NCBI RefSeq assembly: GCF_000428525.1
Contig: NZ_AUAC01000002.1
Coordinates: forward strand, 248,001-312,000
Direction: 5' to 3'
From: Hellea balneolensis DSM 19091
Lineage (GTDB): Bacteria > Pseudomonadota > Alphaproteobacteria > Caulobacterales > Maricaulaceae
DNA: 64,000 nt
Below the pieces are notes generated by a model that was given only the letters and a program-made list of their open reading frames with translations, did not search any database and had not been told where the DNA came from. The number at the start of each line of letters is the position of its first letter. Within the stretch, counting starts at the first letter, position 1. The position numbers were made by a program, and so were the translations under genes. Below are positions 1 through 64,000 of the stretch, piece after piece.

Positions 1-300
1 AGCTCCCTCTTTGGGAATAATTAGGCGCGACTTTAGGTAAGCTAGCCATGACGCCATGACTAAATAATCCGCGGCGAGCTCAATTCTTAGGTCCTGCGCA
101 TTTTTTATGAAAGCGATATATTGTTCTGCCAATTCCAAAATTGAAATCCGCGCCAGATCAACTTTTTGCTTTCGTGCCAGTTCAAGCAAGAGATGCAACG
201 GGCCTTCATATCCATCTATATCAATGAGCAGCCCCTCACCTTCATCGGCGGCATTATCTGCGGCTTCAAATTTCAGGTCTTCTTGAAAGTCGTCACTCAT
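1..300 (-). CDS. scpA: Segregation and condensation protein A, N-terminal 100 residues (cut by window edge)
   Basis: This is the kleisin subunit that, with ScpB, bridges SMC heads in bacterial condensin and organises the nucleoid. The visible 100 codons begin MSDDFQEDL, then an acidic stretch, then YEGPLHLLLELARKQKVDL at about residues 35-53, the characteristic ScpA N-terminus. ELAADYLVMASWLAYLKSR follows near the cut end. The ATG at 300 overlaps the nagZ stop as ATGA, so the two are translationally coupled. nagZ followed by scpA is a common alphaproteobacterial order. The reading frame stays open to base 1, so the gene continues outside the window. Confidence 0.93.
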   Translation of the reverse strand, partial: MSDDFQEDLKFEAADNAADEGEGLLIDIDGYEGPLHLLLELARKQKVDLARISILELAEQYIAFIKNAQDLRIELAADYLVMASWLAYLKSRLIIPKEGA

Positions 301-1340
301 CCCGCAAGCCTCTCGGCTGTGGGTTTGAGTTCGGGAACGAGTGAGATCAGCTCATCAAATTCGCGCTCCACACTCGCGCGGTCAAATGGCTTTATATGAT
401 CTGCGCAGTGCTCTGCGATAAGCGCCCTACCTTCAGCACGCCCGTCTAAAAGCTTGGCCCCCTTCGCGACATTGACCATATCAGGTAATTTCCCTGAACA
501 CTGCAACGCAATATCGCACCCAGCCGCCAAAGCGCGCTCAGTTTTGCGCTTAAGCCCCCCTTTAAGCGCCTTCATATCCAGATCATCACTCATCACAAGA
601 CCATTAAAGCCAATTGCGGCCCGCACAAGCTCAGTCATGGATTTTTTGGACACGGTCACAGCGGAGCGTGAACTACACTCATAAACAGCATGAGCTGTCA
701 TCGCCATAGGGGCATCAGATAAGGCCCTGAATGGAATAAAATCTGTTCTTTCAAGCGTCTGCCTTGAAGTCTTAATCTTGGGAAGCTCTTTATGACTGTC
801 CACTGTTGCTCGCCCGTGCCCCGGAATATGCTTTATAACAGGCGCGACACCGCCGCACATAAGTCCTGCCATTGCGGCATTAGCGATATCAATAATTGGC
901 GCAGTTTTATTGCCAAAAGCGCGGTCAGAAATGATTGGATCCGCTGATTTTTGCGGCAAATCCAGAACGGGCGCACAGTCAGCCGTGATACCGACATTGC
1001 GCAAATCATCCGCTATAAGTCTGTAAGACAAGTATGCCGCCCTTTTTCCCAAAGGCTCTTCCATGGAATATAGATACTGAAAAGCGGCGCCGGGTGGAAA
1101 ACTTCGCCAATGCGGAGGCCTTAAGCGCTGAACGCGTCCTCCTTCTTGATCAATAAAAATAAGGCAGTTTCTGCCGACAGCTTCGCGCAACTCTTCTGTT
1201 AGGCGGTAAACCTGCTCTGGAGTTTCAACATTGCGGGAGAATAAAATAAACCCCCAAGGATTAGCATCCCGAAAGAAGACTCGCTCTGCGGCTGTCAGTT
1301 TTGGTCCAGAAAGACCTAGGATTACAGCGAGAGCACTCAC
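297..1340 (-). CDS. nagZ: Beta-N-acetylhexosaminidase (glycoside hydrolase family 3)
   Basis: This cytoplasmic enzyme removes GlcNAc from anhydro-muropeptides during peptidoglycan recycling. At 347 residues it is normal for the family. Visible landmarks are FIDQEGGRVQRL (about 62-73), the KHIPGHG loop (170-176) followed by DSH (181-183) carrying the mobile catalytic His, and SDDLDM (251-256) with the nucleophile Asp. It starts with GTG a few bases after the stop of the upstream SPOR gene, and its stop overlaps the scpA start. SPOR, nagZ and scpA therefore look like one transcript. Confidence 0.95.
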   Translation of the reverse strand: MSALAVILGLSGPKLTAAERVFFRDANPWGFILFSRNVETPEQVYRLTEELREAVGRNCLIFIDQEGGRVQRLRPPHWRSFPPGAAFQYLYSMEEPLGKRAAYLSYRLIADDLRNVGITADCAPVLDLPQKSADPIISDRAFGNKTAPIIDIANAAMAGLMCGGVAPVIKHIPGHGRATVDSHKELPKIKTSRQTLERTDFIPFRALSDAPMAMTAHAVYECSSRSAVTVSKKSMTELVRAAIGFNGLVMSDDLDMKALKGGLKRKTERALAAGCDIALQCSGKLPDMVNVAKGAKLLDGRAEGRALIAEHCADHIKPFDRASVEREFDELISLVPELKPTAERLAG

Positions 1341-1341
1341 A

Positions 1342-2124
1342 TTATTTCCGCGTTACAAAACACGCTTGGCCGCGCGCCTTAAATTTATCGCAGAGCGCGA
1401 TTGCTGACGTCTTATCTGCAAGCCCCGCAACACGAAGGCGGTAATAGATGCCCTTTTCGGCCAAATCCGCAAATTTGATATCAGCATACATTTGCGAATT
1501 TATAACGTCACTGAACTTCGTTTCCGTTTTCGTCCAAATCTCCTGCGCCGCTGCTGAGGTTCTGACCGACGCCACCTGAACAACGAAATCACTATTCCCT
1601 GTGCGAATTGAGGCGCCGTTAGGCGCTGATTTAACATAACCGGGCCCTGCCGCCTTTACGCTGCCAGAAGGGTTGGCGGCTTGCGGTTTGGGCTTAGGCG
1701 CTGCAGGCCTCGGCTTTGCCGCGGTAGATCGGCTTGGTGCGGGCTCAACTCTAATATTAGCCGATTTAGGCAGTTCAATCGGCGTTTCGGCCCCAGGTTT
1801 AGTCGTTACAGCTTCATTGGGTGTATTCCCGTCCATAACCTCATAAACAGTTTTATCCTGATTAGGAGTGTCAACACCCCCTGCATTTTCCGGCTCAACT
1901 TTAAAAGGCGTATTATCCGCAATAATCTTTGGCGGAGCATCTCGGTCTCGCACACCGGGCTGATAGACTTTCAAAATGATAAGCGCCAAGGCGAGTAAAA
2001 AACCAAAGCCAATAGCGAGCTTAACTATCCCTGCTCGGCCCGAACTATCGCGCACATCAAAAGGTGTTAGCTCATCATCCGCACGGCCGGCGGCGGAGAA
2101 TATGTCATTTTCATTATTCGTCAT
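1342..2124 (-). CDS. SPOR-domain inner-membrane protein
   Basis: A 260-residue bitopic protein. It has a short cytoplasmic N-terminus, one membrane segment (about residues 33-52), a long Pro/Lys/Ala-rich periplasmic linker and a C-terminal SPOR domain (about 178-258, beginning FVVQVASVRTSAAAQEIW). SPOR domains bind denuded glycan strands at the division septum, so a role in envelope division or remodelling is inferred. In many alphaproteobacteria a SPOR protein sits just upstream of nagZ, as here. The usual argS between it and dgt is absent: only 116 bases separate this gene from dgt. Confidence 0.85.
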   Translation of the reverse strand: MTNNENDIFSAAGRADDELTPFDVRDSSGRAGIVKLAIGFGFLLALALIILKVYQPGVRDRDAPPKIIADNTPFKVEPENAGGVDTPNQDKTVYEVMDGNTPNEAVTTKPGAETPIELPKSANIRVEPAPSRSTAAKPRPAAPKPKPQAANPSGSVKAAGPGYVKSAPNGASIRTGNSDFVVQVASVRTSAAAQEIWTKTETKFSDVINSQMYADIKFADLAEKGIYYRLRVAGLADKTSAIALCDKFKARGQACFVTRK

Positions 2125-2159
2125 GTTTCAGTCCTGCAAATCTGCGCAAGCATATATTC

Positions 2160-2177
2160 GGGTGCCGATTCGCACCC
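2160..2177. other. Small inverted repeat between dgt and the SPOR gene
   Basis: A perfect 6-bp stem (GGGTGC ... GCACCC) with a 6-base loop lies in the 116-base gap after dgt. Neither strand has a clear T-run after it, so a factor-independent terminator is doubtful. It could be a weak terminator or an RNA end-stabilising hairpin for dgt. Confidence 0.3.
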
Positions 2178-2240
2178 TTGGTTATACAGCAATAAGGCAG
2201 ATTTAGGTATGAAGGGTTAACGGATATTTACAATGTTTCT

Positions 2241-3431
2241 CTACAGATAGCCTGACACTGAAAATAGCTGCTTATGTTCGGTGATCGCAAAACTGTCCGT
2301 CATGCCCGCGATATAATCACAAACAACGCGTGCGGTTTGTTCTGTCTTGGGCCCATTACATTTATCACGCTGCGCAGTTGGCAGTAGTGTAGGATCATCA
2401 ATAAAGAGATCAAAGAGCTCTCGCACGACACGCCTCGCCTGTCCCATCATGCGGTTCACTTTGTAATGACGATACATGTTGTCAAAGAGGAATTTTCGCA
2501 GGGGTGATTCTTTCTCGCGAAACTCTTCAGAAAACTCGCAGATAGAATGATCCAGCCCGCGAATTTCATCCGCACTTTTGGGATTAGCGTCAGCCAAACG
2601 GCGGCGGGTCTCAGCCAGTACATCCGCCACCATATAGCCAATCATATCCCGCACGGCCTCATGTATCATCCGGTCTTCGGAAATGACAGGATAGCGGCGG
2701 CGTACATCAGCAAAGGCCTCACCCACCATTGGAACTTCGCAAATATCCGCTACGGAAAAGAGCCCTGCCCTTAAACCATCATCAATATCGTGATTATTAT
2801 AAGCGATATCATCGGCGAGCGCCGCAACCTGCGCTTCAGGTCCGGCATAGGTATCGAGTTCCAATCCTTCCCAATCCTTTAGCTCACGCAAAGCCCAAGG
2901 CAATGACGCCTTATCCGCCTCGCTCTTAATCACAGGGCCATTATGCTTGGCGATACCTTCCAGCGTCTCCCATGTCAGGTTAAGGCCGTCAAATTCCGCG
3001 TAGCGCCCTTCCAAATGCTCGACAATGCGCAGCGTATTGGCGTTATGATCAAAGCCGCCATAGGGTTCCATCCCCGCATGAAGCGCATCCTCACCCGAAT
3101 GACCAAAGGGCGGATGACCAAGATCATGGGCGAGCGCGAGACATTCGGCCAAATCTTCATCCAGTCCCAAAACCCGCGAAATGGAGCGCGCAATTTGCGA
3201 GACTTCAAGGCTGTGCGTCAAGCGCGTGCGGTAATAATCACCTTCATGGGCGACGAAGACTTGCGTCTTACCTTTAAGGCGGCGAAAGGCAGAAGAATGG
3301 ATAATACGGTCTTTATCGCGCTGAAACGGACTACGCTCAGACCCGCTAGGCTGCGCGATGCGGCGACCACGGCACTTGACCGGATCAGAGGCATATATGG
3401 CGCGTTCGCGAATGGCGGGAAATTTACCCAT
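2241..3431 (-). CDS. dgt: Deoxyguanosinetriphosphate triphosphohydrolase-like HD protein
   Basis: HD-superfamily dNTPase that hydrolyses dNTP to deoxynucleoside plus triphosphate. The metal site is intact: H73 in RTRLTHSLEVSQIAR, HD at 102-103 in LAHDLGHPPFGHSGE, and the later Asp in ADDIAYNNHDIDDG. Its 396 residues match the short bacterial Dgt-like class rather than the roughly 500-residue E. coli Dgt. It is divergent from the erpA-like gene with 44 bases between starts, and dgt next to an A-type Fe-S carrier is a recurrent alphaproteobacterial pairing. The substrate (dGTP only or any dNTP) cannot be judged from sequence. Confidence 0.92.
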   Translation of the reverse strand: MGKFPAIRERAIYASDPVKCRGRRIAQPSGSERSPFQRDKDRIIHSSAFRRLKGKTQVFVAHEGDYYRTRLTHSLEVSQIARSISRVLGLDEDLAECLALAHDLGHPPFGHSGEDALHAGMEPYGGFDHNANTLRIVEHLEGRYAEFDGLNLTWETLEGIAKHNGPVIKSEADKASLPWALRELKDWEGLELDTYAGPEAQVAALADDIAYNNHDIDDGLRAGLFSVADICEVPMVGEAFADVRRRYPVISEDRMIHEAVRDMIGYMVADVLAETRRRLADANPKSADEIRGLDHSICEFSEEFREKESPLRKFLFDNMYRHYKVNRMMGQARRVVRELFDLFIDDPTLLPTAQRDKCNGPKTEQTARVVCDYIAGMTDSFAITEHKQLFSVSGYL

Positions 3432-3475
3432 TATGTAAACCTTTATTTATCCGACTCACCGCTTATATAGACTTT

Positions 3476-3814
3476 ATGACAACAGTTGCCACCCAAGTTT
3501 CCCTTTCGGCCAATGCGGCTAAGCAAATCAACGCCATCATGGCCAAACAAGGCGTGGATAAATATCTACGCGTCGCGGTCGAAGGCGGCGGCTGTTCAGG
3601 CTTTCAATATAAATTCGATTTTGCAGATGCACCCAACGCCGATGACCTTGTACTAGAACGCGACGGTGCAAAAGTCGTGATTGACGATATGAGCTTAGAG
3701 TTCTTGGAGGGCTCAGAAATTGACTATACCAATGAGCTGATTGGCTCAGCGTTTAAGATACATAATCCGAATGCAACGGCAGGGTGCGGGTGCGGGACGA
3801 GTTTTAGTATTTAG
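3476..3814 (+). CDS. erpA: A-type iron-sulfur cluster insertion protein
   Basis: A 112-residue HesB/IscA-family carrier that receives Fe-S clusters from the scaffold and passes them to apo-proteins. The three ligand cysteines are C40 in GGGCSGFQYKF and C104/C106 in AGCGCGTSF at the C-terminus. The motif spacing fits ErpA, but IscA paralogues are similar, so the symbol is provisional. It is divergent from dgt. Its stop overlaps by four bases the end of the convergent toxin gene. Confidence 0.87.
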   Translation: MTTVATQVSLSANAAKQINAIMAKQGVDKYLRVAVEGGGCSGFQYKFDFADAPNADDLVLERDGAKVVIDDMSLEFLEGSEIDYTNELIGSAFKIHNPNATAGCGCGTSFSI

Positions 3815-4140
3815 AGCCCCAAAAGCACTTTAATCTTCGCCCTAACAGCCTGCAATTCCGCAGGGCTCACAGACCCTTTATGTTTTGCCTTTCTGGCTCG
3901 CCAATCCAAGCTTTTGACTTGGTCAGACAGAACCGCGCTTTCGTGTCCTATAATGACTTCAAACGGATAGCCTTTGATTTTACTCGTCATCGGGCAGCAA
4001 ATCATCATGCCGCGTTTTTTGTTATAAATAGCGGGTGATAAAACAAGGGCGGGCCTGTGTCCCGCTTGTTCATGCCCGGCTTGCGGCGAAAAATGTAGCC
4101 AGACAATATCTCCGGATTCGGGAACATAAGAGGCTCCCAT
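3811..4140 (-). CDS. MazF/PemK-type toxin (endoribonuclease)
   Basis: A 109-residue protein with the MazF fold signature: the N-terminal GDIVWLHFSPQAGHEQAGHRP strand-loop with the conserved basic/His segment, then PALVLSP, MMICCPMTSKIKGYPFEV and QVKSLDWRARK (the segment with the conserved S-x-D and R). Family members cleave mRNA at short sites and are neutralised by a MazE partner. The ATG overlaps the antitoxin stop as TGATG, giving coupled expression. The pair sits between pyrG and the erpA-like gene, probably an acquired module. The toxin reads full length and has its expected conserved residues, so it is probably functional. Confidence 0.88.
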   Translation of the reverse strand: MGASYVPESGDIVWLHFSPQAGHEQAGHRPALVLSPAIYNKKRGMMICCPMTSKIKGYPFEVIIGHESAVLSDQVKSLDWRARKAKHKGSVSPAELQAVRAKIKVLLGL

Positions 4141-4385
4141 CAGAGGTCAAACTCTTCACCTATAGAAGGCTCAAAACTCATATCTTCGGGCATGTTTTCT
4201 TCGGTCATAGCAGCGACAAGAGCTTCCAGCGAGGCGCATTCGTCCATCAAAGGTTTGATTGTAATAACGCCGTCCTCTTCGCGAATTTCAAGCTCTTGAT
4301 CGAGTTCCAGATTGGCGGCTTCCATAATAGCCGCCGGTAAGCGAACCGCCGCACTATTTCCCCACTTTTTCACAACAGCTTTCAT
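4140..4385 (-). CDS. MazE-type antitoxin (AbrB-like DNA-binding)
   Basis: An 81-residue antitoxin. The N-terminus MKAVVKKWGNSAAVRLPAAI is the swapped-hairpin AbrB/MazE DNA-binding domain; the acidic C-terminal half (many Glu and Asp, ending EEFDL) is the toxin-binding tail. I start it at the ATG at 4385 because AAGGAG sits 8 bases upstream. A start 10 codons earlier is possible but has no ribosome binding site and would lie upstream of the predicted promoter start. It is followed directly by the toxin. Confidence 0.88.
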   Translation of the reverse strand: MKAVVKKWGNSAAVRLPAAIMEAANLELDQELEIREEDGVITIKPLMDECASLEALVAAMTEENMPEDMSFEPSIGEEFDL

Positions 4386-4404
4386 AAAAGTCTCCTTGAT
4401 GTGA

Positions 4405-4433
4405 AAGATAGGCATGTCGACTTAATGTGTCAA
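4405..4433 (-). promoter_or_regulatory. Sigma-70-type promoter of the mazEF-like operon
   Basis: Reading the minus strand, TTGACA (4433-4428) is separated by exactly 17 bases from TATCTT (4410-4405). The predicted start near 4398 gives a leader of about 13 bases, just enough for the AAGGAG site. This is the cleanest promoter in the window. Confidence 0.65.
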
Positions 4434-4435
4434 CA

Positions 4436-4447
4436 TTGTATATACAA
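4436..4447. promoter_or_regulatory. Palindrome, probable antitoxin operator
   Basis: TTGTATATACAA is a perfect 12-bp palindrome directly upstream of the -35 box of the toxin-antitoxin promoter and abutting the pyrG stop codon. MazE-type antitoxins bind AT-rich palindromes at their own promoter, so autoregulation here is likely by position. Not verified. Confidence 0.5.
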
Positions 4448-6522
<2,075 letters not shown>

Positions 6523-6637
6523 GTCGGTCTCTTATTCGGTGTAAGGGCGCGGATTAGCGGAAAATTCTATATCGTGCTAGGGTTATTTAAGCATCCGATG
6601 CGCATTTTCAAGACGTGATACTTTACGGTCAGGGAAG

Positions 6638-7006
6638 CTAAGCGGCGTATTCTCTAAAGGTTTCAAGGGGCACACGTTCCAGGGCTACTTGATGCGTGGC
6701 CTTTAACACCACTTTTGGAGCCTTCCCTGCAGCATATGCCTCCCTCCAGCGGTCCAAACACACGCACCACTTATCGCCGGCTTTTAAACCCGGAAAGCTA
6801 TATTGAGGTACAGGCGTGGAGAGATCATTCCCGCAAGCCTTTGAAAAGGCTAAAAACTCATCTGTCATCACTGCGCAAACAATATGGCGTCCACGATCAT
6901 GCGGGCCTGTCTCGCAGCATCCATCCCGAAACCACCCCGTTAAAGGGTCAAAGGAGCAAGGAACCAAAGCCTCGCCCAATACATTAAGGCTGTTCTTAAA
7001 ACTCAT
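6638..7006 (-). CDS. DUF2237 family protein
   Basis: A 122-residue cytoplasmic protein of unknown function. It carries the typical conserved string of DUF2237: NVLGEALVPCS, TGWFRDGCCETGPHDRGRH, VCAVMTDEFLAFS, GNDLSTP, FPGLKAGDKWCVC and the closing KATHQVALERVPLE. Several conserved cysteines and histidines suggest metal binding, but this is not established. It stands alone upstream of the pterin gene pair with a 13-base gap, so co-transcription downstream of that pair is possible. Confidence 0.88.
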   Translation of the reverse strand: MSFKNSLNVLGEALVPCSFDPLTGWFRDGCCETGPHDRGRHIVCAVMTDEFLAFSKACGNDLSTPVPQYSFPGLKAGDKWCVCLDRWREAYAAGKAPKVVLKATHQVALERVPLETFREYAA

Positions 7007-7019
7007 ATAGAAGCCTCAT

Positions 7020-7745
7020 TTAGGAAAGGTGCTGCCCACCGTCCACAGCAATCATTTGCCCAGTCACGGATGAGGCGGATAGTAAATACCGGACCGCTTC
7101 TAAAAGCTTTCCGGGCGGGGAGCCTGTTTCCAGTAGCGTTGACTGGACTTCCTGCGCAAATTCTTCATCGCTTTGCATATGGTTTTTAAGAGTTGGCCCC
7201 GGTCCAATCGCATTTACTCGAATTTTGGGCGCCATAGACTGCGCAAGCGTTTTAGTTGCCCAGTGCAGAGCTGATTTTGACATCGCATAAGTAAAAAATG
7301 TCGGATCAGGCTTTAGAACGCGCTGATCTATCATGTTGATAATGCTACCCTTTTTATCGTTGGGCAATTGCTTAAATAATTGCTGTGACAAGCTAAGTGG
7401 AGCCCGCAGGTTAATGTCCATGTGGTAATCATAACTGGTTCGGGAGAAATCTTCAGCACGGTCATCCTGGAAGGTGGAGGCATTATTGATAAGGGCCGTT
7501 AAAGGCAGCCCTATGGCCTCGGACGCGCGGCTTACAAGCGTCTCTAAATCTTGCGGGACAAAGAGGTTAGCTTGTACAATAGCTGCTGTGCCGCCTTGGT
7601 CAGAAATCTCTGACGCCAGCTTTTCGGCGCCTGACTTGCTTCGGTTGTAATGTATAGCCACGGCCCATCCATCGGCGGCTAGACCCTTTGCAAGATACCG
7701 CCCAACACGGGCTCCCGCCCCCGTAATGAGAATAGCGCCGCTCAT
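7020..7745 (-). CDS. FolM/pteridine-reductase-like short-chain dehydrogenase
   Basis: A 241-residue Rossmann SDR. The NADP-binding motif TGAGARVGR, with Arg at the position where most SDRs have Ile, is typical of pteridine reductases. ALINNAS, the YAMSKSAL catalytic Tyr/Lys and INLRAPL follow. FolM-type enzymes reduce dihydro-monapterin or dihydrobiopterin. I chose the ATG at 7745, which overlaps the stop of the preceding PTPS-like gene as ATGA; the longer frame would lie inside that gene. Coupling to a pterin-fold gene supports a pterin role. The exact substrate is inference. Confidence 0.78.
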   Translation of the reverse strand: MSGAILITGAGARVGRYLAKGLAADGWAVAIHYNRSKSGAEKLASEISDQGGTAAIVQANLFVPQDLETLVSRASEAIGLPLTALINNASTFQDDRAEDFSRTSYDYHMDINLRAPLSLSQQLFKQLPNDKKGSIINMIDQRVLKPDPTFFTYAMSKSALHWATKTLAQSMAPKIRVNAIGPGPTLKNHMQSDEEFAQEVQSTLLETGSPPGKLLEAVRYLLSASSVTGQMIAVDGGQHLS

Positions 7746-8116
7746 GAGCGCCTGACGCGCGCCCGCTCCCCGCAAGAGGGACGACGCACTTCAACGCAGG
7801 ACAGCCCAGGCAAGCGCGGCTCAAGGCGTTCAAAAATCCATTTAGCAATTTGCTCCAAAGCGGGCTGTTCCAATCCCTCCACCTCATTTAAAAGTGAATG
7901 ATCGAGCGGCGCGACAACGTCTTTTATGATTTGCTCAATTTTCCAGAGATCGCGGATCCAGCCTTTTTCTTCCTGAGCATCGCCTTCTATGCGAACTGTC
8001 CCTGCAAAGCTGTGCCCATGAATTTTCTTGAACAGATCATTAGCGTCGGCATGGCCGAAATAATGCGCAGCTTCGAACTGAAAGTCTTTTTCGATTTCAA
8101 AGGTTAGATTTGCCAT
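7742..8116 (-). CDS. 6-pyruvoyl-tetrahydropterin synthase-fold protein lacking canonical catalytic residues
   Basis: A 124-residue T-fold protein of the PTPS/QueD family. Zn ligands are present: the His in QFEAAHYFGH and both His of KIHGHSF. DHSLLNE, normally carrying the catalytic His/Asp, is also present. The catalytic Cys four residues before HGH in QueD (C-G-R-L-H-G-H) is Phe here, and the pterin-binding Glu of the C-terminal KET motif is replaced within VEVRRPS. It therefore cannot be assumed to be QueD. It is translationally coupled to a FolM-like reductase, pointing to a folate or monapterin branch. Confidence 0.75.
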   Translation of the reverse strand: MANLTFEIEKDFQFEAAHYFGHADANDLFKKIHGHSFAGTVRIEGDAQEEKGWIRDLWKIEQIIKDVVAPLDHSLLNEVEGLEQPALEQIAKWIFERLEPRLPGLSCVEVRRPSCGERARVRRS

Positions 8117-8130
8117 ATCAATGACAATCC

Positions 8131-9099
8131 CTACATGACGCGGCTAACAAGTGCCAGCATGTAAAGGATATAGCCGATCACAAATATAATACCTGTGAAT
8201 TTGCCAATCGGTTGACGCCTTAGAACAAAAACCAATAGAGCCGCTGACGAGGCTAACATAACCCAAACGTCAAAGGCCAATAGTTGCGGCTCAATCGGAA
8301 CGGGCCCAGTTAATGCCGTCGCGCCCATCACGGCAAAGAGGTTAAACACGTTAGACCCCAGAACATTACCAATCGCCACCTCTGAATGTCCCCTGTAAGA
8401 GGCCACTACAACTGTAGCAATTTCAGGAAGTGATGTCCCGATCGCGACTATGGTCAAACCAATTATGGTTTCTGATATGCCCATTTCAGCGGCGATAAAG
8501 ACAGCATTATCAACAATTAGCTTACCGCCAATCACGAGGCCAACTATGCCAACGATGACATAAACAAAAGACACCCAAACATTTGTCGGAAGACCATCTT
8601 CGCCCTCCTCTATTTCTGTCATTTCATCAAGTATCGGATCATGAATGCCAGCTTTTGACAACCGAAACATCCACAGGAGATAAATTACGATACCTGCAAA
8701 AAGAATAGCGCCCTGCCACATCGCCAGTGGGTTGTTAATGAAGGCAAGGGCTATGAATAAGAAGGTAGCAAAAAGACAAACAAAAGTATTACGCGCGACC
8801 CCCGTCATATTTGTCGGAATTGCCATGATCAGCGCCGGGAGCCCCAAGGCGAGCAACACATTAGCAATGTTAGACCCGATAACGTTACCTGCCGCAAGTT
8901 CACCTGCCCCTTGAAGCACAGCTTGAACACCTACAACAAGTTCTGGCGCGGAAGTGCCAAAGGCGACAATTGTCAGGCCAACAATAAGCGCAGGAACGCC
9001 CCAATGCCGGGCAAGCGCTGCCGCGCCGCGCACCATCCAGTCCCCTGCGATAATCAGGAAGACAATACCGAGAACGAGTAAAAGAACCGGGACAAGCAT
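8131..9099 (-). CDS. Calcium/sodium antiporter of the CaCA family (YrbG-like)
   Basis: A 322-residue inner-membrane exchanger with ten or so hydrophobic segments. The two inverted alpha repeats are clear: GTSAPELVVG with GNVIGSNIANVLL in the first half, GTSLPEIATVVVAS with GNVLGSNVFNLF in the second. These Glu/Asn/Ser residues build the cation site in CaCA exchangers. An acidic loop (about 173-183, EMTEIEEGEDG) separates the halves. A 41-codon gene for a membrane peptide lies 12 bases upstream on the same strand. Ca2+ specificity is assumed from the family. Confidence 0.9.
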   Translation of the reverse strand: MLVPVLLLVLGIVFLIIAGDWMVRGAAALARHWGVPALIVGLTIVAFGTSAPELVVGVQAVLQGAGELAAGNVIGSNIANVLLALGLPALIMAIPTNMTGVARNTFVCLFATFLFIALAFINNPLAMWQGAILFAGIVIYLLWMFRLSKAGIHDPILDEMTEIEEGEDGLPTNVWVSFVYVIVGIVGLVIGGKLIVDNAVFIAAEMGISETIIGLTIVAIGTSLPEIATVVVASYRGHSEVAIGNVLGSNVFNLFAVMGATALTGPVPIEPQLLAFDVWVMLASSAALLVFVLRRQPIGKFTGIIFVIGYILYMLALVSRVM

Positions 9100-9111
9100 G
9101 TCCGCTAAGCC

Positions 9112-9237
9112 TTAGTCGAAGCGTTTAAATTCGAGAATATTCAGGCCGCCAAATAAAAGTGCGATCAAACCGAATGTAAATAACGCTGGATCAATGGAAA
9201 TACCAAAGATCGAAATACCAGCTTGGATAAGGGCCAT
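9112..9237 (-). CDS. 41-residue single-span membrane peptide upstream of the antiporter
   Basis: A short gene missed by length cut-offs. It encodes MALIQAGISIFGIS, then a hydrophobic stretch (about residues 17-34) and a charged end LEFKRFD. AGGAAA lies 8 bases before the ATG. The stop is 12 bases before the ATG of the CaCA antiporter on the same strand. Its composition (one membrane helix, short polar tail) and tight position suggest an accessory or regulatory peptide for the exchanger, or a leader that couples its translation. I recognise no family. Confidence 0.55.
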   Translation of the reverse strand: MALIQAGISIFGISIDPALFTFGLIALLFGGLNILEFKRFD

Positions 9238-9369
9238 TATTATGTTTCCTATTCGAAAGAATTATGAATTTTGCGCTCTATAACCTGCTTCTTTAGAAAC
9301 GCCAACCCATCTTGACGGCATGTATCAAAATAAGCTCATGTAAAAGTGACGCAAGTAAAGGAGCATGAA

Positions 9370-9729
9370 ATGGCCAAAATATTAGCCGTAAGCGGTGTAT
9401 TTATTAAATGCAAAGACCCTGAGGGGTACCGAAAATGGTGGAGCGATCACATGGGGGCCGAACTCACAGATTGGGGCACCCTCGAATATTTACCGGATGG
9501 TAAAGGACGCTCTATGTTCGCGCCTTTCAAAGTTGATTCGGATTATTTCAAAGGAAGCGACGAGCGCTTCATGGTCAATTTAAGAGTTGATGACGTGGCA
9601 ACCCTTATTGAAAAAGCCCGAAAAGGCGGCGCAAAGATTATTGGCGATATCGAAGACACAGAATACGGTATTTTTGGCTGGTTTATTGACCCGGAAGGTA
9701 TCAAGATAGAACTCTGGCAAGAAAACTAA
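9370..9729 (+). CDS. VOC (glyoxalase/bleomycin-resistance fold) protein
   Basis: A 119-residue single-domain protein with the VOC pattern: GVFIKCKDPEGYRKWWSDHMGAEL at the start, FMVNLRVDDVATLIEKARKGG in the middle, and the closing FGWFIDPEGIKIELWQ with a metal-binding Glu. The ATG at 9370 is preceded at proper distance by AAAGGAG; an earlier in-frame GTG at 9346 has no such site. The family includes glyoxalases, dioxygenases and resistance proteins, so no reaction is assigned. It is probably co-transcribed with the next gene, 31 bases downstream. Confidence 0.82.
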   Translation: MAKILAVSGVFIKCKDPEGYRKWWSDHMGAELTDWGTLEYLPDGKGRSMFAPFKVDSDYFKGSDERFMVNLRVDDVATLIEKARKGGAKIIGDIEDTEYGIFGWFIDPEGIKIELWQEN

Positions 9730-9760
9730 ATTTCAAGCCACAATTATAAAAGGAAAAACT

Positions 9761-10216
9761 ATGTTTGGAATGATCCCATTCGTAAAAGCTGCCGGGCGCG
9801 GCTTAGGCGCCCTAATTAAAGGCCGCAAAGGCAAAGAGACACTCGAAAAAGAGGTAAATGATTTAGGACTTGATACATCCGGTGTTGAAATCAACGTTGA
9901 TGAAGACGGCGGCGTCAGCGTCACAGGCGAAGCGGTTAGCCAAGAGATGAAAGAGAAAATCATTCTGGCTGTGGGTAATGTCGAAGGCGTCGGCGGCGTC
10001 GAAGATAAAGCAACATCCGTTGCGGGTGGCCGCGAGTCCCGTTTTCACACTGTGGAAAGTGGCGATACGCTTTCAGCAATATCAAAAACTTATTACGGCA
10101 CTTGGCGTCTCTATCCCGAAATCTTCGAGGCCAATAAGCCAATGCTCAGCGACCCGGATAAGATATATCCCGGGCAAGTTCTTCGTATCCCCGCGATTGC
10201 AACAGCGACGAGTTAA
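9761..10216 (+). CDS. kbp: BON-LysM protein, Kbp/YgaU-like potassium-binding protein
   Basis: A 151-residue protein closely resembling E. coli Kbp (YgaU). It has a basic N-terminal helix, a BON domain (about 30-88: VEINVDEDGGVSVTGEAVSQEMKEK... with AVGNVEGV) and a LysM domain (about 95-144: HTVESGDTLSAISKTYYG ... IFEANKPMLSDPDKIYPGQ). In E. coli the protein binds K+ and is induced by osmotic stress. There is no signal peptide, consistent with a cytoplasmic location. A strong terminator follows at 10243. Confidence 0.88.
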   Translation: MFGMIPFVKAAGRGLGALIKGRKGKETLEKEVNDLGLDTSGVEINVDEDGGVSVTGEAVSQEMKEKIILAVGNVEGVGGVEDKATSVAGGRESRFHTVESGDTLSAISKTYYGTWRLYPEIFEANKPMLSDPDKIYPGQVLRIPAIATATS

Positions 10217-10242
10217 GTCAGCTCATTTAAGTTTTACATCGG

Positions 10243-10266
10243 AGCAGACCTTTGGGTCTGCTTTTT
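10243..10266 (+). terminator. Rho-independent terminator after the kbp-like gene
   Basis: An 8-bp stem (AGCAGACC ... GGTCTGCT) with a 4-base loop, followed by a run of T. It ends within two bases of the stop of the convergent helicase gene and may also serve that gene weakly on the opposite strand. Confidence 0.85.
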
Positions 10267-12226
10267 AACGCCTGTCTTTCTTGCGCGTATTCTTTCGAGC
10301 TCCTTTTTTAACACCGCCCTGCCCTTTGGCTTTTAAGGCCGCCGCTCGGGCTAACTTCTTCTTGTGCGGTTTTTTTGTCTTTTTCTTCGGCGCATCATTC
10401 ATAAAAGGATCATCGAAAGCGGGCGCATCATCGCTCGTTTTTGTGCGCTGTTTGCGTTTAAACGAGCCTTCATCATAAGTCGATTTTTTGGGCGCGCTCT
10501 CCTTAAATGAGCGTTTTTTGTCGCCTTTATCTCTGTAATTTTTATCTTTTGAATTGCCTCGGTTCTTATTGTTGTCGCGGGTTTTATAAGTTGGAAGTTT
10601 ACTATTAAAGTCCGGCTGTCCATTGAGTCGGGTGGCTGTAATCGCTTTTTCGATTTTCATATCGGGGCCGATAGTTTCCATAAAACGGTCAACACCTGCA
10701 GGCGCGACTTCGATAAAGGTCTGTGTCTCAGTGATTTTGATAGCGCCGATTTCAGGCTTCTTAAGACCGCCAGATTTCATTAGCATCGGCATAATCCATT
10801 TAGGTTCTGCCTTCTGTTTGCGTCCCAAGTTCAAGGAAAACCATACGCCCCCGCTAAAGTCATTACAAGATGAAGGTTTCCGCGAACTCCGATCATCTTG
10901 GCTCGGATCATAGGCCGAATGGGTAAGCTCTTCAGGTGCAGACTGCCCTGCACGATATTGCCGGATAAAAGCGGTCGCGATATGTTCCGCAGAATAAGCT
11001 TTTAGTAATCGCGCCACCATTGTCCTCTCTTCTTCAGATACCTCTGCCTCTAAGGTCATGTCGCCTAATAAACGCTCATTATCGCGCTGAATAATGTCTT
11101 CGGCGCTGGGCGGGCCTGACCATTCTGCTGTTATATTGGCATCACGCAATAAACGCTCTGCATTACGGCGGCGTTTGGGCGTGACAATGAGCACAGAAAC
11201 ACCTTTTCGTCCTGCCCGACCCGTTCGGCCACTGCGGTGCAATAAAGCTTCGCGATTTTTAGGGACATCCGCATGAATCACGAGCTCAAGGTCGGGCAGG
11301 TCTAACCCCCTCGCCGCAACATCGGTCGCGATACAAACTTGGGCACGGCCATCACGCATCGCCTGCAAAGCATTACTTCGTTCTTTCTGGGACAATTCCC
11401 CGGACAGAGCGACAACAGAAAATCCTCGATTATTAAAACGTTGCGTCATGCGGTTTACAGCAATTCGCGTATCGCCAAACACAATCGCATTCTTTGCATT
11501 ATAATAACGCAAAACGTTGATTATGGCATTTTCCTTATCGGAATTTGCGACGCTCATTGCGCGATATTCAATATCTAAATGCTGTTTAGCCTCTGCCGCC
11601 GTATTGACCCGAACTGCGTCATGTTGATATTTCCGCGTCATCCCTAAAATAGTTTTTGGAACAGTCGCAGAGAACATGAGCGTACGGCGCTCTTCCGGAG
11701 CTGCGCCAAGAATTTGCTCCAACTCTTCGCGGAAACCCATTTTTAGCATTTCATCAGCTTCGTCCAGCACGATGGCTTTAAGTTCACTCATATCAAGGGA
11801 TCCACGTTTGATATGATCACACAGGCGCCCGGGCGTTCCCACAACGATATGTGCTCCTCTTGCCAAAGCCCGTCGCTCATCTCGCATATCCATACCGCCG
11901 ACACAGCTTGCTGTTTTGGCCCCCGCCTCACGGTATAGCCAATCAAGCTCCCTTTTGACTTGCAGTGCAAGTTCACGTGTTGGGGCAATTGCCAGTGCTA
12001 ATGGAGCATCTGCCCGTAAAAAAGCATCTGAGTCGTCAAGAAGTGTTGGGGCCATCGCCAATCCAAAAGCTACTGTTTTGCCCGAACCTGTTTGGGCCGA
12101 AACTAATAAGTCCTGCCCAAGTAATTCTGGTTCAAGAACAGCATCTTGAACGGGGGTAAGGGTAGAATAGCCCTTTTTGGCCAAAGCGTCAGCGAGAGCT
12201 GAGTGGGCGTGCATAATATTAGACAT
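10265..12226 (-). CDS. DEAD-box ATP-dependent RNA helicase with DbpA-type RNA-binding domain
   Basis: A 653-residue helicase. The core shows a Q motif (YSTLTPVQ), AQTGSGKT, PTRELALQ, DEADEML, SAT, and HRSGRTGRAGRKG in the second RecA domain. After it comes a DbpA-like RRM (about 465-545, with VWFSLNLGRKQKAEPKW), which in DbpA binds 23S rRNA hairpin 92. A highly basic Lys/Arg tail ends the protein. A role in ribosome assembly or cold-adapted RNA remodelling is inferred. The ATG at 12226 follows GGAAAG; a start at 12268 lacks such a site. A structured leader or RNA gene lies upstream. Confidence 0.88.
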   Translation of the reverse strand: MSNIMHAHSALADALAKKGYSTLTPVQDAVLEPELLGQDLLVSAQTGSGKTVAFGLAMAPTLLDDSDAFLRADAPLALAIAPTRELALQVKRELDWLYREAGAKTASCVGGMDMRDERRALARGAHIVVGTPGRLCDHIKRGSLDMSELKAIVLDEADEMLKMGFREELEQILGAAPEERRTLMFSATVPKTILGMTRKYQHDAVRVNTAAEAKQHLDIEYRAMSVANSDKENAIINVLRYYNAKNAIVFGDTRIAVNRMTQRFNNRGFSVVALSGELSQKERSNALQAMRDGRAQVCIATDVAARGLDLPDLELVIHADVPKNREALLHRSGRTGRAGRKGVSVLIVTPKRRRNAERLLRDANITAEWSGPPSAEDIIQRDNERLLGDMTLEAEVSEEERTMVARLLKAYSAEHIATAFIRQYRAGQSAPEELTHSAYDPSQDDRSSRKPSSCNDFSGGVWFSLNLGRKQKAEPKWIMPMLMKSGGLKKPEIGAIKITETQTFIEVAPAGVDRFMETIGPDMKIEKAITATRLNGQPDFNSKLPTYKTRDNNKNRGNSKDKNYRDKGDKKRSFKESAPKKSTYDEGSFKRKQRTKTSDDAPAFDDPFMNDAPKKKTKKPHKKKLARAAALKAKGQGGVKKGARKNTRKKDRR

Positions 12227-12268
12227 GATATTCTTTCCGGGCCATTCTGCGAAAAAATAGAGACCCAT

Positions 12269-12633
12269 GCGCTCTAATGCGCGATTGGGCAGCCTCCTAT
12301 GGCGTTTGAGCCGCCATGCATAGCTTAAAGTTCAGATTTAGAAGAAAGTTCAAAGGTCTATTGCCGAAAGACAGAAGCGGGGCAGTCCCCAAGAGAGAGA
12401 AAGAAGACTGCCGCCGCCCTGCTGCGCGTTCTGTGGGTCTTTGCCGGGACGTGTGCCTGCAAGCAGACACTGATACCGCTATGACCGCTCTTCCCGAAAG
12501 GGGGTGGTAGGAAGACGTCACAGATGGGACGCACGCATGAATGGATATAGCATTTCGCCCTGAACCTTCGCTGAAAGGCAGACACAGCCACCATTTATCT
12601 AGGTTAGAAATTGGTAATGTTTGGGGCTTGAAA
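12269..12633. ncRNA. Structured non-coding stretch: candidate small RNA or long helicase leader
   Basis: A 365-base gap with no convincing gene but dense potential secondary structure. From 12298 to 12318 there is an ATGGCG/CGCCAT hairpin. Near 12369-12440 are nested stems: ACAGAA pairs with TTCTGT around an inner GGCAGTC/GACTGCC stem whose loop, on the minus strand, is pyrimidine-rich. Near 12450-12470 is a GTGT..CTGC/GCAG..ACAC hairpin. I found no match to the conserved parts of RNase P, tmRNA or SRP RNA that I know, and could neither support nor exclude 6S RNA. Either strand could be transcribed; a regulated 5' leader of the helicase is equally possible. Confidence 0.35.
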
Positions 12634-14481
12634 TTATTCAGCGGCTAAGAACGTAGGTTCTTGCGCTGTCATGACACGGCCAAATGGCTCCAGATTGAGT
12701 TTTCTTGAAAACTCATTGTTTTTCCAAGCTATTTTACCAGCAATAATCGTTGCGAAAACGATGCCGTCAGATCGATTTACAAGCTGATCGTGTTCAAATT
12801 CTTCACGATATATCCGCTCGACATTGGCCTCCCCGTCATAAGTTTTTAGCGTTTGTGGGTCGATAATGGTGATATCCGCTCTTGCACCTGTCATCAAAGT
12901 ACCAGATTTGATTCCAAATATTTCAGACACATCACGCGTCAGGCGCCTAACCATGTAACTTACATCTTTATCACCGCCCTCTTGCGCTAACTTCAAAGCG
13001 CGTAGGTTACAGTCATAGAAAGCCATATTTGTCAGATGCGCTCCGGAGTCATTAAAACCCGGCAGTAGAGCGGGATCCATGAGCAATTTTCTTGTCAGAG
13101 CCGGATCTCTATTCGCGCTGGTCGTTGACCACACGAGATCCGTATCAAAAGCCCTAAACATGGCAATCATCAAATCGGCTTCATCATTGACAGTTTCAAA
13201 ACCTTCGGGCCTGTCTCCAGCAATAATGGTTTCAAATATATCCTGAAAGCTCTTGCTTTCCCAATGTTTCACAGGACAACTATCTATAAACATATCAGAA
13301 AATTCGCGATTAAATGCGTAGTCTTCCCGCCGTATCATGCGTTTCAGTTTTGCTAGGTTGAAACCAACCTTCCCTGTCATCCACATTTTTCTGAATCTCT
13401 TCTGAAACTGAGGATCATCGAGTATGGCGCGCCGGGCGGCTCTGTCCTCCAAATCTGTTTCTATAAGCTCTCTCAATTCCTCAATCTCTTCAGATAACGG
13501 GTTAAAGGGCCCATCAGACCAAATTTTAAAAGGCGCAGCCAAAGCCTGCATGTAAAAACGGCCATTTAAGAGTTTAGAGTTTAATATTCGGGATAAGATG
13601 GTGGCTAATTTCACGATTGAGCCATTACTGGCAACATCCAATGCCGCAACGACTGTCGTCTTTAAGGGCTTTTTATGAAAAAGCCCGCTAGTCAAAAGGA
13701 ATGTGCGAACAACTTTGGGCGGACTGTCTTTGGGAGGAGTCGCCTGCCAGACCCTATCATAGTCCCGAACGATGGATGTCAGGGCTTTAATTTCCGAAAA
13801 AGGGGCAAATTGTGTGGGTATCTGCTTATCCCGATTGGGGTCATTTGCCAGAAAGTGAAACGGTAAAGCATCCGTGGAAAACCCCGCATAGCCCTGCTCC
13901 ATACCCTTTTGCAAAAGGGCTTTCATTTGTGAAAGTTCTTCTGGCGTCGGGTGGCGACTTACGCTGTCTTCAAGGCCCATGACTTCAATGCGTAACATGG
14001 AATGCGGGATCATCGGTACAATGTTCGGGCCGAGCTTAAGTGTATTTAAATGCTCTAAATAACCCTCAGAAGAGTTCCAGTGGACTTTGTCTGCAACTTT
14101 TTTAAGGACATGCTTTGGCATATTTTCAACACGCGCAAAACACGACACGATGGGGTCATCATTGTCTTTACGCTGCGCACCAAAGGCTAAGCCCAACGAG
14201 CAGTTAGACATTACAACCGTTGTTGTTCCATGACGAACAGACTCCGGAAGGCCTGGCGTTATTTCGATTTCTAAATCATAATGTGTGTGAACATCGACAA
14301 GGCCCGGCATAACCCATTTCCCGGAAGCATCGATTACCTCAGCCGCGTTAGCTGCATCAAAGCTCTCATTTCCTTCCAGAAGTTTTCCATCAACTATGGC
14401 TATATCTTTTCTCACGGGCAGCTCACCACTACCGTCAAATACCAACCCATCTTTTATGATCATATCGTATTTAAACGCCAT
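12634..14481 (-). CDS. Amidohydrolase of the N-acyl-D-amino-acid deacylase type
   Basis: A 615-residue metal-dependent hydrolase of the amidohydrolase superfamily. It has the N-terminal small beta domain (DMIIKDGLVFDGSG), the metal motif DVHTHYDLEIE, the D-aminoacylase-like GTTTVVMSNCSLGLAFG, and SGAHLTNMAFYD near the C-terminal metal site. Such enzymes deacylate N-acyl-D-amino acids or related amides. I used the ATG at 14481 because GGGAG lies upstream; a start 10 codons earlier has none. It is divergent from a MEST-like hydrolase, 94 bases away. The substrate is unknown. Confidence 0.82.
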   Translation of the reverse strand: MAFKYDMIIKDGLVFDGSGELPVRKDIAIVDGKLLEGNESFDAANAAEVIDASGKWVMPGLVDVHTHYDLEIEITPGLPESVRHGTTTVVMSNCSLGLAFGAQRKDNDDPIVSCFARVENMPKHVLKKVADKVHWNSSEGYLEHLNTLKLGPNIVPMIPHSMLRIEVMGLEDSVSRHPTPEELSQMKALLQKGMEQGYAGFSTDALPFHFLANDPNRDKQIPTQFAPFSEIKALTSIVRDYDRVWQATPPKDSPPKVVRTFLLTSGLFHKKPLKTTVVAALDVASNGSIVKLATILSRILNSKLLNGRFYMQALAAPFKIWSDGPFNPLSEEIEELRELIETDLEDRAARRAILDDPQFQKRFRKMWMTGKVGFNLAKLKRMIRREDYAFNREFSDMFIDSCPVKHWESKSFQDIFETIIAGDRPEGFETVNDEADLMIAMFRAFDTDLVWSTTSANRDPALTRKLLMDPALLPGFNDSGAHLTNMAFYDCNLRALKLAQEGGDKDVSYMVRRLTRDVSEIFGIKSGTLMTGARADITIIDPQTLKTYDGEANVERIYREEFEHDQLVNRSDGIVFATIIAGKIAWKNNEFSRKLNLEPFGRVMTAQEPTFLAAE

Positions 14482-14575
14482 AAAATTCTCCCTACTTTCA
14501 ACTTTGCACAATGAGAGAAGACGTCAAGATAATGTTATGCTATTGCCACCCATCAATAATGAATGGACCGCATAA

Positions 14576-15454
14576 ATGATATCGACCTCAGCATGGCGAG
14601 AAAAAGGTGACACTCTCTCGATCAAGGGGCATAAAATTTTCTATGTCGATACCAAAGACATGCATAAGGACATCATTCTTCTTATCCATGGCTTTCCGAC
14701 TTCGAGTTGGGATTGGGTGAAAATCTGGGACGCTCTGGCGGCGGAATATCGTTTGATTGCAATGGATATGCTCGGCTTTGGCTATTCAGACAAACCTGAT
14801 CCTCATAAATATTCCATAAATGAGCAGGCCGACATCATAGAAGATCTGATTGAGACACTAGCATTGGATAAATTTCATGTCCTGGCACACGACTATGGCG
14901 ATACAGTTGCGCAAGAGCTATTGGCAAGGCAAAATGACGGCTCTGGAAAAGGTATTTGGCAATCTATATGCTTTCTCAATGGAGGACTATTTCCTGAAAC
15001 GCACCAAGCTTTGTTTATTCAAAAACTGCTGCTAAGCCCTCTTGGGCCACTTATAAATAAACTCACAACCCGAAAGCGTTTTGACGTATCAGTCTCAAAG
15101 GTGTTTGGTGCGAACAGTCAGCCTTCCATTGATGAGTTGGATGGATTTTGGAAGCTAATAAATCATAATAACGGACGCCACATATTCCACAATCTGATTA
15201 GCTATATGAGCGATAGAATAGAACATCGTGAGAGGTGGGTTGACGCGCTACGTAACACTAAAGTTCCGCTAGCCCTTATAAATGGGTCCGTTGACCCTGT
15301 TTCAGGGGCACATATGGTTCGCCATTATCAGAATATTGTCGGCGCCCCGGACTATTTACAGGAATTAGCCAGTATTGGGCACTATCCCCAAGTTGAAGAC
15401 CCTATCAATGTCGTAAAATATTACCTAGAGTTTTTGAAATTAAAAGCTACTTAG
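14576..15454 (+). CDS. Alpha/beta hydrolase resembling MEST/epoxide-hydrolase-like proteins
   Basis: A 292-residue alpha/beta hydrolase. The oxyanion segment is HGFPTSSWDW. The nucleophile elbow is HDYGDTVAQELLARQ, where Asp would be the nucleophile as in epoxide hydrolases and haloalkane dehalogenases. FLNGGLFPETH, NGSVDPVSG and the late His in GHYPQVEDP complete the set. The HDYGD, NGGLFPETH and HYPQVEDP blocks are those I remember from vertebrate MEST and its bacterial relatives. The reaction is unknown. The 3' end overlaps the convergent ubiK by eight bases. Confidence 0.82.
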   Translation: MISTSAWREKGDTLSIKGHKIFYVDTKDMHKDIILLIHGFPTSSWDWVKIWDALAAEYRLIAMDMLGFGYSDKPDPHKYSINEQADIIEDLIETLALDKFHVLAHDYGDTVAQELLARQNDGSGKGIWQSICFLNGGLFPETHQALFIQKLLLSPLGPLINKLTTRKRFDVSVSKVFGANSQPSIDELDGFWKLINHNNGRHIFHNLISYMSDRIEHRERWVDALRNTKVPLALINGSVDPVSGAHMVRHYQNIVGAPDYLQELASIGHYPQVEDPINVVKYYLEFLKLKAT

Positions 15455-15707
15455 CTGTCGCCTTTTTCAAGGCAGCTTTTAGGGACTTTATGTCTTTTGT
15501 AAGCTTGGCAATTTCGTCTTGCGATTGAAATAGTTGCGCTTTCAGAACTTCAAACTCATCCCGCCCGACCAGGTCAAGATCAGCGACTATTTTTTCAGCC
15601 TGTGAGCGCCCCATCGCTTTCATCTCATCCCCCACACCTTTCAAGGCCCCAACAGCATTTGTTGCTAAGTTCGTTAAGTCATCTAGGGGTCTGGATTTGC
15701 TTTGCAT
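15447..15707 (-). CDS. ubiK: UbiK-type ubiquinone biosynthesis accessory factor (BMFP domain)
   Basis: An 86-residue coiled-coil protein. It starts MQSKSRPLDDLTNLATNAVGAL and has the C-terminal helix with DLVGRDEFEVLKAQLFQSQDEIAKL, the BMFP/DUF526 signature. The E. coli homologue helps assemble the Ubi complex and binds lipid and UbiJ. It is divergent from lgt, a pairing common in alphaproteobacteria. Confidence 0.85.
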   Translation of the reverse strand: MQSKSRPLDDLTNLATNAVGALKGVGDEMKAMGRSQAEKIVADLDLVGRDEFEVLKAQLFQSQDEIAKLTKDIKSLKAALKKATAK

Positions 15708-15826
15708 TGCTGTATCCTCTCAGGCTGAGTCTATTTTGTCTTTTAATATAGATAGGCACGGGCTAACAGTTTTTCCAGATGTGAATCACAAACAAACTGA
15801 CGCACGATAAAAAGGCCTCCAAATCC

Positions 15827-16717
15827 ATGATTGCAATGCTAATCGATATGTTCGGAGCCATAACCTTTCCATCTTGGATTAAAGACGAAGCTTTTGGCAT
15901 AGGGCCGCTATCAGTAAAATGGTATGGGATCTCCTATATTATCGGCATTTATGGTGCTTATTTTTACGCAGCCTCTATGGCAAAAAGGCGTGATGTTTGG
16001 ATTGCCGGCGGCGCGACACGAAAGCCTGAATTAGTGCCGTCAAAGACGATGCTGCAAGATCTCATGTTCTACTGCCTCATAGGGATTATAGTCGGCGGCC
16101 GTATTGGATATATTTTATTTTATAGCACCTCAACAATCTGGGAGGCCCCGATAGATATCCTCAAAGTCTGGGATGGCGGTATGAGTTTTCATGGCGGCTT
16201 TCTAGGTGTTTGCGCAGCTGTATTCTATACACGCTGGCGCAAGAAACTTGACTTATGGCGTATAGCTGATGCCACAGCTATAGGGGCACCTCTGGGTTTG
16301 TTGGCCGTTCGTTTCTTGGGCAATTTTGTCAATCAAGAGCTTTATGGCCGCGTCACAGATGTGCCTTGGGGCTTTATATTTAGTACAGCCCCCGATAGTC
16401 AGCCGCGTCACCCAAGCCAACTCTATGAAGCCTTCTTAGAGGGCATAGTGATATTTTTAGTGTTGAGGTTTTTATGCCTCAGATTCAAAGCTCTTACGAA
16501 GCCTGGCATATGTGCCGGCGCTTTTATCTTGATGTATGGCGGCTTTAGGTTCTTTGTTGAGTTTTTCCGAGAGCCTGACAATATTGCACAATTTGGCCCA
16601 TTAACCCGCGGGATGGTATATTCACTTCCAATGTTTTTCGTAGGGCTTGCTATTATTATCTGGGCGGCGCGCCGCTCGCCTGTCTCTCCTAAGCGAATTG
16701 ATGACGTCTCCGCTTAA
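15827..16717 (+). CDS. lgt: Prolipoprotein diacylglyceryl transferase
   Basis: An inner-membrane enzyme that transfers diacylglycerol from phosphatidylglycerol to the lipobox Cys. About seven hydrophobic segments are present in 296 residues. Landmarks are GGRIGYILFY, FHGGFLG, the Arg-containing LLAVRFLGNFVNQELYGR and PRHPSQLYEAFLEG. A second in-frame ATG lies three codons in. It overlaps the next gene by 17 bases, starting an lgt, MidA-like, pgeF operon typical of alphaproteobacteria. Confidence 0.95.
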   Translation: MIAMLIDMFGAITFPSWIKDEAFGIGPLSVKWYGISYIIGIYGAYFYAASMAKRRDVWIAGGATRKPELVPSKTMLQDLMFYCLIGIIVGGRIGYILFYSTSTIWEAPIDILKVWDGGMSFHGGFLGVCAAVFYTRWRKKLDLWRIADATAIGAPLGLLAVRFLGNFVNQELYGRVTDVPWGFIFSTAPDSQPRHPSQLYEAFLEGIVIFLVLRFLCLRFKALTKPGICAGAFILMYGGFRFFVEFFREPDNIAQFGPLTRGMVYSLPMFFVGLAIIIWAARRSPVSPKRIDDVSA

Positions 16718-17813
16718 AGACAGGCTTATCGCCAAAATTAAAGCTGAAGGCCCGCTGACCGTTGCGGAATATATGACGATATGTCTGCTTGATCCTGTTC
16801 ACGGATATTATCCAACTCGGGATCCACTTGGCTCGGATGGGGACTTCATTACGGCCCCTGAAATTAGTCAAATGTTTGGCGAAGTCATTGGGCTTTGGTG
16901 CCTTCAAACTTGGCAAGACATGGGGCGGCCACACATTGTTCAACTTATCGAACTTGGCCCTGGCCGCGGGATAATGATGAGTGATATCTTACGGGCGGCT
17001 AAGCTTGATAAAGATTTTCTCGCAGCCCTTAGTGTCACGCTCATAGAAGCCTCTCCAGCTCTAGAAGCTGTACAGGGAAAAACCCTGAAAAGCGCGCCTT
17101 GCCAGATTGGTTGGGTCGCAAGCTTAGAAAAAGCTCCTAAAGGACCCTCAATTATTATCGGAAATGAGTTTCTGGACTGCCTTCCTATTCGGCAATTTGT
17201 TCAAAAGGACCGTTTTGCCGGACGGGCGGGATGGCAAGAGCGTATGATCACATTAGACGAAGAGGCCTTACGCTTTGGTATTTCTCCGGCTCCAATATCT
17301 GAAAACTTAAAGACCTGCCTGCCTAACGCTCAAGAGGATGCGAAGAATGATAATTTACTTGAGGTCTGTCCTGCAACTGCCCAAATCATAGACCAAATCG
17401 AACAGCGTTTTAAAATAGATTCAGGGCGTGCCTTGTTCATTGATTACGGCCCTGAGACCACAGAATTTGGTGATACATTGCAAGCGCTAAAACGTCATAA
17501 AAAAGTGGGCGTATTTTCTGACCCCGGCAATACAGATCTTACGGCTCGTGTTGATTTTGGTGCGTTAATAGAGAATGCGAAAGCCATTGACCTCGCGGTA
17601 ACGCGCGCTGTAGCGCAGCGCGAGTTTTTATCTAAACTTGGTCTGGAAATGCGCGCCGTTGCCCTGTCCCGCGCTAAACCTGAGTCAAAAGAAAAAATTG
17701 CAAGACAGCTTCACCGCTTAACCGCAAGCGATGAAATGGGTGAACTATTCAAGGCCATTTGTTTCCAATCTGAAGGATTGGGTTTACCTCTGGGCTTTAG
17801 AGACTTTGCATGA
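16701..17813 (+). CDS. MidA/NDUFAF7-like SAM-dependent methyltransferase (DUF185)
   Basis: A 370-residue class I methyltransferase with the family N-terminus (TVAEYMTICLLDPVHGYYPTRDP), DFITAPEISQMFGE, the SAM loop IELGPGRGIMMSDIL and NEFLDCLPIRQF. The eukaryotic relative NDUFAF7 methylates an Arg of a complex I subunit; the bacterial substrate is not established. The ATG at 16701 lies inside the lgt end, giving coupling; a start at 16647 would overlap lgt by 71 bases and is less likely. It ends overlapping pgeF by ATGA. Confidence 0.88.
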   Translation: MTSPLKDRLIAKIKAEGPLTVAEYMTICLLDPVHGYYPTRDPLGSDGDFITAPEISQMFGEVIGLWCLQTWQDMGRPHIVQLIELGPGRGIMMSDILRAAKLDKDFLAALSVTLIEASPALEAVQGKTLKSAPCQIGWVASLEKAPKGPSIIIGNEFLDCLPIRQFVQKDRFAGRAGWQERMITLDEEALRFGISPAPISENLKTCLPNAQEDAKNDNLLEVCPATAQIIDQIEQRFKIDSGRALFIDYGPETTEFGDTLQALKRHKKVGVFSDPGNTDLTARVDFGALIENAKAIDLAVTRAVAQREFLSKLGLEMRAVALSRAKPESKEKIARQLHRLTASDEMGELFKAICFQSEGLGLPLGFRDFA

Positions 17814-18580
17814 CCCCTCCATTTAAAACTCATGCGCTCTTAAATCACCACGCCATATCTTACGGATTTTTTGGACGAAAAGGCGGTGTTTCAAATGGGC
17901 CGTATGAAAGTCTCAATGTTGGGCAAGGATCCGATGACACTTCAGAGGCGATCACTGAGAACCGAAAAATTGTTGCTAAGACTTTGGGGACATCTGCATC
18001 GAAACTCTTGAGCCTTTCACAAATTCACAGTTCGAATGTTATGATTGTAGATGCATCCTTTTTAGGAAGGCCTCCAAAAGCAGATGGTCTTGTTACGCAA
18101 ACTCCCGGCCTCGCCATTTCTGCTCTGTCAGCGGATTGCGGACCTGTTTTATTTTATGAGCCAAGCAAACAAATCGTCGGAGCCTGTCATGCGGGTTGGC
18201 GCGGGGCATTATCTGGTGTGACCACAGAAACGATACGCGCCATGGAAAGCTTAGGCGCAATAAGAGAAAATATTCGCGCGGTATTAGGCCCCTGCATCAG
18301 CCAAGAGAGCTATGAGGTGGGGCATGACTTCAGAGATACTTTCGTGGCTGAAGACGAAATTTTTGACCGCTTTTTCATGTTAGGCTCCAATAAGAAACCG
18401 CATTTTGACCTAAAACGTTTCATTTTAGCAAAGCTTCGCAATGAAGGTCTTACGCAAATAGACGCCTTTCTCGACTGCACATATGCTAGTCCTTCTGAAT
18501 ATTTCAGCTACCGATATAATACCCATCATGGACTCGGTGATTATGGGCGCAATATTTCTGCTATTATGCTCAAGTCGTGA
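17810..18580 (+). CDS. pgeF: Peptidoglycan editing factor / multicopper polyphenol oxidase-like (YfiH family)
   Basis: A 256-residue YfiH/DUF152 protein. Conserved blocks are SQIHSSNV, SADCGPVLFYEP and CHAGWRGALSG (the Cys/His metal site), with GPCISQESYEVG. In E. coli PgeF removes wrongly incorporated L-Ser from UDP-MurNAc; older annotation calls the family laccases or polyphenol oxidases. It is the third gene of the lgt operon, start overlapping the previous stop. Confidence 0.88.
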   Translation: MTPPFKTHALLNHHAISYGFFGRKGGVSNGPYESLNVGQGSDDTSEAITENRKIVAKTLGTSASKLLSLSQIHSSNVMIVDASFLGRPPKADGLVTQTPGLAISALSADCGPVLFYEPSKQIVGACHAGWRGALSGVTTETIRAMESLGAIRENIRAVLGPCISQESYEVGHDFRDTFVAEDEIFDRFFMLGSNKKPHFDLKRFILAKLRNEGLTQIDAFLDCTYASPSEYFSYRYNTHHGLGDYGRNISAIMLKS

Positions 18581-18649
18581 TTTACATTATGTGCCCTGCC
18601 CCTTAAGGACGTTACAAATATAACATATAGCTCGAAGGTGAATGAGCCC

Positions 18650-19591
18650 ATGAAACTGATTAGCGGCACGGCCAATGAACCCTTGGCACGCAGCATAGCC
18701 GATGTGCTTGACGTCCCTCTAACTCAAGTTGATATTGAGCGTTTCCGCGATCAGGAAATATTTGCTAAAATCAATGAAAACGTGCGCGGTGAAGACATCT
18801 TTCTGATCCAACCGACCTCAGCCCCCGCAAATGACCATCTTATGGAATTGCTGATTCTAATTGACGCTTTGGTCAGAGCCTCAGCCAAACGCATTACAGC
18901 TGTCCTGCCATATTACGGCTATGCGCGCCAAGACCGTAAAACAGGTGGCCGCACGCCTATTTCAGCTAAGCTTGTAGCGAATCTCGTTCAGAAAGCCGGA
19001 GCGCATAGAGTTTTAACCGCAGATCTTCACGCTGGACAGATACAAGGTTTTTTTGACATCCCAACTGATAACTTATTCGGACAACCTGTATTCGTTGATG
19101 ACATTAAAGACCGATTCTCAAAACAAGATCGTGAGAACCTTCTCTTTGTTTCACCTGATACAGGCGGCGTTGTGCGTACACGTTCAATTGCCAAGCAGTT
19201 TGATGCAGATATTGCAATTGTAGATAAACGCCGCCCAAAAGCCGGCGAATCTGAGGTCATGAATATTATCGGCGATGTCGCAGGGCGTAGTTGCATTCTT
19301 TACGATGACATCATCGACTCAGGTGGAACGCTCTGCAATGCCGCCAAGGCTCTTAAAGATCACGGCGCTAATTCTGTCTCAGCCTATATTACTCATGGCG
19401 TTCTGTCAGACCCTGCCGTTGAACGCATAAATAAGTCTGAACTGACAGAATTGGTGATCACAGACTCCATAGCGCAGCCTGACAAAGTCAAGACTTGTGA
19501 TAAAATCCGCGAAGTTTCTATTGCGACACTCCTCGGAGAGGCCATTCGCCGTATTGCCAATGACGAGTCTGTTTCAAAGCTATTTGGCTAA
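18650..19591 (+). CDS. prs: Ribose-phosphate pyrophosphokinase
   Basis: Makes PRPP from ribose 5-phosphate and ATP. The 313 residues include [13 protein letters not shown] at the start, the [17 protein letters not shown] region, [26 protein letters not shown] and the PRPP loop [17 protein letters not shown] start at the ATG at 18650, which matches family N-termini; an upstream in-frame GTG at 18638 would add four residues. It stands 69 bases after pgeF, possibly with its own promoter. Confidence 0.95.
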
Positions 19592-19672
19592 GCTGCTAAG
19601 TAACTGAAGTCCTGTCTCGCATTAAGCTGAGTTAATGCTATAGACACATTATCTAAAACGGAGACTGGCCTT

Positions 19673-20332
19673 ATGGCAATGAATTTACTTGATATGATTA
19701 TGAGCGCCCAAAACGGCGCAACAGCTGAGCAGGCAGGCGCTCAACTTGGATTAAACCAACAGCAGAGCCAAAGCGCTATCGCGGCCCTGCTTCCGGCGAT
19801 TTCTTCTGCGTTGAAGCAAAATACGGCCAACCCGCAAGGCCTCGCTGGATTACTAGGTGCATTGCAAAATGGTCAGCATGAGAAATATCTTGAAAACCCT
19901 CAGATGTTGGGTGAGCCTCAAACAGTCAATGATGGTAATGCTATATTGGGACATCTCTTTGGGTCTAAAGATGTTTCACGCGCAGTTGCCGGGCGGGCCT
20001 CGGCACAGACCGGTATCGGCTCTGATGTTCTGAAAAAGCTTCTTCCTCTTGTCGCAACCATGGCTATGGGCAGCCTATCCAAACAAACAAAACAGCCGAC
20101 AATGCAGTCAGCTTTAACTGGCCTAGCCATGCAGCATCTTATGGGCGGACAAAAAAAATCCGGCCTCGGCGCTATTCTCGGCGCCGTCACGGGTGCAAAC
20201 AGCCGTCAACAGCGCCAAACACAGCAAACACATCAGCAAGGTATGGGCATCCTTGGCAAGCTACTCGATGCTGATGGAGACGGCTCGATGATGGATGATG
20301 TCTTGCAAATGGCCATGAATGCCCGCCGTTAA
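19673..20332 (+). CDS. DUF937 family protein
   Basis: A 219-residue Gln/Ala/Gly-rich protein with the DUF937 pattern: NLLDMIMSAQNGATAEQ, AQLGLNQQQSQSAIAALLPAISSALKQN, and two later repeats around ILGHLFGSKD and LLPLVATMAMG. It ends in a short acidic loop DADGDGSMMDDV that resembles an EF-hand or dockerin-like Ca-binding loop. The function is unknown. A bidirectional terminator follows. Confidence 0.8.
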   Translation: MAMNLLDMIMSAQNGATAEQAGAQLGLNQQQSQSAIAALLPAISSALKQNTANPQGLAGLLGALQNGQHEKYLENPQMLGEPQTVNDGNAILGHLFGSKDVSRAVAGRASAQTGIGSDVLKKLLPLVATMAMGSLSKQTKQPTMQSALTGLAMQHLMGGQKKSGLGAILGAVTGANSRQQRQTQQTHQQGMGILGKLLDADGDGSMMDDVLQMAMNARR

Positions 20333-20351
20333 ACAAAACCATATTACAACT

Positions 20352-20382
20352 AAAAAGCCCGCTCAAATGAGCGGGCTTTTTT
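20352..20382. terminator. Bidirectional Rho-independent terminator
   Basis: A perfect 10-bp stem (AGCCCGCTCA / TGAGCGGGCT) with a 2-base loop, preceded by a run of A and followed by a run of T. It works in both directions between the convergent DUF937 and POT transporter genes. Confidence 0.92.
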
Positions 20383-20405
20383 AGTGTTTGAAATGAATAA
20401 ACAGA

Positions 20406-21920
20406 CTAAATTACATCAGCTGTTACTTTCGTATTTTCTTCTTCAACATCTTTCTCCCACCCTTTGGTAAACATACCAATCAGGAAGACGATAGCCCCGA
20501 CACCAATAGCGAAGGTTGCGATCATTTTAAATAAGTCAGGCATTTGCTCCACATTTTCAGGGTCAAAACCTCCTGCCAAAAGTCCCGCAACAATATTCCC
20601 CATAGAGTATGTCAGAACAAAAAGTCCCATCATTTGCCCTAAGAAACGCGGCGGAGACAATTTACTCACAGCTGAAAGTGAAATTGGGCTAAGAACCAAC
20701 TCACCTACTGTATGCAAGAAATAGGTCATAACCAACCAAAAGATAGCGACTTTACCTTGCGAGGCAGCATCAGCGGCAAAAATCATTACGACGAAGCCAA
20801 GACCCATTATAACCAAGCCAGCCCCCATCTTAAGACCGTAACCGGGCGTTATCATACGCTTGCCCAACCAAATCCAAAAAACCGCAAAGAACGGTGTTAG
20901 AGTGATGATGAAAAACGGGTTTACATTTTGTAGCCAAGTTGTCGGGATTTCAAAATTGCCAATCATACGGTTTGTGAAATCTTGTCCGAAGAGGTTAAGC
21001 GATGATCCGGCTTGTTCAAAGCCTGACCAGAACATTGTCGACGCGACACAAATCAACATAAATGCCCACATACCTTTTTTCTCAACAGGTTTTAGACCGC
21101 CCATAAAATAGACCCAGAAGAAATAGATAAAGAAAATGCATACAAAAGTTACTGCGACAGCTTTAGATGCGGCAATGGGATCGAAACTTAAAAGTCCCAT
21201 CAACATAAGTGTCGTAACAACTGCCAAACCTAACAGAAAAGCAGCTATCACCGTCCAACTTTTTTTCTGCGCTCCGCCTGACATCGGTGCAGCAGGTTTT
21301 TCTCCTGCCCCCATGAGACGATCACGCGTGTAATAAAAATACACTAACCCCAGCGCCATACCGATAGCCGAGGCACCGAATGCCCAGTGAATGCCTTGGT
21401 TTTCATAGAGATAGCCGCAAACTGTGTAGCCGATAAAAGACCCTATATTAATGCCCATATAATATATAGCATATCCACTATCGCGGCGCTCGTCTTTGGC
21501 ACTGTATAGCTGCCCCACAACTGCGGAAATGTTCGGCTTTAAGAGACCGGTGCCTAAGACGACGAGAATAAGACCCAGAAAGAAAGTCTTATCACTTGGA
21601 ATAGCGAGGACTATATGACCGCACATTATAACAATGCCGCCATACCATATGGCTTTTTGACTACCTATAAGACGGTCAGCAATCCAACCGCCCGGCAAAC
21701 CCATGAAGTAAACTGAGGCTGTGTAGAGTCCGTAAATTGCCACAGCTGTAGCTGTACCGATGGCAAGCCCACCTTCTGCGATAGCGGCTGTCATAAACAG
21801 TACCAGCAGACCTCGCATGCCATAATAGCTCATGCGTTCCCACATTTCGGTGATGAAAAGAGTCTGCAATCCCTTTGGTTGCCCAAAGAAACCTGTGTTA
21901 AGTTTTTCAGATGGCGTCAT
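20406..21920 (-). CDS. POT/PTR2-family proton-coupled oligopeptide transporter
   Basis: A 504-residue inner-membrane symporter of the major facilitator superfamily with 12-14 hydrophobic segments. Signature motifs are EMWERMSYYGMRGLL (the ExxER-type motif used in proton coupling), GLLKPNISAVVGQLY and GYAIYYMGINIGSFIGY. It imports di- and tripeptides or related compounds. It ends at the shared terminator and is divergent from the TonB-dependent receptor. Substrate range cannot be told by eye. Confidence 0.92.
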   Translation of the reverse strand: MTPSEKLNTGFFGQPKGLQTLFITEMWERMSYYGMRGLLVLFMTAAIAEGGLAIGTATAVAIYGLYTASVYFMGLPGGWIADRLIGSQKAIWYGGIVIMCGHIVLAIPSDKTFFLGLILVVLGTGLLKPNISAVVGQLYSAKDERRDSGYAIYYMGINIGSFIGYTVCGYLYENQGIHWAFGASAIGMALGLVYFYYTRDRLMGAGEKPAAPMSGGAQKKSWTVIAAFLLGLAVVTTLMLMGLLSFDPIAASKAVAVTFVCIFFIYFFWVYFMGGLKPVEKKGMWAFMLICVASTMFWSGFEQAGSSLNLFGQDFTNRMIGNFEIPTTWLQNVNPFFIITLTPFFAVFWIWLGKRMITPGYGLKMGAGLVIMGLGFVVMIFAADAASQGKVAIFWLVMTYFLHTVGELVLSPISLSAVSKLSPPRFLGQMMGLFVLTYSMGNIVAGLLAGGFDPENVEQMPDLFKMIATFAIGVGAIVFLIGMFTKGWEKDVEEENTKVTADVI

Positions 21921-22027
21921 CAGATCAATATCCCCATAAATTTAGTTTCTAGACTACTGCCCTGCACTCACCAAAGGTTCAAGGAATTTTATTCTGTTTT
22001 TATTAATACCGTAATATAGTTTTCCTA

Positions 22028-22039
22028 TATAGGCCTATA
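22028..22039. promoter_or_regulatory. Palindrome upstream of the TonB-dependent receptor
   Basis: TATAGGCCTATA is a perfect 12-bp palindrome about 60 bases before the GTG start of the receptor, in an AT-rich stretch that should hold the promoters of both divergent genes. It may be an operator; the binding protein is unknown. Confidence 0.35.
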
Positions 22040-22055
22040 ATATGGGTTGAGATAT

Positions 22056-22074
22056 TTATTAAGCTCCTTAATAA
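22056..22074. promoter_or_regulatory. Inverted repeat in the receptor leader
   Basis: Perfect 8-bp arms (TTATTAAG / CTTAATAA) with a 3-base centre, ending 26 bases before the GTG start. It could be a DNA operator or an mRNA hairpin near the ribosome binding site (AGGGA at about 22089). Confidence 0.35.
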
Positions 22075-22100
22075 GAGCGCACAGTTGTAGGGACAATCAA

Positions 22101-24125
22101 GTGCGCCATTATATTGTAAGTTTTACGGCTATTGCAGCCTCGCTCGTCCCCATGGGCATCGCAAATGCGGCTGACATGATTATCGAAGCAACGTATGAAC
22201 CCGCCTACTTTGAACAGTTTCAACCCGTCACAGCACAAGACATGGTGGCTTTTGTTCCAGGGTTTAGTCTTCAAGGCGGAGGGGGCGGTGACCGCGGCTT
22301 TGGACAAGCAAGCTTAAACCTACTCATAAACGGCCGTAGACCGTCCTCTAAATCCTCAGACGCAGGAGACATACTGGGCCGCATTCCTGCCAGTTCTGTC
22401 AAACGTATTGATATCGTGGATGGTACATCTCTTGATATTCCAGGCCTGACCGGACAGGTCGCCAATATTATTACGGCATCCAGCGAAATATCTGGACGCT
22501 GGCGATATGATGCGCGCTTTGCTGATGGTTCTGACCCACAAATTTTAGAGGGCGAAGTTTCCATTACGGGGACTCGCGGTAATCTTGAATTTGTTGCCGG
22601 TGTAAATGCAGGGCAGTTTACATTTGACGAAATCGGAACAGAGCAATTTTTCGATGGAAATCGAACGGTTTTTGAAGAGCGTCAGGAAGATGTATTCTTC
22701 ACTCAAGAGCGTCCAGGTGCGTCTATTAACCTTACATACACGCCGGATAATGGACATGTTGCTAATGTGAATCTTTCTACGGCGCTTCGCAATCGCCGCA
22801 TGGGTGCAAGAGAAACGTTTCAGGCGATCCTACCCCAAGGCACTTCAGGCGCAAGTTTCGCGGATAATGGCGAGGACGAAATTGAGTATGAAATTGGTGG
22901 TGATTATTCTTTTCCTGTTGGAAAAGGCACTCTGAAGCTTATTGGTCTTCACAGTTTTGAAGATAGTGATTTCAACAGTAGCTTTGTCTATTTGCCGGAA
23001 GGCGCAGATGAATATCGCTCTAAGTTTAACCGTTTCGATAAAGAAGGCGAATATATTGCAAGAGGCGAATATAGTTGGAAATCTGGCTCTTCACAGGATT
23101 GGCAATTATCTTGGGAAGGCGCTTTCAATTATTTGGATAGTGAAACTGAGTTTGCGGATTCTCTAACGCCGCTGACATTCGATAATGTTCACGTAGAAGA
23201 AAAACGCACTGAAGCGAACCTTACGCACAGCGTAACTCTCACGCCCAAAATTAACCTTCAAACCTCGCTAGGCGCAGAATATTCGGAACTTGATGTTACG
23301 ACAAATGATGATCCCGCACGAAGTTTTTTGCGGCCTAAGGGTTTCATCTCGGCAAGTTTTGATGCCAATGAAAACTATACATGGCGCGCAAAAATCGAAC
23401 GCGATGTTTCTCAATTGAATTTTGGTACATTCGTCTCCTCCGTAGATCTTACAGAATCTACGGCAAACACAGGAAACAGCCGAATCGTGCCAACCCAGTT
23501 TTGGAACGGAGAGCTGGAAGTAGAGCGTAAGGGCGGCGGTGCCTTATCTGGTAACGCTTCAATTTATGCACGTTATATAGAAGACCCCATTGATCGTGTT
23601 CTATTCGCAGACGGCAGTGAAGGTCCCGGCAATCTAAAGAGTGCTTTCCGCTATGGTATCGAAGGCAATATGACCGTTGTTTTTGACAGTCTCGGCGCAA
23701 AGGGTTTGCGATTAGAACTTGAGGGTGGCCTTGAGGATAGCTCTATAGATGATCCGGTGACAGGCCAATCCCGCAAGATAAATGATACGACGGTTTGGAA
23801 TTATGAAATCGGCCTAACCCATGACATCCCCAATAGTAATTGGGCTTGGGGTTTTGAGGTGGAGCAATTTAAACAATCCACCTTTTTCCGTTTAGACCAA
23901 AGTTTTGAAGCCAGATTTCGTAAGCCGTTCAACATTGCGCGTATCACCCACAAAGATGTTTTTGGAATGCGCGTTGATGTATTTTTCCAGAACTTTCTCG
24001 GATATGAAATTGAACGAGAAAGACTTATTTTTGATGGAGATCGTACAGGTGATCTGATTGGGGGCGAGTTTTTCTCACGCAAGCGCGGAAAGCGTATGGG
24101 TCTTCGTATATCCGATACATTTTAG
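22101..24125 (+). CDS. TonB-dependent outer-membrane receptor
   Basis: A 674-residue outer-membrane receptor. From the GTG at 22101 (AGGGA upstream) it has a signal peptide (RHYIVSFTAIAASLVPMGIANA), a plug domain (VTAQDMVAFVPGF, then LLINGRRPSSK and SVKRIDIVDGTS) and a long beta-barrel of alternating aromatic strands ending in Phe (RISDTF), as outer-membrane proteins do. A TTG start 18 codons earlier would add a non-signal extension and is rejected. It is short for the family. The ligand is unknown. It ends exactly where the convergent gshA ends. Confidence 0.85.
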   Translation: MRHYIVSFTAIAASLVPMGIANAADMIIEATYEPAYFEQFQPVTAQDMVAFVPGFSLQGGGGGDRGFGQASLNLLINGRRPSSKSSDAGDILGRIPASSVKRIDIVDGTSLDIPGLTGQVANIITASSEISGRWRYDARFADGSDPQILEGEVSITGTRGNLEFVAGVNAGQFTFDEIGTEQFFDGNRTVFEERQEDVFFTQERPGASINLTYTPDNGHVANVNLSTALRNRRMGARETFQAILPQGTSGASFADNGEDEIEYEIGGDYSFPVGKGTLKLIGLHSFEDSDFNSSFVYLPEGADEYRSKFNRFDKEGEYIARGEYSWKSGSSQDWQLSWEGAFNYLDSETEFADSLTPLTFDNVHVEEKRTEANLTHSVTLTPKINLQTSLGAEYSELDVTTNDDPARSFLRPKGFISASFDANENYTWRAKIERDVSQLNFGTFVSSVDLTESTANTGNSRIVPTQFWNGELEVERKGGGALSGNASIYARYIEDPIDRVLFADGSEGPGNLKSAFRYGIEGNMTVVFDSLGAKGLRLELEGGLEDSSIDDPVTGQSRKINDTTVWNYEIGLTHDIPNSNWAWGFEVEQFKQSTFFRLDQSFEARFRKPFNIARITHKDVFGMRVDVFFQNFLGYEIERERLIFDGDRTGDLIGGEFFSRKRGKRMGLRISDTF

Positions 24126-25472
24126 TTAGTATCGGCAGTCCTCATAGACACGCAAAATATCGCCGTTCCAGTCACCGTTAAACTTATCAATTAAGCGATC
24201 CGCATTGCTCTTACCCGTGCGGACAAATTCGTCCAGCTCTTGCAGAAACACAGTCTCATTTTCACCATGCGCATTGAGCTTTGCACGTGCGTTAAGACCT
24301 TCACGTGAAATAGCTAACGCAGCAACAGCAAGGTCTCGGATTGTCTTATTCCTAAAGGGTGTTTGCAGACCCATTTTTGGTACATCGCGGCGGAGTTGGT
24401 CTCGTTCTTCGGCTGTCCAGTCTTTAACCAAATCCCACGCGGTATCGAGCGCAGATTGATCATAAAGCAAACCAACCCAGAAAGCTGGCATAGCACAAAG
24501 CTCACCCCAAGGGCCTGTATCACAGCCGCGCATTTCCAAAAATGTCTTAAGCCTGACTTCGGGGAAAATTGTCGAGAGATGGTCATCGAAATCAGATAAT
24601 GATGGCTTTTCACCAGAAACAACGTCTAACTTTCCGTCTAAGAAATCACGAAATGATTTGCCTGAGGCGTCCAAATAATCCCCGCCGCGATAGACAAAGT
24701 ACATCGGAACATCTAGCGCGTAATCAATATATTGTTCAAAGCCAAATCCTTCATCAAACACAAAGGGCAACATGCCTGTGCGGTCTGCATCCGTATCTAA
24801 CCACACACGAGAGCGATAGGATTTGTAACCATTGAGCTTACCTTCTAAGAAAGGTGAATTCGCAAAAAGGGCTGTAGCGATCGGTTGAAGAGCCAAGCTC
24901 ACGCGGAATTTTTTGACCATATCCGCCTCAGATGAAAAATCCAAATTCGTTTGAACCGTGCAGGTGCGAAACATCATCTCCCTGCCAAGCGTCCCAACCT
25001 TTTGCATATAATCCCGCATAATCTTATAACGCCCCTTTGGCATTATAGGAACATCTTCAAGCTTGGTATCCGCTCTGAAACCTAATGAGATAAAGCCAGC
25101 ATTTATTTCATCTGCGACTTCTTTGACCTCTCTTAGGTGCTGAGACACTTCACGGCAGGTTTGGTGGACATGCTCAAGCGGCGCCCCGGATAATTCGAGC
25201 TGTCCTCCAGGTTCTAAAGAGACCGACGCACCGTCACGCTTTAAAGCGATGATATTCTCGCCTTCAAATACAGGATCCCATTTGAAACGCTGCAAACCTT
25301 CAAGGATGGATTTTATACCGCCTTCATAAGGAATCGGTTTAAGCGACTTTAGACAAAATCCAATCTTTTCGTGCTCTGTCCCGATACGCCAATCCGGCTT
25401 AGGCTTACAGCCCGCCATCAAATGTTCAATCATTTGGGACTTATGTTCGATTATGGGTGATGTCTTTGCCAT
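24126..25472 (-). CDS. gshA: Glutamate-cysteine ligase, plant/alphaproteobacterial type
   Basis: First enzyme of glutathione synthesis. The 448 residues include WRIGTEHEKIGF near the N-terminus, LEPGGQLELSG, MMFRTCTVQTNLDFSSE and MRGCDTGPWG, the GCS2/plant-type pattern rather than E. coli GshA. In related genomes gshA directly follows rsmE; here an SDR and a monooxygenase lie between them. Confidence 0.93.
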   Translation of the reverse strand: MAKTSPIIEHKSQMIEHLMAGCKPKPDWRIGTEHEKIGFCLKSLKPIPYEGGIKSILEGLQRFKWDPVFEGENIIALKRDGASVSLEPGGQLELSGAPLEHVHQTCREVSQHLREVKEVADEINAGFISLGFRADTKLEDVPIMPKGRYKIMRDYMQKVGTLGREMMFRTCTVQTNLDFSSEADMVKKFRVSLALQPIATALFANSPFLEGKLNGYKSYRSRVWLDTDADRTGMLPFVFDEGFGFEQYIDYALDVPMYFVYRGGDYLDASGKSFRDFLDGKLDVVSGEKPSLSDFDDHLSTIFPEVRLKTFLEMRGCDTGPWGELCAMPAFWVGLLYDQSALDTAWDLVKDWTAEERDQLRRDVPKMGLQTPFRNKTIRDLAVAALAISREGLNARAKLNAHGENETVFLQELDEFVRTGKSNADRLIDKFNGDWNGDILRVYEDCRY

Positions 25473-25533
25473 ATACGGCCTTTAGTGGGGTTGGCACAGT
25501 CGGGCAAGCCGTTAAATGAAAATGTGATAGGCC

Positions 25534-26367
25534 CTATGAACGGTTCCCCAAGATTACATTCTGTCCTTGGTATTTTTCGAGCACTTTGGAATAAGTGACA
25601 GGGAATAAACGCGATACAAGCGAGATAAACCTTGCGTCACCTCCTATTAGAATACGGCGCTTCTTCTTAGCCGCCCCTTTCAATATGATTTGAGCCGCCT
25701 TTTCAGGTGAGGTAATCGCCATTTTATCAAAATTCGCGTCGAGTTCTTCTCGCGTTGCGTCTCCGAATGGCATTTTATCAACTTCTGCATTACGAGCAAC
25801 ATTCGTCGCAACTCCGCCAGGATGAACGCAGCACACACCTACGCCGGTCCCTTTTAATTCCTGCGCAAGTGTCTCAGTAAATCCCCTCACCGCAAATTTA
25901 GACGCGCAGTAATGTGTTTGCCCGGCATAACCAATAAAGCCAAAGACACTTGAAATGTTTACCACAGTGCCTTTTCGGCTCAGCAATTGATCCATAAAGG
26001 CTTTGGTCATGCGCACAACGCCCCAATAATTAACGTCCATGACTTTTTCCATCGACGCAAGCGGCGTATCAACGAAGTTTCCGACGCGAGTCAGCCCCGC
26101 GACGTTAAAGACATAATCCGCTGCGCCGAGCCCAGCTTCAACTTTATCAGCATAATCTGCAATAGCCTGCGCATCGGCCATATCGAAGATATCGCTCATG
26201 ACGCGATTAGACCCCCCAACCATATTCACGGTTTCAGTCAGGCCGTCTTCATTGATATCGCTAAGCGCTAATTGAGCACCGCTTTTGGCCAGTGCGAGCG
26301 CTAAAGCACGGCCAATGCCCGAAGCGGCGCCTGTCACAACACAAATTTTATCCTTATAAATGTCCAT
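25534..26367 (-). CDS. Short-chain dehydrogenase/reductase
   Basis: A 277-residue classical SDR: nucleotide motif TGAASGIGRALA, FNVAGL in place of NNAG, the catalytic Ser in VVNISSVFGF and YCASKFAV. The C-terminal tail with KKKRRILIGGDARFISLVSRLFP resembles SDRs found beside monooxygenases and fatty-acid genes. Its ATG abuts the stop of the monooxygenase, so the two form an operon. It may supply the ketone substrate for the monooxygenase from an alcohol; this is inference. Confidence 0.85.
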   Translation of the reverse strand: MDIYKDKICVVTGAASGIGRALALALAKSGAQLALSDINEDGLTETVNMVGGSNRVMSDIFDMADAQAIADYADKVEAGLGAADYVFNVAGLTRVGNFVDTPLASMEKVMDVNYWGVVRMTKAFMDQLLSRKGTVVNISSVFGFIGYAGQTHYCASKFAVRGFTETLAQELKGTGVGVCCVHPGGVATNVARNAEVDKMPFGDATREELDANFDKMAITSPEKAAQIILKGAAKKKRRILIGGDARFISLVSRLFPVTYSKVLEKYQGQNVILGNRS

Positions 26368-27848
26368 TATTCAGCCGCCATTTTAACTGGGTTCAGTTTT
26401 GAGAAGGTCAAAGCCCCATCTTCTATGGGATCTTCCAGCATCAACTTTTGATCCATTTTATAATTTTGCAAGTTTTGCCAAGGATGCCGGTCACCCTGAC
26501 TGGGAAGCTCATCAAAAACGCGCTGTAAATACCCGGCTTGGAAATCGAGATAAGGTCTGCGCGGCATGCCTTCGGGCGCCAGCGGAACTGCCCGCGTGAA
26601 ACCCTTCTCTTTCATATGAGTAATCACTCTAACGGCAAATTGTGAGATTAAATCCGCACGCAGCGTCCAAGAGGCATTGGTATATCCAAAAACAGAGACA
26701 AGGTTGGGCACACCTGAATACATGATGCCTTTATAACCAAAACTGTCTGAAACGCTGATCGGCTCACCGTCAATTGACAAATCGCTTTGTCCGTTAAACA
26801 CGACATTCAGACCCGTCGCTGTAACAATAATATCAGCCTTTAATGTCTCGCCAGATTTAAGCAAAATACCGTCACTGGTAAATTTTTCAATATGATCCGT
26901 TTCCACACTGGCGCGCCCTTCCCTTATGGCAATAAACATATCTTCATCGGGAATCATACAAACGCGTTGATCCCATGGGTCATATTTAGGGCTGAAGTGC
27001 TTATCGACCGGATAATCTTTACCTAATGATTTGAGTATTTTCTTGCGAAACCACTCCTTCGTTTTTTCAGGATTTTTACGGGCCTTTTCATACATATATT
27101 TGGATATCCAAATATTCTTAGCCCTGTTAATTTTAAAGGCGGTTTTTGCGGGAAGGATGCGGCGGAAGAAATTTCCAATTGTATCTTTGGACGGAATGGA
27201 AGCCACATAACTCGGAGAACGTTGCAACATCGTGACATGACCAGCTGTTTTTGCCAGCTCTGGGACCAACGTCACCGCTGTAGCGCCCGACCCTATAACA
27301 ACAATTTTCTTGTCGCTATAATCCAAACCTTCAGTCCAATGCTGCGGATGCACGATTTCGCCTTTAAAATCATCGCGGCCTTTGAATTCAGGCGTATAAC
27401 CCTCCTCATATTTGTAATAGCCGGCTGCAGACGTAATAAAGCGAGTTTGAATGCGTCTCATATCTCCTGTTTTGACATCGGATATATTTACCGTCCAAAC
27501 ATCGTCATCAGAGGAAAAGTCCAATGACGTCACCTTGGACCCGAACTGAATATATGGCGTAATACCATATTCCTCGGCCACGGTTTCAACATATCGCTTA
27601 ATGCTAGGACCGTCCGCCAGGGTTTTATCACCGACCCATGGCCGAAAATCATACCCTAGGGTGAGCATGTCAGAGTCAGACCGAATGCCAGGATAGCGGA
27701 ACAAATCCCAAGTTCCACCAATAGCGTCGCGCGTTTCAATTAAAGCCAAGCTGTCTTCGGGAAATTTAGTTCGAAACCTGCACGCCGCGCCAATACCTGA
27801 AAGTCCCGCCCCAATAATGACCATGTCGTAAATTTTATCTGTGCTCAT
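26367..27848 (-). CDS. Flavin monooxygenase, Baeyer-Villiger type
   Basis: A 493-residue FAD/NADPH monooxygenase. The FAD motif is VIIGAGLSGIG (about 11-20). The BVMO fingerprint FKGEIVHPQHW (F-x-G-x3-H-x3-W) is at about 161-171. An NADPH motif VVIGSGATAVT follows, then IVTATGLNV. Such enzymes insert oxygen next to a ketone to give an ester or lactone. The ATG at 27848 is preferred over an upstream TTG. An 18-bp palindrome shared with two other operons sits nine bases before the start. The gene pair interrupts the usual rsmE-gshA order. Confidence 0.9.
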   Translation of the reverse strand: MSTDKIYDMVIIGAGLSGIGAACRFRTKFPEDSLALIETRDAIGGTWDLFRYPGIRSDSDMLTLGYDFRPWVGDKTLADGPSIKRYVETVAEEYGITPYIQFGSKVTSLDFSSDDDVWTVNISDVKTGDMRRIQTRFITSAAGYYKYEEGYTPEFKGRDDFKGEIVHPQHWTEGLDYSDKKIVVIGSGATAVTLVPELAKTAGHVTMLQRSPSYVASIPSKDTIGNFFRRILPAKTAFKINRAKNIWISKYMYEKARKNPEKTKEWFRKKILKSLGKDYPVDKHFSPKYDPWDQRVCMIPDEDMFIAIREGRASVETDHIEKFTSDGILLKSGETLKADIIVTATGLNVVFNGQSDLSIDGEPISVSDSFGYKGIMYSGVPNLVSVFGYTNASWTLRADLISQFAVRVITHMKEKGFTRAVPLAPEGMPRRPYLDFQAGYLQRVFDELPSQGDRHPWQNLQNYKMDQKLMLEDPIEDGALTFSKLNPVKMAAE

Positions 27849-27856
27849 TTTGTATC

Positions 27857-27874
27857 TATGCAACAAAGTGCATA
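27857..27874. promoter_or_regulatory. Candidate operator TATGCA-N6-TGCATA, copy 1 (monooxygenase operon)
   Basis: A perfect inverted repeat TATGCA / TGCATA with a 6-base centre, ending nine bases before the monooxygenase ATG. The same motif with the same spacing is found at 58781-58798 and 63627-63644, each upstream of lipid or acyl-CoA catabolic genes. Likely bound by a dimeric repressor of TetR or similar type. Confidence 0.6.
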
Positions 27875-27924
27875 TCTCAACAATAGCAGAATTTTTATGC
27901 GCGCTGTTCAGAAGTGAATGGCGC

Positions 27925-28659
27925 TTATCCCCAATCCCCCTGCACAGCTTGCCACAATGTTAGAATTGCGAGTGCGGCTGTATCTGCTCGTAAAATACGA
28001 GGGCCTAATGACACGGGCACCACAAAATCCTTAGCTTGCAGAAGCTCTCTCTCTTGGGGTGTAAAGCCGCCTTCGGGTCCAATGATAATAGCAGTGGGCC
28101 CATTGACACTTTGCAGCATTTCTAAAGCCGGTTTCGCACCTCCCGTTTCATCCGCGAAAATAAGCCTGCGGCTTGCGCCCCAGTCATTCAACATCACGTC
28201 AAGCTTTAGCGGTGTCCGAATCGCAGGAATATCAAGACGCTCCGTTTGCTCGGCGGCCTCAATCGCTTGGAGACGCGCCTTTTCAACATTGAATTTTGGA
28301 AATTGTGTGCGGGCCGTGATTACAGGCTGTAAATATCTCGCCCCAAGCTCGGTAGCTTTTTCAATAATGAATGTCGTGCGGTGTTTGCGAACTGGTGCAA
28401 AGCAAAGCGTGATGTCGGGGCAAGATGCCGCCTCCCGCAGTTGCTCTTTAACAGTCAGTGTCGCGGCGCGTTTCGAAACCACCGAGATATCTGCCCGCCA
28501 TTCGCCGCTCTCGCCATTAAACAGGCGGACAGAGTCGCCCTTGCCCTTACGCAGCACATTGCCGAGATAATGGGACTGCGCCTTGGACAAAGTGACGCTT
28601 TCCCCCTCGGCCAAAACGGCATTCACATAAAGTCTAGTCAGTGTGTAATTTTCACGCAT
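27925..28659 (-). CDS. rsmE: 16S rRNA (uracil-1498-N3)-methyltransferase
   Basis: A 244-residue SPOUT methyltransferase that modifies U1498 of 16S rRNA. It has an N-terminal PUA-like domain (MRENYTLTRLYVNA..., HYLGNVLRKGKGD) and the knotted SAM domain with AIIIGPEGGFTPQERELL and LGPRILRADTAALA. A long open frame on the opposite strand is only its shadow. A palindromic element lies between it and divergent ubiA. Confidence 0.94.
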   Translation of the reverse strand: MRENYTLTRLYVNAVLAEGESVTLSKAQSHYLGNVLRKGKGDSVRLFNGESGEWRADISVVSKRAATLTVKEQLREAASCPDITLCFAPVRKHRTTFIIEKATELGARYLQPVITARTQFPKFNVEKARLQAIEAAEQTERLDIPAIRTPLKLDVMLNDWGASRRLIFADETGGAKPALEMLQSVNGPTAIIIGPEGGFTPQERELLQAKDFVVPVSLGPRILRADTAALAILTLWQAVQGDWG

Positions 28660-28723
28660 GGGATTGCTATAGGGGATGAAGCGAGGTTAGTCAGGGGATT
28701 ATGAGTTTAAAAACCAAATTTGA

Positions 28724-28877
28724 CTCTTCTCCCCGTTCACGGGGGGAAGTGGCCGGAGCGGAGCGTAGGTCGATGGGGGGGAACCCTCGTCTAAAATTGG
28801 TAGGACAGTTCTTAGTCGAAAATTTCCCCCCATCCCCCGCTAACGCGGGTACTTCCCCCCGTGAACGGGGAGAAGAG
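28724..28877. repeat. MITE-like palindromic intergenic element with 27-bp perfect inverted ends
   Basis: The left arm 28724-28750 (begins CTCTTCTCCCCGTTCACGG) is the exact reverse complement of the right arm 28851-28877. Inside is a second nested repeat (GATGGGGGG near 28772, CCCCCCATC near 28826). The 154-base unit has no coding capacity and sits between rsmE and ubiA. It resembles the mobile palindromic repeats scattered between genes in alphaproteobacteria and may carry or block promoter signals for both genes. Confidence 0.75.
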
Positions 28878-28897
28878 GGTTCTGCGGATTGCTTTAC

Positions 28898-29944
28898 ATG
28901 ACCGCCCCCATCAAAGACTCCGACCGTTCCCATTGGGTCAACCGCTCCCCGCTTTCCATCCGCCCTTACCTGCAACTTTCACGACTTGACCGCCCTGTCG
29001 GCTATTGGCTGCTAACATTACCGGGTTGGATAGGTCTGGCCTTTGCATCTCTATCCCATGGTTTTGCGAGTTCCGATTTAAAGTGGGCCATTCTTATCTT
29101 GATTGGCGCTATCGCTATGCGCGGGGCGGGATGCACCTATAACGATATTGTCGACCAAGATTTAGACGCACAGGTCGAACGCACGGCTCTGCGCCCCCTT
29201 CCCGCTGGCACCGTCACGACGCGGCAAGCGTGGATATGGCTCTTTGCGCAATGCGCGGTGGGGCTGATTGTGCTGCTCTGCCTTCCAAGGCTCGGGCAGA
29301 TTATATCTCTAGCCTCCATCCCGCTGGTCGCTGCCTATCCCTTTATGAAGCGCATCACATGGTGGCCGCAAGTTTGGCTAGGTATGACGTTTAATTGGGC
29401 CGTGCTCGTGGCCTATGCCGCGAAGACGGAGACGGTGAGCCTGCCGCTCTTTATCCTCTATGCCGGGCTGATATTCTGGACGGTCGGTTACGACACCATC
29501 TATGCCTGTCAGGATATTGAAGATGACATGAAAATTGGAGTGAAGAGTACGGCAAGACGGTTTGGGAAACGGGTGAAGTTGGGGGTTGGGGTTTGTTATC
29601 TTGCAACGTTTCTCCTCGTTTGCTTGGCAGGCGTATTAGAATTCCATTCGGTAGTTTATGAGATGAATGGAATGCCTTTATCAGCATATATTGTAGACTC
29701 CCTCAGTTTTTTTCCCGCAGCTATTTTGTTCTTTAGCCCCTTTGCATTTATACTATTATGGCAAGTTATAACTTTGAAACCCGTCAACAGTAAAAATGCC
29801 CTCACTCGTTTTAAGTCAAGTTTTTGGGCAGGAATTATATTAATCGCTATAACTCTTGTGCCTTCATATTTGATAGATAAGCATTACAAAGACTATTACT
29901 GCGAAAATCGTCAAAATGAATATTGTGAGCGCAGAGGTTACTAA
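28898..29944 (+). CDS. ubiA: 4-hydroxybenzoate polyprenyltransferase
   Basis: An inner-membrane prenyltransferase that attaches the polyprenyl tail to 4-hydroxybenzoate in ubiquinone synthesis. The first Asp-rich motif is CTYNDIVDQDLDAQVERT (NDxxDxxxD); the second is DTIYACQDIEDDMKIGVKST. There are about eight membrane helices. At 348 residues it is longer than usual: an insertion near 255-270 and a charged Cys-containing tail (DYYCENRQNEYCERRGY) are unusual. The last third is markedly AT-richer than the first two thirds. Start taken at the ATG at 28898 (TTG at 28889 also open). Confidence 0.9.
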   Translation: MTAPIKDSDRSHWVNRSPLSIRPYLQLSRLDRPVGYWLLTLPGWIGLAFASLSHGFASSDLKWAILILIGAIAMRGAGCTYNDIVDQDLDAQVERTALRPLPAGTVTTRQAWIWLFAQCAVGLIVLLCLPRLGQIISLASIPLVAAYPFMKRITWWPQVWLGMTFNWAVLVAYAAKTETVSLPLFILYAGLIFWTVGYDTIYACQDIEDDMKIGVKSTARRFGKRVKLGVGVCYLATFLLVCLAGVLEFHSVVYEMNGMPLSAYIVDSLSFFPAAILFFSPFAFILLWQVITLKPVNSKNALTRFKSSFWAGIILIAITLVPSYLIDKHYKDYYCENRQNEYCERRGY

Positions 29945-30027
29945 CTTATCACCCCTTCGTGAACGCAACTTGTTTGGCACTCTGCGCGTATAGCTCCTAT
30001 CTAGAGTGGACAGAATAGGAGCACCCC

Positions 30028-30555
30028 ATGCTGACCAAAAGACTTTCAAGACGTGACCTCGGATTAGGCGTAGCGGCTTTGGCCGTGACAGCTTGCGCGA
30101 AAACGGGCACAGATGCACAGGCACAAGACGCTATGGAGATGAAAATGAGTGATAATGCCAATGGAATAGATTGGGCAAACCTGTCCGAGCGCGAGTGGAA
30201 AGAGCGCTTAACCCCGATGGAATTTAACGTGCTGCGCAAAGAAGGCACGGAACGCCCCGGCTCTTCCCCGCTCAATGATGAGAAGCGCGAGGGCACATTT
30301 GTCTGCGCCGGCTGCGCTTTGCCGCTCTTCAAATCCGAGCATAAATACGAATCAGGCACAGGCTGGCCAAGCTTCTTCGATGTGATTGAGGAAAATATCG
30401 GTACGAAAACCGACCGTAAGCTTTTCATGGCCCGCACCGAATATCACTGCAAAAGATGTGGCGGCCATCAAGGCCATGTCTTCAAAGACGGCCCCCGCCC
30501 CACAGGACTACGCTATTGTAATAATGGTGTGGCGCTAGATTTTGTAGAAAGCTAA
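30028..30555 (+). CDS. msrB: Exported peptide-methionine (R)-S-oxide reductase
   Basis: Reduces methionine-R-sulfoxide in proteins. The MsrB domain (about 50-175) has both zinc CxxC pairs (CAGC, CKRC), GTGWPSFFD, GHQGHVF and the catalytic Cys in GLRYCNNG. The N-terminus carries SRRDLGLGVAALAVTAC, a twin-arginine-like motif joined to a lipobox-like VTAC, so export by Tat and possible lipidation are predicted. This would make it an envelope repair enzyme rather than the usual cytosolic form. Confidence 0.9.
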   Translation: MLTKRLSRRDLGLGVAALAVTACAKTGTDAQAQDAMEMKMSDNANGIDWANLSEREWKERLTPMEFNVLRKEGTERPGSSPLNDEKREGTFVCAGCALPLFKSEHKYESGTGWPSFFDVIEENIGTKTDRKLFMARTEYHCKRCGGHQGHVFKDGPRPTGLRYCNNGVALDFVES

Positions 30556-30689
30556 TTTTCAAGAGGCATAATAATCTGCCGACTCGCCTTACCAAAGACT
30601 TAATCCTCGCTGAAATTTCATAAAATTTCATGCTTGCTAAAACACAGAATCTGTCGCAAGTTTTAGTCATTGTTAGCCGTCCCATAGTG

Positions 30690-30910
30690 GGGCCGCGTTT
30701 ATGAAAGGAGGTCGATTTTGTTTATCTATTTTGAGGGGTCTGCCCGAAGCTGTTAGATCAGCCCTTTCGTAAAGCCTTGGCGTAAAAACCACATGGGGCT
30801 TTCACGCTAGATTGGGTAAAGACATATCTATCTTGAAACCAAGCATGGCGCTTGGTGAGACCCAAACTTCAAAGAGAAGCCGCTACATACTGTGTAGCGG
30901 CTTTTTCTTT
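30690..30910 (+). ncRNA. Candidate small RNA or attenuator leader ending in a strong terminator
   Basis: In the 411 bases between msrB and the marR-like start no ordinary gene is found. The stretch ends in a strong terminator (30878-30906). Before it a nested structure is visible: TTGGGT (30812-30817) pairs with ACCCAA (30860-30865) around an inner CCAAGC/GCTTGG hairpin (30839-30855). Near the start, GAAAGGAGGT (30703-30712) is fully complementary to the 3' end of 16S rRNA; a 12-codon frame from a TTG at 30718 follows it. It is either a stand-alone small RNA or a leader with a short peptide controlling the downstream regulator. No known RNA family recognised. Confidence 0.45.
30878..30906 (+). 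terminator. Rho-independent terminator upstream of the marR-like gene
   Basis: A perfect 10-bp stem (AGCCGCTACA / TGTAGCGGCT) with a 5-base loop, followed by TTTTT. No protein gene ends directly before it; msrB stops 323 bases upstream, so it most likely ends a small RNA or an attenuated leader. Confidence 0.88.
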
Positions 30911-30966
30911 TGTAATTTGCTTGCATTCCTTTATTACTTTGCATGTGTAATATATTGGACTTATTT

Positions 30967-31401
30967 ATGGCTATTGCCCGCCCTGTTGACCGCCGCCTTT
31001 TTTTTATAATGGATCGCGCCCATACACGCTTATCAAAAGAGGCTGACAATTATTTGGCCAAAAATGCAGGTATCAGTACATCTCAAGCCGCGGTTCTTAT
31101 TTATCTGGGCTATCATGATCGCTGCCGCCTTACAGATTTGGCGGACGGAACCGGACGGAACAATGCAGCCATTACTGGTCTCGTTGGCAGAATGGAAGCC
31201 GATGAGTTATTGGAGCGCATAATCCTTACCTCAGATCGTCGAGCCAAAGCTGTGGCTCTAACTGATAAAGGATGGGCCTTAAGAGAGCAGGTTATGAATG
31301 ATTTTCGCGATTTCAATGACAAATTGGTCAAAGGTCTTACTGATTCGGAAATCGAAACAGTTCTAAAGTTTCTGGCTCTTGCGCCAGAAAATGTCTCCTG
31401 A
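30967..31401 (+). CDS. MarR-family transcriptional regulator
   Basis: A 144-residue winged-helix regulator. The recognition region is RLTDLADGTGRNNAAITGLVGRMEADELLER and the wing LTSDRRAKAVALTDKG, the classic MarR layout. I start it at the ATG at 30967, which has GGA at a suitable distance; an ATG at 30943 has no ribosome binding site. Just upstream, TTAC...TGCA...GTAA (30934-30950) forms an imperfect palindrome that may be its own operator. Its targets and ligand are unknown. Confidence 0.87.
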   Translation: MAIARPVDRRLFFIMDRAHTRLSKEADNYLAKNAGISTSQAAVLIYLGYHDRCRLTDLADGTGRNNAAITGLVGRMEADELLERIILTSDRRAKAVALTDKGWALREQVMNDFRDFNDKLVKGLTDSEIETVLKFLALAPENVS

Positions 31402-31444
31402 TCCGCTGATTATTGGCTCAAATTGACAAAAAATGACAAGCCTG

Positions 31445-31460
31445 TGTGACCAAAGTCACA
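31445..31460. promoter_or_regulatory. Perfect CRP/FNR-superfamily-type site
   Basis: TGTGA-CCAAAG-TCACA matches the CRP consensus TGTGA-N6-TCACA in all ten conserved positions and is palindromic over its outer six bases. A possible -10 (TATGGT, 31478-31483) places its centre near -38 to -41, an activating class II position. It would control the secreted-protein gene at 31530. Confidence 0.55.
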
Positions 31461-31529
31461 ATTCTCATACCTTAACATATGGTAACCTCAATCTGAGCAA
31501 AGAGCCCACACTCATGTTCGGAGGCGCAT

Positions 31530-31964
31530 ATGAAACTTATAAAGAGAGCTTTTTTAGTCATTTCATTATCGGCTATTCTATTTGCAAACGGAACACACGA
31601 CCCAACATGGGCGCAAGAGCAAATCGTTCCAGCTATCACAGGTTCAACCCCTGCCAGAACGGTTCAGACCTCCGCCGAGGATATCACCTTAACCAATAGC
31701 TGTATCGAATCCGGCAAAGAGAAAATATACTGTCTTTGCGTAACAAAAATATTCAAGAACGAAATGTCCGTTCATGAATATAGAGGGGCCGTATCACTAT
31801 ATGGCCAAGAGAACAATTCCTCTCCGATATTAGAAAATAACAACTACTCGCAAACAGATATCAACGAAATAAAAGCGCGGATGAAGGATCTATCAACTGA
31901 GAAAATGTTCAGAACGCGCTGCAATCGCGCGGAGATCTACTTCGCTTCTGCGACAGAGAGTTAG
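31530..31964 (+). CDS. Small secreted protein of unknown function
   Basis: A 144-residue protein with a signal peptide (MKLIKRAFLVISLSAILFA, then a probable cut after TWA). The mature part has four Cys, including CLC within IYCLCVTKIFKNEMS, and is otherwise polar. I recognise no family. A strong ribosome site (GGAGG) lies six bases before the ATG, and a CRP-type site is upstream, so it is probably a regulated, well-translated envelope protein. It lies upstream of a DsbA/FrnE-like gene, which may or may not be relevant to its cysteines. Confidence 0.72.
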   Translation: MKLIKRAFLVISLSAILFANGTHDPTWAQEQIVPAITGSTPARTVQTSAEDITLTNSCIESGKEKIYCLCVTKIFKNEMSVHEYRGAVSLYGQENNSSPILENNNYSQTDINEIKARMKDLSTEKMFRTRCNRAEIYFASATES

Positions 31965-31996
31965 ACAGCCACGACAGACTCGTCTAAACGCCGCAT

Positions 31997-32680
31997 ATGG
32001 CAAAAAAAAATTCAGGCAAATCCGCGAGCACACCCATACAGGTTGATATCGTTTCTGATATCGTATGTCCGTGGTGTTGGCTTGGGGTGAAGTATTTTCA
32101 AAAAGCGGCGAAACAATCGGGCCTTGATATAAATCTCACGTGGCGGCCATATATGTTGGACCCGTCTGTGCCCGAAGGCGGCGTGCCCTATAACGATTAT
32201 ATGAAACAGAAATTTGGTACAGATGGACCGAATAATCGCTTCAAAGCCATGCGGGAGGCTCTTGAAGAGGCCGCCCCCAAAGTTGGTATCGATTTCAAAT
32301 TCGGGCAAATACCTATGCGCCCAAATACGCTCAACGCTCACAGATTACTGAAATGGGCGCAAGGACAAGATTTAGGCGACGCTGCATCTGAAGCTCTTTT
32401 TCAAGCCTTTTTCACAGACCTAGAAGATGTAGGAGATGTTGAGACCCTCACGAATGTCGCCGCCGAAATTGGCATGGATGCGGAGCTTGTGGGGGAGCTT
32501 TTGACTAAGGATGATGATAAGAATACGGTTCGCGAAGAAATCCTGTTCTTTAGAAATCTCGGCGTAAACGGCGTGCCATGCTTTATTTACAATGGACAAT
32601 TTGCCGTACAAGGGGCACAGCCTGTGGAGGCGCATCTAAAAGCGCTTAATCAGGCGGCAAAGTTACCGCCTGCTACATAA
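31997..32680 (+). CDS. DsbA-family (FrnE-like) thiol oxidoreductase
   Basis: A 227-residue thioredoxin-fold protein with a helical insertion. The active site is CPWC in VDIVSDIVCPWCWLGV, and the cis-Pro loop is NGVPCFIY. There is no signal peptide, so it is cytosolic, as FrnE-type proteins are. Relatives act as disulfide isomerases or oxidoreductases in stress responses. The MAPEG gene follows 16 bases later, probably in the same transcript. Confidence 0.88.
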   Translation: MAKKNSGKSASTPIQVDIVSDIVCPWCWLGVKYFQKAAKQSGLDINLTWRPYMLDPSVPEGGVPYNDYMKQKFGTDGPNNRFKAMREALEEAAPKVGIDFKFGQIPMRPNTLNAHRLLKWAQGQDLGDAASEALFQAFFTDLEDVGDVETLTNVAAEIGMDAELVGELLTKDDDKNTVREEILFFRNLGVNGVPCFIYNGQFAVQGAQPVEAHLKALNQAAKLPPAT

Positions 32681-32696
32681 ACTTTAGGGGATACTC

Positions 32697-33101
32697 ATGA
32701 CAACTTTCCAAATCGTTGCATTTTACATTGCACTTCATCTGATACTCGCTCCCATTCTGATGTTTCGTGTCGGACAAGTCCGTATTAAAGAAAAAATTAG
32801 CTTGGGAGACGGAAACAGCCCCGCCCTATTCGCCCGCATAAGAGCTCACGGAAACTATGTGGAAACCGCACCATTCGCACTTATTGGCCTCTTCGCACTC
32901 GCTATGATGAATGCGCATCCAATCGCTCTGCACCTCTTTGGAAGTGTTTTCTTATTCGGGCGCCTTCTTCACGCACATGGCATGGCGCAGAAAAACGCCA
33001 ATGGTAAAGGCCGGGTGATTGGCATGATGATGACGCTTTTTACCTTCTTCGGGACTGCGGTTTATCTTCTCTACCTAATTTTCACTTTCACAATTAACTA
33101 G
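32697..33101 (+). CDS. MAPEG-family membrane protein
   Basis: A 134-residue protein with four hydrophobic segments. The MAPEG blocks are FRVGQVRIKEKISLGDG, RIRAHGNYVETAPFALIGL and LFGRLLHAHGM. Eukaryotic relatives are membrane glutathione S-transferases or leukotriene synthases; bacterial members probably conjugate glutathione to lipophilic compounds. gshA in the same window shows the cell makes glutathione. Confidence 0.88.
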   Translation: MTTFQIVAFYIALHLILAPILMFRVGQVRIKEKISLGDGNSPALFARIRAHGNYVETAPFALIGLFALAMMNAHPIALHLFGSVFLFGRLLHAHGMAQKNANGKGRVIGMMMTLFTFFGTAVYLLYLIFTFTIN

Positions 33102-33107
33102 GTTCAC

Positions 33108-34466
33108 ATGGCTCTAGATGACCCGATAAGTGCCGCAGCGCTCGCGCCGACACTTAAAAAACTATTGGCAAAAGCTAAGTTTTACGGCGCGACACAAGCG
33201 GATGCTGTGGCAACCCATGGACGCTCATCCGCTATTGTGGTGCGCGGCGGGGAACTCGAAGATGTTGATAATAGCGAAGGCCGAGACATTGGCTTACGCG
33301 TAATTGTCGGACAGCGCCAAGCCTGTGTTTCAAGCTCAGATATATCCGATACCTCCATAGATCAACTTGCAGAGCGCGCGGTCGCAATGGCTAAATTGGC
33401 GCCCGAAGACCCCTATTGCGGCCTTGCAGATGAAAGCCAGCTAGATACGCATTATGCCGATTTGGATTTATATGATGATACGCCGATAACGCCGGCTCAG
33501 CTTAAATCGCGCGCTTTGGAAGTAGAGGGAGCCGCCCTCACCGTGAAAGGCGTACAGCAAGCTGAAGGCGCTAATGCTAGCCATGCGACCTCGGCAATAC
33601 ATTTCATGACAAGCCATGGTTTCTCGCAAGGATGGCTCTCTTCACGCCATGGCCTTTCCGTCTCGGCTATTGCCGAATCTGGCGGCGCGATGGAGCGTGA
33701 CTTTGACTATGATGGCACAAGGTGGCTTACTGACTTAAAATCACCGGAAGAGATTGGCCGCACAGCCGGGGAACGAACCATCGCGCGCCTCGGATCAAAA
33801 CAAATGAGCTCAGGCGCTATGCCCGTTATCTTTGATCAACGCGTTTCAGGGGCTCTAGTCGCTGCAATGGTCAGCGCTATTACAGGGCCGTCCATTGCCA
33901 GAGGCGTATCCTTTCTGAAAGACAAAATGGGTAAAACGATTTTTAACCCAGATATTCAAGTCATCGACGACCCCCTTATGCCGCGTGGGCATGGCTCACG
34001 CCCTTATGACGGCGAGGGTATCGTTCCTGTCACGCGCCACCTTATTAAAGACGGTGCCTTGCAAACATGGCTACTAAACTGTGCATCCGCTAAGCAATTG
34101 GGCCTAAAAACAACGGGACACGCAACACGCGGGATCGGCTCGCCTCCAGGTGTATCAGCCACGAATAGCTATATGGCTAATGGCGAAAAATCGCAAGAAC
34201 AACTAATGAAAGATATAGGTGAAGGCCTGCTAATTACCGAAATGTTCGGCCCGTCTCTTAACGCCAATACAGGTGACTATTCTGTCGGAGTTGCGGGTTT
34301 CAAAATTGACAAAGGGGCGATGTCCTACCCTGTGAACGAAATTACGATCGCAGGTAATCTTCTCGAAATGTACAAAACAGTCATTCCTGCTAATAATTTG
34401 AAATTTGACGCCGCAACTGTGGCCCCCTCACTGCTTACAGAAGGTCTGACGATTGCCGGAAGCTGA
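33108..34466 (+). CDS. pmbA: TldE/PmbA-family metalloprotease subunit
   Basis: The non-catalytic partner of the TldD/TldE (PmbA) protease that processes peptides such as microcins and degrades CcdA. At 452 residues it is normal length. Visible family blocks are VRGGELEDVDNSEGRDIGLRV, GTDFGFD-like DFDYDGTRWL, and the C-terminal GVSATNSYM and TGDYSVGVAGFKI. pmbA heading an IMPase-DUF4170-lipid A cluster is a standard alphaproteobacterial order. Its stop overlaps the IMPase start by 14 bases. Confidence 0.92.
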   Translation: MALDDPISAAALAPTLKKLLAKAKFYGATQADAVATHGRSSAIVVRGGELEDVDNSEGRDIGLRVIVGQRQACVSSSDISDTSIDQLAERAVAMAKLAPEDPYCGLADESQLDTHYADLDLYDDTPITPAQLKSRALEVEGAALTVKGVQQAEGANASHATSAIHFMTSHGFSQGWLSSRHGLSVSAIAESGGAMERDFDYDGTRWLTDLKSPEEIGRTAGERTIARLGSKQMSSGAMPVIFDQRVSGALVAAMVSAITGPSIARGVSFLKDKMGKTIFNPDIQVIDDPLMPRGHGSRPYDGEGIVPVTRHLIKDGALQTWLLNCASAKQLGLKTTGHATRGIGSPPGVSATNSYMANGEKSQEQLMKDIGEGLLITEMFGPSLNANTGDYSVGVAGFKIDKGAMSYPVNEITIAGNLLEMYKTVIPANNLKFDAATVAPSLLTEGLTIAGS

Positions 34467-35574
34467 TGATATCTGCGTGTCTTATGCTGAAGATTTAGCC
34501 CTTATAAAAAAGGCCGTTTACTCAGCAGGGAAGATCGCCAGAGACGCTTATGAAGCGAATGACTCCCAGGTTTGGGACAAGTCCAATAATTCCCCTGTCA
34601 CAGATGCGGATATTGCGGTCAATAATTACCTTCTAAAAACACTCTGTGAAGCCAGGCCAGGCTATGGCTGGCTATCAGAAGAAACCAAAGATGACCATTC
34701 CCGCCATGCCTGCCCTCGGACTTTTGTTGTAGATCCGATTGATGGCACACGTGCTTTTATTGACCGCACACCTAATTTCGCGGTGTCAGTCGCCATCATT
34801 CAAGACGGAAAATCAATCGCAGGTGCGCTCTATAATCCACTGAAAGATGAGATGTTCGAAGCCACATTGGGCGGCGGCGCTAAGCTAAACAACACCCCCA
34901 TACAGTCTGTCGATTGCGAAATCATAGACGGCATTCGCATGGTTGGCTATGCGCGTAAATTCCGCCGCTTAGGTTGGCCGGATATGGATTGTCATGTGGT
35001 AAACTCTATGGCTTATCGCATGGCTTTAGTCGCTTGCGGTCAAGCGGATGCGACGGTGGCTTTTACACCAAAATCTGATTGGGATGTTGCTGCAGCCCAG
35101 CTTATTGCGTCAGAGGCAGGCGCAATCGTAACGAATTTAAACGGCGTAGCCCCCAGCTATGATGGAAAAACCACTAGCGGGTTAGGTATCATTTGTGCTG
35201 GCAAGACTCTCCACGCTTTGTTATTAACTCGAATTAGACCCGTCATCGCGCAATTTCAAAAGAGCGATGACAAAATTAGAGATTTTGGATTCATGGGAAC
35301 AACCCAGACCGATAGAGTATTAAAGGACCGCAATATGTCAGAAAACATGCAACTCCTTCACCTTGTTATTGGCGGCGAACTTGTTGACCCCAATAAAACC
35401 GAATTTAAAGACTTAACCGCTGTTGATTTCGTCGGGGCTTATGCCAATTTTGCCGAGGCTCATGCCGCTTGGAAAGGCGCTGCTCAACGCACTGTAGATA
35501 ACGCCCATATGCGCTATTTCGTACTGCATGCGCATGAGCTGATTGATCCCGATAAAGACGGCATCATTGGCTGA
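34453..35574 (+). CDS. Inositol-monophosphatase-family (CysQ-like) phosphatase fused to a DUF4170 domain
   Basis: Residues 1-270 are an IMPase-type phosphatase: EETKD and DPIDGTRAFI (metal site) and SDWDVAAAQLI. Residues 295-373 are a DUF4170 domain (LHLVIGGELVDPNK ... AAQRTVDNAHMRYFVLHAHEL), normally a separate small gene in this cluster. The linker has no stop, so one 373-residue protein is predicted. At residue 295 there is also an ATG (35335) preceded by AAAGGA at 7 bases, so DUF4170 could be made alone too. The gene starts with TTG (AAGG upstream) inside pmbA. Its exact substrate (PAP, inositol phosphate or other) is open. Confidence 0.85.
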   Translation: MPEADDICVSYAEDLALIKKAVYSAGKIARDAYEANDSQVWDKSNNSPVTDADIAVNNYLLKTLCEARPGYGWLSEETKDDHSRHACPRTFVVDPIDGTRAFIDRTPNFAVSVAIIQDGKSIAGALYNPLKDEMFEATLGGGAKLNNTPIQSVDCEIIDGIRMVGYARKFRRLGWPDMDCHVVNSMAYRMALVACGQADATVAFTPKSDWDVAAAQLIASEAGAIVTNLNGVAPSYDGKTTSGLGIICAGKTLHALLLTRIRPVIAQFQKSDDKIRDFGFMGTTQTDRVLKDRNMSENMQLLHLVIGGELVDPNKTEFKDLTAVDFVGAYANFAEAHAAWKGAAQRTVDNAHMRYFVLHAHELIDPDKDGIIG

Positions 35575-37336
35575 TTCTACAAAACAGACAGACCGCCAGA
35601 TGATTAAACGTCTCTGGCGAGACTATATTTGGCCGCAAAAGGGAAAGCTCTTTGTGGCTTTTCTGTTTATGGCATTACTCGCTGCGGCAACGGCAGCTTA
35701 TACATTTGTAGTTGGATATATTGTCGATGAAGCCAATAAGCTGACTCAAGGCGTAGATGCAGCAAGCAATGCAAAAAAATACGCCTATGCTATTTTACCT
35801 GTCTTATTGGGCATAACAGCACTTTCAGGCCTTTCAAATTACATACAGCGCATCCTCTCAAATTCTATTGCGCTTAATGCTGTCGGTAAGATGCAAAAAC
35901 AAATGTTCAAATCGGCACATAATCGTGATTATGCCAGCTTTGCCCGTGAGCCCACAGGCAATATGATTTCTAAATTTACCAATGATGTCACTGTAATCTC
36001 CAATGCCTTGATCCGCACAATGTCAAATTTGATCGCAGCGCTACTTACTGTCATTTTTACCATTGTCGCGATGCTCTATCAAAACTGGCAGCTCTCATTG
36101 GTCATGACAGTATTTCTTCTTGCCTTTTGGCCAATTATTGCAATTTCGCAGCGCATGCGTGGTAACGCCAAAGACGTACAATCTCATATCGGCACGATAA
36201 CCTCGGAACTTAAAGAGAGTTTTACAGGGGCGCGAATGGTCAAAGCCTATGGACTCGAAGTCAATGAAAACAAACGCTTAGGAAAAAGTTTTGATGAACG
36301 TATTCGTCTCTTTATGAAGCTTGTAACAGAGCAGGCCCGCGTTGATCCCATTCTCGAAATTTTGGGCGGACTTGCTATTGCTGGCGTCGTGATATTTGGT
36401 GTCTATCAAGTCACAAATAACACAGCTACCGCCGGGTCAATCGGAGCGGTGCTAACAGGATTGCTAATTCTTTCCCCGAAATTACGGGCACTGGGGACCT
36501 TAAACAATGTCGTGCAAGAAGGCCTTGCCGCTCTGACCCGTATCTTTGACGTGATTGATGAGCAGCCAAGTATCATAGAGCGACCCGATGCTATGAGCCT
36601 TACGGACCCTGAGGGTCATATTGTTTTAACAGATGCGCATTTCATTTATGCAGATGGCACCATTGCTTTGAATGGCGTTACGCTTGAAGCTAAGCCTGGT
36701 GAGACAGTAGCTCTGGTTGGGCCTTCAGGCGGCGGAAAATCGACTATTATCAATATGATACCAAGACTATATGATGTTACATCAGGCCACGTTACGATTG
36801 ATGGCATTGACGTAAGAGATATGACCTTGGAGAGTCTGAGAGCCTCAATGGCCCTCGTCTCTCAAGACGTTACGCTTTTCAATGATTCAATAACCGCCAA
36901 TATAGGTTTTGGGAATAGAGCCGCTTCACGCGATGATATTATAAATGCCGCGAAGTCCGCCGACGCCCATGATTTTATTACTGCGCTTGCTAAAGGATAT
37001 GACACAATACTGGGCGAAGACGGCGCAGGATTGTCAGGCGGACAAAAGCAACGCCTCTCCATTGCCCGCGCCATATTGCGAGATGCCCCAATCCTATTGC
37101 TAGACGAAGCCACATCTGCCCTCGACGCGGAGAGCGAGTCGAAAGTTCAAGCCGCACTCGATCGCCTCTCTGATGGGCGTACCACCATCGTCATCGCCCA
37201 TAGGCTCAGCACTGTGCAAAAAGCGGATAGAATTTATGTTTTAGATAAGGGGAAGATTGTGGAATCGGGCACGCATAAGAGCCTGAGCAAAAAACGCGGC
37301 GGGGTTTATGCGAAACTAAGGGAACTGCAGAGCTAG
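35567..37336 (+). CDS. MsbA-like ABC transporter, fused permease-ATPase
   Basis: A homodimeric exporter half-transporter of about 589 residues. Six membrane helices lie in the first 320 residues. The ATPase has GPSGGGKST (Walker A), SLVSQD-type Q-loop, LSGGQKQRLSIARA (signature) and ILLLDEATSALD (Walker B). Its place inside a Kdo/lipid A gene cluster suggests it flips lipid A, as MsbA does. The start is uncertain: TTG at 35567 overlaps the previous stop and gives ADSTKQTDRQMIKRLWRDY; a TTG at 35543 and an ATG at 35600 are alternatives. Confidence 0.88.
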   Translation: MADSTKQTDRQMIKRLWRDYIWPQKGKLFVAFLFMALLAAATAAYTFVVGYIVDEANKLTQGVDAASNAKKYAYAILPVLLGITALSGLSNYIQRILSNSIALNAVGKMQKQMFKSAHNRDYASFAREPTGNMISKFTNDVTVISNALIRTMSNLIAALLTVIFTIVAMLYQNWQLSLVMTVFLLAFWPIIAISQRMRGNAKDVQSHIGTITSELKESFTGARMVKAYGLEVNENKRLGKSFDERIRLFMKLVTEQARVDPILEILGGLAIAGVVIFGVYQVTNNTATAGSIGAVLTGLLILSPKLRALGTLNNVVQEGLAALTRIFDVIDEQPSIIERPDAMSLTDPEGHIVLTDAHFIYADGTIALNGVTLEAKPGETVALVGPSGGGKSTIINMIPRLYDVTSGHVTIDGIDVRDMTLESLRASMALVSQDVTLFNDSITANIGFGNRAASRDDIINAAKSADAHDFITALAKGYDTILGEDGAGLSGGQKQRLSIARAILRDAPILLLDEATSALDAESESKVQAALDRLSDGRTTIVIAHRLSTVQKADRIYVLDKGKIVESGTHKSLSKKRGGVYAKLRELQS

Positions 37337-37337
37337 G

Positions 37338-37811
37338 ATGTCCCAAAGGCTATTCGAACGATATAAAACTGATTTGATGAGCATGAAATTGAATAATGCT
37401 TGGAATGGATATGGTTCTGCAATTTTTCTAGAGTTTGGAAACCTAAGCGACGTGACAAAAAAGAATGGAGAAAAATCTAATAACCCTCGTGGTGAAATCA
37501 CTATAATGATAGAGTGGGACTGGAGAGCAGAAAAAGAGGCTTCGATCATTTGCGGAAGCTCACTAGAAGGTGCTCAAATTGAATTGTTTCTAAAAGATAT
37601 GCTTGGGAGTGAAATAATACGACTACAAACAACTGGTCGTTTGCCAGAACTAGAAATAGAATTTTCTAACAAAGTTACGCTCAAAACTTTTATGACAAGC
37701 GTCGGCCAGCCTGAATGGGCATTTATGGATGATCGAGAAGTTGAATACCCATCTCTGGTAGTTGAAGGCGGAGTCCTTTGTGCTGAAACTGATGCAGAAA
37801 ACGATAATTAA
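37338..37811 (+). CDS. Accessory protein of unknown function in the lipid A cluster
   Basis: A 157-residue cytosolic protein with no signal or membrane segment. It has a run of beta-strand-like segments (GEITIMIEWDWRAEKEASIICG, LPELEIEFSNKVTLKTFM) and ends with a GQPEWAFMDDREVEYPSLVVEGG block that recalls small immunity-like or DUF6188-like proteins; that link is weak. It begins one base after the ABC transporter stop with a poor ribosome site. A 60-base line I counted has 33% GC, well below neighbours, so it is probably acquired. Confidence 0.6.
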   Translation: MSQRLFERYKTDLMSMKLNNAWNGYGSAIFLEFGNLSDVTKKNGEKSNNPRGEITIMIEWDWRAEKEASIICGSSLEGAQIELFLKDMLGSEIIRLQTTGRLPELEIEFSNKVTLKTFMTSVGQPEWAFMDDREVEYPSLVVEGGVLCAETDAENDN

Positions 37812-37824
37812 GTATCAGCAAATA

Positions 37825-38484
37825 TCATTCCCGCCGTAGAAGCAATTCCGTCACAGGATTACCCGACCACTGTTCCATAAAGCGCGCCTTGACATCAGCG
37901 GGGTCATAGACCGTTTCCACCCACTCAATAAATTCAATATCATGGGTTTTCGAATATTTCAGATAATCCTTGAAAAAGAAGTCGAGCATCCCCGTTTTGC
38001 CTTGCTTCACGTGGAGGTATTTAAATTTTAGCTGCTCCATCGCTTTTTCTATCGTGTCCCCCATATGGAAGTGACGATATAATACCCCCATAATACCCGT
38101 ACGGTCAGCCCCTGATTTACAGTGCATCACGGCAGGATATTCAATCGATTCGAACAGCTCTTTAGCGCCGCGAATTTTCTCGGGTGTATGCGTGTCGCGG
38201 CTGTAAACCCGAAAATCAATCATAGTGATGCCGTGTTTCTCGCAAGCCTCTTTTTCGAGCAGATAAAACCCTTTAGGGCTTTCGCCGCGCAGATTAATAT
38301 TCGTTTTAATACCCATCTTGGTCCATTCCGCGACACGTTTGGGGGATGGCTGATTCTCGCGATACATACCGCCGCCAATATCGTGATGATTGGCAAAACG
38401 TCTGCGCAAAAACCCATGATCGCCCCAAGTTAAGTCGCGATAGGCCTGTTTTCTATCAGCCTTGTTATTGAGGTCTAATGCCAT
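37825..38484 (-). CDS. Dual-specificity/tyrosine-type protein phosphatase family
   Basis: A 219-residue Cys-phosphatase. The P-loop is VMHCKSGADRTGIMG (HCx5R), with a general-acid Asp candidate in YSRDTHTPEKIRG. N-terminal GGMYRENQPSPKRVAEW resembles bacterial DSP proteins that act on proteins, phosphoinositides or lipid phosphates. It is the only minus-strand gene within the lipid A cluster, convergent with the accessory gene and divergent from the acyltransferase. A role in envelope lipid phosphate removal is possible but unproven. Confidence 0.82.
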   Translation of the reverse strand: MALDLNNKADRKQAYRDLTWGDHGFLRRRFANHHDIGGGMYRENQPSPKRVAEWTKMGIKTNINLRGESPKGFYLLEKEACEKHGITMIDFRVYSRDTHTPEKIRGAKELFESIEYPAVMHCKSGADRTGIMGVLYRHFHMGDTIEKAMEQLKFKYLHVKQGKTGMLDFFFKDYLKYSKTHDIEFIEWVETVYDPADVKARFMEQWSGNPVTELLLRRE

Positions 38485-38491
38485 CTACCCT

Positions 38492-39262
38492 ATGTCCTTT
38501 AATTCACGGCAACGCATAACAGGGAGGCCGCAAGTGTTCAAACGCTTCATGCGGTCAAATGCCGTACAAATTACGATTGGATGGCTCGTCGCGGCCTATA
38601 TGACCTTGGTTAAATATACCACACGGTGGGACATTGAGCGCGCAGAGCAGGTTCAGCATATAATTGATGAGGGCAAAGGTTTTATAGCGCTGACATGGCA
38701 TTCGCGTTTCATGATGCTTACAGCGGCGTGGAAAAAAGACTACCAACTCCCTCATGTGTTGATTTCGCGCTCCCGCGACGGGGCAATTGTTGCTCATACA
38801 AGCCATTTTCTTGGCCTCAAAACAATTCGCGGCTCAGCTAAAAAAGCCGCCAAGGGTGATATGGCGGCTAAAGCTAAAGGCGGCGCAAAAGCGAGCATGG
38901 ATATTGTGATGGCATTGGACAAAGATGGTTGTATCGTTGTGACGCCGGACGGACCGCGTGGGCCGCGTCAACGAATGGGTGACGGCCCTATAAGGTTAGC
39001 GAGGCTTACCGGTGCGCCGCTTGTGCCCTGCACCTTTGCGGTTCAAAATCGCAAGCAATTTGAGAGTTGGGATAAATTCGTTTTACCCCTGCCCTTTGGC
39101 AAAGGCAAAATTATTTGGGGCTCGCCAATAAAGGTGCCCGCAGATGCTGATGATCGCAAAATAGAGCATATTCGCGAGCGCATTGAGAGCGAGATGAATA
39201 TCTTCCTCGCCGATGCCGATAAAGCTATGGGCCATGATCCTGTGCGGGCTGCTGACCCATGA
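38492..39262 (+). CDS. DUF374 lysophospholipid-acyltransferase-like protein
   Basis: A 256-residue inner-membrane-associated protein. Conserved blocks are ALTWHSRFMML (H-x-R motif), ISRSRDGAIVAHTSHFLGLKTIRGSAKK and VVTPDGPRGPRQRMGDGPI, those of the DUF374 family found beside waaA. It is thought to transfer an acyl chain in envelope lipid synthesis. The ATG at 38492 is preferred to a TTG at 38462, which would start inside the divergent phosphatase gene. It overlaps waaA by ATGA. Confidence 0.85.
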   Translation: MSFNSRQRITGRPQVFKRFMRSNAVQITIGWLVAAYMTLVKYTTRWDIERAEQVQHIIDEGKGFIALTWHSRFMMLTAAWKKDYQLPHVLISRSRDGAIVAHTSHFLGLKTIRGSAKKAAKGDMAAKAKGGAKASMDIVMALDKDGCIVVTPDGPRGPRQRMGDGPIRLARLTGAPLVPCTFAVQNRKQFESWDKFVLPLPFGKGKIIWGSPIKVPADADDRKIEHIRERIESEMNIFLADADKAMGHDPVRAADP

Positions 39263-40548
39263 GCGAGACTGGATTGATACGCGCTTATTCAGGTTTAACA
39301 AAAGCGATTGCCCCGGCATTGCCGATCTGGCTGAAGCGGCGTGCACTTAAAGGTAAAGAAGATCCCGCGCGTCAAGAAGAGCGTTTCGGTATAGCTTCGC
39401 GGAATCGTCCCGACGGACAGCTTTTCTGGATGCATGGCGCCAGCGTCGGAGAAGTCACCATGCTGCTCCCGCTTATTGATAAGGTATTGGCTGAGTACCC
39501 TATGGCACATGTCTTGGTGACTAGCGGGACGACAACGTCCGCTGAATTAATGGCCAAACGCCTACCCAAGCGTGCCTTCCATCAATATGTACCGCTCGAC
39601 ACAGCTAAGGCGGTAACTGCATTTTTAGACCATTGGAAACCCGATCTAGCACTATGGGCAGAATCGGAGATTTGGCCTAACTTACTCCTGCAAACTAAGG
39701 CGCGCGGCACCCCCATGGCGCTGATCAACGCCCGCATGTCGGAAAGGTCTGTTCAAGGCTGGTTCAAACGGCGCAAATCGGCCCAGAGTCTGTTCGGGTG
39801 TTTTGACGTTATTCTCGCCGGGGATGAAGCAACGGCCAATGGTTTATCTTGGCTTTTGGGACAAGAAGTCGAGAGCGCAGGTAGCTTAAAAGAAGCTGCG
39901 CCAAATTTGCCCGTTGAAACCTCTGAACTTACGATACTTAAATCTGAAATCGGAGAACGGCCCGTTTGGTGCGCGGCTAGCACACATAAAGGCGAAGAAG
40001 AAATCATTCTAGCCGCGCATAAAGATATCTTAGCTAAACATCCAAATACATTACTTATTCTTGCTTTACGCCACCCTGAGCGCAGTGAAGAAATTCAGGC
40101 TTTGATGGACTTCAAAAATGTGTCTATCCGCTCTAAAAAAACAGAACTCAATCCCGAAAGTTCAGTCTTTTTATTTGATACGATTGGCGAAATGGGTCTT
40201 GCTTACTCGCTTTCTGATGTAACATTTGTTTGCGGCTCCTTGGTTAAGGGGCTTATGGGGCATAATCCGCTCGAACCTGCTCGCTTTTGTAACGCTGTCC
40301 TTACAGGCGCGCATATTTCCAGTTTCGCAGACAGCTATATGTCCATGATTGCTTTCGACGCCGCGCAGCGTATTCTGTCTCCTACTAAGGTAGGACATGC
40401 GGTGAGCGATTTATTCTCAGATCCAGAAAGACTTGCGCGTCAACAACGTTTGGCATTTGACTATGCGCAGGGCCGCAACGCCGTATTGGAGTATGTATGG
40501 GAGAAACTTTCTCCGATCCTGCCTGCTAAATCAGGCGAGGTCATATAA
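39259..40548 (+). CDS. waaA: 3-deoxy-D-manno-octulosonic acid transferase
   Basis: Transfers Kdo from CMP-Kdo to lipid IVA at the inner membrane. The 429 residues have a membrane-anchoring N-terminus, the catalytic-Glu block WMHGASVGEVTMLLPLI, WAESEIWPNLL, and the CMP-binding C-terminal part with GSLVKGLMGHNPLEPA. It is coupled by overlaps to the DUF374 gene before it and lpxK after it. Confidence 0.95.
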   Translation: MSETGLIRAYSGLTKAIAPALPIWLKRRALKGKEDPARQEERFGIASRNRPDGQLFWMHGASVGEVTMLLPLIDKVLAEYPMAHVLVTSGTTTSAELMAKRLPKRAFHQYVPLDTAKAVTAFLDHWKPDLALWAESEIWPNLLLQTKARGTPMALINARMSERSVQGWFKRRKSAQSLFGCFDVILAGDEATANGLSWLLGQEVESAGSLKEAAPNLPVETSELTILKSEIGERPVWCAASTHKGEEEIILAAHKDILAKHPNTLLILALRHPERSEEIQALMDFKNVSIRSKKTELNPESSVFLFDTIGEMGLAYSLSDVTFVCGSLVKGLMGHNPLEPARFCNAVLTGAHISSFADSYMSMIAFDAAQRILSPTKVGHAVSDLFSDPERLARQQRLAFDYAQGRNAVLEYVWEKLSPILPAKSGEVI

Positions 40549-41552
40549 TGAGACCGCCCGAATTTTGGAATCACCGCGAGGGCCGCGATGCCGCCCCTAT
40601 GATAAGGCTGTTTCTAAAGCCTTTTGGCTGGATTTATGGCTGGGCCGCCGCACGGCGTATCAAAACAACCGAGAGCTATGATGTCGGTATACCCGTCATA
40701 TGCGTGGGTAATGCAACCATGGGCGGAACCGGCAAGACACCCGTTGCGATTTATCTGCTTAAAAGCCTACGCCGCCTAAAGATCGATGCTGTAGGCTTGA
40801 CTCGCGGATATGGCGGTTTGGAAAAAGGGCCTATGCCTGTCCAGCAAAGACATACTGCAATTGATGTAGGCGATGAACCCCTGCTCCTCGCGCGCCACGC
40901 ACCCGTCTGGGTCAGTGCAGGCAGAGATGATGGCGCGCGTGCTGCGCGAAGTCACGGCGCGTCTGTTATCGTTATGGATGACGGACATCAAAACCCCCAA
41001 CTGGAAAAGACTCTCTCGCTCTTGGTGGTGGATGCCGAGGTCGGCTTTGGAAATGGCTGTGTCTTTCCTGCCGGTCCATTGCGTGAAAAATTAGGGCCCT
41101 CATTGGAACGCGCAGACGCTGTTATCCTGATGAAGCCTTCAGCAGATTATGAAATTGATGATGTTCTGACAGAGCAGCTTAAAGGCAAAATCGTTATACC
41201 AGCTTTTTTAGCTCCTGCCTCGCCGCCACCCAAAGGCAAGCTTTATGCTTTTGCGGGCATTGGCCGCCCCAATAAATTCTTCGATAGTCTGCGCCGTCAT
41301 GGCGGAGACATCGTCGAAGAAATGCCTTATGCCGACCATTATAAATATAAGGATGAGGATATTGAGAGCCTCTTTATGCTGGCATCCGAATATGAAGCGT
41401 CACTCATCACCACGGAAAAGGATTATGTGCGCCTTCCTAAGGGTTATCGCAAAGGTGTCCACGCTTGGCCTGTTTCGGTTCAATTTGAGGATGAGTTGAC
41501 CTTAAGACGCTTGCTCCATCCCATTATTGAGCAATCAAAGCCCCGTAAATGA
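40548..41552 (+). CDS. lpxK: Tetraacyldisaccharide 4'-kinase
   Basis: Phosphorylates the 4' position of the lipid A precursor. The P-loop is GNATMGGTGKTP (about residues 50-61); the family blocks RGYGG, DEPLLLAR, VIVMDDGHQNPQLEKTLSL and GLTEKDYVRL-like TTEKDYVRLP follow. Its 334 residues are standard. The ATG overlaps the waaA stop (TAATG) and its stop overlaps the next start. Confidence 0.95.
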   Translation: MRPPEFWNHREGRDAAPMIRLFLKPFGWIYGWAAARRIKTTESYDVGIPVICVGNATMGGTGKTPVAIYLLKSLRRLKIDAVGLTRGYGGLEKGPMPVQQRHTAIDVGDEPLLLARHAPVWVSAGRDDGARAARSHGASVIVMDDGHQNPQLEKTLSLLVVDAEVGFGNGCVFPAGPLREKLGPSLERADAVILMKPSADYEIDDVLTEQLKGKIVIPAFLAPASPPPKGKLYAFAGIGRPNKFFDSLRRHGGDIVEEMPYADHYKYKDEDIESLFMLASEYEASLITTEKDYVRLPKGYRKGVHAWPVSVQFEDELTLRRLLHPIIEQSKPRK

Positions 41553-42436
41553 GTCTTGGCCGAAAGATAATTTGGCGCTTGGAGGCGCTTGCTTATGATG
41601 TCGTTGGGCTAGTGCTCAAATTGTTTCCATTTGGTGGAATCTCTGCATTTGGGGGCTGGCTTCTGCGCCTCATTGGGCCACTGACGAGTAAACATCGGAT
41701 TGCCAAAACAGGATTGGAAATTGCTTTTCCTGATAAATCAGAAGCTGAAATCACACAAATACTCAAAGACCAATGGGATAATACGGGCCGCACCTTTGCT
41801 GAATTTCCAATCACCCACCGCATCAAAGCCTTTGAGGATGGCCGCGTCACCGTCAAAGGTCTTGAGATATTCAAAGCCAACGCGCCTGCTATCATCGTAA
41901 CAGGGCATTTTGCAAATTGGGAAATTATGGCCACTGTTCTGACCCAATCAGACTTGCCTGTGCGCATAACCTACCGCAAAATCAACAACTCCTATATAGA
42001 TGAACGTGTGCGGAAACAGCGTGAGCGTTACGGCACGAAATTCCTTATTCAAAAATCGACTCACAGGGGCGGACGTGAATTACTCGAAGCGCTGAAAAAC
42101 GGTGAAAGTGTAGCTCTGCTCAATGATCAGAAATTCAATACAGGTGTGAGCGTTCCGTTTTTTGGAAAAGACGCGATGACGGCGCAAGGCGCAACGCGGC
42201 TCGCGCTTAAAACCGGACGTCCGCTCTTACCCATGGGTATCACCCGTGAAGGACCAAACTTCACCGTAACATTTTATGAACCGATAGAACTTGAGACGAC
42301 AGGCAATCGCGAAAGGGATGTTCTTAGCGGTGTTACGAAAGTCACAGAATTCATTGTAGACCGTATAAGAGAAGAGCCTGCGCAATGGTTCTGGGTGCAT
42401 CGGCGTTGGCCGAAGGCCCTATACAAAAAAGATTAA
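41549..42436 (+). CDS. Late acyltransferase of lipid A synthesis (LpxL/HtrB family)
   Basis: A 295-residue LABLAT-type acyltransferase that adds a secondary acyl chain to Kdo-lipid A. The catalytic block is VTGHFANWEIM (Hx4E), and ALLNDQKFNTGVSVPFFGKDAMTAQG matches the family. It ends FWVHRRWPKAL, a typical C-terminus. Last gene of the lipid A run; it ends four bases into the convergent chorismate mutase gene. Confidence 0.92.
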   Translation: MSLGRKIIWRLEALAYDVVGLVLKLFPFGGISAFGGWLLRLIGPLTSKHRIAKTGLEIAFPDKSEAEITQILKDQWDNTGRTFAEFPITHRIKAFEDGRVTVKGLEIFKANAPAIIVTGHFANWEIMATVLTQSDLPVRITYRKINNSYIDERVRKQRERYGTKFLIQKSTHRGGRELLEALKNGESVALLNDQKFNTGVSVPFFGKDAMTAQGATRLALKTGRPLLPMGITREGPNFTVTFYEPIELETTGNRERDVLSGVTKVTEFIVDRIREEPAQWFWVHRRWPKALYKKD

Positions 42437-42762
42437 GCGCTTTGCTTATTGGCGGCGCGGTGGGAGTCCCATTCTCCAAATTCAAAGGCAATGCAGCGTT
42501 CTATGAGCTTTCGCCAGACCTGTTCAGCAATGTCTTCGGATAGCCCCTGCTTGCGGGCTTCGACTAATACTTTGGAGACAACATCTTCGATACGCTCAGC
42601 ATCATAAACGGCGTCACGGTCGTTTTTTATGCGCCCCGCTGCGGTCATATAAGCTTGGCGTTTTACCAGTAAGGCGACAAGCTCGCGGTCAAGCGCATCT
42701 ACGCCTTCGCGGACTTCCGCCATTGTTTGGCAATCTTCACCTGCTTTAGCCATGCTCGTCAT
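42433..42762 (-). CDS. Chorismate mutase, AroQ class
   Basis: Converts chorismate to prephenate for Phe/Tyr synthesis, or is a monofunctional isochorismate-pyruvate-lyase-like protein. About 109 residues, all-helical: VREGVDALDRELVALLVKRQAYMTAAGRIK (first helix with the active-site Arg and Lys), then ERIEDVVSKVLVEARKQGLSE and AEQVWRKLIERCI. The start at 42762 overlaps the preceding peptidase stop (TGATG); an ATG at 42753 is also possible. Confidence 0.88.
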   Translation of the reverse strand: MTSMAKAGEDCQTMAEVREGVDALDRELVALLVKRQAYMTAAGRIKNDRDAVYDAERIEDVVSKVLVEARKQGLSEDIAEQVWRKLIERCIAFEFGEWDSHRAANKQSA

Positions 42763-43769
42763 CAGCCTTGTAGAGGCCACTCCGTGAGTAATTCAGGATC
42801 TAAGTTACGGTTACGCCACTTCAAACGCCAGCATAAATGCGGCCCTGTCGAGCGGCCTTTTGACCCAACCGTGGCGATTTGCTCACCTTGCTTCACGGCT
42901 TGCCCCGGTTCTACCAAAATTTCATCCGTATGCAGATACATGGAAATCAAGCCTTGCCCGTGATCGAGCAGCACCATAGCGCCCTCAAAATAAAGATCAT
43001 CATCAGCGAGGCTCACAATACCATCGGCAGGCGCATAAATCGGCGTCCCGACAGGCGCGGCCAAATCAACGCCATAATGCGGCTTTTTCGGCTCTCCATT
43101 GAGGATACGCTGCGCCCCGAAATTTGTAGTTTTGATGAAGTCCGCTTTGATGGGGAGGTCAAAACCATCCTTAAAGCCCATCTCTTTGGCACGTGAGGCG
43201 AAGCCTGTTTTCTTACGCGCGGAGGAACTGCGGATGCGTTTGAGCTGCGCTTCGGTGAAGGTGGAGACTTGGGATGGCGGCAGGCCATCTATGCGGGAGG
43301 TGTCGTAGTCGCGTGCTGTAAAAAAATACTCGACCGTTTTATCCCCAACGGCAATTTGAGACTTATCTTCATCTCGATCAAACCCTACAATAATTTGTCC
43401 ATTTTCATCAGCATTTTCATAATAAAAGTCTTTGCCGCCGCGAGAAATTTTTACTTTGGCATTTGGGTTTGTGCGACACAGAACAGCACCGCCTTGTTTA
43501 GGAATACCGTGGCATGAAATGTTGTCTATTTCATGTTTACGGTGGTTCAAAGGTGAAGAACCCAACATGGATGTATCAAGTTCATATTCCTGGCTTTCAC
43601 TTTGTTTTGGCTTTATATCTGATGCACTTTTAGTCGTTCTTCTAGGAGATTGAAGAGCATTTGGAAGTTGGGCAACCTTAATAACGTCGTTCTGGCCTCC
43701 AGTCTTTTCCTGCGCACAAGCAGACCCACAAATTGCAAATGCCAGAGCTAACCGTGCCAAACACCGCAT
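42762..43769 (-). CDS. Secreted M23-family (LytM-like) peptidoglycan peptidase
   Basis: A 335-residue periplasmic protein. From the ATG at 43769 it has a signal peptide (RCLARLALAFAICGSACA). The C-terminal LytM domain has HYGVDLAAPVGTPIYAPADG (HxxxD zinc motif), DHGQGLISMYLHTDEI, and GPHLCWRLKWR where the usual HxH is HxC. If Cys replaces a His ligand the enzyme may still bind zinc, or it may be a non-catalytic activator. It is coupled to DUF2093 before it and chorismate mutase after it. Confidence 0.85.
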   Translation of the reverse strand: MRCLARLALAFAICGSACAQEKTGGQNDVIKVAQLPNALQSPRRTTKSASDIKPKQSESQEYELDTSMLGSSPLNHRKHEIDNISCHGIPKQGGAVLCRTNPNAKVKISRGGKDFYYENADENGQIIVGFDRDEDKSQIAVGDKTVEYFFTARDYDTSRIDGLPPSQVSTFTEAQLKRIRSSSARKKTGFASRAKEMGFKDGFDLPIKADFIKTTNFGAQRILNGEPKKPHYGVDLAAPVGTPIYAPADGIVSLADDDLYFEGAMVLLDHGQGLISMYLHTDEILVEPGQAVKQGEQIATVGSKGRSTGPHLCWRLKWRNRNLDPELLTEWPLQG

Positions 43770-43978
43770 TAGGCGTTTTCTTTCTTCCAAGCCTCTAGGC
43801 TCGCCGCGGCGTCCTTATAGGCCTCTTGCCTATCGGCGTTCCAATAGCGGAGCATTTCGAGCGGAATTTTATCGCCAGTGGTGGCGCAGGTGACATAAGC
43901 CCCGCCCTCCATAATCGTAAAATCAGAAGCGCCGTAATGGATAATTGCTTCGCCTGTACCTTGGAAAAAAGAATTCAT
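43769..43978 (-). CDS. DUF2093 family protein
   Basis: A 69-residue protein with the full DUF2093 pattern: EAIIHYGASDFTIMEGGAYVTCATTGDKIPLEMLRYWNADRQEAY. Function unknown; members lie near xseA or lpxK in alphaproteobacteria, as here. Its stop overlaps the start of the M23 peptidase (TAATG). Confidence 0.9.
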   Translation of the reverse strand: MNSFFQGTGEAIIHYGASDFTIMEGGAYVTCATTGDKIPLEMLRYWNADRQEAYKDAAASLEAWKKENA

Positions 43979-44049
43979 GAGGGCGGTCTAACGCGAGTTG
44001 ATAGGAATGTGAAGCGGGGTTTTGCAGTGATTTACCAACACTCTCAACT

Positions 44050-44099
44050 TTGTCATTCCGACCCTGTGTTTGATTTATCAAACACTGGCGGAATGACAA
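44050..44099. repeat. Palindromic intergenic element, possible xseA terminator
   Basis: Outer arms TTGTCATTCCG (44050-44060) and CGGAATGACAA (44089-44099) are exact reverse complements. An inner perfect stem GTGTTTGA/TCAAACAC (44066-44085) has a 4-base loop. It lies between xseA and DUF2093. It resembles short mobile palindromes and could end xseA transcripts, although no T-run follows. Confidence 0.65.
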
Positions 44100-44115
44100 T
44101 ACAATTCAAGTCCGT

Positions 44116-45654
44116 TCAAAACAAATCACCTTGCGGCGTTACGGGCGCACTTTTCTTAGGCTTGGGTTTTGTCTTAGGCATTTTACCCGCCGCCCCATCA
44201 ATAACCGCCTTGCGTTTCCCATCAGCAAAAGTCAGCATAACGCCCTCACCCGCTTTGACTTTATCCTTAGAGCGCACAACATCACCGTCCTCATTTTGCA
44301 CGAGTGCGTAGCCCCGTTCCAACACACCCTGATAGCTATAAGCATCGAGTAATTGCGCCGCTTTCTTTAGGCGTTGCTCTTCCTGTTTTACCTTTCGCAC
44401 AAACGCTTGGGCTGAACGGTTTGAGAGCTGCCCTAAAGTTTGGCTTTGCCGCGTCAGATTTTGCTGTATGGGTTCGGGCCGCAGACGTTGAGCTGCATTC
44501 GACAGGCGCGAAGCATGGCGGTTTTGACTGGCCGTTAAAGCCGGCGCTAATCTGGCGAGGATGAATTCCAGTCGCCGCGAGAAATCAACCGCTAAAGACT
44601 TAAGCGGCGGTAAGCGCAACATCGCTAATTTCTGGCGTAAAGGCTCAAATACCCGCTCAGGTCTCGGCAATCGCGCAACGGCCAAATCAAGCCTTTGTTG
44701 CGGCGCGGCTATAACACCCTCAAGTCGTGGCAATCGCGCCGCCGATAATGCTGTCTTTTTCTCATTCACATTACGGCGCAGGCCCCGCGTCATCCGCAGG
44801 CCGTAATCGGCTATCGTCTCAAGCCAATCCTCGCGCACAGGCACAGCCACTTCGGCGGCGCCCGTTGGCGTCGGCGCGCGGTAATCAGCCACAAAATCTA
44901 TCAGCGTCCAATCGGTTTCGTGGCCCACCGCTGAGATAAGCGGAATTTGGGAATTCGCCGCCGCGCGGGCGACACTTTCTTCATTAAAACACCATAAATC
45001 TTCCATAGAGCCGCCGCCCCGCGCCACAATAAGCACATCTGGCCGTGCAAAACCTTCGGCCCTGTTAAAGCCGTTAATAGCGCTCGTAATCTGCTCCGCT
45101 GCCTTATCGCCTTGAACCAGCACAGGCCAGACCAAGACATGGCTAGGAAAGCGATCTTCAATGCGGTGCAATATATCGCGGATGACTGAGCCTGTGGGCG
45201 ATGTCACCACACCGATGGTCTTGGGCATAAAGGGCAGCTCACGCTTACGCTCCGCTGCAAACAAACCTTCCGCGGCGAGCATTTTCTTGCGCTTTTCAAA
45301 CAGCGCCATAAGCGCACCTGCACCAGCCAGTTCCATTTTCTCGATGATAAGTTGATAATTTGACCGTCCAGGATAGGTCGAGAGCTTACCTTCGCAGATC
45401 ACTTCCATACCTTCTTCAGGCCGCATGGAGAGGCGGCTCATCACGCCTTTCCAAATAATGGAGTTAATCACGGCTTTGTCGTCTTTAACATCTAGATAGC
45501 AATGGCCAGACTTTGCCACCGTCACGCGGCCAAGCTCGCCGCGCACCCGCACATGACCAAAGGTTTCCTCAACTGTGCGTTTGAGAGAAAAGGCCAGTTC
45601 TGAGACTGTATATTCTGGGGTGTTGCTTTGCAGGTCGGGCATTACATCTTTCAT
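44116..45654 (-). CDS. xseA: Exodeoxyribonuclease VII large subunit
   Basis: Catalytic subunit of the ssDNA exonuclease Exo VII. The 512 residues have an N-terminal OB-fold (YTVSELAFSLKRTVEETFGHVRVRGELG), the core with GVVTSPTGSVIRDILHRI, RGGGSMEDLWCFNEE and VGHETDWTLIDFVAD, then long coiled-coil helices and a basic tail. It is divergent from purD, a conserved alphaproteobacterial pairing. The start may instead be the in-frame ATG four codons on. Confidence 0.95.
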   Translation of the reverse strand: MKDVMPDLQSNTPEYTVSELAFSLKRTVEETFGHVRVRGELGRVTVAKSGHCYLDVKDDKAVINSIIWKGVMSRLSMRPEEGMEVICEGKLSTYPGRSNYQLIIEKMELAGAGALMALFEKRKKMLAAEGLFAAERKRELPFMPKTIGVVTSPTGSVIRDILHRIEDRFPSHVLVWPVLVQGDKAAEQITSAINGFNRAEGFARPDVLIVARGGGSMEDLWCFNEESVARAAANSQIPLISAVGHETDWTLIDFVADYRAPTPTGAAEVAVPVREDWLETIADYGLRMTRGLRRNVNEKKTALSAARLPRLEGVIAAPQQRLDLAVARLPRPERVFEPLRQKLAMLRLPPLKSLAVDFSRRLEFILARLAPALTASQNRHASRLSNAAQRLRPEPIQQNLTRQSQTLGQLSNRSAQAFVRKVKQEEQRLKKAAQLLDAYSYQGVLERGYALVQNEDGDVVRSKDKVKAGEGVMLTFADGKRKAVIDGAAGKMPKTKPKPKKSAPVTPQGDLF

Positions 45655-45716
45655 AGATTCTAGCTCTCTTATACCCTAAACACCGCGAAAACGGAATCGT
45701 TAGATTAGGACAAATT

Positions 45717-46991
45717 ATGAAAGTTTTGTTGATAGGCTCAGGCGGACGTGAACATGCCTTAGCCTGGAAGTTAGCTCAAAGCGAATTAGTCACGGAGCTT
45801 GTTTGTGCGCCCGGCAATGTTGGCATCGCAGAAGTCGCAGACATCGTTCCAGTCGCGGCAGATGATATTATTGGCCTCTTAGCCCTTGTTCAGCGTGATA
45901 ATTACGACTTTGTTGTGGTTGGCCCTGAACAGCCTTTGGCCCTTGGCCTAGTCGATGCACTGCAAGAGCTTGGCATAAAAGTCTTTGGCCCAACAGAAGC
46001 CGCCGCACAGCTAGAAAGCTCCAAAGCCTTCACCAAAGAGCTTTGTAGAAGATACAATATCCCGACAGCGGCCTATAGCGTTTTCACGGACCTGAAAGAG
46101 GCCAAAGCTTATCTTAAAACGATGACTCCGCCTTATGTGTTGAAAGCCGATGGCTTGGCTGCGGGTAAAGGCGTTGTCTTGCCCGAAACGCTTAAAGAGG
46201 CTGAAAAAGAACTGGAAGAGTTTTTCTCAGGCAAATTTGGCGACGCCTCGACCAAGGTCGTGATTGAAGAATTTATGGAGGGTCAAGAAGCGAGTTTCTT
46301 TGCCATTTCAGATGGAAAAACCGCAATCCCACTTATTGCCGCTCAAGATCACAAACGCGCTTATGACGGCGATAAAGGCCCAAATACAGGCGGTATGGGC
46401 GCTTACTCTCCGGCCCCTATTTTTGACCAAAAGGCCATGGAAATCGTGATGGATAAAATTATCACGCCCACAGTGTACGGCATGGCCAAAGATGGGCACC
46501 CTTTTGTCGGTGTTCTTTTTGCAGGTCTTATGATGACCAAAGATGGCCCAAAGTTGATTGAATATAATGCCCGCTTCGGCGATCCTGAATGCCAAGTCCT
46601 GATGCGCCGCTTACAATCCGACCTTATGGAAATCTTTATTGCCGCGGAAGGTAAAAAACTAAATAAACTCAAGGCGCCAGCTTGGTTTGATGAACCGACT
46701 GTCAATGTCGTTCTCGCGGCTAATGGTTATCCTGGAGCCTATAAAAAGGGATCTGTTATCAAAGGTATTGATGAGGCCAATGAAATGGATGGCGTTGTCG
46801 TCTTTCATGCGGGTACGAAGCTTGATGATAAAGGCGCGATTTGTGCGGCGGGAGGCCGTGTGCTTAATATCACCGCACAGGCGAGTTCTCTGGAAAAGGC
46901 CGTCTCAAAGGCGTATAAAGCGATTGATGAGTCAATAGTGTGGCCTGAAGGCTTCTGCCGCAGGGACATTGCTCATCTTGCGCTCAAATGA
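45717..46991 (+). CDS. purD: Phosphoribosylamine-glycine ligase
   Basis: Second step of purine synthesis: joins glycine to phosphoribosylamine with ATP. The 424 residues start KVLLIGSGGREHALAWKL; the ATP-grasp fold shows VLKADGLAAGKGVV, EEFMEGQEASFF, DGDKGPNTGGMGAYSPAP and EYNARFGDPE. It stands alone, divergent from xseA. Confidence 0.97.
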   Translation: MKVLLIGSGGREHALAWKLAQSELVTELVCAPGNVGIAEVADIVPVAADDIIGLLALVQRDNYDFVVVGPEQPLALGLVDALQELGIKVFGPTEAAAQLESSKAFTKELCRRYNIPTAAYSVFTDLKEAKAYLKTMTPPYVLKADGLAAGKGVVLPETLKEAEKELEEFFSGKFGDASTKVVIEEFMEGQEASFFAISDGKTAIPLIAAQDHKRAYDGDKGPNTGGMGAYSPAPIFDQKAMEIVMDKIITPTVYGMAKDGHPFVGVLFAGLMMTKDGPKLIEYNARFGDPECQVLMRRLQSDLMEIFIAAEGKKLNKLKAPAWFDEPTVNVVLAANGYPGAYKKGSVIKGIDEANEMDGVVVFHAGTKLDDKGAICAAGGRVLNITAQASSLEKAVSKAYKAIDESIVWPEGFCRRDIAHLALK

Positions 46992-47040
46992 GCGCAGGGC
47001 ACATCACGCGCTCAAAACATAAAGTCATATGGGGTTTCGC

Positions 47041-48342
47041 ATGATTAAACAGTTTCTTTTGGCTTCGGCCACGCTCGCTTTTTCAAGCGCGGCTATCGCC
47101 CATGACGAGACCCACGATAATCACGAAGACTTCACCCTCATTCATGCGGGTAAAGTCTTAGCTATTCCGGGTAAGGCCCCGAAATCAAAGCAAACTATCA
47201 TTATTCACGACGGTAAAATCGTTGGTATCGAAGCAGGCTACATCGATGATGATGAAGCAACTATTATTGATGGTAAGGAGATGTTCTTCCTTCCTGGCTT
47301 AATTGATAGTCACGTCCATTTACGCGGCGAATGGAGCCCCACATCGCGCTGGGAACCTGTAACACTCGAATCGGGAGATTGGGCATTTCAATCTGCGAAA
47401 CATGCAAAAACTACATTGATGGCAGGGTTCACAGCCGTGCAGGATGTTGGCGGCCCTAAGGAAATATTTGCTCTTAAGCGTGCCATCAATAAAGGTATTG
47501 TTCCTGGTCCACATATCCAAGCTGCGGGATCGGCTATCTCTATTACGGGCGGGCATGGGGATACCCATGGCTGGACGGATGAGCTTATTCCGCACATGCA
47601 ATCAGAAACAATCTGTGACGGCCCGGCTGAATGCCGCGCCGCAGTGCGCCAAGCCGTCAAGAATGGCGCGGATGTTATCAAAATTACAGCCACAGGGGGC
47701 GTTCTCTCAAACACCAATGCCGGAACGGGCCAACAGTTTTTCAATGATGAACTGGAAGCCATTGTAGAAGCCGCAACTAAGATGGGGCGTAAAGTCACCG
47801 CTCATGCTCATGGGAAAGACGGCATCGAATCTGCGCTAAAGGCCGGAGTCAAATCTATAGAACACGGGACATATTTAGACGAAGGCACAGCCGCTTTGTT
47901 TAAAAAGTATGATGCGACCCTTGTTCCTACGGTTATGGCGGGCATGACAGTTGTAGATTGGGCGACAAATAAAGATTGGCTTCCGCCTAATTCAGCTAAG
48001 AAAGCGCTCGAAGTTGGGCCTCAAATGCAGGATATGGCACGTATTGCTTATGAAAACGGTGTGAATATCGCCTTTGGAACAGATACAGGTGTGTCAGAAC
48101 ACGGCAAAAATGCTGAAGAGTTTACCTATATGGTCGCGGCCGGCATGAGCGAGATGGAAGCGATTGAAAGCGCGACCACCGTCGCAGCTAAGCATATCGG
48201 CCTTGATGCCGTAATAGGCACGTTAGAGCCTGGTAAATATGCTGACTTGATTGGCGTGGACAGCAACCCTCTAAAATCTATCGAAGAACTGCGCGACGTA
48301 GATTTTGTGATGAAAGGCGGTAAGGTTTACAAAGCACCTTAA
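47041..48342 (+). CDS. Secreted metal-dependent amidohydrolase (imidazolonepropionase/prolidase-like)
   Basis: A 433-residue periplasmic amidohydrolase. The signal peptide is IKQFLLASATLAFSSAAIA. Metal motifs: LIDSHVHLRG, the Lys in DVIKITATGG, AHAHGKDGI, SIEHGTYLD and FGTDTGV. This set matches secreted enzymes that cut Xaa-Pro or Xaa-Arg dipeptides or related amides. The ATG at 47041 has GGGG at a fitting distance; the ATG at 47029 does not. It may feed the peptide/amino-acid uptake systems seen elsewhere in the window. Confidence 0.87.
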   Translation: MIKQFLLASATLAFSSAAIAHDETHDNHEDFTLIHAGKVLAIPGKAPKSKQTIIIHDGKIVGIEAGYIDDDEATIIDGKEMFFLPGLIDSHVHLRGEWSPTSRWEPVTLESGDWAFQSAKHAKTTLMAGFTAVQDVGGPKEIFALKRAINKGIVPGPHIQAAGSAISITGGHGDTHGWTDELIPHMQSETICDGPAECRAAVRQAVKNGADVIKITATGGVLSNTNAGTGQQFFNDELEAIVEAATKMGRKVTAHAHGKDGIESALKAGVKSIEHGTYLDEGTAALFKKYDATLVPTVMAGMTVVDWATNKDWLPPNSAKKALEVGPQMQDMARIAYENGVNIAFGTDTGVSEHGKNAEEFTYMVAAGMSEMEAIESATTVAAKHIGLDAVIGTLEPGKYADLIGVDSNPLKSIEELRDVDFVMKGGKVYKAP

Positions 48343-48356
48343 GCAGCTGATTTTAC

Positions 48357-48857
48357 TTATTTTTGTCCAAGCGCCACTTGACAGACGGGAACTAACATTC
48401 GGCGCAGATCATGCGTGCGCATACTAACATCAACATCAGTACCTTCGGCCACACGGACATTTCCCCATGCTGATTCTGCCGCAATCACTTGTTGGCAGAT
48501 TTGAGGGGTTAGATTCCCATTATTCTTCATGACTTCCGATCCTGCCGTAAGCCAAATAATATTCCCGCCCATATAGTAAAAGTAATTGCGCTCATCCGCA
48601 CTTAGAGCCGCCCCATTTGTTTTTTCAAACTGATCTAGAGCTCTGAGCGCGTCATAGCATTTGGGCAGAGCGGCCTCTGCAAGGGCTTTTGCAGTAACCT
48701 CATCCTGTCCCATCACAAGAGAAGCTGAGTCTGTGCAGCGTTTAGTCACGTTCTGAATTTGTGTCCCTACATTAGGCGAAATCTGAGCTTGCGTAGTTAA
48801 TGGCAATGCAAATGCAGTAAAAAGAGCTAGAGCTTTAATATGTTTCATATTCATCAT
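48357..48857 (-). CDS. Small secreted protein of unknown function
   Basis: A 166-residue protein with a signal peptide (KHIKALALFTAFALPLTTQA). The mature part is mostly helical with four Cys (KRCTD, PKCYD, QICQQ, PVCQ), probably two disulfides. No family recognised. ATGs at 48857, 48854 and 48848 are all possible starts. It is convergent with the amidohydrolase, 14 bases apart. Confidence 0.7.
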   Translation of the reverse strand: MMNMKHIKALALFTAFALPLTTQAQISPNVGTQIQNVTKRCTDSASLVMGQDEVTAKALAEAALPKCYDALRALDQFEKTNGAALSADERNYFYYMGGNIIWLTAGSEVMKNNGNLTPQICQQVIAAESAWGNVRVAEGTDVDVSMRTHDLRRMLVPVCQVALGQK

Positions 48858-48918
48858 CTTAATTAATATGCAAATCCTACACCGAGTTCGCTCTCGGGTG
48901 AACCTTTTTTATCAGAGC

Positions 48919-49857
48919 CTAGGCAATTCCGAATAAAGATCGCGCCCCAGCTTCGTCTTTTTTCATCTGCGCAGTGAGAGCCTCCAGACTGTCAAATTTT
49001 TCTTCGCCGCGAATGAAGCTGCGAAACCTGACCTGTATATGCTGGCCGTAAATATCTTGATCAAAATCGAAAATGAAGGTTTCAAGAAGAACGCCCTCAC
49101 CTCCCACTGTAGGCCGCGTCCCCAGGCTCGCAATACTGGGCCGCCAGACATCCTCCCCCTCAAGCCGCGTCTCCACGCAATATATCCCTAGCTTGGGCAC
49201 AACCAAGTCCCCCAGAGGCAAGTTCGCTGTTGGAAAGCCAAGCGTGCGGCCTAACTGCTGCCCTTTCTGCACGATGCCGTCCACGATCCAAGGCCGCGAG
49301 AGCATATGGGCGGCGTGGAACACATCGCCCTGTTGTAGCGCTTTGCGGATTTCCGTGCTGCCATACTTCCCATAAAGCGCGTGTAATCCGACGGGTTTCA
49401 TTGGGGTCACGCCTATGCCGCGCTCACCACAAAGCCGCGTTAAGCTCTCGACATTGCCGCAGCGGTTTTTACCGAAGCCATAATCCTCACCGACGACGAC
49501 GTGTTTAATCCCAAGGCCCTGATGCAAAACACGTTCGACAAATTCCACATCATCCATTTCGCGTAAGTCTTCATCAAACGGGATTTCATAAAGCCGCTCC
49601 ACGCCCAGGCTCGGCATGATCTCAGCGCGCGCCGCCGCGCTCATAAGGCGAAAGGGCGGCGCATCGGATTTAAAATAGCGATAAGGATGCGGGCGAAACA
49701 GTCCGATGCCAAGCGGCGCGCCCAGATCATCCGCAATCGCTTTCGCCTCTGCAATGACAGCCTGATGCCCACGGTGCAGTCCGTCAAAATTACCGAGCGC
49801 AATGACTGCACCTTTATCCGAGGGTGATAGCCCTGAGTAAGTCTGAAGAGTCTTCAC
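48919..49857 (-). CDS. ribF: Bifunctional riboflavin kinase / FAD synthetase
   Basis: Makes FMN and then FAD from riboflavin. N-terminal nucleotidyltransferase: ALGNFDGLHRGHQAVI and VGEDYGFGKNRCGN, with STEIRKALQQGDV. C-terminal kinase: GRTLGFPTANLPL. I start it at the GTG at 49857, right after the MaoC stop; the longer frame to 49938 would run through the MaoC gene and adds unrelated residues. About 312 residues. Neighbouring HAD and ribF genes are a conserved alphaproteobacterial pair. Confidence 0.93.
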   Translation of the reverse strand: MKTLQTYSGLSPSDKGAVIALGNFDGLHRGHQAVIAEAKAIADDLGAPLGIGLFRPHPYRYFKSDAPPFRLMSAAARAEIMPSLGVERLYEIPFDEDLREMDDVEFVERVLHQGLGIKHVVVGEDYGFGKNRCGNVESLTRLCGERGIGVTPMKPVGLHALYGKYGSTEIRKALQQGDVFHAAHMLSRPWIVDGIVQKGQQLGRTLGFPTANLPLGDLVVPKLGIYCVETRLEGEDVWRPSIASLGTRPTVGGEGVLLETFIFDFDQDIYGQHIQVRFRSFIRGEEKFDSLEALTAQMKKDEAGARSLFGIA

Positions 49858-49859
49858 CT

Positions 49860-50294
49860 TTAGTCTGCAGGGCGCTTTTGCACGAACACACCCGCATCGC
49901 CGCGGCAGATCTTCTGCCCATTGACTTCGCAGTGGCATTTCATCTTCACGCGGCCCGTGCGCTCATTGATTTCGGCCACCTCGGCGACAGCTATGACCTC
50001 GTCGCCAATAAAGGCGGGCTTACGAAAGCGCAGGTTCAGCTCAACAAAAACGGCACCCGGCCCTGGTAAGTCATTGCCCAAAACTGCCGAAATGAAGGAG
50101 GCCGACAAAGCGCCATGCGCAATACGCTGCCCAAATTTAGTCGTCGCAGCGAATTCTGCATCCACATGGATCGGATTATGGTCGCCCGTAATATCGGCAA
50201 ATGTGTCAATCATCTCCCCGGTAATCACAGAGGTTGTTGTTGATTTCATCCCGATTTCGAGATCTTCCAGATAGTATTTTATATTTTCAGCCAT
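49860..50294 (-). CDS. MaoC-like (R)-specific enoyl-CoA hydratase
   Basis: A 144-residue hot-dog protein with the hydratase-2 motif: FADITGDHNPIHVDAEFAATTKFGQRIAHGALSASFIS, carrying the catalytic Asp and His. It hydrates (2E)-enoyl-CoA to the (R)-3-hydroxyacyl-CoA. The ATG at 50294 has AGGA upstream; an earlier start is less likely. It precedes ribF on the same strand. Confidence 0.9.
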   Translation of the reverse strand: MAENIKYYLEDLEIGMKSTTTSVITGEMIDTFADITGDHNPIHVDAEFAATTKFGQRIAHGALSASFISAVLGNDLPGPGAVFVELNLRFRKPAFIGDEVIAVAEVAEINERTGRVKMKCHCEVNGQKICRGDAGVFVQKRPAD

Positions 50295-50349
50295 TCCACG
50301 TCCTAGCAAAAGTGAACAGAATTACCAACAGAAAGATTGCCCAGACGCC

Positions 50350-51186
50350 CTACCAAGATAATTCAGACGCCATATATCGCGCGGCAATACCGTGCTCACC
50401 CAACAGCGCCTTAAACTTTGTCTCGGTTTCCCCGTAAAGACCGTCTTGAATAAAGAGGCAGTCATAATCCTGCTGCTGTGCGCCGAGTAAATCGGTGAAA
50501 ATATTATCCCCAATGCACAATATACGATCTTGCGGCGGAAGGTAACCGAGCATTTCTTGCATCCACGCGCGAGAGAGCCGATAAATCGGCTCATGCGGTT
50601 TCCCGGCATAAATCACCTCCCCGCCTAGCTCTTCATAGAGCTTGGCCAGAGCTCCGCCGCACCAAACAATCTTATTGCCCACCCGTACCTTCACATCTGG
50701 GTTAGCGCAAATAAAGGGCAGCCCCCCATCCCGCGCCTCGGTCAGCATAGCGCGATAATCCTCCGGCTCATCATCATCGTCAAACATACCCGTGCAGGAA
50801 ATAAAGCTCGCCTGATCGATATCGGAAAAATGCAGCTCTATCGTCTCATAAAGCACATCATCACGCTCTGGCCCGAGCTTAAAGGCGGGGCCCGGCGCGC
50901 GGCGTGAAAGCTCATCAATCGTCGCATCGCCCGACGTGACAATAGCGTCATAAAACTCACCCTGCACCCCGATCTGTTCAAAGCTATGTGGAATAGACAC
51001 GGACGGCTTGGGCGAATTGGAAATCAAAATAACGGGCCCGTTTTCTCCGCGAAACAGCTCGAGCGCCTCGGTTGCCGCTTTATTCGCCTCGCGCCCATTA
51101 TGCACAACACCCCATATATCACAGAGCACGACATCATAATCCTGCGCCACTTGCCCAAGACCCGAAAGAGAAGAGAAATTTGTCAT
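50350..51186 (-). CDS. HAD-superfamily hydrolase, TIGR01459 type
   Basis: A 278-residue class IIA HAD phosphatase. Motif I is VVLCDIWGVVHNGREANKAA, motif II ILISNSPKP, and the late acidic motif CIGDNIFTDLLGAQ. The family is widespread in alphaproteobacteria next to ribF; the substrate is unknown. It is the last chromosomal-style gene before the AT-rich cassette. Confidence 0.9.
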   Translation of the reverse strand: MTNFSSLSGLGQVAQDYDVVLCDIWGVVHNGREANKAATEALELFRGENGPVILISNSPKPSVSIPHSFEQIGVQGEFYDAIVTSGDATIDELSRRAPGPAFKLGPERDDVLYETIELHFSDIDQASFISCTGMFDDDDEPEDYRAMLTEARDGGLPFICANPDVKVRVGNKIVWCGGALAKLYEELGGEVIYAGKPHEPIYRLSRAWMQEMLGYLPPQDRILCIGDNIFTDLLGAQQQDYDCLFIQDGLYGETETKFKALLGEHGIAARYMASELSW

Positions 51187-51202
51187 GAGCGGGAGGTAAG
51201 CG

Positions 51203-51249
51203 CTAGAGACGTTTAATGCAATGGGGTAAACTCTAGTGACATTTAAGCA
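51203..51249. repeat. Short imperfect direct repeat at the border of the AT-rich cassette
   Basis: CTAGAGACGTTTAATGCA (51203-51220) is repeated as CTAGTGACATTTAAGCA (51233-51249): about 14 matches and one missing base. It lies between the HAD start and the methyltransferase stop, so it could be promoter/operator DNA of the HAD gene or a scar of the cassette's insertion. I did not find the same repeat on the far side. Confidence 0.35.
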
Positions 51250-51251
51250 TT

Positions 51252-52391
51252 TTAAGCTGCAGATGAGGTAGAGAATTCATTAAATTGCTGAAGGTTAGTC
51301 TGGTAGTTTTCTATGATATGTAACTTAATTGATGCAGCTAAACCTTTGGCAGCCAAGTATGGAACACCATTACCGATACATTTGAACATATTTGACAAGC
51401 CCATATCTGCCGGAAACTCATACTCTTTTGGTAATGATTGGATAGCCAAAGCTTCAGCGGCTGATAAACGCCGTGCTTTATATGGGTGTAGATGGACTTC
51501 ATTATTTCCATATGCTGCAGTTGGGGAATAGCGCCAACGATGGAGTCGTTTATATGACTTTTTCTTATCGTCGCCCTCGCAAATGGTTTTAAATCGCGGC
51601 AATCCAGCTCGGGGTTTAAAATGATGCTTACTATTTGGATGGTTTTTAACATCATTTCGGTCAAACCAATACTGCACAGTCAAGCCTAGAGGTAGATGGT
51701 CTGGCCTAGGAACGAGCTTTCGAGGGTAAAAAGGAGTAACGTCGGGCCAATCGTACTGGAACCCCGAACGATCAGGGTAAAGCCTTTCACCCCATCCGAA
51801 TTTTGTCTCCTCAAAGCAATCGCGCCTGAAGCCGACTAGAATAATTCGTTCACGGTCCTGAGGAACACCATATTCAAGAGCATTTACAACTCGTTCGCTC
51901 AGATAATAAAATTGGCAAAGTTTATCCTTAAGATGTTCAAAAAACTCTCTGTGCTTTTTAGTGCGGTAGAGCCCTTTGACATTTTCAAAAAGAAAAAAAT
52001 GAGGCTTACCATTAATTATTAAATCCACATAAGTTTCAGACAAACGGCCATTCTCACCACTTCTTCCGCGATTTTTCCCGCCAACTGAAAAATCGGGGCA
52101 AGGTGGCCCTCCAATAAAGCCTATGACTTTTTTCAAGTTTTCTTCCATTTTTACAGCTTCAGCTAGGCCTCTATCTCCGCGTAGTGAAGTTATATCTACG
52201 TTAGATAGGCCATACTTTGGTTCTCTAATTCCCAAAATATCTCTCGAATGAGAATAAGCCTCAAGAAAAGGAGTATGTATTTCGTTAGCAAATACTACAT
52301 CAAATTCTTCCGACTCAAAACCTAAGTCCAAGAAGCCCCCTCCTGAGAAGAAGGAAAACACACTAAAGCTCTCATTAAATTTTTTAGTCAT
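51252..52391 (-). CDS. DNA (cytosine-5-)-methyltransferase
   Basis: A 379-residue C5-cytosine methyltransferase. All key motifs are intact: FSFFSGGGFLDLGF (I), GGPPCPDFS with catalytic C98 (IV), FENVKG (VI, 136-138), YGVPQDRERIILVG (VIII), the target-recognition region about 200-300, RRLSAAEALAIQSLP (IX) and CIGNGVP (X). It would methylate a short DNA site; the site cannot be told. It is the third gene of an operon with a DUF262 protein and a nucleotidyltransferase-like protein, only two bases after the DUF262 stop. No cognate restriction gene is next to it. Confidence 0.94.
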   Translation of the reverse strand: MTKKFNESFSVFSFFSGGGFLDLGFESEEFDVVFANEIHTPFLEAYSHSRDILGIREPKYGLSNVDITSLRGDRGLAEAVKMEENLKKVIGFIGGPPCPDFSVGGKNRGRSGENGRLSETYVDLIINGKPHFFLFENVKGLYRTKKHREFFEHLKDKLCQFYYLSERVVNALEYGVPQDRERIILVGFRRDCFEETKFGWGERLYPDRSGFQYDWPDVTPFYPRKLVPRPDHLPLGLTVQYWFDRNDVKNHPNSKHHFKPRAGLPRFKTICEGDDKKKSYKRLHRWRYSPTAAYGNNEVHLHPYKARRLSAAEALAIQSLPKEYEFPADMGLSNMFKCIGNGVPYLAAKGLAASIKLHIIENYQTNLQQFNEFSTSSAA

Positions 52392-52393
52392 GC

Positions 52394-53440
52394 CTAATTT
52401 TGCTCAACATATTGTAAAAGGGAATATACTCTGCGCTCTCGCCCTGGTTTTCCCGTAGTGCTGTAGCTAGAACCCTTTTTATATTCTAGAAACAGGCTAT
52501 CTGTGCTTGGGTCATCAAAATCTAGCGTGGTATAAATCTGGATGAAATTTTCGAGTTTCTTAGTAGTAAGTTCTATACTTGCATGCCTTGCCAAATCGAC
52601 TACAGCAAAAATAGTATAGAAATGAACAGGCTTGCTAAAAAACTTCTCAATCGATCTTTGTAAAAACAGCTTCTCTATCTCAGAAAAATTTTTTTCAACT
52701 TTTGCAAAATGTAATTTCCGCTCAGGATACTTGTCGTTGTAGCGGTCATACAATTCATTCAGAGCGGAAGGAGGTGTGCTAACGATACCTTGTATTAAGA
52801 AGGTGAGTAACTGACTACTAAAGTCGACATCTTTCATTCGCCGCATGTCATTATCAGAAAATATATTCCAATCATAGCTATTCAGCTTATTTGCAACATC
52901 GACTGAGGCCTTGATGAACTCGCCATGAAATTCGGCGTTACGCATTTCTTGCGGATTCAGAGATTTATCAGTTTGATTTAATCTAGTAAAAATCTTGTGA
53001 ATCAACTCTGCAGTTAGAGATGAAGGAATCTCACGTACATCAATATTATACTCCCATATTTTCTGTTTAAGGTTAGCGGGCAGGCTATCCCAGTTTTTAG
53101 AAGCATATGCGCTATCTTTGTTACTTTTATGCAGAGCGGACTTTTTGAGCCCCCACTCTCCGCTCACGAATTGTAAAATTGTCGAAAGACGTTGCTGCCC
53201 ATCAACTACACTGAACCTTTGCTTTCCGGAATTAGGATCAGACTTCTGAGCCCAAAGATATATCTCAGGCATAGGGTATCCCATTAGAATTGTCTCAATA
53301 AGTTTAATCTTCTGGCTCTCTGTCCATATCATTTTCCTCTGAAAAGAACGATCCACAAAATATACGTCGTCTCTCAACTTTGCGACGACAGAGGTAATGT
53401 TTTCGCGTTTTGGCTGGATAATTTCATTTAAAGTTGTCAT
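52394..53440 (-). CDS. DUF262 protein (GmrS/ParB-like nuclease-fold)
   Basis: A 348-residue protein. The DUF262 N-terminal block has FVDRSFQRKMIWT (Gln34-Arg35, Trp39) and the hallmark VVDGQQRLSTI (D80-G-Q-Q-R84) that binds or hydrolyses NTP in GmrS/SspE-type proteins. The C-terminal half (about 150-348) is helical and Lys/Glu-rich and shows no DUF1524 HNH motif, so the usual nuclease half of GmrSD-like enzymes is missing. The start overlaps the previous stop as ATGA. It is AT-rich. It may sense or regulate phage DNA modification together with its partners. Confidence 0.88.
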   Translation of the reverse strand: MTTLNEIIQPKRENITSVVAKLRDDVYFVDRSFQRKMIWTESQKIKLIETILMGYPMPEIYLWAQKSDPNSGKQRFSVVDGQQRLSTILQFVSGEWGLKKSALHKSNKDSAYASKNWDSLPANLKQKIWEYNIDVREIPSSLTAELIHKIFTRLNQTDKSLNPQEMRNAEFHGEFIKASVDVANKLNSYDWNIFSDNDMRRMKDVDFSSQLLTFLIQGIVSTPPSALNELYDRYNDKYPERKLHFAKVEKNFSEIEKLFLQRSIEKFFSKPVHFYTIFAVVDLARHASIELTTKKLENFIQIYTTLDFDDPSTDSLFLEYKKGSSYSTTGKPGRERRVYSLLQYVEQN

Positions 53441-54054
53441 GCAATCGCTTTCTTAAATTCTGAAATACTCCAATTTTGATAAGCTAACACATCATCTTTG
53501 TTTCTATACACCCTAAACTTGATTTCATTTTTTAGCCTCAAACTGGTGTTCGCTTCTCTTTTTACGTCATCATACAGCCTTAAGATACGGTCAAACTTTG
53601 TAGTCACGCGTGAGGCTCCTAAATTGGAAATATGCATTTTACTGTCAAAACTAACGAATTTCTTAAAAGTGGATTTTGCGTAACGTTTGTAGACGTAATG
53701 ATGTCCAGCATAAAATGCTGCAATTAAATCAATCCAAATAGTCTCGAAATGCTTCGGAGATATAATAACTACGTCTAAATCAGATTTCGGATTCCCTGAT
53801 GTATTTCTAAGACGATAAGGCCTAAATGGACTTGATGGCGAAAGACTTCGGCCAAAATATCCACTTCCGATCAGCATAACACTTTCTTCCGATATGCCGA
53901 AAACTTGCCCGATTTTTTCGCGAAAAAAGGTATAATCACAAGGAGCGTCAGGACGTGTAAAATACCAAGGGTTATCAGAAAATAAATGCCCCATATTGAA
54001 CTCCTCTTCCGAGCATTCAAGTATCAAGTCTCGTAAGTCTCCTTTTGGCATCAT
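53437..54054 (-). CDS. Nucleotidyltransferase-like protein of a probable defence cassette
   Basis: A 205-residue protein with a polymerase-beta-type pattern: IGSGYFGRS (GS at 63-64) followed after about 28 residues by KSDLDVVII (D92, D94), the metal-binding GS...DxD arrangement, and a helical C-terminus. No HEPN or second domain is visible. The fold assignment is by motif only. I start it at the ATG at 54054 since GGGGAGG lies nine bases upstream; a GTG at 54072 is the alternative. First gene of the cassette. Composition is about 37% GC in a counted line, well below the flanks. Confidence 0.72.
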   Translation of the reverse strand: MMPKGDLRDLILECSEEEFNMGHLFSDNPWYFTRPDAPCDYTFFREKIGQVFGISEESVMLIGSGYFGRSLSPSSPFRPYRLRNTSGNPKSDLDVVIISPKHFETIWIDLIAAFYAGHHYVYKRYAKSTFKKFVSFDSKMHISNLGASRVTTKFDRILRLYDDVKREANTSLRLKNEIKFRVYRNKDDVLAYQNWSISEFKKAIA

Positions 54055-54072
54055 AGAATCAGGCCTCCCCAC

Positions 54073-54770
54073 TTAGTCTTAGTGTTTGTCCCCCAAGAAA
54101 GAAATATACTTTTTTTCATTTAACATAATTCAATTCAAAACAAAATATTTCGATAACCCACCTCAGCTTAAAACTATAGCAGACATTATTCTCATAATCT
54201 TCTCTCCTCTCCTCATGCACCCCCAATCATCACACCTACGCTCCAAAACCTCCACTAATACGGCACTTTGTAAAAAACTTATCCTTGGTCTCTGATTTGC
54301 CCTTATATTTAAATCGTTCCTCTCTTCGGGACAGGCAAGCGTACGTTGGCTGGCTTTGGAGAGGACGGTGTTTGTGAATGAGGTTCTTTGGGTAACGCCT
54401 GTAAACCTGTTCATCGGAGGTGAGCTGCGGAACTTTGCTTCGCTCGGCCCTTCGCTAAAAAACATCGCCGCGCGGTCTTTGATTGCGTAAAACACATATC
54501 TTTTGACGTCCTCGGTTTTTCCGTCGCCGTCAAAGCCGCGCGGACGTCCCACATTTTGTGTGCTTCGCAACAATTCTTGGCTTCGCATCTTGGCGTCGAA
54601 GTCCTCCAAGGATGATGCGTGGCGTCTTATCAGGTGCCTTGCCAGCCCTCTCCCCCACCCGACCACCCACAGGGTAAACTCATTGGGTGGTCGGGTGGGG
54701 GAGAGGGCCGGTGCCGAAACCATAAAACCGGCCAATAGGTCGGTTTGAAACTTATTAAAAAAGGTTACTT
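54073..54770. other. Non-coding or relic stretch beside the AT-rich cassette
   Basis: About 700 bases with no convincing gene. From 54073 to 54170 it is very AT-rich and should hold the cassette promoter (TATATT near 54105 on the minus strand). A 190-codon open frame runs on the minus strand from 54735 to 54163, but it reads through the palindrome at 54646-54707, has unusual composition and no family I recognise; it may be a repeat-derived false frame or a decayed gene. A ribosome site AAGG precedes the real gene at 54771. Confidence 0.5.
54646..54707. repeat. Palindromic element with 24-bp perfect arms
   Basis: The left arm 54646-54669 (begins CCCTCTCCCCCACCCGACC) is the exact reverse complement of 54684-54707, with a 14-base loop. 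It is very GC-rich in an otherwise AT-rich gap. It looks like one of the mobile palindromic repeats of alphaproteobacteria and may mark the edge of an insertion. Confidence 0.75.
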
Positions 54771-55073
54771 ATGCCCCGTGCTCAGAAACATCCCGCCCAT
54801 CTTCGCCACAGTCTTGAAAAGCTGCGTTTGGATGTAGCGCTTAAACGGGCGCGCCTCGTTCAGGCCCAGCGCATCGCCAACAAACCCATTCCCTATGAGG
54901 ACCGCTTGCCGCTGACAGATGAACGGATTGAAGCCGTTGAAGCTAAAACAACTGCGGTCGAAAAAGATCTCTCACTTGTCAAATCTCAAAGATATTTAAA
55001 CCACATAGAAAAATGCCTGAAAGAGGAAATGAAACGCCAGGGCATAAAATCAATAGAGGCCGCAAAGCCGTAA
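54771..55073 (+). CDS. Small basic helical protein of unknown function
   Basis: A 100-residue protein, rich in Lys, Arg, Leu and Glu, predicted as long helices or coiled coil (HLRHSLEKLRLDVALKRARLVQAQR, then VEAKTTAVEKDLSLVKSQ). No membrane segment. AAGG is found at a suitable distance before the ATG. No family recognised. It is followed by the CAP-domain gene after 100 bases. Confidence 0.62.
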   Translation: MPRAQKHPAHLRHSLEKLRLDVALKRARLVQAQRIANKPIPYEDRLPLTDERIEAVEAKTTAVEKDLSLVKSQRYLNHIEKCLKEEMKRQGIKSIEAAKP

Positions 55074-55173
55074 GCGGCTCATTTACTGACATTTACGGAT
55101 TTGTAACTCGCAGCTTAACCTTTTGATAACCAGAGTAGGCCCACGGTGATTTCCGTCTTGGGAGGGCCGAAAC

Positions 55174-55950
55174 ATGGACTTAGCAATGCGTATTGGACTC
55201 TCTTTCTTATCTTTTTCAGCCTTGGGCGCGCTCGCCCTCTCCGCCCCCGCTTTTGGCGCGCCAAATCTGATTGGGCAAACCGATGACGGCACTTACCGAA
55301 CAGAAACGGTCTATTCGACCAGTGAATGCTCTGCGATCTGCCAAGCTGAATCGCCGCTTTGCCGCGGGACGATCACGGTGCAGATGGACATCACCAAGCC
55401 CGAAATGATTTGCCGGCTGAATAATGGCAAGGGCGCACAGCCCGCCTTCCCGTCCACGCCACCAACACCGCTCAACCGCGATATTGCTTTAGCAGATTTC
55501 AATGCTTACCGCGCGGAAGTGGGGCTTGATCCTGTAAAATATAGCGGCAAACTCAATGAAGCGTCGCGCCTCCATGCCGAGGATATGGCCCGCGCGGGCG
55601 ATGCCTCACATAGCGGAACTGATGGTTCGTCACATGGGGATCGCGTGCAGCGTCAGGCTTATTATTTTACCATTGCGGCTGAGAATGTAGCTTCCGGACA
55701 AAAGTCGTGGGAGAAAGTTTTCAAGGCGTGGCAGGATAGCCCCGGCCATAATGAAAATTTATTGCGTGATGATGTGACGGATTTTGGTGTGGCCCTCGTC
55801 TATGATCCGGACAGTGCCTATCAAACCTATTGGGCGATGTTGGTCGCCGCGCCGCTGGATGCGGACACGACAGAGTATTTAAGATATCAGGGGCAAATCC
55901 CGCCCATGGCGACATCAGGCGCAGAATTGAAGTCCGATATTAACCCGTAA
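55174..55950 (+). CDS. Secreted CAP-domain (SCP/PR-1-like) protein with a Cys-rich N-terminal module
   Basis: A 258-residue exported protein. A signal peptide (about 1-28, ending in AFGA) is followed by a PAN/Apple-like module with four Cys (C52, C56, C63, C80), then a CAP domain (about 105-245). The CAP cavity residues are visible: LHAEDM (H134), DASHSGTDGSS (H146), AAENVASG (E170), DSPGHNENLL (H192). CAP proteins in bacteria are extracellular, some with protease or lipid-binding roles. It is convergent with the MaoC gene, overlapping 11 bases. Confidence 0.87.
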   Translation: MDLAMRIGLSFLSFSALGALALSAPAFGAPNLIGQTDDGTYRTETVYSTSECSAICQAESPLCRGTITVQMDITKPEMICRLNNGKGAQPAFPSTPPTPLNRDIALADFNAYRAEVGLDPVKYSGKLNEASRLHAEDMARAGDASHSGTDGSSHGDRVQRQAYYFTIAAENVASGQKSWEKVFKAWQDSPGHNENLLRDDVTDFGVALVYDPDSAYQTYWAMLVAAPLDADTTEYLRYQGQIPPMATSGAELKSDINP

Positions 55951-56398
55951 ACTGCATGCCGAGCCAATCGCAAATCAGGGCGGGCTTATCTTGGCCATCA
56001 ATCTCAACGGTGACCTCATAGGTCAGCAAATGCTGGCCAGGCTTCTTTTCCACGGCTTCCTTTAACGTGAACTGAGCGCGAACTTTGGACCCGCTCGGGA
56101 CAGGCGCGAGGAAACGAACATTATTGAACCCGTAATTGACCCCCATTTTTACACCTTCAATGACAAGACCTGCGCTCTCTGAGAATTTTGACAAGAGCGA
56201 GAGCGTTAAAAATCCGTGGGCAATCGTGCCGCCAAAGGGCGTCATCTTGGCCATGTCTTCATTAATATGGATGAATTGATGATCTTCGGTCACGTCGGCA
56301 AATTGATTAATGCGGTCTTGATCAACCGTGATCCAATCACTGACACCAATAACGGTGCCTACGAGGTCCGGCAATGCGGAAGCTGCTGCAGTTTTCAT
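55940..56398 (-). CDS. MaoC-like enoyl-CoA hydratase
   Basis: A 152-residue hot-dog protein. The hydratase motif is FADVTEDHQFIHINEDMAKMTPFGGTIAHGFLTLSLLS, with the catalytic Asp and His in place. It lies 35 bases after the second acyl-CoA dehydrogenase gene, so dehydrogenation and hydration of the same acyl-CoA are likely to follow each other in one operon. Confidence 0.9.
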   Translation of the reverse strand: MKTAAASALPDLVGTVIGVSDWITVDQDRINQFADVTEDHQFIHINEDMAKMTPFGGTIAHGFLTLSLLSKFSESAGLVIEGVKMGVNYGFNNVRFLAPVPSGSKVRAQFTLKEAVEKKPGQHLLTYEVTVEIDGQDKPALICDWLGMQFTG

Positions 56399-56433
56399 GT
56401 GTATCCCCTTGTTATAATTAGAATTTATTTAAT

Positions 56434-57573
56434 CTAAAACCTATTCGCGAGCGCGAATTGGTTCATATGATAATGCGCATCCCCGAAGAGCTCTTGCAGA
56501 ACGCGAATACGCTTCATGAATAATCCGATATCATATTCATCCGTCATGCCCACGCCGCCATGCATCTGAACCCCCTCTTGCGAGGCTAGCTTGGCAACTG
56601 AGCCGAGTTTGGCTTTGGCCATGGCGCAATAAAGCTCGGCCTTAGGATCATTATTATCCAGTGCTGTCAAAGCGCCCATAACGGCAGAGCGCGCAATTTC
56701 CATCTCGGAATAAAGATGCGAGGCCCGGTGTTGTAGCGCTTGAAACTCGCCAATGATGGAACCAAATTGTTTGCGTTCCTTGATATAGGACACTGTGCTT
56801 TCAAAGGCTTGTGATCCTGCGCCCAAAAGCTCAGCCGCAACCGCTGCGCGGCCGGCATTCAGGACTTTGCCCAGAACGGCCATGCCATCATCAAGAGAGC
56901 CCAAAAGCGCATCTCCTGACACTTCGACATCATCCAAATCAATACGCGCGGCATTGCGGCTATCAACCATAATGGTGCGCTCGGTTGAAACGCCTTTGGA
57001 TTTAGGGTCAACGATGAAAAGGCTTATGCCCTCGGCATCGCCCTCATCGCCGCTTGTGCGCGCCGCAATAATGAGAGCGTCGGCAACGTGGCCATCTACA
57101 ACCATCGCTTTCGCACCGCTTAACTTGAACCCGTTACCAGATTTCTCCGCCGTCGCTGACGTTCCTGCCGGGTGATGCTTTGGCCCTTCATCCAGCGCGA
57201 GCGCAATTATGGCCTCACCGCCTGCAATTTTCGGCAGCCACTCTGATTTCTGCTCGTCCGTTCCGCCTTCGCGAATAGCTGTAGCCGCCAGAATAGCTGT
57301 GGAGAGGAATGGAGACGCCGAGAGGTTACGGCCCATCTGCTCTGCAATAAGTCCCGCCGCCATAAAGCCCATATCCACGCCGCCATGATCTTCATCAATC
57401 ACAACACCCGTAAAGCCCATTTCAGCCATTTCGGCCCAAAGGCCGCGATCAAAACCTGTTTCATCGCGCTCATCACGTAAAGACCGAAGCGCTTTGATGG
57501 GCGCTTTCTCTGCAAAGAAACCCTCCGCTGTATCGCGGAGCATGACTTCGTCTTCATTTAAGACCAAAGCCAT
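56434..57573 (-). CDS. Acyl-CoA dehydrogenase, smaller subunit-like
   Basis: A 379-residue FAD flavoenzyme of the ACAD family: N-terminal helical domain (LNEDEVMLRDTAEGFF), middle beta domain (GISLFIVDPKSKGVSTERT) and C-terminal QFGSIIGEFQALQHRASHLYSEM and QMHGGVGMTDEYDIGLFMKRI. It starts three bases after the other dehydrogenase. Paired ACAD genes of this kind often form alpha2beta2 enzymes acting on bulky or branched acyl-CoAs such as steroid side chains. Which substrate is unknown. Confidence 0.92.
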   Translation of the reverse strand: MALVLNEDEVMLRDTAEGFFAEKAPIKALRSLRDERDETGFDRGLWAEMAEMGFTGVVIDEDHGGVDMGFMAAGLIAEQMGRNLSASPFLSTAILAATAIREGGTDEQKSEWLPKIAGGEAIIALALDEGPKHHPAGTSATAEKSGNGFKLSGAKAMVVDGHVADALIIAARTSGDEGDAEGISLFIVDPKSKGVSTERTIMVDSRNAARIDLDDVEVSGDALLGSLDDGMAVLGKVLNAGRAAVAAELLGAGSQAFESTVSYIKERKQFGSIIGEFQALQHRASHLYSEMEIARSAVMGALTALDNNDPKAELYCAMAKAKLGSVAKLASQEGVQMHGGVGMTDEYDIGLFMKRIRVLQELFGDAHYHMNQFALANRF

Positions 57574-57576
57574 CTG

Positions 57577-58761
57577 CTATGCTCCCGGAAGCTGGAGAAT
57601 GTGCTTGGAAATGATGTTGAGCTGCACCTCTGAGGTGCCGCCTTCAATCGAATTTCCTTTGGTACGGAGCCAACTACGGGCAAGTTTTCCGTCATTTGAT
57701 CGGTCTGATTCCCATTCTAACCCGTCATGACCTGTGGCATCCATCATAAGCTCATATTTGCGCTTATTGAGTTCAGTCCCGTAATATTTCAGCATAGAGC
57801 TGTCTGCGCCAAGCGAAGCGCCCGCTTTGGCTTCTGCCAATTTACGAGAAACTGTGAGGCTAAAGGCCCAATCATCAATTTCAGCTTCAGCTACTTTACT
57901 GCGCAACATAGGGTCAGCGAGCTTTCCGTCTTCAATGCCTAAAGAGCCAGCCGCGATTTCATGGAGCGGACGTCCTTGACCTTCGAGTTGGCCTTGGCCG
58001 CCAATCATTTCACGCTCATGCGTAAGGAGGTATTTTGCTACATCCCACCCTCTGTCGCGCGTGCCGACCAGGTTTTTCTTCTCAACCCGTACATCCTCAA
58101 AAAATGTTTCACAGAAAGGTGAACGGCCTGAAATAAGTTTGATGGGCCGGGCTTCGACTCCTGGTGTTTCCATATCAAAGAGAACGAATGAAATACCGTG
58201 ATGCTTTTTGCCTGTATTATCAGTTCTCACGAGACAGAAAATCCAATCAGCCTTATCGGCATATGACGTCCAGACTTTCTGTCCATTGACCATGAAATGA
58301 TCGCCTTTATCCTCGCATTTAGTTGCAAGAGAGGCCAAATCTGACCCCGCACTCGGCTCGGAATAACCCTGACACCAGCGGATTTCGCCGCGCGCTACGG
58401 GCGGCAAATGCTCAAGCTTTTGCTCTTCGGTACCAAATTTCAAAAGTGCAGGCCCAAGCATCCAAATACCAAAGGATGAGAGCGGTGAACGCGCACCAAT
58501 ACGCGCCATTTCTTTTTTCAGAATGATCTCCTCGGCGCGGGACAGCCCTGCCCCGCCATATTCTTTAGGCCATGTCGGAACTGTCCAGCCTTTAGCAACC
58601 ATACGGTCGAGCCAAACTTTTTGAGCGTCAGATTGGAATTCCCAATTCCGGCCACCCCAACACAAATCCTTATCACCAGTAATGGGTTTACGCATCTCTT
58701 CTGGGCAATTGGCCTCGAGCCACTCCCGAACTTCAGCAGCAAAAGCTTTCAAATCACTCAT
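57577..58761 (-). CDS. Acyl-CoA dehydrogenase, first of a tandem pair
   Basis: A 394-residue ACAD: WPKEYGGAGLSRAEEIILKKEMARIGA near the start, CQGYSEPSAGSDLASLATKCEDKGD (FAD/substrate loop), VWTSYADKADWIFCLVRTD, and a C-terminal SIEGGTSEVQLNIISKHIL. The ATG at 58761 follows GAGGACAGG; the longer frame lacks support. It is divergent from the alcohol dehydrogenase operon, with a candidate shared operator between them. Confidence 0.92.
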   Translation of the reverse strand: MSDLKAFAAEVREWLEANCPEEMRKPITGDKDLCWGGRNWEFQSDAQKVWLDRMVAKGWTVPTWPKEYGGAGLSRAEEIILKKEMARIGARSPLSSFGIWMLGPALLKFGTEEQKLEHLPPVARGEIRWCQGYSEPSAGSDLASLATKCEDKGDHFMVNGQKVWTSYADKADWIFCLVRTDNTGKKHHGISFVLFDMETPGVEARPIKLISGRSPFCETFFEDVRVEKKNLVGTRDRGWDVAKYLLTHEREMIGGQGQLEGQGRPLHEIAAGSLGIEDGKLADPMLRSKVAEAEIDDWAFSLTVSRKLAEAKAGASLGADSSMLKYYGTELNKRKYELMMDATGHDGLEWESDRSNDGKLARSWLRTKGNSIEGGTSEVQLNIISKHILQLPGA

Positions 58762-58778
58762 AATCCTGTCCTCAAATT

Positions 58779-58800
58779 TATATGCACATAGTTGCATATA
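58779..58800. promoter_or_regulatory. Candidate operator TATGCA-N6-TGCATA, copy 2 (between divergent catabolic operons)
   Basis: The core 58781-58798 is TATGCA-CATAGT-TGCATA; here the arms extend to 8 perfect base pairs (TATATGCA/TGCATATA). It lies in the 97-base gap between the acyl-CoA dehydrogenase operon and the alcohol dehydrogenase operon, so one protein could control both. Confidence 0.62.
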
Positions 58801-58858
58801 CTCTGATATAGGCTAGGTAAAGACAAAGACGCAAAATGACGCAAGATGAGGACACCCC

Positions 58859-59989
58859 ATGCATTCATTCCAAACGGTCGCGGATATTCACATCGCCCCT
58901 GGAGGCACGGCTAGGCTTGATAAATATGTTGAAGGCCTTTGCAAAAATAAACGTATTGCCATTGTAACTGATAAGGGCGTCAAGGGGCTTGGACTGATGG
59001 ATGCGGGTATCGCTGCCTTAAAGGATGCTGGCTATGCGGTCTTTGTTTTCGATAAAGTCGTCCCTGACCCGCCTGAGGACATTGTTTTAAAAGGCGCAAC
59101 AGCCATTCGTAAATTCAATGCTGGACTAATTATCGGCTTTGGCGGCGGCTCTCCCATGGATACCGCCAAAGTCATCGCTCACCTCTGCGGCTCTGAGCTA
59201 CCTATTGAAAGCCTTTACGGTGTAGGTAAAGCCAAAGGACCAACCCTGCCACTTCTGCTTATACCAACAACCTCTGGCACAGGGTCAGAAGTCACCAATG
59301 TCGCAATTATCACAACAGGCAAAACCGCTAAGAAAGGTGTCGTAGCCGATAGTCTCTATGCTGACCGTGTCTTATTGGATGCTGAACTCACCTTCGGACT
59401 TCCGCCCTCCATCACAGCCTCCACAGGTATAGATGCTATGGTACATGCGATTGAAGCCTATACCTCTATCCGCGAAAAGAACCCGCTCTCTGATGCCCTT
59501 GCCCTGACGGCCTTGCGGAAAATGCGCAATGCGATTGTGACGGCGGTCAATGACGGCAATGATATTGAGGCTCGAAACGACATGCTTATCGGCGCCATGT
59601 TAGCAGGACAAGCCTTTTCCAACGCCCCTTGCGCTGCGGTTCATGCCCTCGCCTACCCTCTAGGCGGTTTTTTTCATGTGCCCCACGGCCTCTCAAATGC
59701 GCTCGTTCTGACAGAGGTGATGAAATATAACTTGCCTAAAGCTGATCATTGGTACGGCGAAATTGCCAAAGATCTTGGCGTAGGCCAAACAGGCTCTTCC
59801 CTCATAGACGAGATGTTACGCCTTAAAGAAGAAACCGGCGTCCCCAAAACGCTAAGCGAGGTCAACATCCCGCAAAGCGCCATCCCAATGATGGCTGAGG
59901 ACGCCATGACTAAGGACCGCTTGCTCATGAATAATGCCCGCGAAATGACCTATGATGCGACGGTCAAAATTTATGAGATAATATTATGA
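58859..59989 (+). CDS. Iron-containing alcohol dehydrogenase
   Basis: A 376-residue group III (Fe-type) dehydrogenase. NAD site: GFGGGSPMDTAKVIA and PTTSGTGSEVTNVAII. Metal ligands: Asp/His in ASTGIDAMVHAIEAYTS and the two His in AAVHALAYPLGGFFHVPHG. It oxidises an alcohol or reduces an aldehyde/ketone. It leads an operon with a thioesterase, an HD protein and an SDR. GAGGA precedes the ATG. Confidence 0.92.
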   Translation: MHSFQTVADIHIAPGGTARLDKYVEGLCKNKRIAIVTDKGVKGLGLMDAGIAALKDAGYAVFVFDKVVPDPPEDIVLKGATAIRKFNAGLIIGFGGGSPMDTAKVIAHLCGSELPIESLYGVGKAKGPTLPLLLIPTTSGTGSEVTNVAIITTGKTAKKGVVADSLYADRVLLDAELTFGLPPSITASTGIDAMVHAIEAYTSIREKNPLSDALALTALRKMRNAIVTAVNDGNDIEARNDMLIGAMLAGQAFSNAPCAAVHALAYPLGGFFHVPHGLSNALVLTEVMKYNLPKADHWYGEIAKDLGVGQTGSSLIDEMLRLKEETGVPKTLSEVNIPQSAIPMMAEDAMTKDRLLMNNAREMTYDATVKIYEIIL

Positions 59990-59999
59990 GGCATTTTCA

Positions 60000-60434
60000 A
60001 TGACACGAGCCAAACCACATAACTTAGCTGACTATCCGCACAAACTCACCATTCCGACGCGCTGGGCTGATAATGATATTTACGGACATGTGAACAACTC
60101 GGTATATTATTTCTATTTCGATACAGTTGTGAATAAATGGCTGCTTGATCAAGACTTGCTAGTGTTAGGTAAGAGCGACGTTATTGGATTAGTGGTCGGA
60201 ACTTCATGTGATTTCTTTGCACCCATAAGCTTTCCTGATAATGTTGTAGCGGCCCTTCGGATCGCCAAAGCGGGTAATAGCTCTGTGACATATGAGATCG
60301 GATTGTTCCGAAATGATGACACAACAGCCTCAGCCCAAGGAAGCTTCACCCATGTCTATGTAGATGAAGCCACTCGACGGCCAATGCCCATATCTGATAT
60401 GATGCGCGAAAAATTAGCGGAGATTACGCCATGA
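60000..60434 (+). CDS. Acyl-CoA thioesterase (4-hydroxybenzoyl-CoA thioesterase-like)
   Basis: A 144-residue hot-dog protein. The active-site block is IPTRWADNDIYGHVNNSVYYFYFDTVVNKWL, with the Asp of the YbgC/4HBT type. It hydrolyses an acyl-CoA, probably to control the CoA pool or release a product. It starts 10 bases after the alcohol dehydrogenase and overlaps the HD gene by ATGA. Confidence 0.9.
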   Translation: MTRAKPHNLADYPHKLTIPTRWADNDIYGHVNNSVYYFYFDTVVNKWLLDQDLLVLGKSDVIGLVVGTSCDFFAPISFPDNVVAALRIAKAGNSSVTYEIGLFRNDDTTASAQGSFTHVYVDEATRRPMPISDMMREKLAEITP

Positions 60435-61033
60435 GCCAATATTCTGAGATGATTAAAGAGGACCCTGCACTGGTGAGTCAGCAAGCCCGTTTCACGCGGA
60501 TGCAGGATGGTACGCTAGAAGATTGGCAAAAAATCGGCGCGGCCCATAAACAGGATTTTAAAAAAACCGCTGACCGCTTTATCGATATGCTCAAACAGCT
60601 TGAAGACGCCACGCTTGGCTTTGCCTGCGACCAACTCCAACACGCGCTAATGTGCGGTACACTTGCGCGAAGAGATGGCGCGACTGATGAACAAATCGTT
60701 GTTGCACTCTGCCACGATATGGCGAAAGTTATCAACGTGCCTAATCACGGTCCTATCGTCGCTGAGATGCTAAAGCCTTATGTTTCCGAGGACAGCTATC
60801 ACGTGTTGCGCAATCACCAGGCGTTTCAAGGCGAGCATTATTATCACTATATGGGCGCGCCGACAGATTTGCGCCTGCAATGGAAAGATGAGCCGTGGTA
60901 TGATTACGCGGTCAAGCTTGTCGATGAATGGGACGCCCCGGCCTTTGACCCTAACTTTGAGGCCGATAGCCTTGAGAGCTTTGAACCGCTTATGCGCAAA
61001 ATTTTTCACGACAGCCCAATGGCTGTGGGTTAA
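60431..61033 (+). CDS. HD-domain phosphohydrolase-like protein
   Basis: A 200-residue protein with an HD domain: H71 in DQLQHALMCGTLAR, the HD pair H95-D96 in ALCHDMAKV, then H106 and H129 as further metal candidates. The rest is helical. Similar proteins sit next to SDRs and thioesterases in degradation operons, but the reaction is unknown; it could be a phosphodiesterase or an oxygenase of the HD fold such as PhnZ or MIOX. Third gene of the operon. Confidence 0.82.
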   Translation: MSQYSEMIKEDPALVSQQARFTRMQDGTLEDWQKIGAAHKQDFKKTADRFIDMLKQLEDATLGFACDQLQHALMCGTLARRDGATDEQIVVALCHDMAKVINVPNHGPIVAEMLKPYVSEDSYHVLRNHQAFQGEHYYHYMGAPTDLRLQWKDEPWYDYAVKLVDEWDAPAFDPNFEADSLESFEPLMRKIFHDSPMAVG

Positions 61034-61048
61034 ACCAGAAAGTACTTC

Positions 61049-61876
61049 ATGACAGATATTAAAAATAAGACCGCCTTCGTAACGGGGGCGGCCTCCGGGA
61101 TTGGCTTTGCTTTAGCTGAAGGCCTGCTCAAACGCGGGGCAAAAGTTATGATGGTCGATATTGACGCGGAAGGTTTGGCCGCTGCGCAGGAAAAACTCGG
61201 CACAGAGAATACAGCTATAGCCGTCTGTGACGTCGCTGACCCTGACGCCGTCAAATCCGCCGCTGCAGTAGCGATTGAAAGCTTTGGGAATGTACACCTC
61301 ATCTTCAATAATGCGGGCGTAAGCCTCCCCGGACGGCCTGGACGTATCGCGCTGGAAGATTGGCGCTGGATTACCGACATCAATATTCTCGGCGTTGTCT
61401 ATGGCTGCGAGACTTTTATTCCTCACATTGTCGGCCACGGCGAAGGAGGCCATATTATCAATACCGCCTCTACGGCAGGACACGTCACAGGCATCGGCAT
61501 GGCGCCCTATTTTGCTACTAAATTTGCAGTTGTGGGTTATTCCGAAGCCTTATCTCAAGAGCTCGCCGAAGCTGGCATTGGTGTCTCCTGCCTGTGCCCC
61601 ACATGGGTCAAGTCGAACATCCACAACACACCTGATAAAGCCCCGGTGGCGGGACAATATCGATATAAGTTCAAATCCTCAAAAGCCTATGAAACCATCA
61701 AAGGTTATATTGAAAACGGGATGGACGCCGATGTCTATGCCGAGCTCTGCCTCAAATCTGTAGAGGCCAACCGCCTCCACGTCTTCAACGACCCCGAAGC
61801 CCGTGCGGCTGTGGAGGCACGCGCACAGTCATTGTTGACGGATTATGATGCCAATCTGAGAGATTTGGGGCATTAA
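61049..61876 (+). CDS. Short-chain dehydrogenase/reductase
   Basis: A 275-residue SDR: FVTGAASGIGFALAEGL, FNNAGVSLPGRPG, INTASTAGHVTG and YFATKFAVVGYSEALSQE. Long tail typical of SDRs handling steroid-like or long-chain alcohols. Last gene of the operon, 15 bases after the HD gene. A palindromic element follows. Confidence 0.9.
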   Translation: MTDIKNKTAFVTGAASGIGFALAEGLLKRGAKVMMVDIDAEGLAAAQEKLGTENTAIAVCDVADPDAVKSAAAVAIESFGNVHLIFNNAGVSLPGRPGRIALEDWRWITDINILGVVYGCETFIPHIVGHGEGGHIINTASTAGHVTGIGMAPYFATKFAVVGYSEALSQELAEAGIGVSCLCPTWVKSNIHNTPDKAPVAGQYRYKFKSSKAYETIKGYIENGMDADVYAELCLKSVEANRLHVFNDPEARAAVEARAQSLLTDYDANLRDLGH

Positions 61877-61902
61877 ACCGGTAGCTCTCACCTCTTGCCA
61901 TT

Positions 61903-61997
61903 TTGTCATTACCCGGCTTGTTTGGGCAATCCATGTTATTTGGACACAAGTTGAGGAATTCTCACATGGATCACCGCGACAAGCACGGTGATGACAA
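61903..61997. repeat. Palindromic intergenic element, 34-base imperfect arms
   Basis: The left arm (61903-61936) starts TTGTCATTACCCGGCTTGT and the right arm (61964-61997) is its imperfect reverse complement, about three quarters matched, ending GGTGATGACAA. The form (TGTCATYRCCSGGCTTGT...ATCCATG) is that of a common alphaproteobacterial mobile repeat. It separates the convergent SDR and acyl-CoA ligase genes and may work as their terminator. Confidence 0.72.
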
Positions 61998-62015
61998 TAT
62001 TGGAATTAGTTAAAG

Positions 62016-63551
62016 TTACAGCCCAATTTTGCCCGGCACTGATTTGCGCAACTCAAATTTTAACACCTTCCCCGTGCCGCCCCGTGGGAGCTCTTGAATC
62101 AGATGCAAATATTTCGGTTTCTTAAATGTCGCGAGCTTACCTTCGACGTGAGCTAACACATCCTCAAGACAAAGCGTTTCGCCCTCTTTGACCACCGCGC
62201 AAACACAGCCTGTTTCGCCGAATTTCTCATCAGCGACGCCAATGACTGCGACTTCGGTGATTTGCGGCATTTGATAAAGCACGTTTTCAATCTCAGCCGG
62301 GTAAACATTTTCGCCGCCTGAGATATACATGTCTTTGACGCGATCCTCGATATAGACATAGCCTTGCTCATTCATGCGGCCAATATCGCCTGACTTGAAC
62401 CAGCCATCGACGAAAGATTTTGCATTCGCTTCGGGGTTACGCCAATAGCCCGGGGTAATCGCGTTACCTTTAAACCAAATTTCGCCAGGGACATTTGGGG
62501 GACATGTCTTTCCAGCCTCATCAACAATTCGTACACGAGAGTGAAGAAGCGCTCGTCCCGCAGAACCAATCATATGCGGGATATCTTCTTTATGGAGCAT
62601 TGTTCCGCCCGCAGCAGTCTCGGTCATGCCGTAACCCTCCTGAATGACGACACCTTTTTCGAGCCACCATTCAACTAATGAAACAGGGACTGTTTCAGCT
62701 CCACAAAGTGCGGTGATGATGCGTGAAAAGTCGGTCTTATCTACGTCAGGATGGGCCTTCATGGCATTATAGGCAGCAGGCACCATGAAGACGAGATTGA
62801 TACCGAGCTCGGCGCTATTGAGAGCTTGCAATGTCGCCGTCGGGTCGAACATGCGCATGATAACACATGTACCACCTACGGCGATGCTTGGCAGTGCAGT
62901 CACATTCAGACCGCCAATATGGAAGAGTGGCATGTTATTCAAAGAGACTTGGTGTGGACCGCTATCCGGTAGTCGCGCCGTTGACGCGACCGTAAATTCC
63001 AACATGCCATGGGTGATGATAACGCCTTTGGGCATTCCCGTTGTCCCTGACGAATACATAAGCAAGCATTGATCATCGTAGCTTTGTTCAACAAAATCAT
63101 AGATCGGCGTGGCGGCGGCTAGTCCGCGCTCATATCCGCTATCGCCGCCTAAACCATCTGTATCAACCCAATGCTCGACATTGGTAAGGGCCTTAGCCGC
63201 CTCGCCAACCGGCTCGAAAGGTTTATCCACCAACACCATAGAGGCTTCAGCGTCATTTAAAATAAAAGCAAGTTCCGGCGGTGTCAGCCGGAAATTAAGT
63301 GCCAAGCATATCGCGCCTAGGCGCCAACAGCCAAAAATAAGTTCCATAACATCTGTCGTGTTCAAACACAGAAACGCAACACGGTCGCCTTTTTTAATGC
63401 CCTTAGACTTTAAGAAACCCGCGACCTGAGCCGTTCGTTCGTGAGTTTGCGCATAGGTAAATTTACGCTGACTCATAAGATCGACCATCGCCAATTTATC
63501 AGGCGTCGTCACAGCATGGTATTCAATCCAGTCGCGGGCTTGAAGCGGCAT
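62016..63551 (-). CDS. Acyl-CoA synthetase (AMP-forming ligase, FadD-like)
   Basis: A 511-residue ANL-family ligase that activates a carboxylic acid to its CoA ester with ATP. P-loop: LMYSSGTTGMPKG; then EGYGMTETAAGG, SGDIGRMNEQGYVYIEDRVKDMYISGGENVYP and the catalytic Lys in RGGTGKVLKFELR. The ATG at 63551 has GGGGAG eight bases upstream. A copy of the shared palindrome lies 76 bases before the start. It would supply acyl-CoA to the dehydrogenases. Confidence 0.92.
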   Translation of the reverse strand: MPLQARDWIEYHAVTTPDKLAMVDLMSQRKFTYAQTHERTAQVAGFLKSKGIKKGDRVAFLCLNTTDVMELIFGCWRLGAICLALNFRLTPPELAFILNDAEASMVLVDKPFEPVGEAAKALTNVEHWVDTDGLGGDSGYERGLAAATPIYDFVEQSYDDQCLLMYSSGTTGMPKGVIITHGMLEFTVASTARLPDSGPHQVSLNNMPLFHIGGLNVTALPSIAVGGTCVIMRMFDPTATLQALNSAELGINLVFMVPAAYNAMKAHPDVDKTDFSRIITALCGAETVPVSLVEWWLEKGVVIQEGYGMTETAAGGTMLHKEDIPHMIGSAGRALLHSRVRIVDEAGKTCPPNVPGEIWFKGNAITPGYWRNPEANAKSFVDGWFKSGDIGRMNEQGYVYIEDRVKDMYISGGENVYPAEIENVLYQMPQITEVAVIGVADEKFGETGCVCAVVKEGETLCLEDVLAHVEGKLATFKKPKYLHLIQELPRGGTGKVLKFELRKSVPGKIGL

Positions 63552-63626
63552 ATCTAGTCTCCCCAAATCGGCTCTTTTTAAGAGTCTCAGTTTTCATTAC
63601 CTAAAACATGACAACAAAAGCGGAGC

Positions 63627-63644
63627 TATGCAACTCTTTGCATA
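63627..63644. promoter_or_regulatory. Candidate operator TATGCA-N6-TGCATA, copy 3 (acyl-CoA ligase)
   Basis: TATGCA-ACTCTT-TGCATA, perfect arms, in the 118-base gap upstream of the acyl-CoA ligase and downstream of the partial isomerase gene. Same arms and spacing as at 27857 and 58781; the six central bases differ in every copy, as expected of a dimer site. Confidence 0.6.
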
Positions 63645-63669
63645 TAAATTTAATGTTAGGTGCTAAGTC

Positions 63670-64000
63670 CTAAAACCGCATAGCGCGAACAGTATCATAG
63701 CTGGTTTTGATAGACTTTCTAAATGGCTTTACCGGGTTATCATGTTCTGTAATGAAATACTCCATTCCAGAGACGTCATTTAACGCGAAATAAGTTTCAA
63801 AAGGAAGCGTCCCCTCTCCTACATTGACCATGAGCTGATTGGAAATTTTACCGTAATCACGGCTCTCATAATAAGGCTTCGGGTCACCTTTCATATCCTT
63901 TATATGACAGAGCTTAAAACGGCCCGGAGCTTTCTTGAATAAGGCGGGCACATCTATCGAAGCCAGCGCAGACCAAAATAAGTCTAATTCGAAATGGACA
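63670..64000 (-). CDS. Sugar phosphate isomerase/epimerase-like protein, C-terminal part (cut by window edge)
   Basis: The last 109 residues of a TIM-barrel protein of the xylose-isomerase-like family: VHFELDLFWSALASID, PGRFKLCHIKDMKGDP, NQLMVNVGEGTLPFETYF, MEYFITEHDNP. The His/Asp of HIKDM and Glu of the ITEHDNP strand are metal-type ligands. The frame is open to the window end, so the gene starts outside; a GTG at 63951 is not the start. It lies upstream of the acyl-CoA ligase, in the same orientation. Confidence 0.85.
   Translation of the reverse strand, partial: VHFELDLFWSALASIDVPALFKKAPGRFKLCHIKDMKGDPKPYYESRDYGKISNQLMVNVGEGTLPFETYFALNDVSGMEYFITEHDNPVKPFRKSIKTSYDTVRAMRF

Follow-up and report, generated by a model that had tools for sequence, protein, structure and literature searches.

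A cytosine-5 methyltransferase joined to a nucleotidyltransferase-like/DUF262 gene pair in Hellea balneolensis: a candidate restriction-modification-like variant of DUF262-based defence

The window analysed here, a 64-kb stretch (64,000 nucleotides) of the genome of Hellea balneolensis DSM 19091, harbors three minus-strand open reading frames spanning 54072-51252 that encode, in this order, a nucleotidyltransferase-like protein (hereafter NT), a DUF262 protein and a C5 DNA methyltransferase (MTase). The core of this cassette is a conserved, co-diverging two-gene module, NT+DUF262, and the presence of the MTase beside it is not fortuitous. In our judgement the balance is about even for a restriction-modification (R-M)-like system in which the MTase would mark self, DUF262-NT would act on unmarked DNA and NT would be an exchangeable effector.

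The cassette, its insertion slot and its three proteins

The NT-like gene (53437-54072, minus strand; 211 aa, GTG start) is followed by the DUF262 (GmrSD_N) gene (52394-53440, minus strand; 348 aa) and by the DNA cytosine-5 methyltransferase gene (51252-52391, minus strand; 379 aa). The NT stop and the DUF262 start share a 4-nt overlap (53437-53440, minus strand) suggestive of translational coupling, and a 2-nt gap (52392-52393) separates DUF262 from the MTase, so that the coordinates agree with the three same-direction genes, 4-base overlap and 2-base gap of the initial annotation. The GC content of the NT, DUF262 and MTase genes is 38.2, 38.7 and 41.0%, respectively, whereas that of the whole window is 48.1% and that of two flanking genes 52.6-55.2%; GC3 is 33-39% in the cassette genes versus 56-57% in the flanking ones, and the 1-kb bins covering 52001-54000 are the most AT-rich among the window's 64, all of which bears out the description of a compact, AT-rich cassette.

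These genes lie within a variable insertion slot (51227-55939) between a HAD phosphatase gene (50350-51186) and a MaoC-like gene (55940-56398). In three genomes of the same genus (G001, G002 and G006) the HAD gene adjoins the MaoC-like gene with nothing between; in G005, G008 and G009 the same slot is occupied by other genes, and homology with G005 stops at 51226, 26 nt past the MTase stop codon. The cassette is regarded as horizontally acquired. Upstream of it, at 54642-54711, is a near-perfect inverted repeat with 28-nt arms and a 14-nt loop. No Rfam match was obtained, the 64-kb window contains no tRNA and no excess of promoters or terminators was found.

Gene 2 belongs to the GmrSD_N/DUF262 family (Pfam E 4.5e-25) and contains both Q34-R35 and the (I/V)DGQQR motif (V79-DGQQR84). 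Its closest PADLOC match is NsnA of Menshen (E 8.3e-41, residues 9-305), followed by PD-T4-2_A (E 2.4e-17), and a Foldseek search with its AlphaFold model (pLDDT 76) ranks BrxU first (7p9k, prob 0.99), followed by ParB, KorB and SspE. The protein is accordingly identified, at the level of sequence and predicted fold, as a GmrS/BrxU-type NTPase switch with a ParB/Srx fold, in keeping with its original assignment as GmrS-type. Its C-terminal half is all-helical by secondary structure, and no nuclease domain is seen in it by Pfam, secondary structure or Foldseek; Pfam detects no DUF1524/HNH in the cassette, and no GmrSD_C was found in the organism's own genome by a search whose controls were positive. 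The absence of DUF1524/HNH or another conventional nuclease from the cassette, remarked upon at the outset, therefore holds.

Gene 3 encodes a full-length C5 DNA MTase (Pfam DNA_methylase, E 5e-46; PADLOC MTase_II, E 1e-154) of an M.Cfr10I-like clade, whose catalytic motifs are intact (motif IV PPCPDFS, with Cys98, and ENV). The motif VIII-IX segment, which corresponds to the target-recognition region, is conserved as strongly as the catalytic part and shares 50-64% identity with MTases located beside Cfr10I/Bse634I-family restriction endonucleases (REases) and relatives; such REase-linked MTases sit on plasmids, and those of L006 and L032 are likewise similar. Because this region is shared with Cfr10I-linked MTases, the target of gene 3 is probably RCCGGY. 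In the window this site is found 27 times versus 36 expected, a difference too weak to use. CCGG is under-represented across positions 1-64000 of the window (145 observed versus ~240 expected from a maximal-order Markov estimate). No REase gene adjoins the MTase in the cassette, and a search of the organism's own genome for the Cfr10I/Bse634I family gave no match, its controls being silent too.

As for gene 1, the 14 homologues all, or almost all, retain G69-S70, G74, S76 and S97-D98-x-D100, of which G69-S70 and D98-x-D100 are invariant; a third acid at the typical position is not conserved among them, and the spacing of the motif (GSX18-35DxD) is longer than that of MntA (GSX10DXD). Matches to Pfam NTP_transf_2 are sub-threshold for the window protein (E 0.077) as well as for 4 of 12 family members (best E 0.013), and hhalign comparison with GlnD/MNT families yields low-probability scores of 23-29, versus 10-17 for unrelated controls, in alignments that match the SDxD motif and, in some runs, also the GS motif. 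NT matches phrog_32008 (E 3.6e-6), a family whose function is not known, and has no match among PADLOC and HEPN families; phage records yielded no match to it either. A Foldseek search of the AF2 model (pLDDT 70) against the PDB and viral structures returned nothing significant, for which reason a nucleotidyltransferase fold is weakly suggested by the sequence rather than claimed. The label nucleotidyltransferase-like thus survives as to the invariant GS...SDxD motif and a weak profile similarity, and fails to gain a significant profile or fold match. NT is probably an effector or modifier subunit. Two further candidate identities were rejected: membership of a secreted E3 ligase family, to which the match scores 22.9 bits (cut-off 1113) and is regarded as chance, and a CBASS-type signal synthase, as there is neither a cyclase-family match nor a recognisable effector gene.

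The NT+DUF262 module and its methyltransferase partners

NT and DUF262 genes are adjacent in 15 loci (the window, L003, L007, L033-L035, L037-L039, L155-L158, L177 and L213), most of which are prophage, plasmid or genome insertions. Searches with an NT profile, although blind to DUF262, still recover NT directly upstream of DUF262, with matches from Litorimonas cladophorae, a member of the same family (L007/L031), a Pseudoalteromonas plasmid, four genomes (G060, G239, G740 and G794) and several prophage contigs; an E. coli prophage also carries the pair. A scan of genome contigs with a three-sequence NT alignment, which makes for poor peptide patterns, retrieved one locus only. The distance matrices of the two proteins correlate with r 0.93, or 0.76 without near copies (0/2000 permutations), so that the pair is both conserved and co-diverging. 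The gpA-portal interval of P2-like phages is a known defence hotspot (PMC9122126), and L037 and L038, as read from their sequence, lie in it, between P2-like gpA and portal genes. Eleven of the 15 loci have no MTase in the stretch examined; the module in general therefore does not need methylation and the trio is one configuration of a unit that mostly occurs without an MTase. An exception to the pairing is found on an Aliarcobacter plasmid (L070, 5830-8489), where the NT homologue is followed by a 647-aa DUF4365 protein replacing DUF262. The 502-aa DUF262 of L213 (6607-8115) has a ~150-aa C-terminal extension without a Pfam match, possibly a DNA-recognition domain.

That the trio should not be confined to one genome had been set beforehand, and it is indeed carried by two further loci. 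In L177 a C-protein-like HTH gene (68 aa) is followed by an MTase of the window's clade, NT and DUF262, the genes overlapping by 10 and 8 nt; in L213 the order is a C-protein-like HTH gene, a different C5 MTase, NT and DUF262. L033 may be compared with them: it encodes a C5 MTase, an NgoMIV REase, NT and a DUF262 that is sister to that of the window (support 100/98), and because it has an REase of its own, NT-DUF262 is there an addition. On the DUF262 tree the label for an MTase within the operon changes at least three times; C5 MTases have thus joined NT-DUF262 by at least three acquisitions.

Partner exchange is also seen within the MTase clade of the window. Of 28 viral loci, 10 pair the MTase with one type II REase family and 2 with the Cfr10I family, 7 with NsnA-NsnB-NsnC (Menshen), 2 (near-copies) with DUF262+HEPN and 1 with NT+DUF262; 4 have an NsnA-like protein or domain only, and nothing was recognised in the remaining 2. 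The MTase+NsnABC combination is also present in G417 and in G392. Two Vibrio phages carry it too, and the depositors of one of them annotated it as Menshen. A tree built from 36 MTases requires 13 changes of partner, and the window MTase belongs to a set of seven (support 99/98) whose other six members are partnered with REases. Within L179/L180 (DUF262+HEPN+C5 MTase), HEPN holds the slot of NT, and an HEPN RNase is found in the corresponding slot of the sister operons L008, L013 and L179. Since REases and DUF262 modules replace one another beside this clade, the DUF262 module occupies the position of the endonuclease, and the close phage parallels suggest that such a swap happened several times.

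MTase-linked NsnA proteins, most of ~640-680 aa, have an extra N-terminal domain that is absent from the 385-position PADLOC profile and is profile-homologous to the N-terminus of the type II REase family that accompanies these same MTases (hhalign probability 95.7%, E 9e-9; controls <1%). This common element looks like a candidate site-recognition domain and supports an R-M reading for the Menshen cases; no recognised site-reading domain is found in the proteins of the window and L177.

Several other arrangements were encountered in the same survey. A C5 MTase lies directly upstream of NsnABC in L153, L154, L169, L171-L174, L178, L181, L194 and L195, and in L182, L184 and L185 the clade MTase is followed by a large protein read from its sequence as GHKL-ATPase-like and by a stand-alone NsnA N-terminal domain. 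An EcoRI-type adenine MTase is followed directly by DUF262 in L018, L019 and L092, the DUF262 of L019 carrying a C-terminal HNH domain. Short DUF262 proteins are also recurrently partnered with putative FRG-like proteins (L082, L084, L087 and L091), with a PLD-like protein together with a kinase-like protein (L073) and with an annotated protein kinase (L217).

A possible mechanism and its alternatives

Starting from the observed layout, recurrence, co-divergence and partner exchange, we propose that NT and DUF262 form a mobile anti-phage module of two genes, a role suggested by its context and relatives, and that the copy in the window recruited a Cfr10I-type C5 MTase to yield a restriction-modification-like unit. 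On the host chromosome, the MTase would methylate its own site, which is probably RCCGGY; DUF262, as an NTP-driven sensor or switch, would sense incoming unmethylated DNA; and NT would then modify a nucleic acid or protein target so that infection is blocked. The effector role is given to NT because an HEPN RNase holds the same position in sister operons. The initial annotation had cast the MTase as the source of self-immunity and DUF262 or NT as the effector; trio recurrence and partner swapping speak for this scheme, in which self-marking and the effector role of NT are what we infer.

A main rival reading is that NT-DUF262 is an autonomous, abortive-infection-like pair to which the MTase is functionally unlinked, be it as a passenger (our initial reading), as an orphan deprived of its REase or as a phage-style methylase for self-protection or regulation. 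This would suit the large number of MTase-less NT-DUF262 loci, the nesting of the window MTase among MTases with true REases, the lack of a recognised site reader in the window and L177 proteins, and the fact that defence slots often house more than one system (PMC9122126). It was demoted because of L177, L213 and the MTases linked to Menshen and HEPN: at least three acquisitions, tight REase-less operons (window, L177 and L213) and the repeated joining of the same clade to Menshen and DUF262+HEPN make it possible but rather unlikely. NT might alternatively be an antitoxin-like modifier that adenylylates DUF262, in the way that HepT is adenylylated by MntA, and keeps it inactive until infection, DUF262 then being the toxic or nicking effector. 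MNT proteins are established to adenylylate a neighbour-encoded toxin (PMC7641770), GS...DxD is conserved in all members of the NT family and NT and DUF262 co-diverge tightly, yet DUF262 has no nuclease domain, sister operons place an effector, the HEPN RNase, in the position of NT, and the GSX10DXD spacing is not observed; we thus hold this to be improbable.

The least likely possibility is a type IV-like role, in which DUF262 would recognise modified cytosine on phage DNA in the manner of GmrSD or BrxU. The GmrS-family fold would allow it, and BrxU targets 5mC, 5hmC and glucosylated DNA (PMC10952713); but the 5mC-forming enzyme of the operon would make host DNA a target, and DUF1524 nuclease is absent from both cassette and genome. 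The earlier view of DUF262 as one half of a modification-dependent restriction system is unlikely on the first of these grounds.

Beyond the window, the R-M-like reading tentatively extends to a more general idea, on which we place less than even confidence: DUF262 modules (NT-DUF262, DUF262-HEPN and Menshen) may be the sequence-specific, methylation-blocked restriction half of systems in which they are interchangeable with type II endonucleases, with nucleotidyl transfer here replacing DNA cutting. Nuclease-less DUF262 proteins occur in several anti-phage systems and, because one MTase clade pairs with either type II endonucleases or DUF262 modules, a direct, testable prediction can be made for their trigger, namely a missing methyl mark at a defined site. 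If true, the self/non-self logic of R-M would extend to effectors for which cutting DNA is not required.

Comparison with known systems

DUF262 proteins without DUF1524 act in anti-phage defence in PD-T4-2, Menshen and Dazbog (PMC10952713). PD-T4-2, of which L008 is a typical pair, is likewise a two-gene operon made up of a short nuclease-less DUF262 and a small partner; however, that partner (PD-T4-2_B) is HEPN-like, whereas NT has no HEPN match and is joined by an MTase. Menshen contains the nearest DUF262, NsnA, and in prophages has the same MTase clade upstream of NsnABC, but the window lacks NsnB (an OLD-like ATPase), NsnC and the N-terminal DUF262 extension, and has NT instead. With GmrSD and type IV systems the window DUF262 shares DGQQR and a ParB-like fold, without a fused or adjacent DUF1524/HNH. 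The type II R-M systems Cfr10I and Bse634I (RCCGGY) are close in their MTase, including its target-recognition region, and differ in that the window has DUF262+NT in place of the REase gene. MAE_28990 HEPN genes are operonic with a ParB nuclease and a DNA methylase (PMC3710099); these operons and L179/L180 also combine a methylase, a ParB/DUF262 protein and a small effector, with HEPN where the window has the NT-like protein. Finally, HepT/MntA (HEPN/MNT) resembles the core module in having a GS...DxD protein in a two-gene unit, but here the partner is DUF262, the motif spacing is longer and many loci are phage-borne.

In the papers searched, neither NT-DUF262 nor MTase-NT-DUF262 was encountered as a described system, although an MTase link may already have been mentioned for Menshen. 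Because a tested defining feature of each system is missing, the trio is not classed as Menshen, PD-T4-2 or GmrSD; by its sequence it appears instead to be a variant of DUF262-based defence, apparently not yet described.
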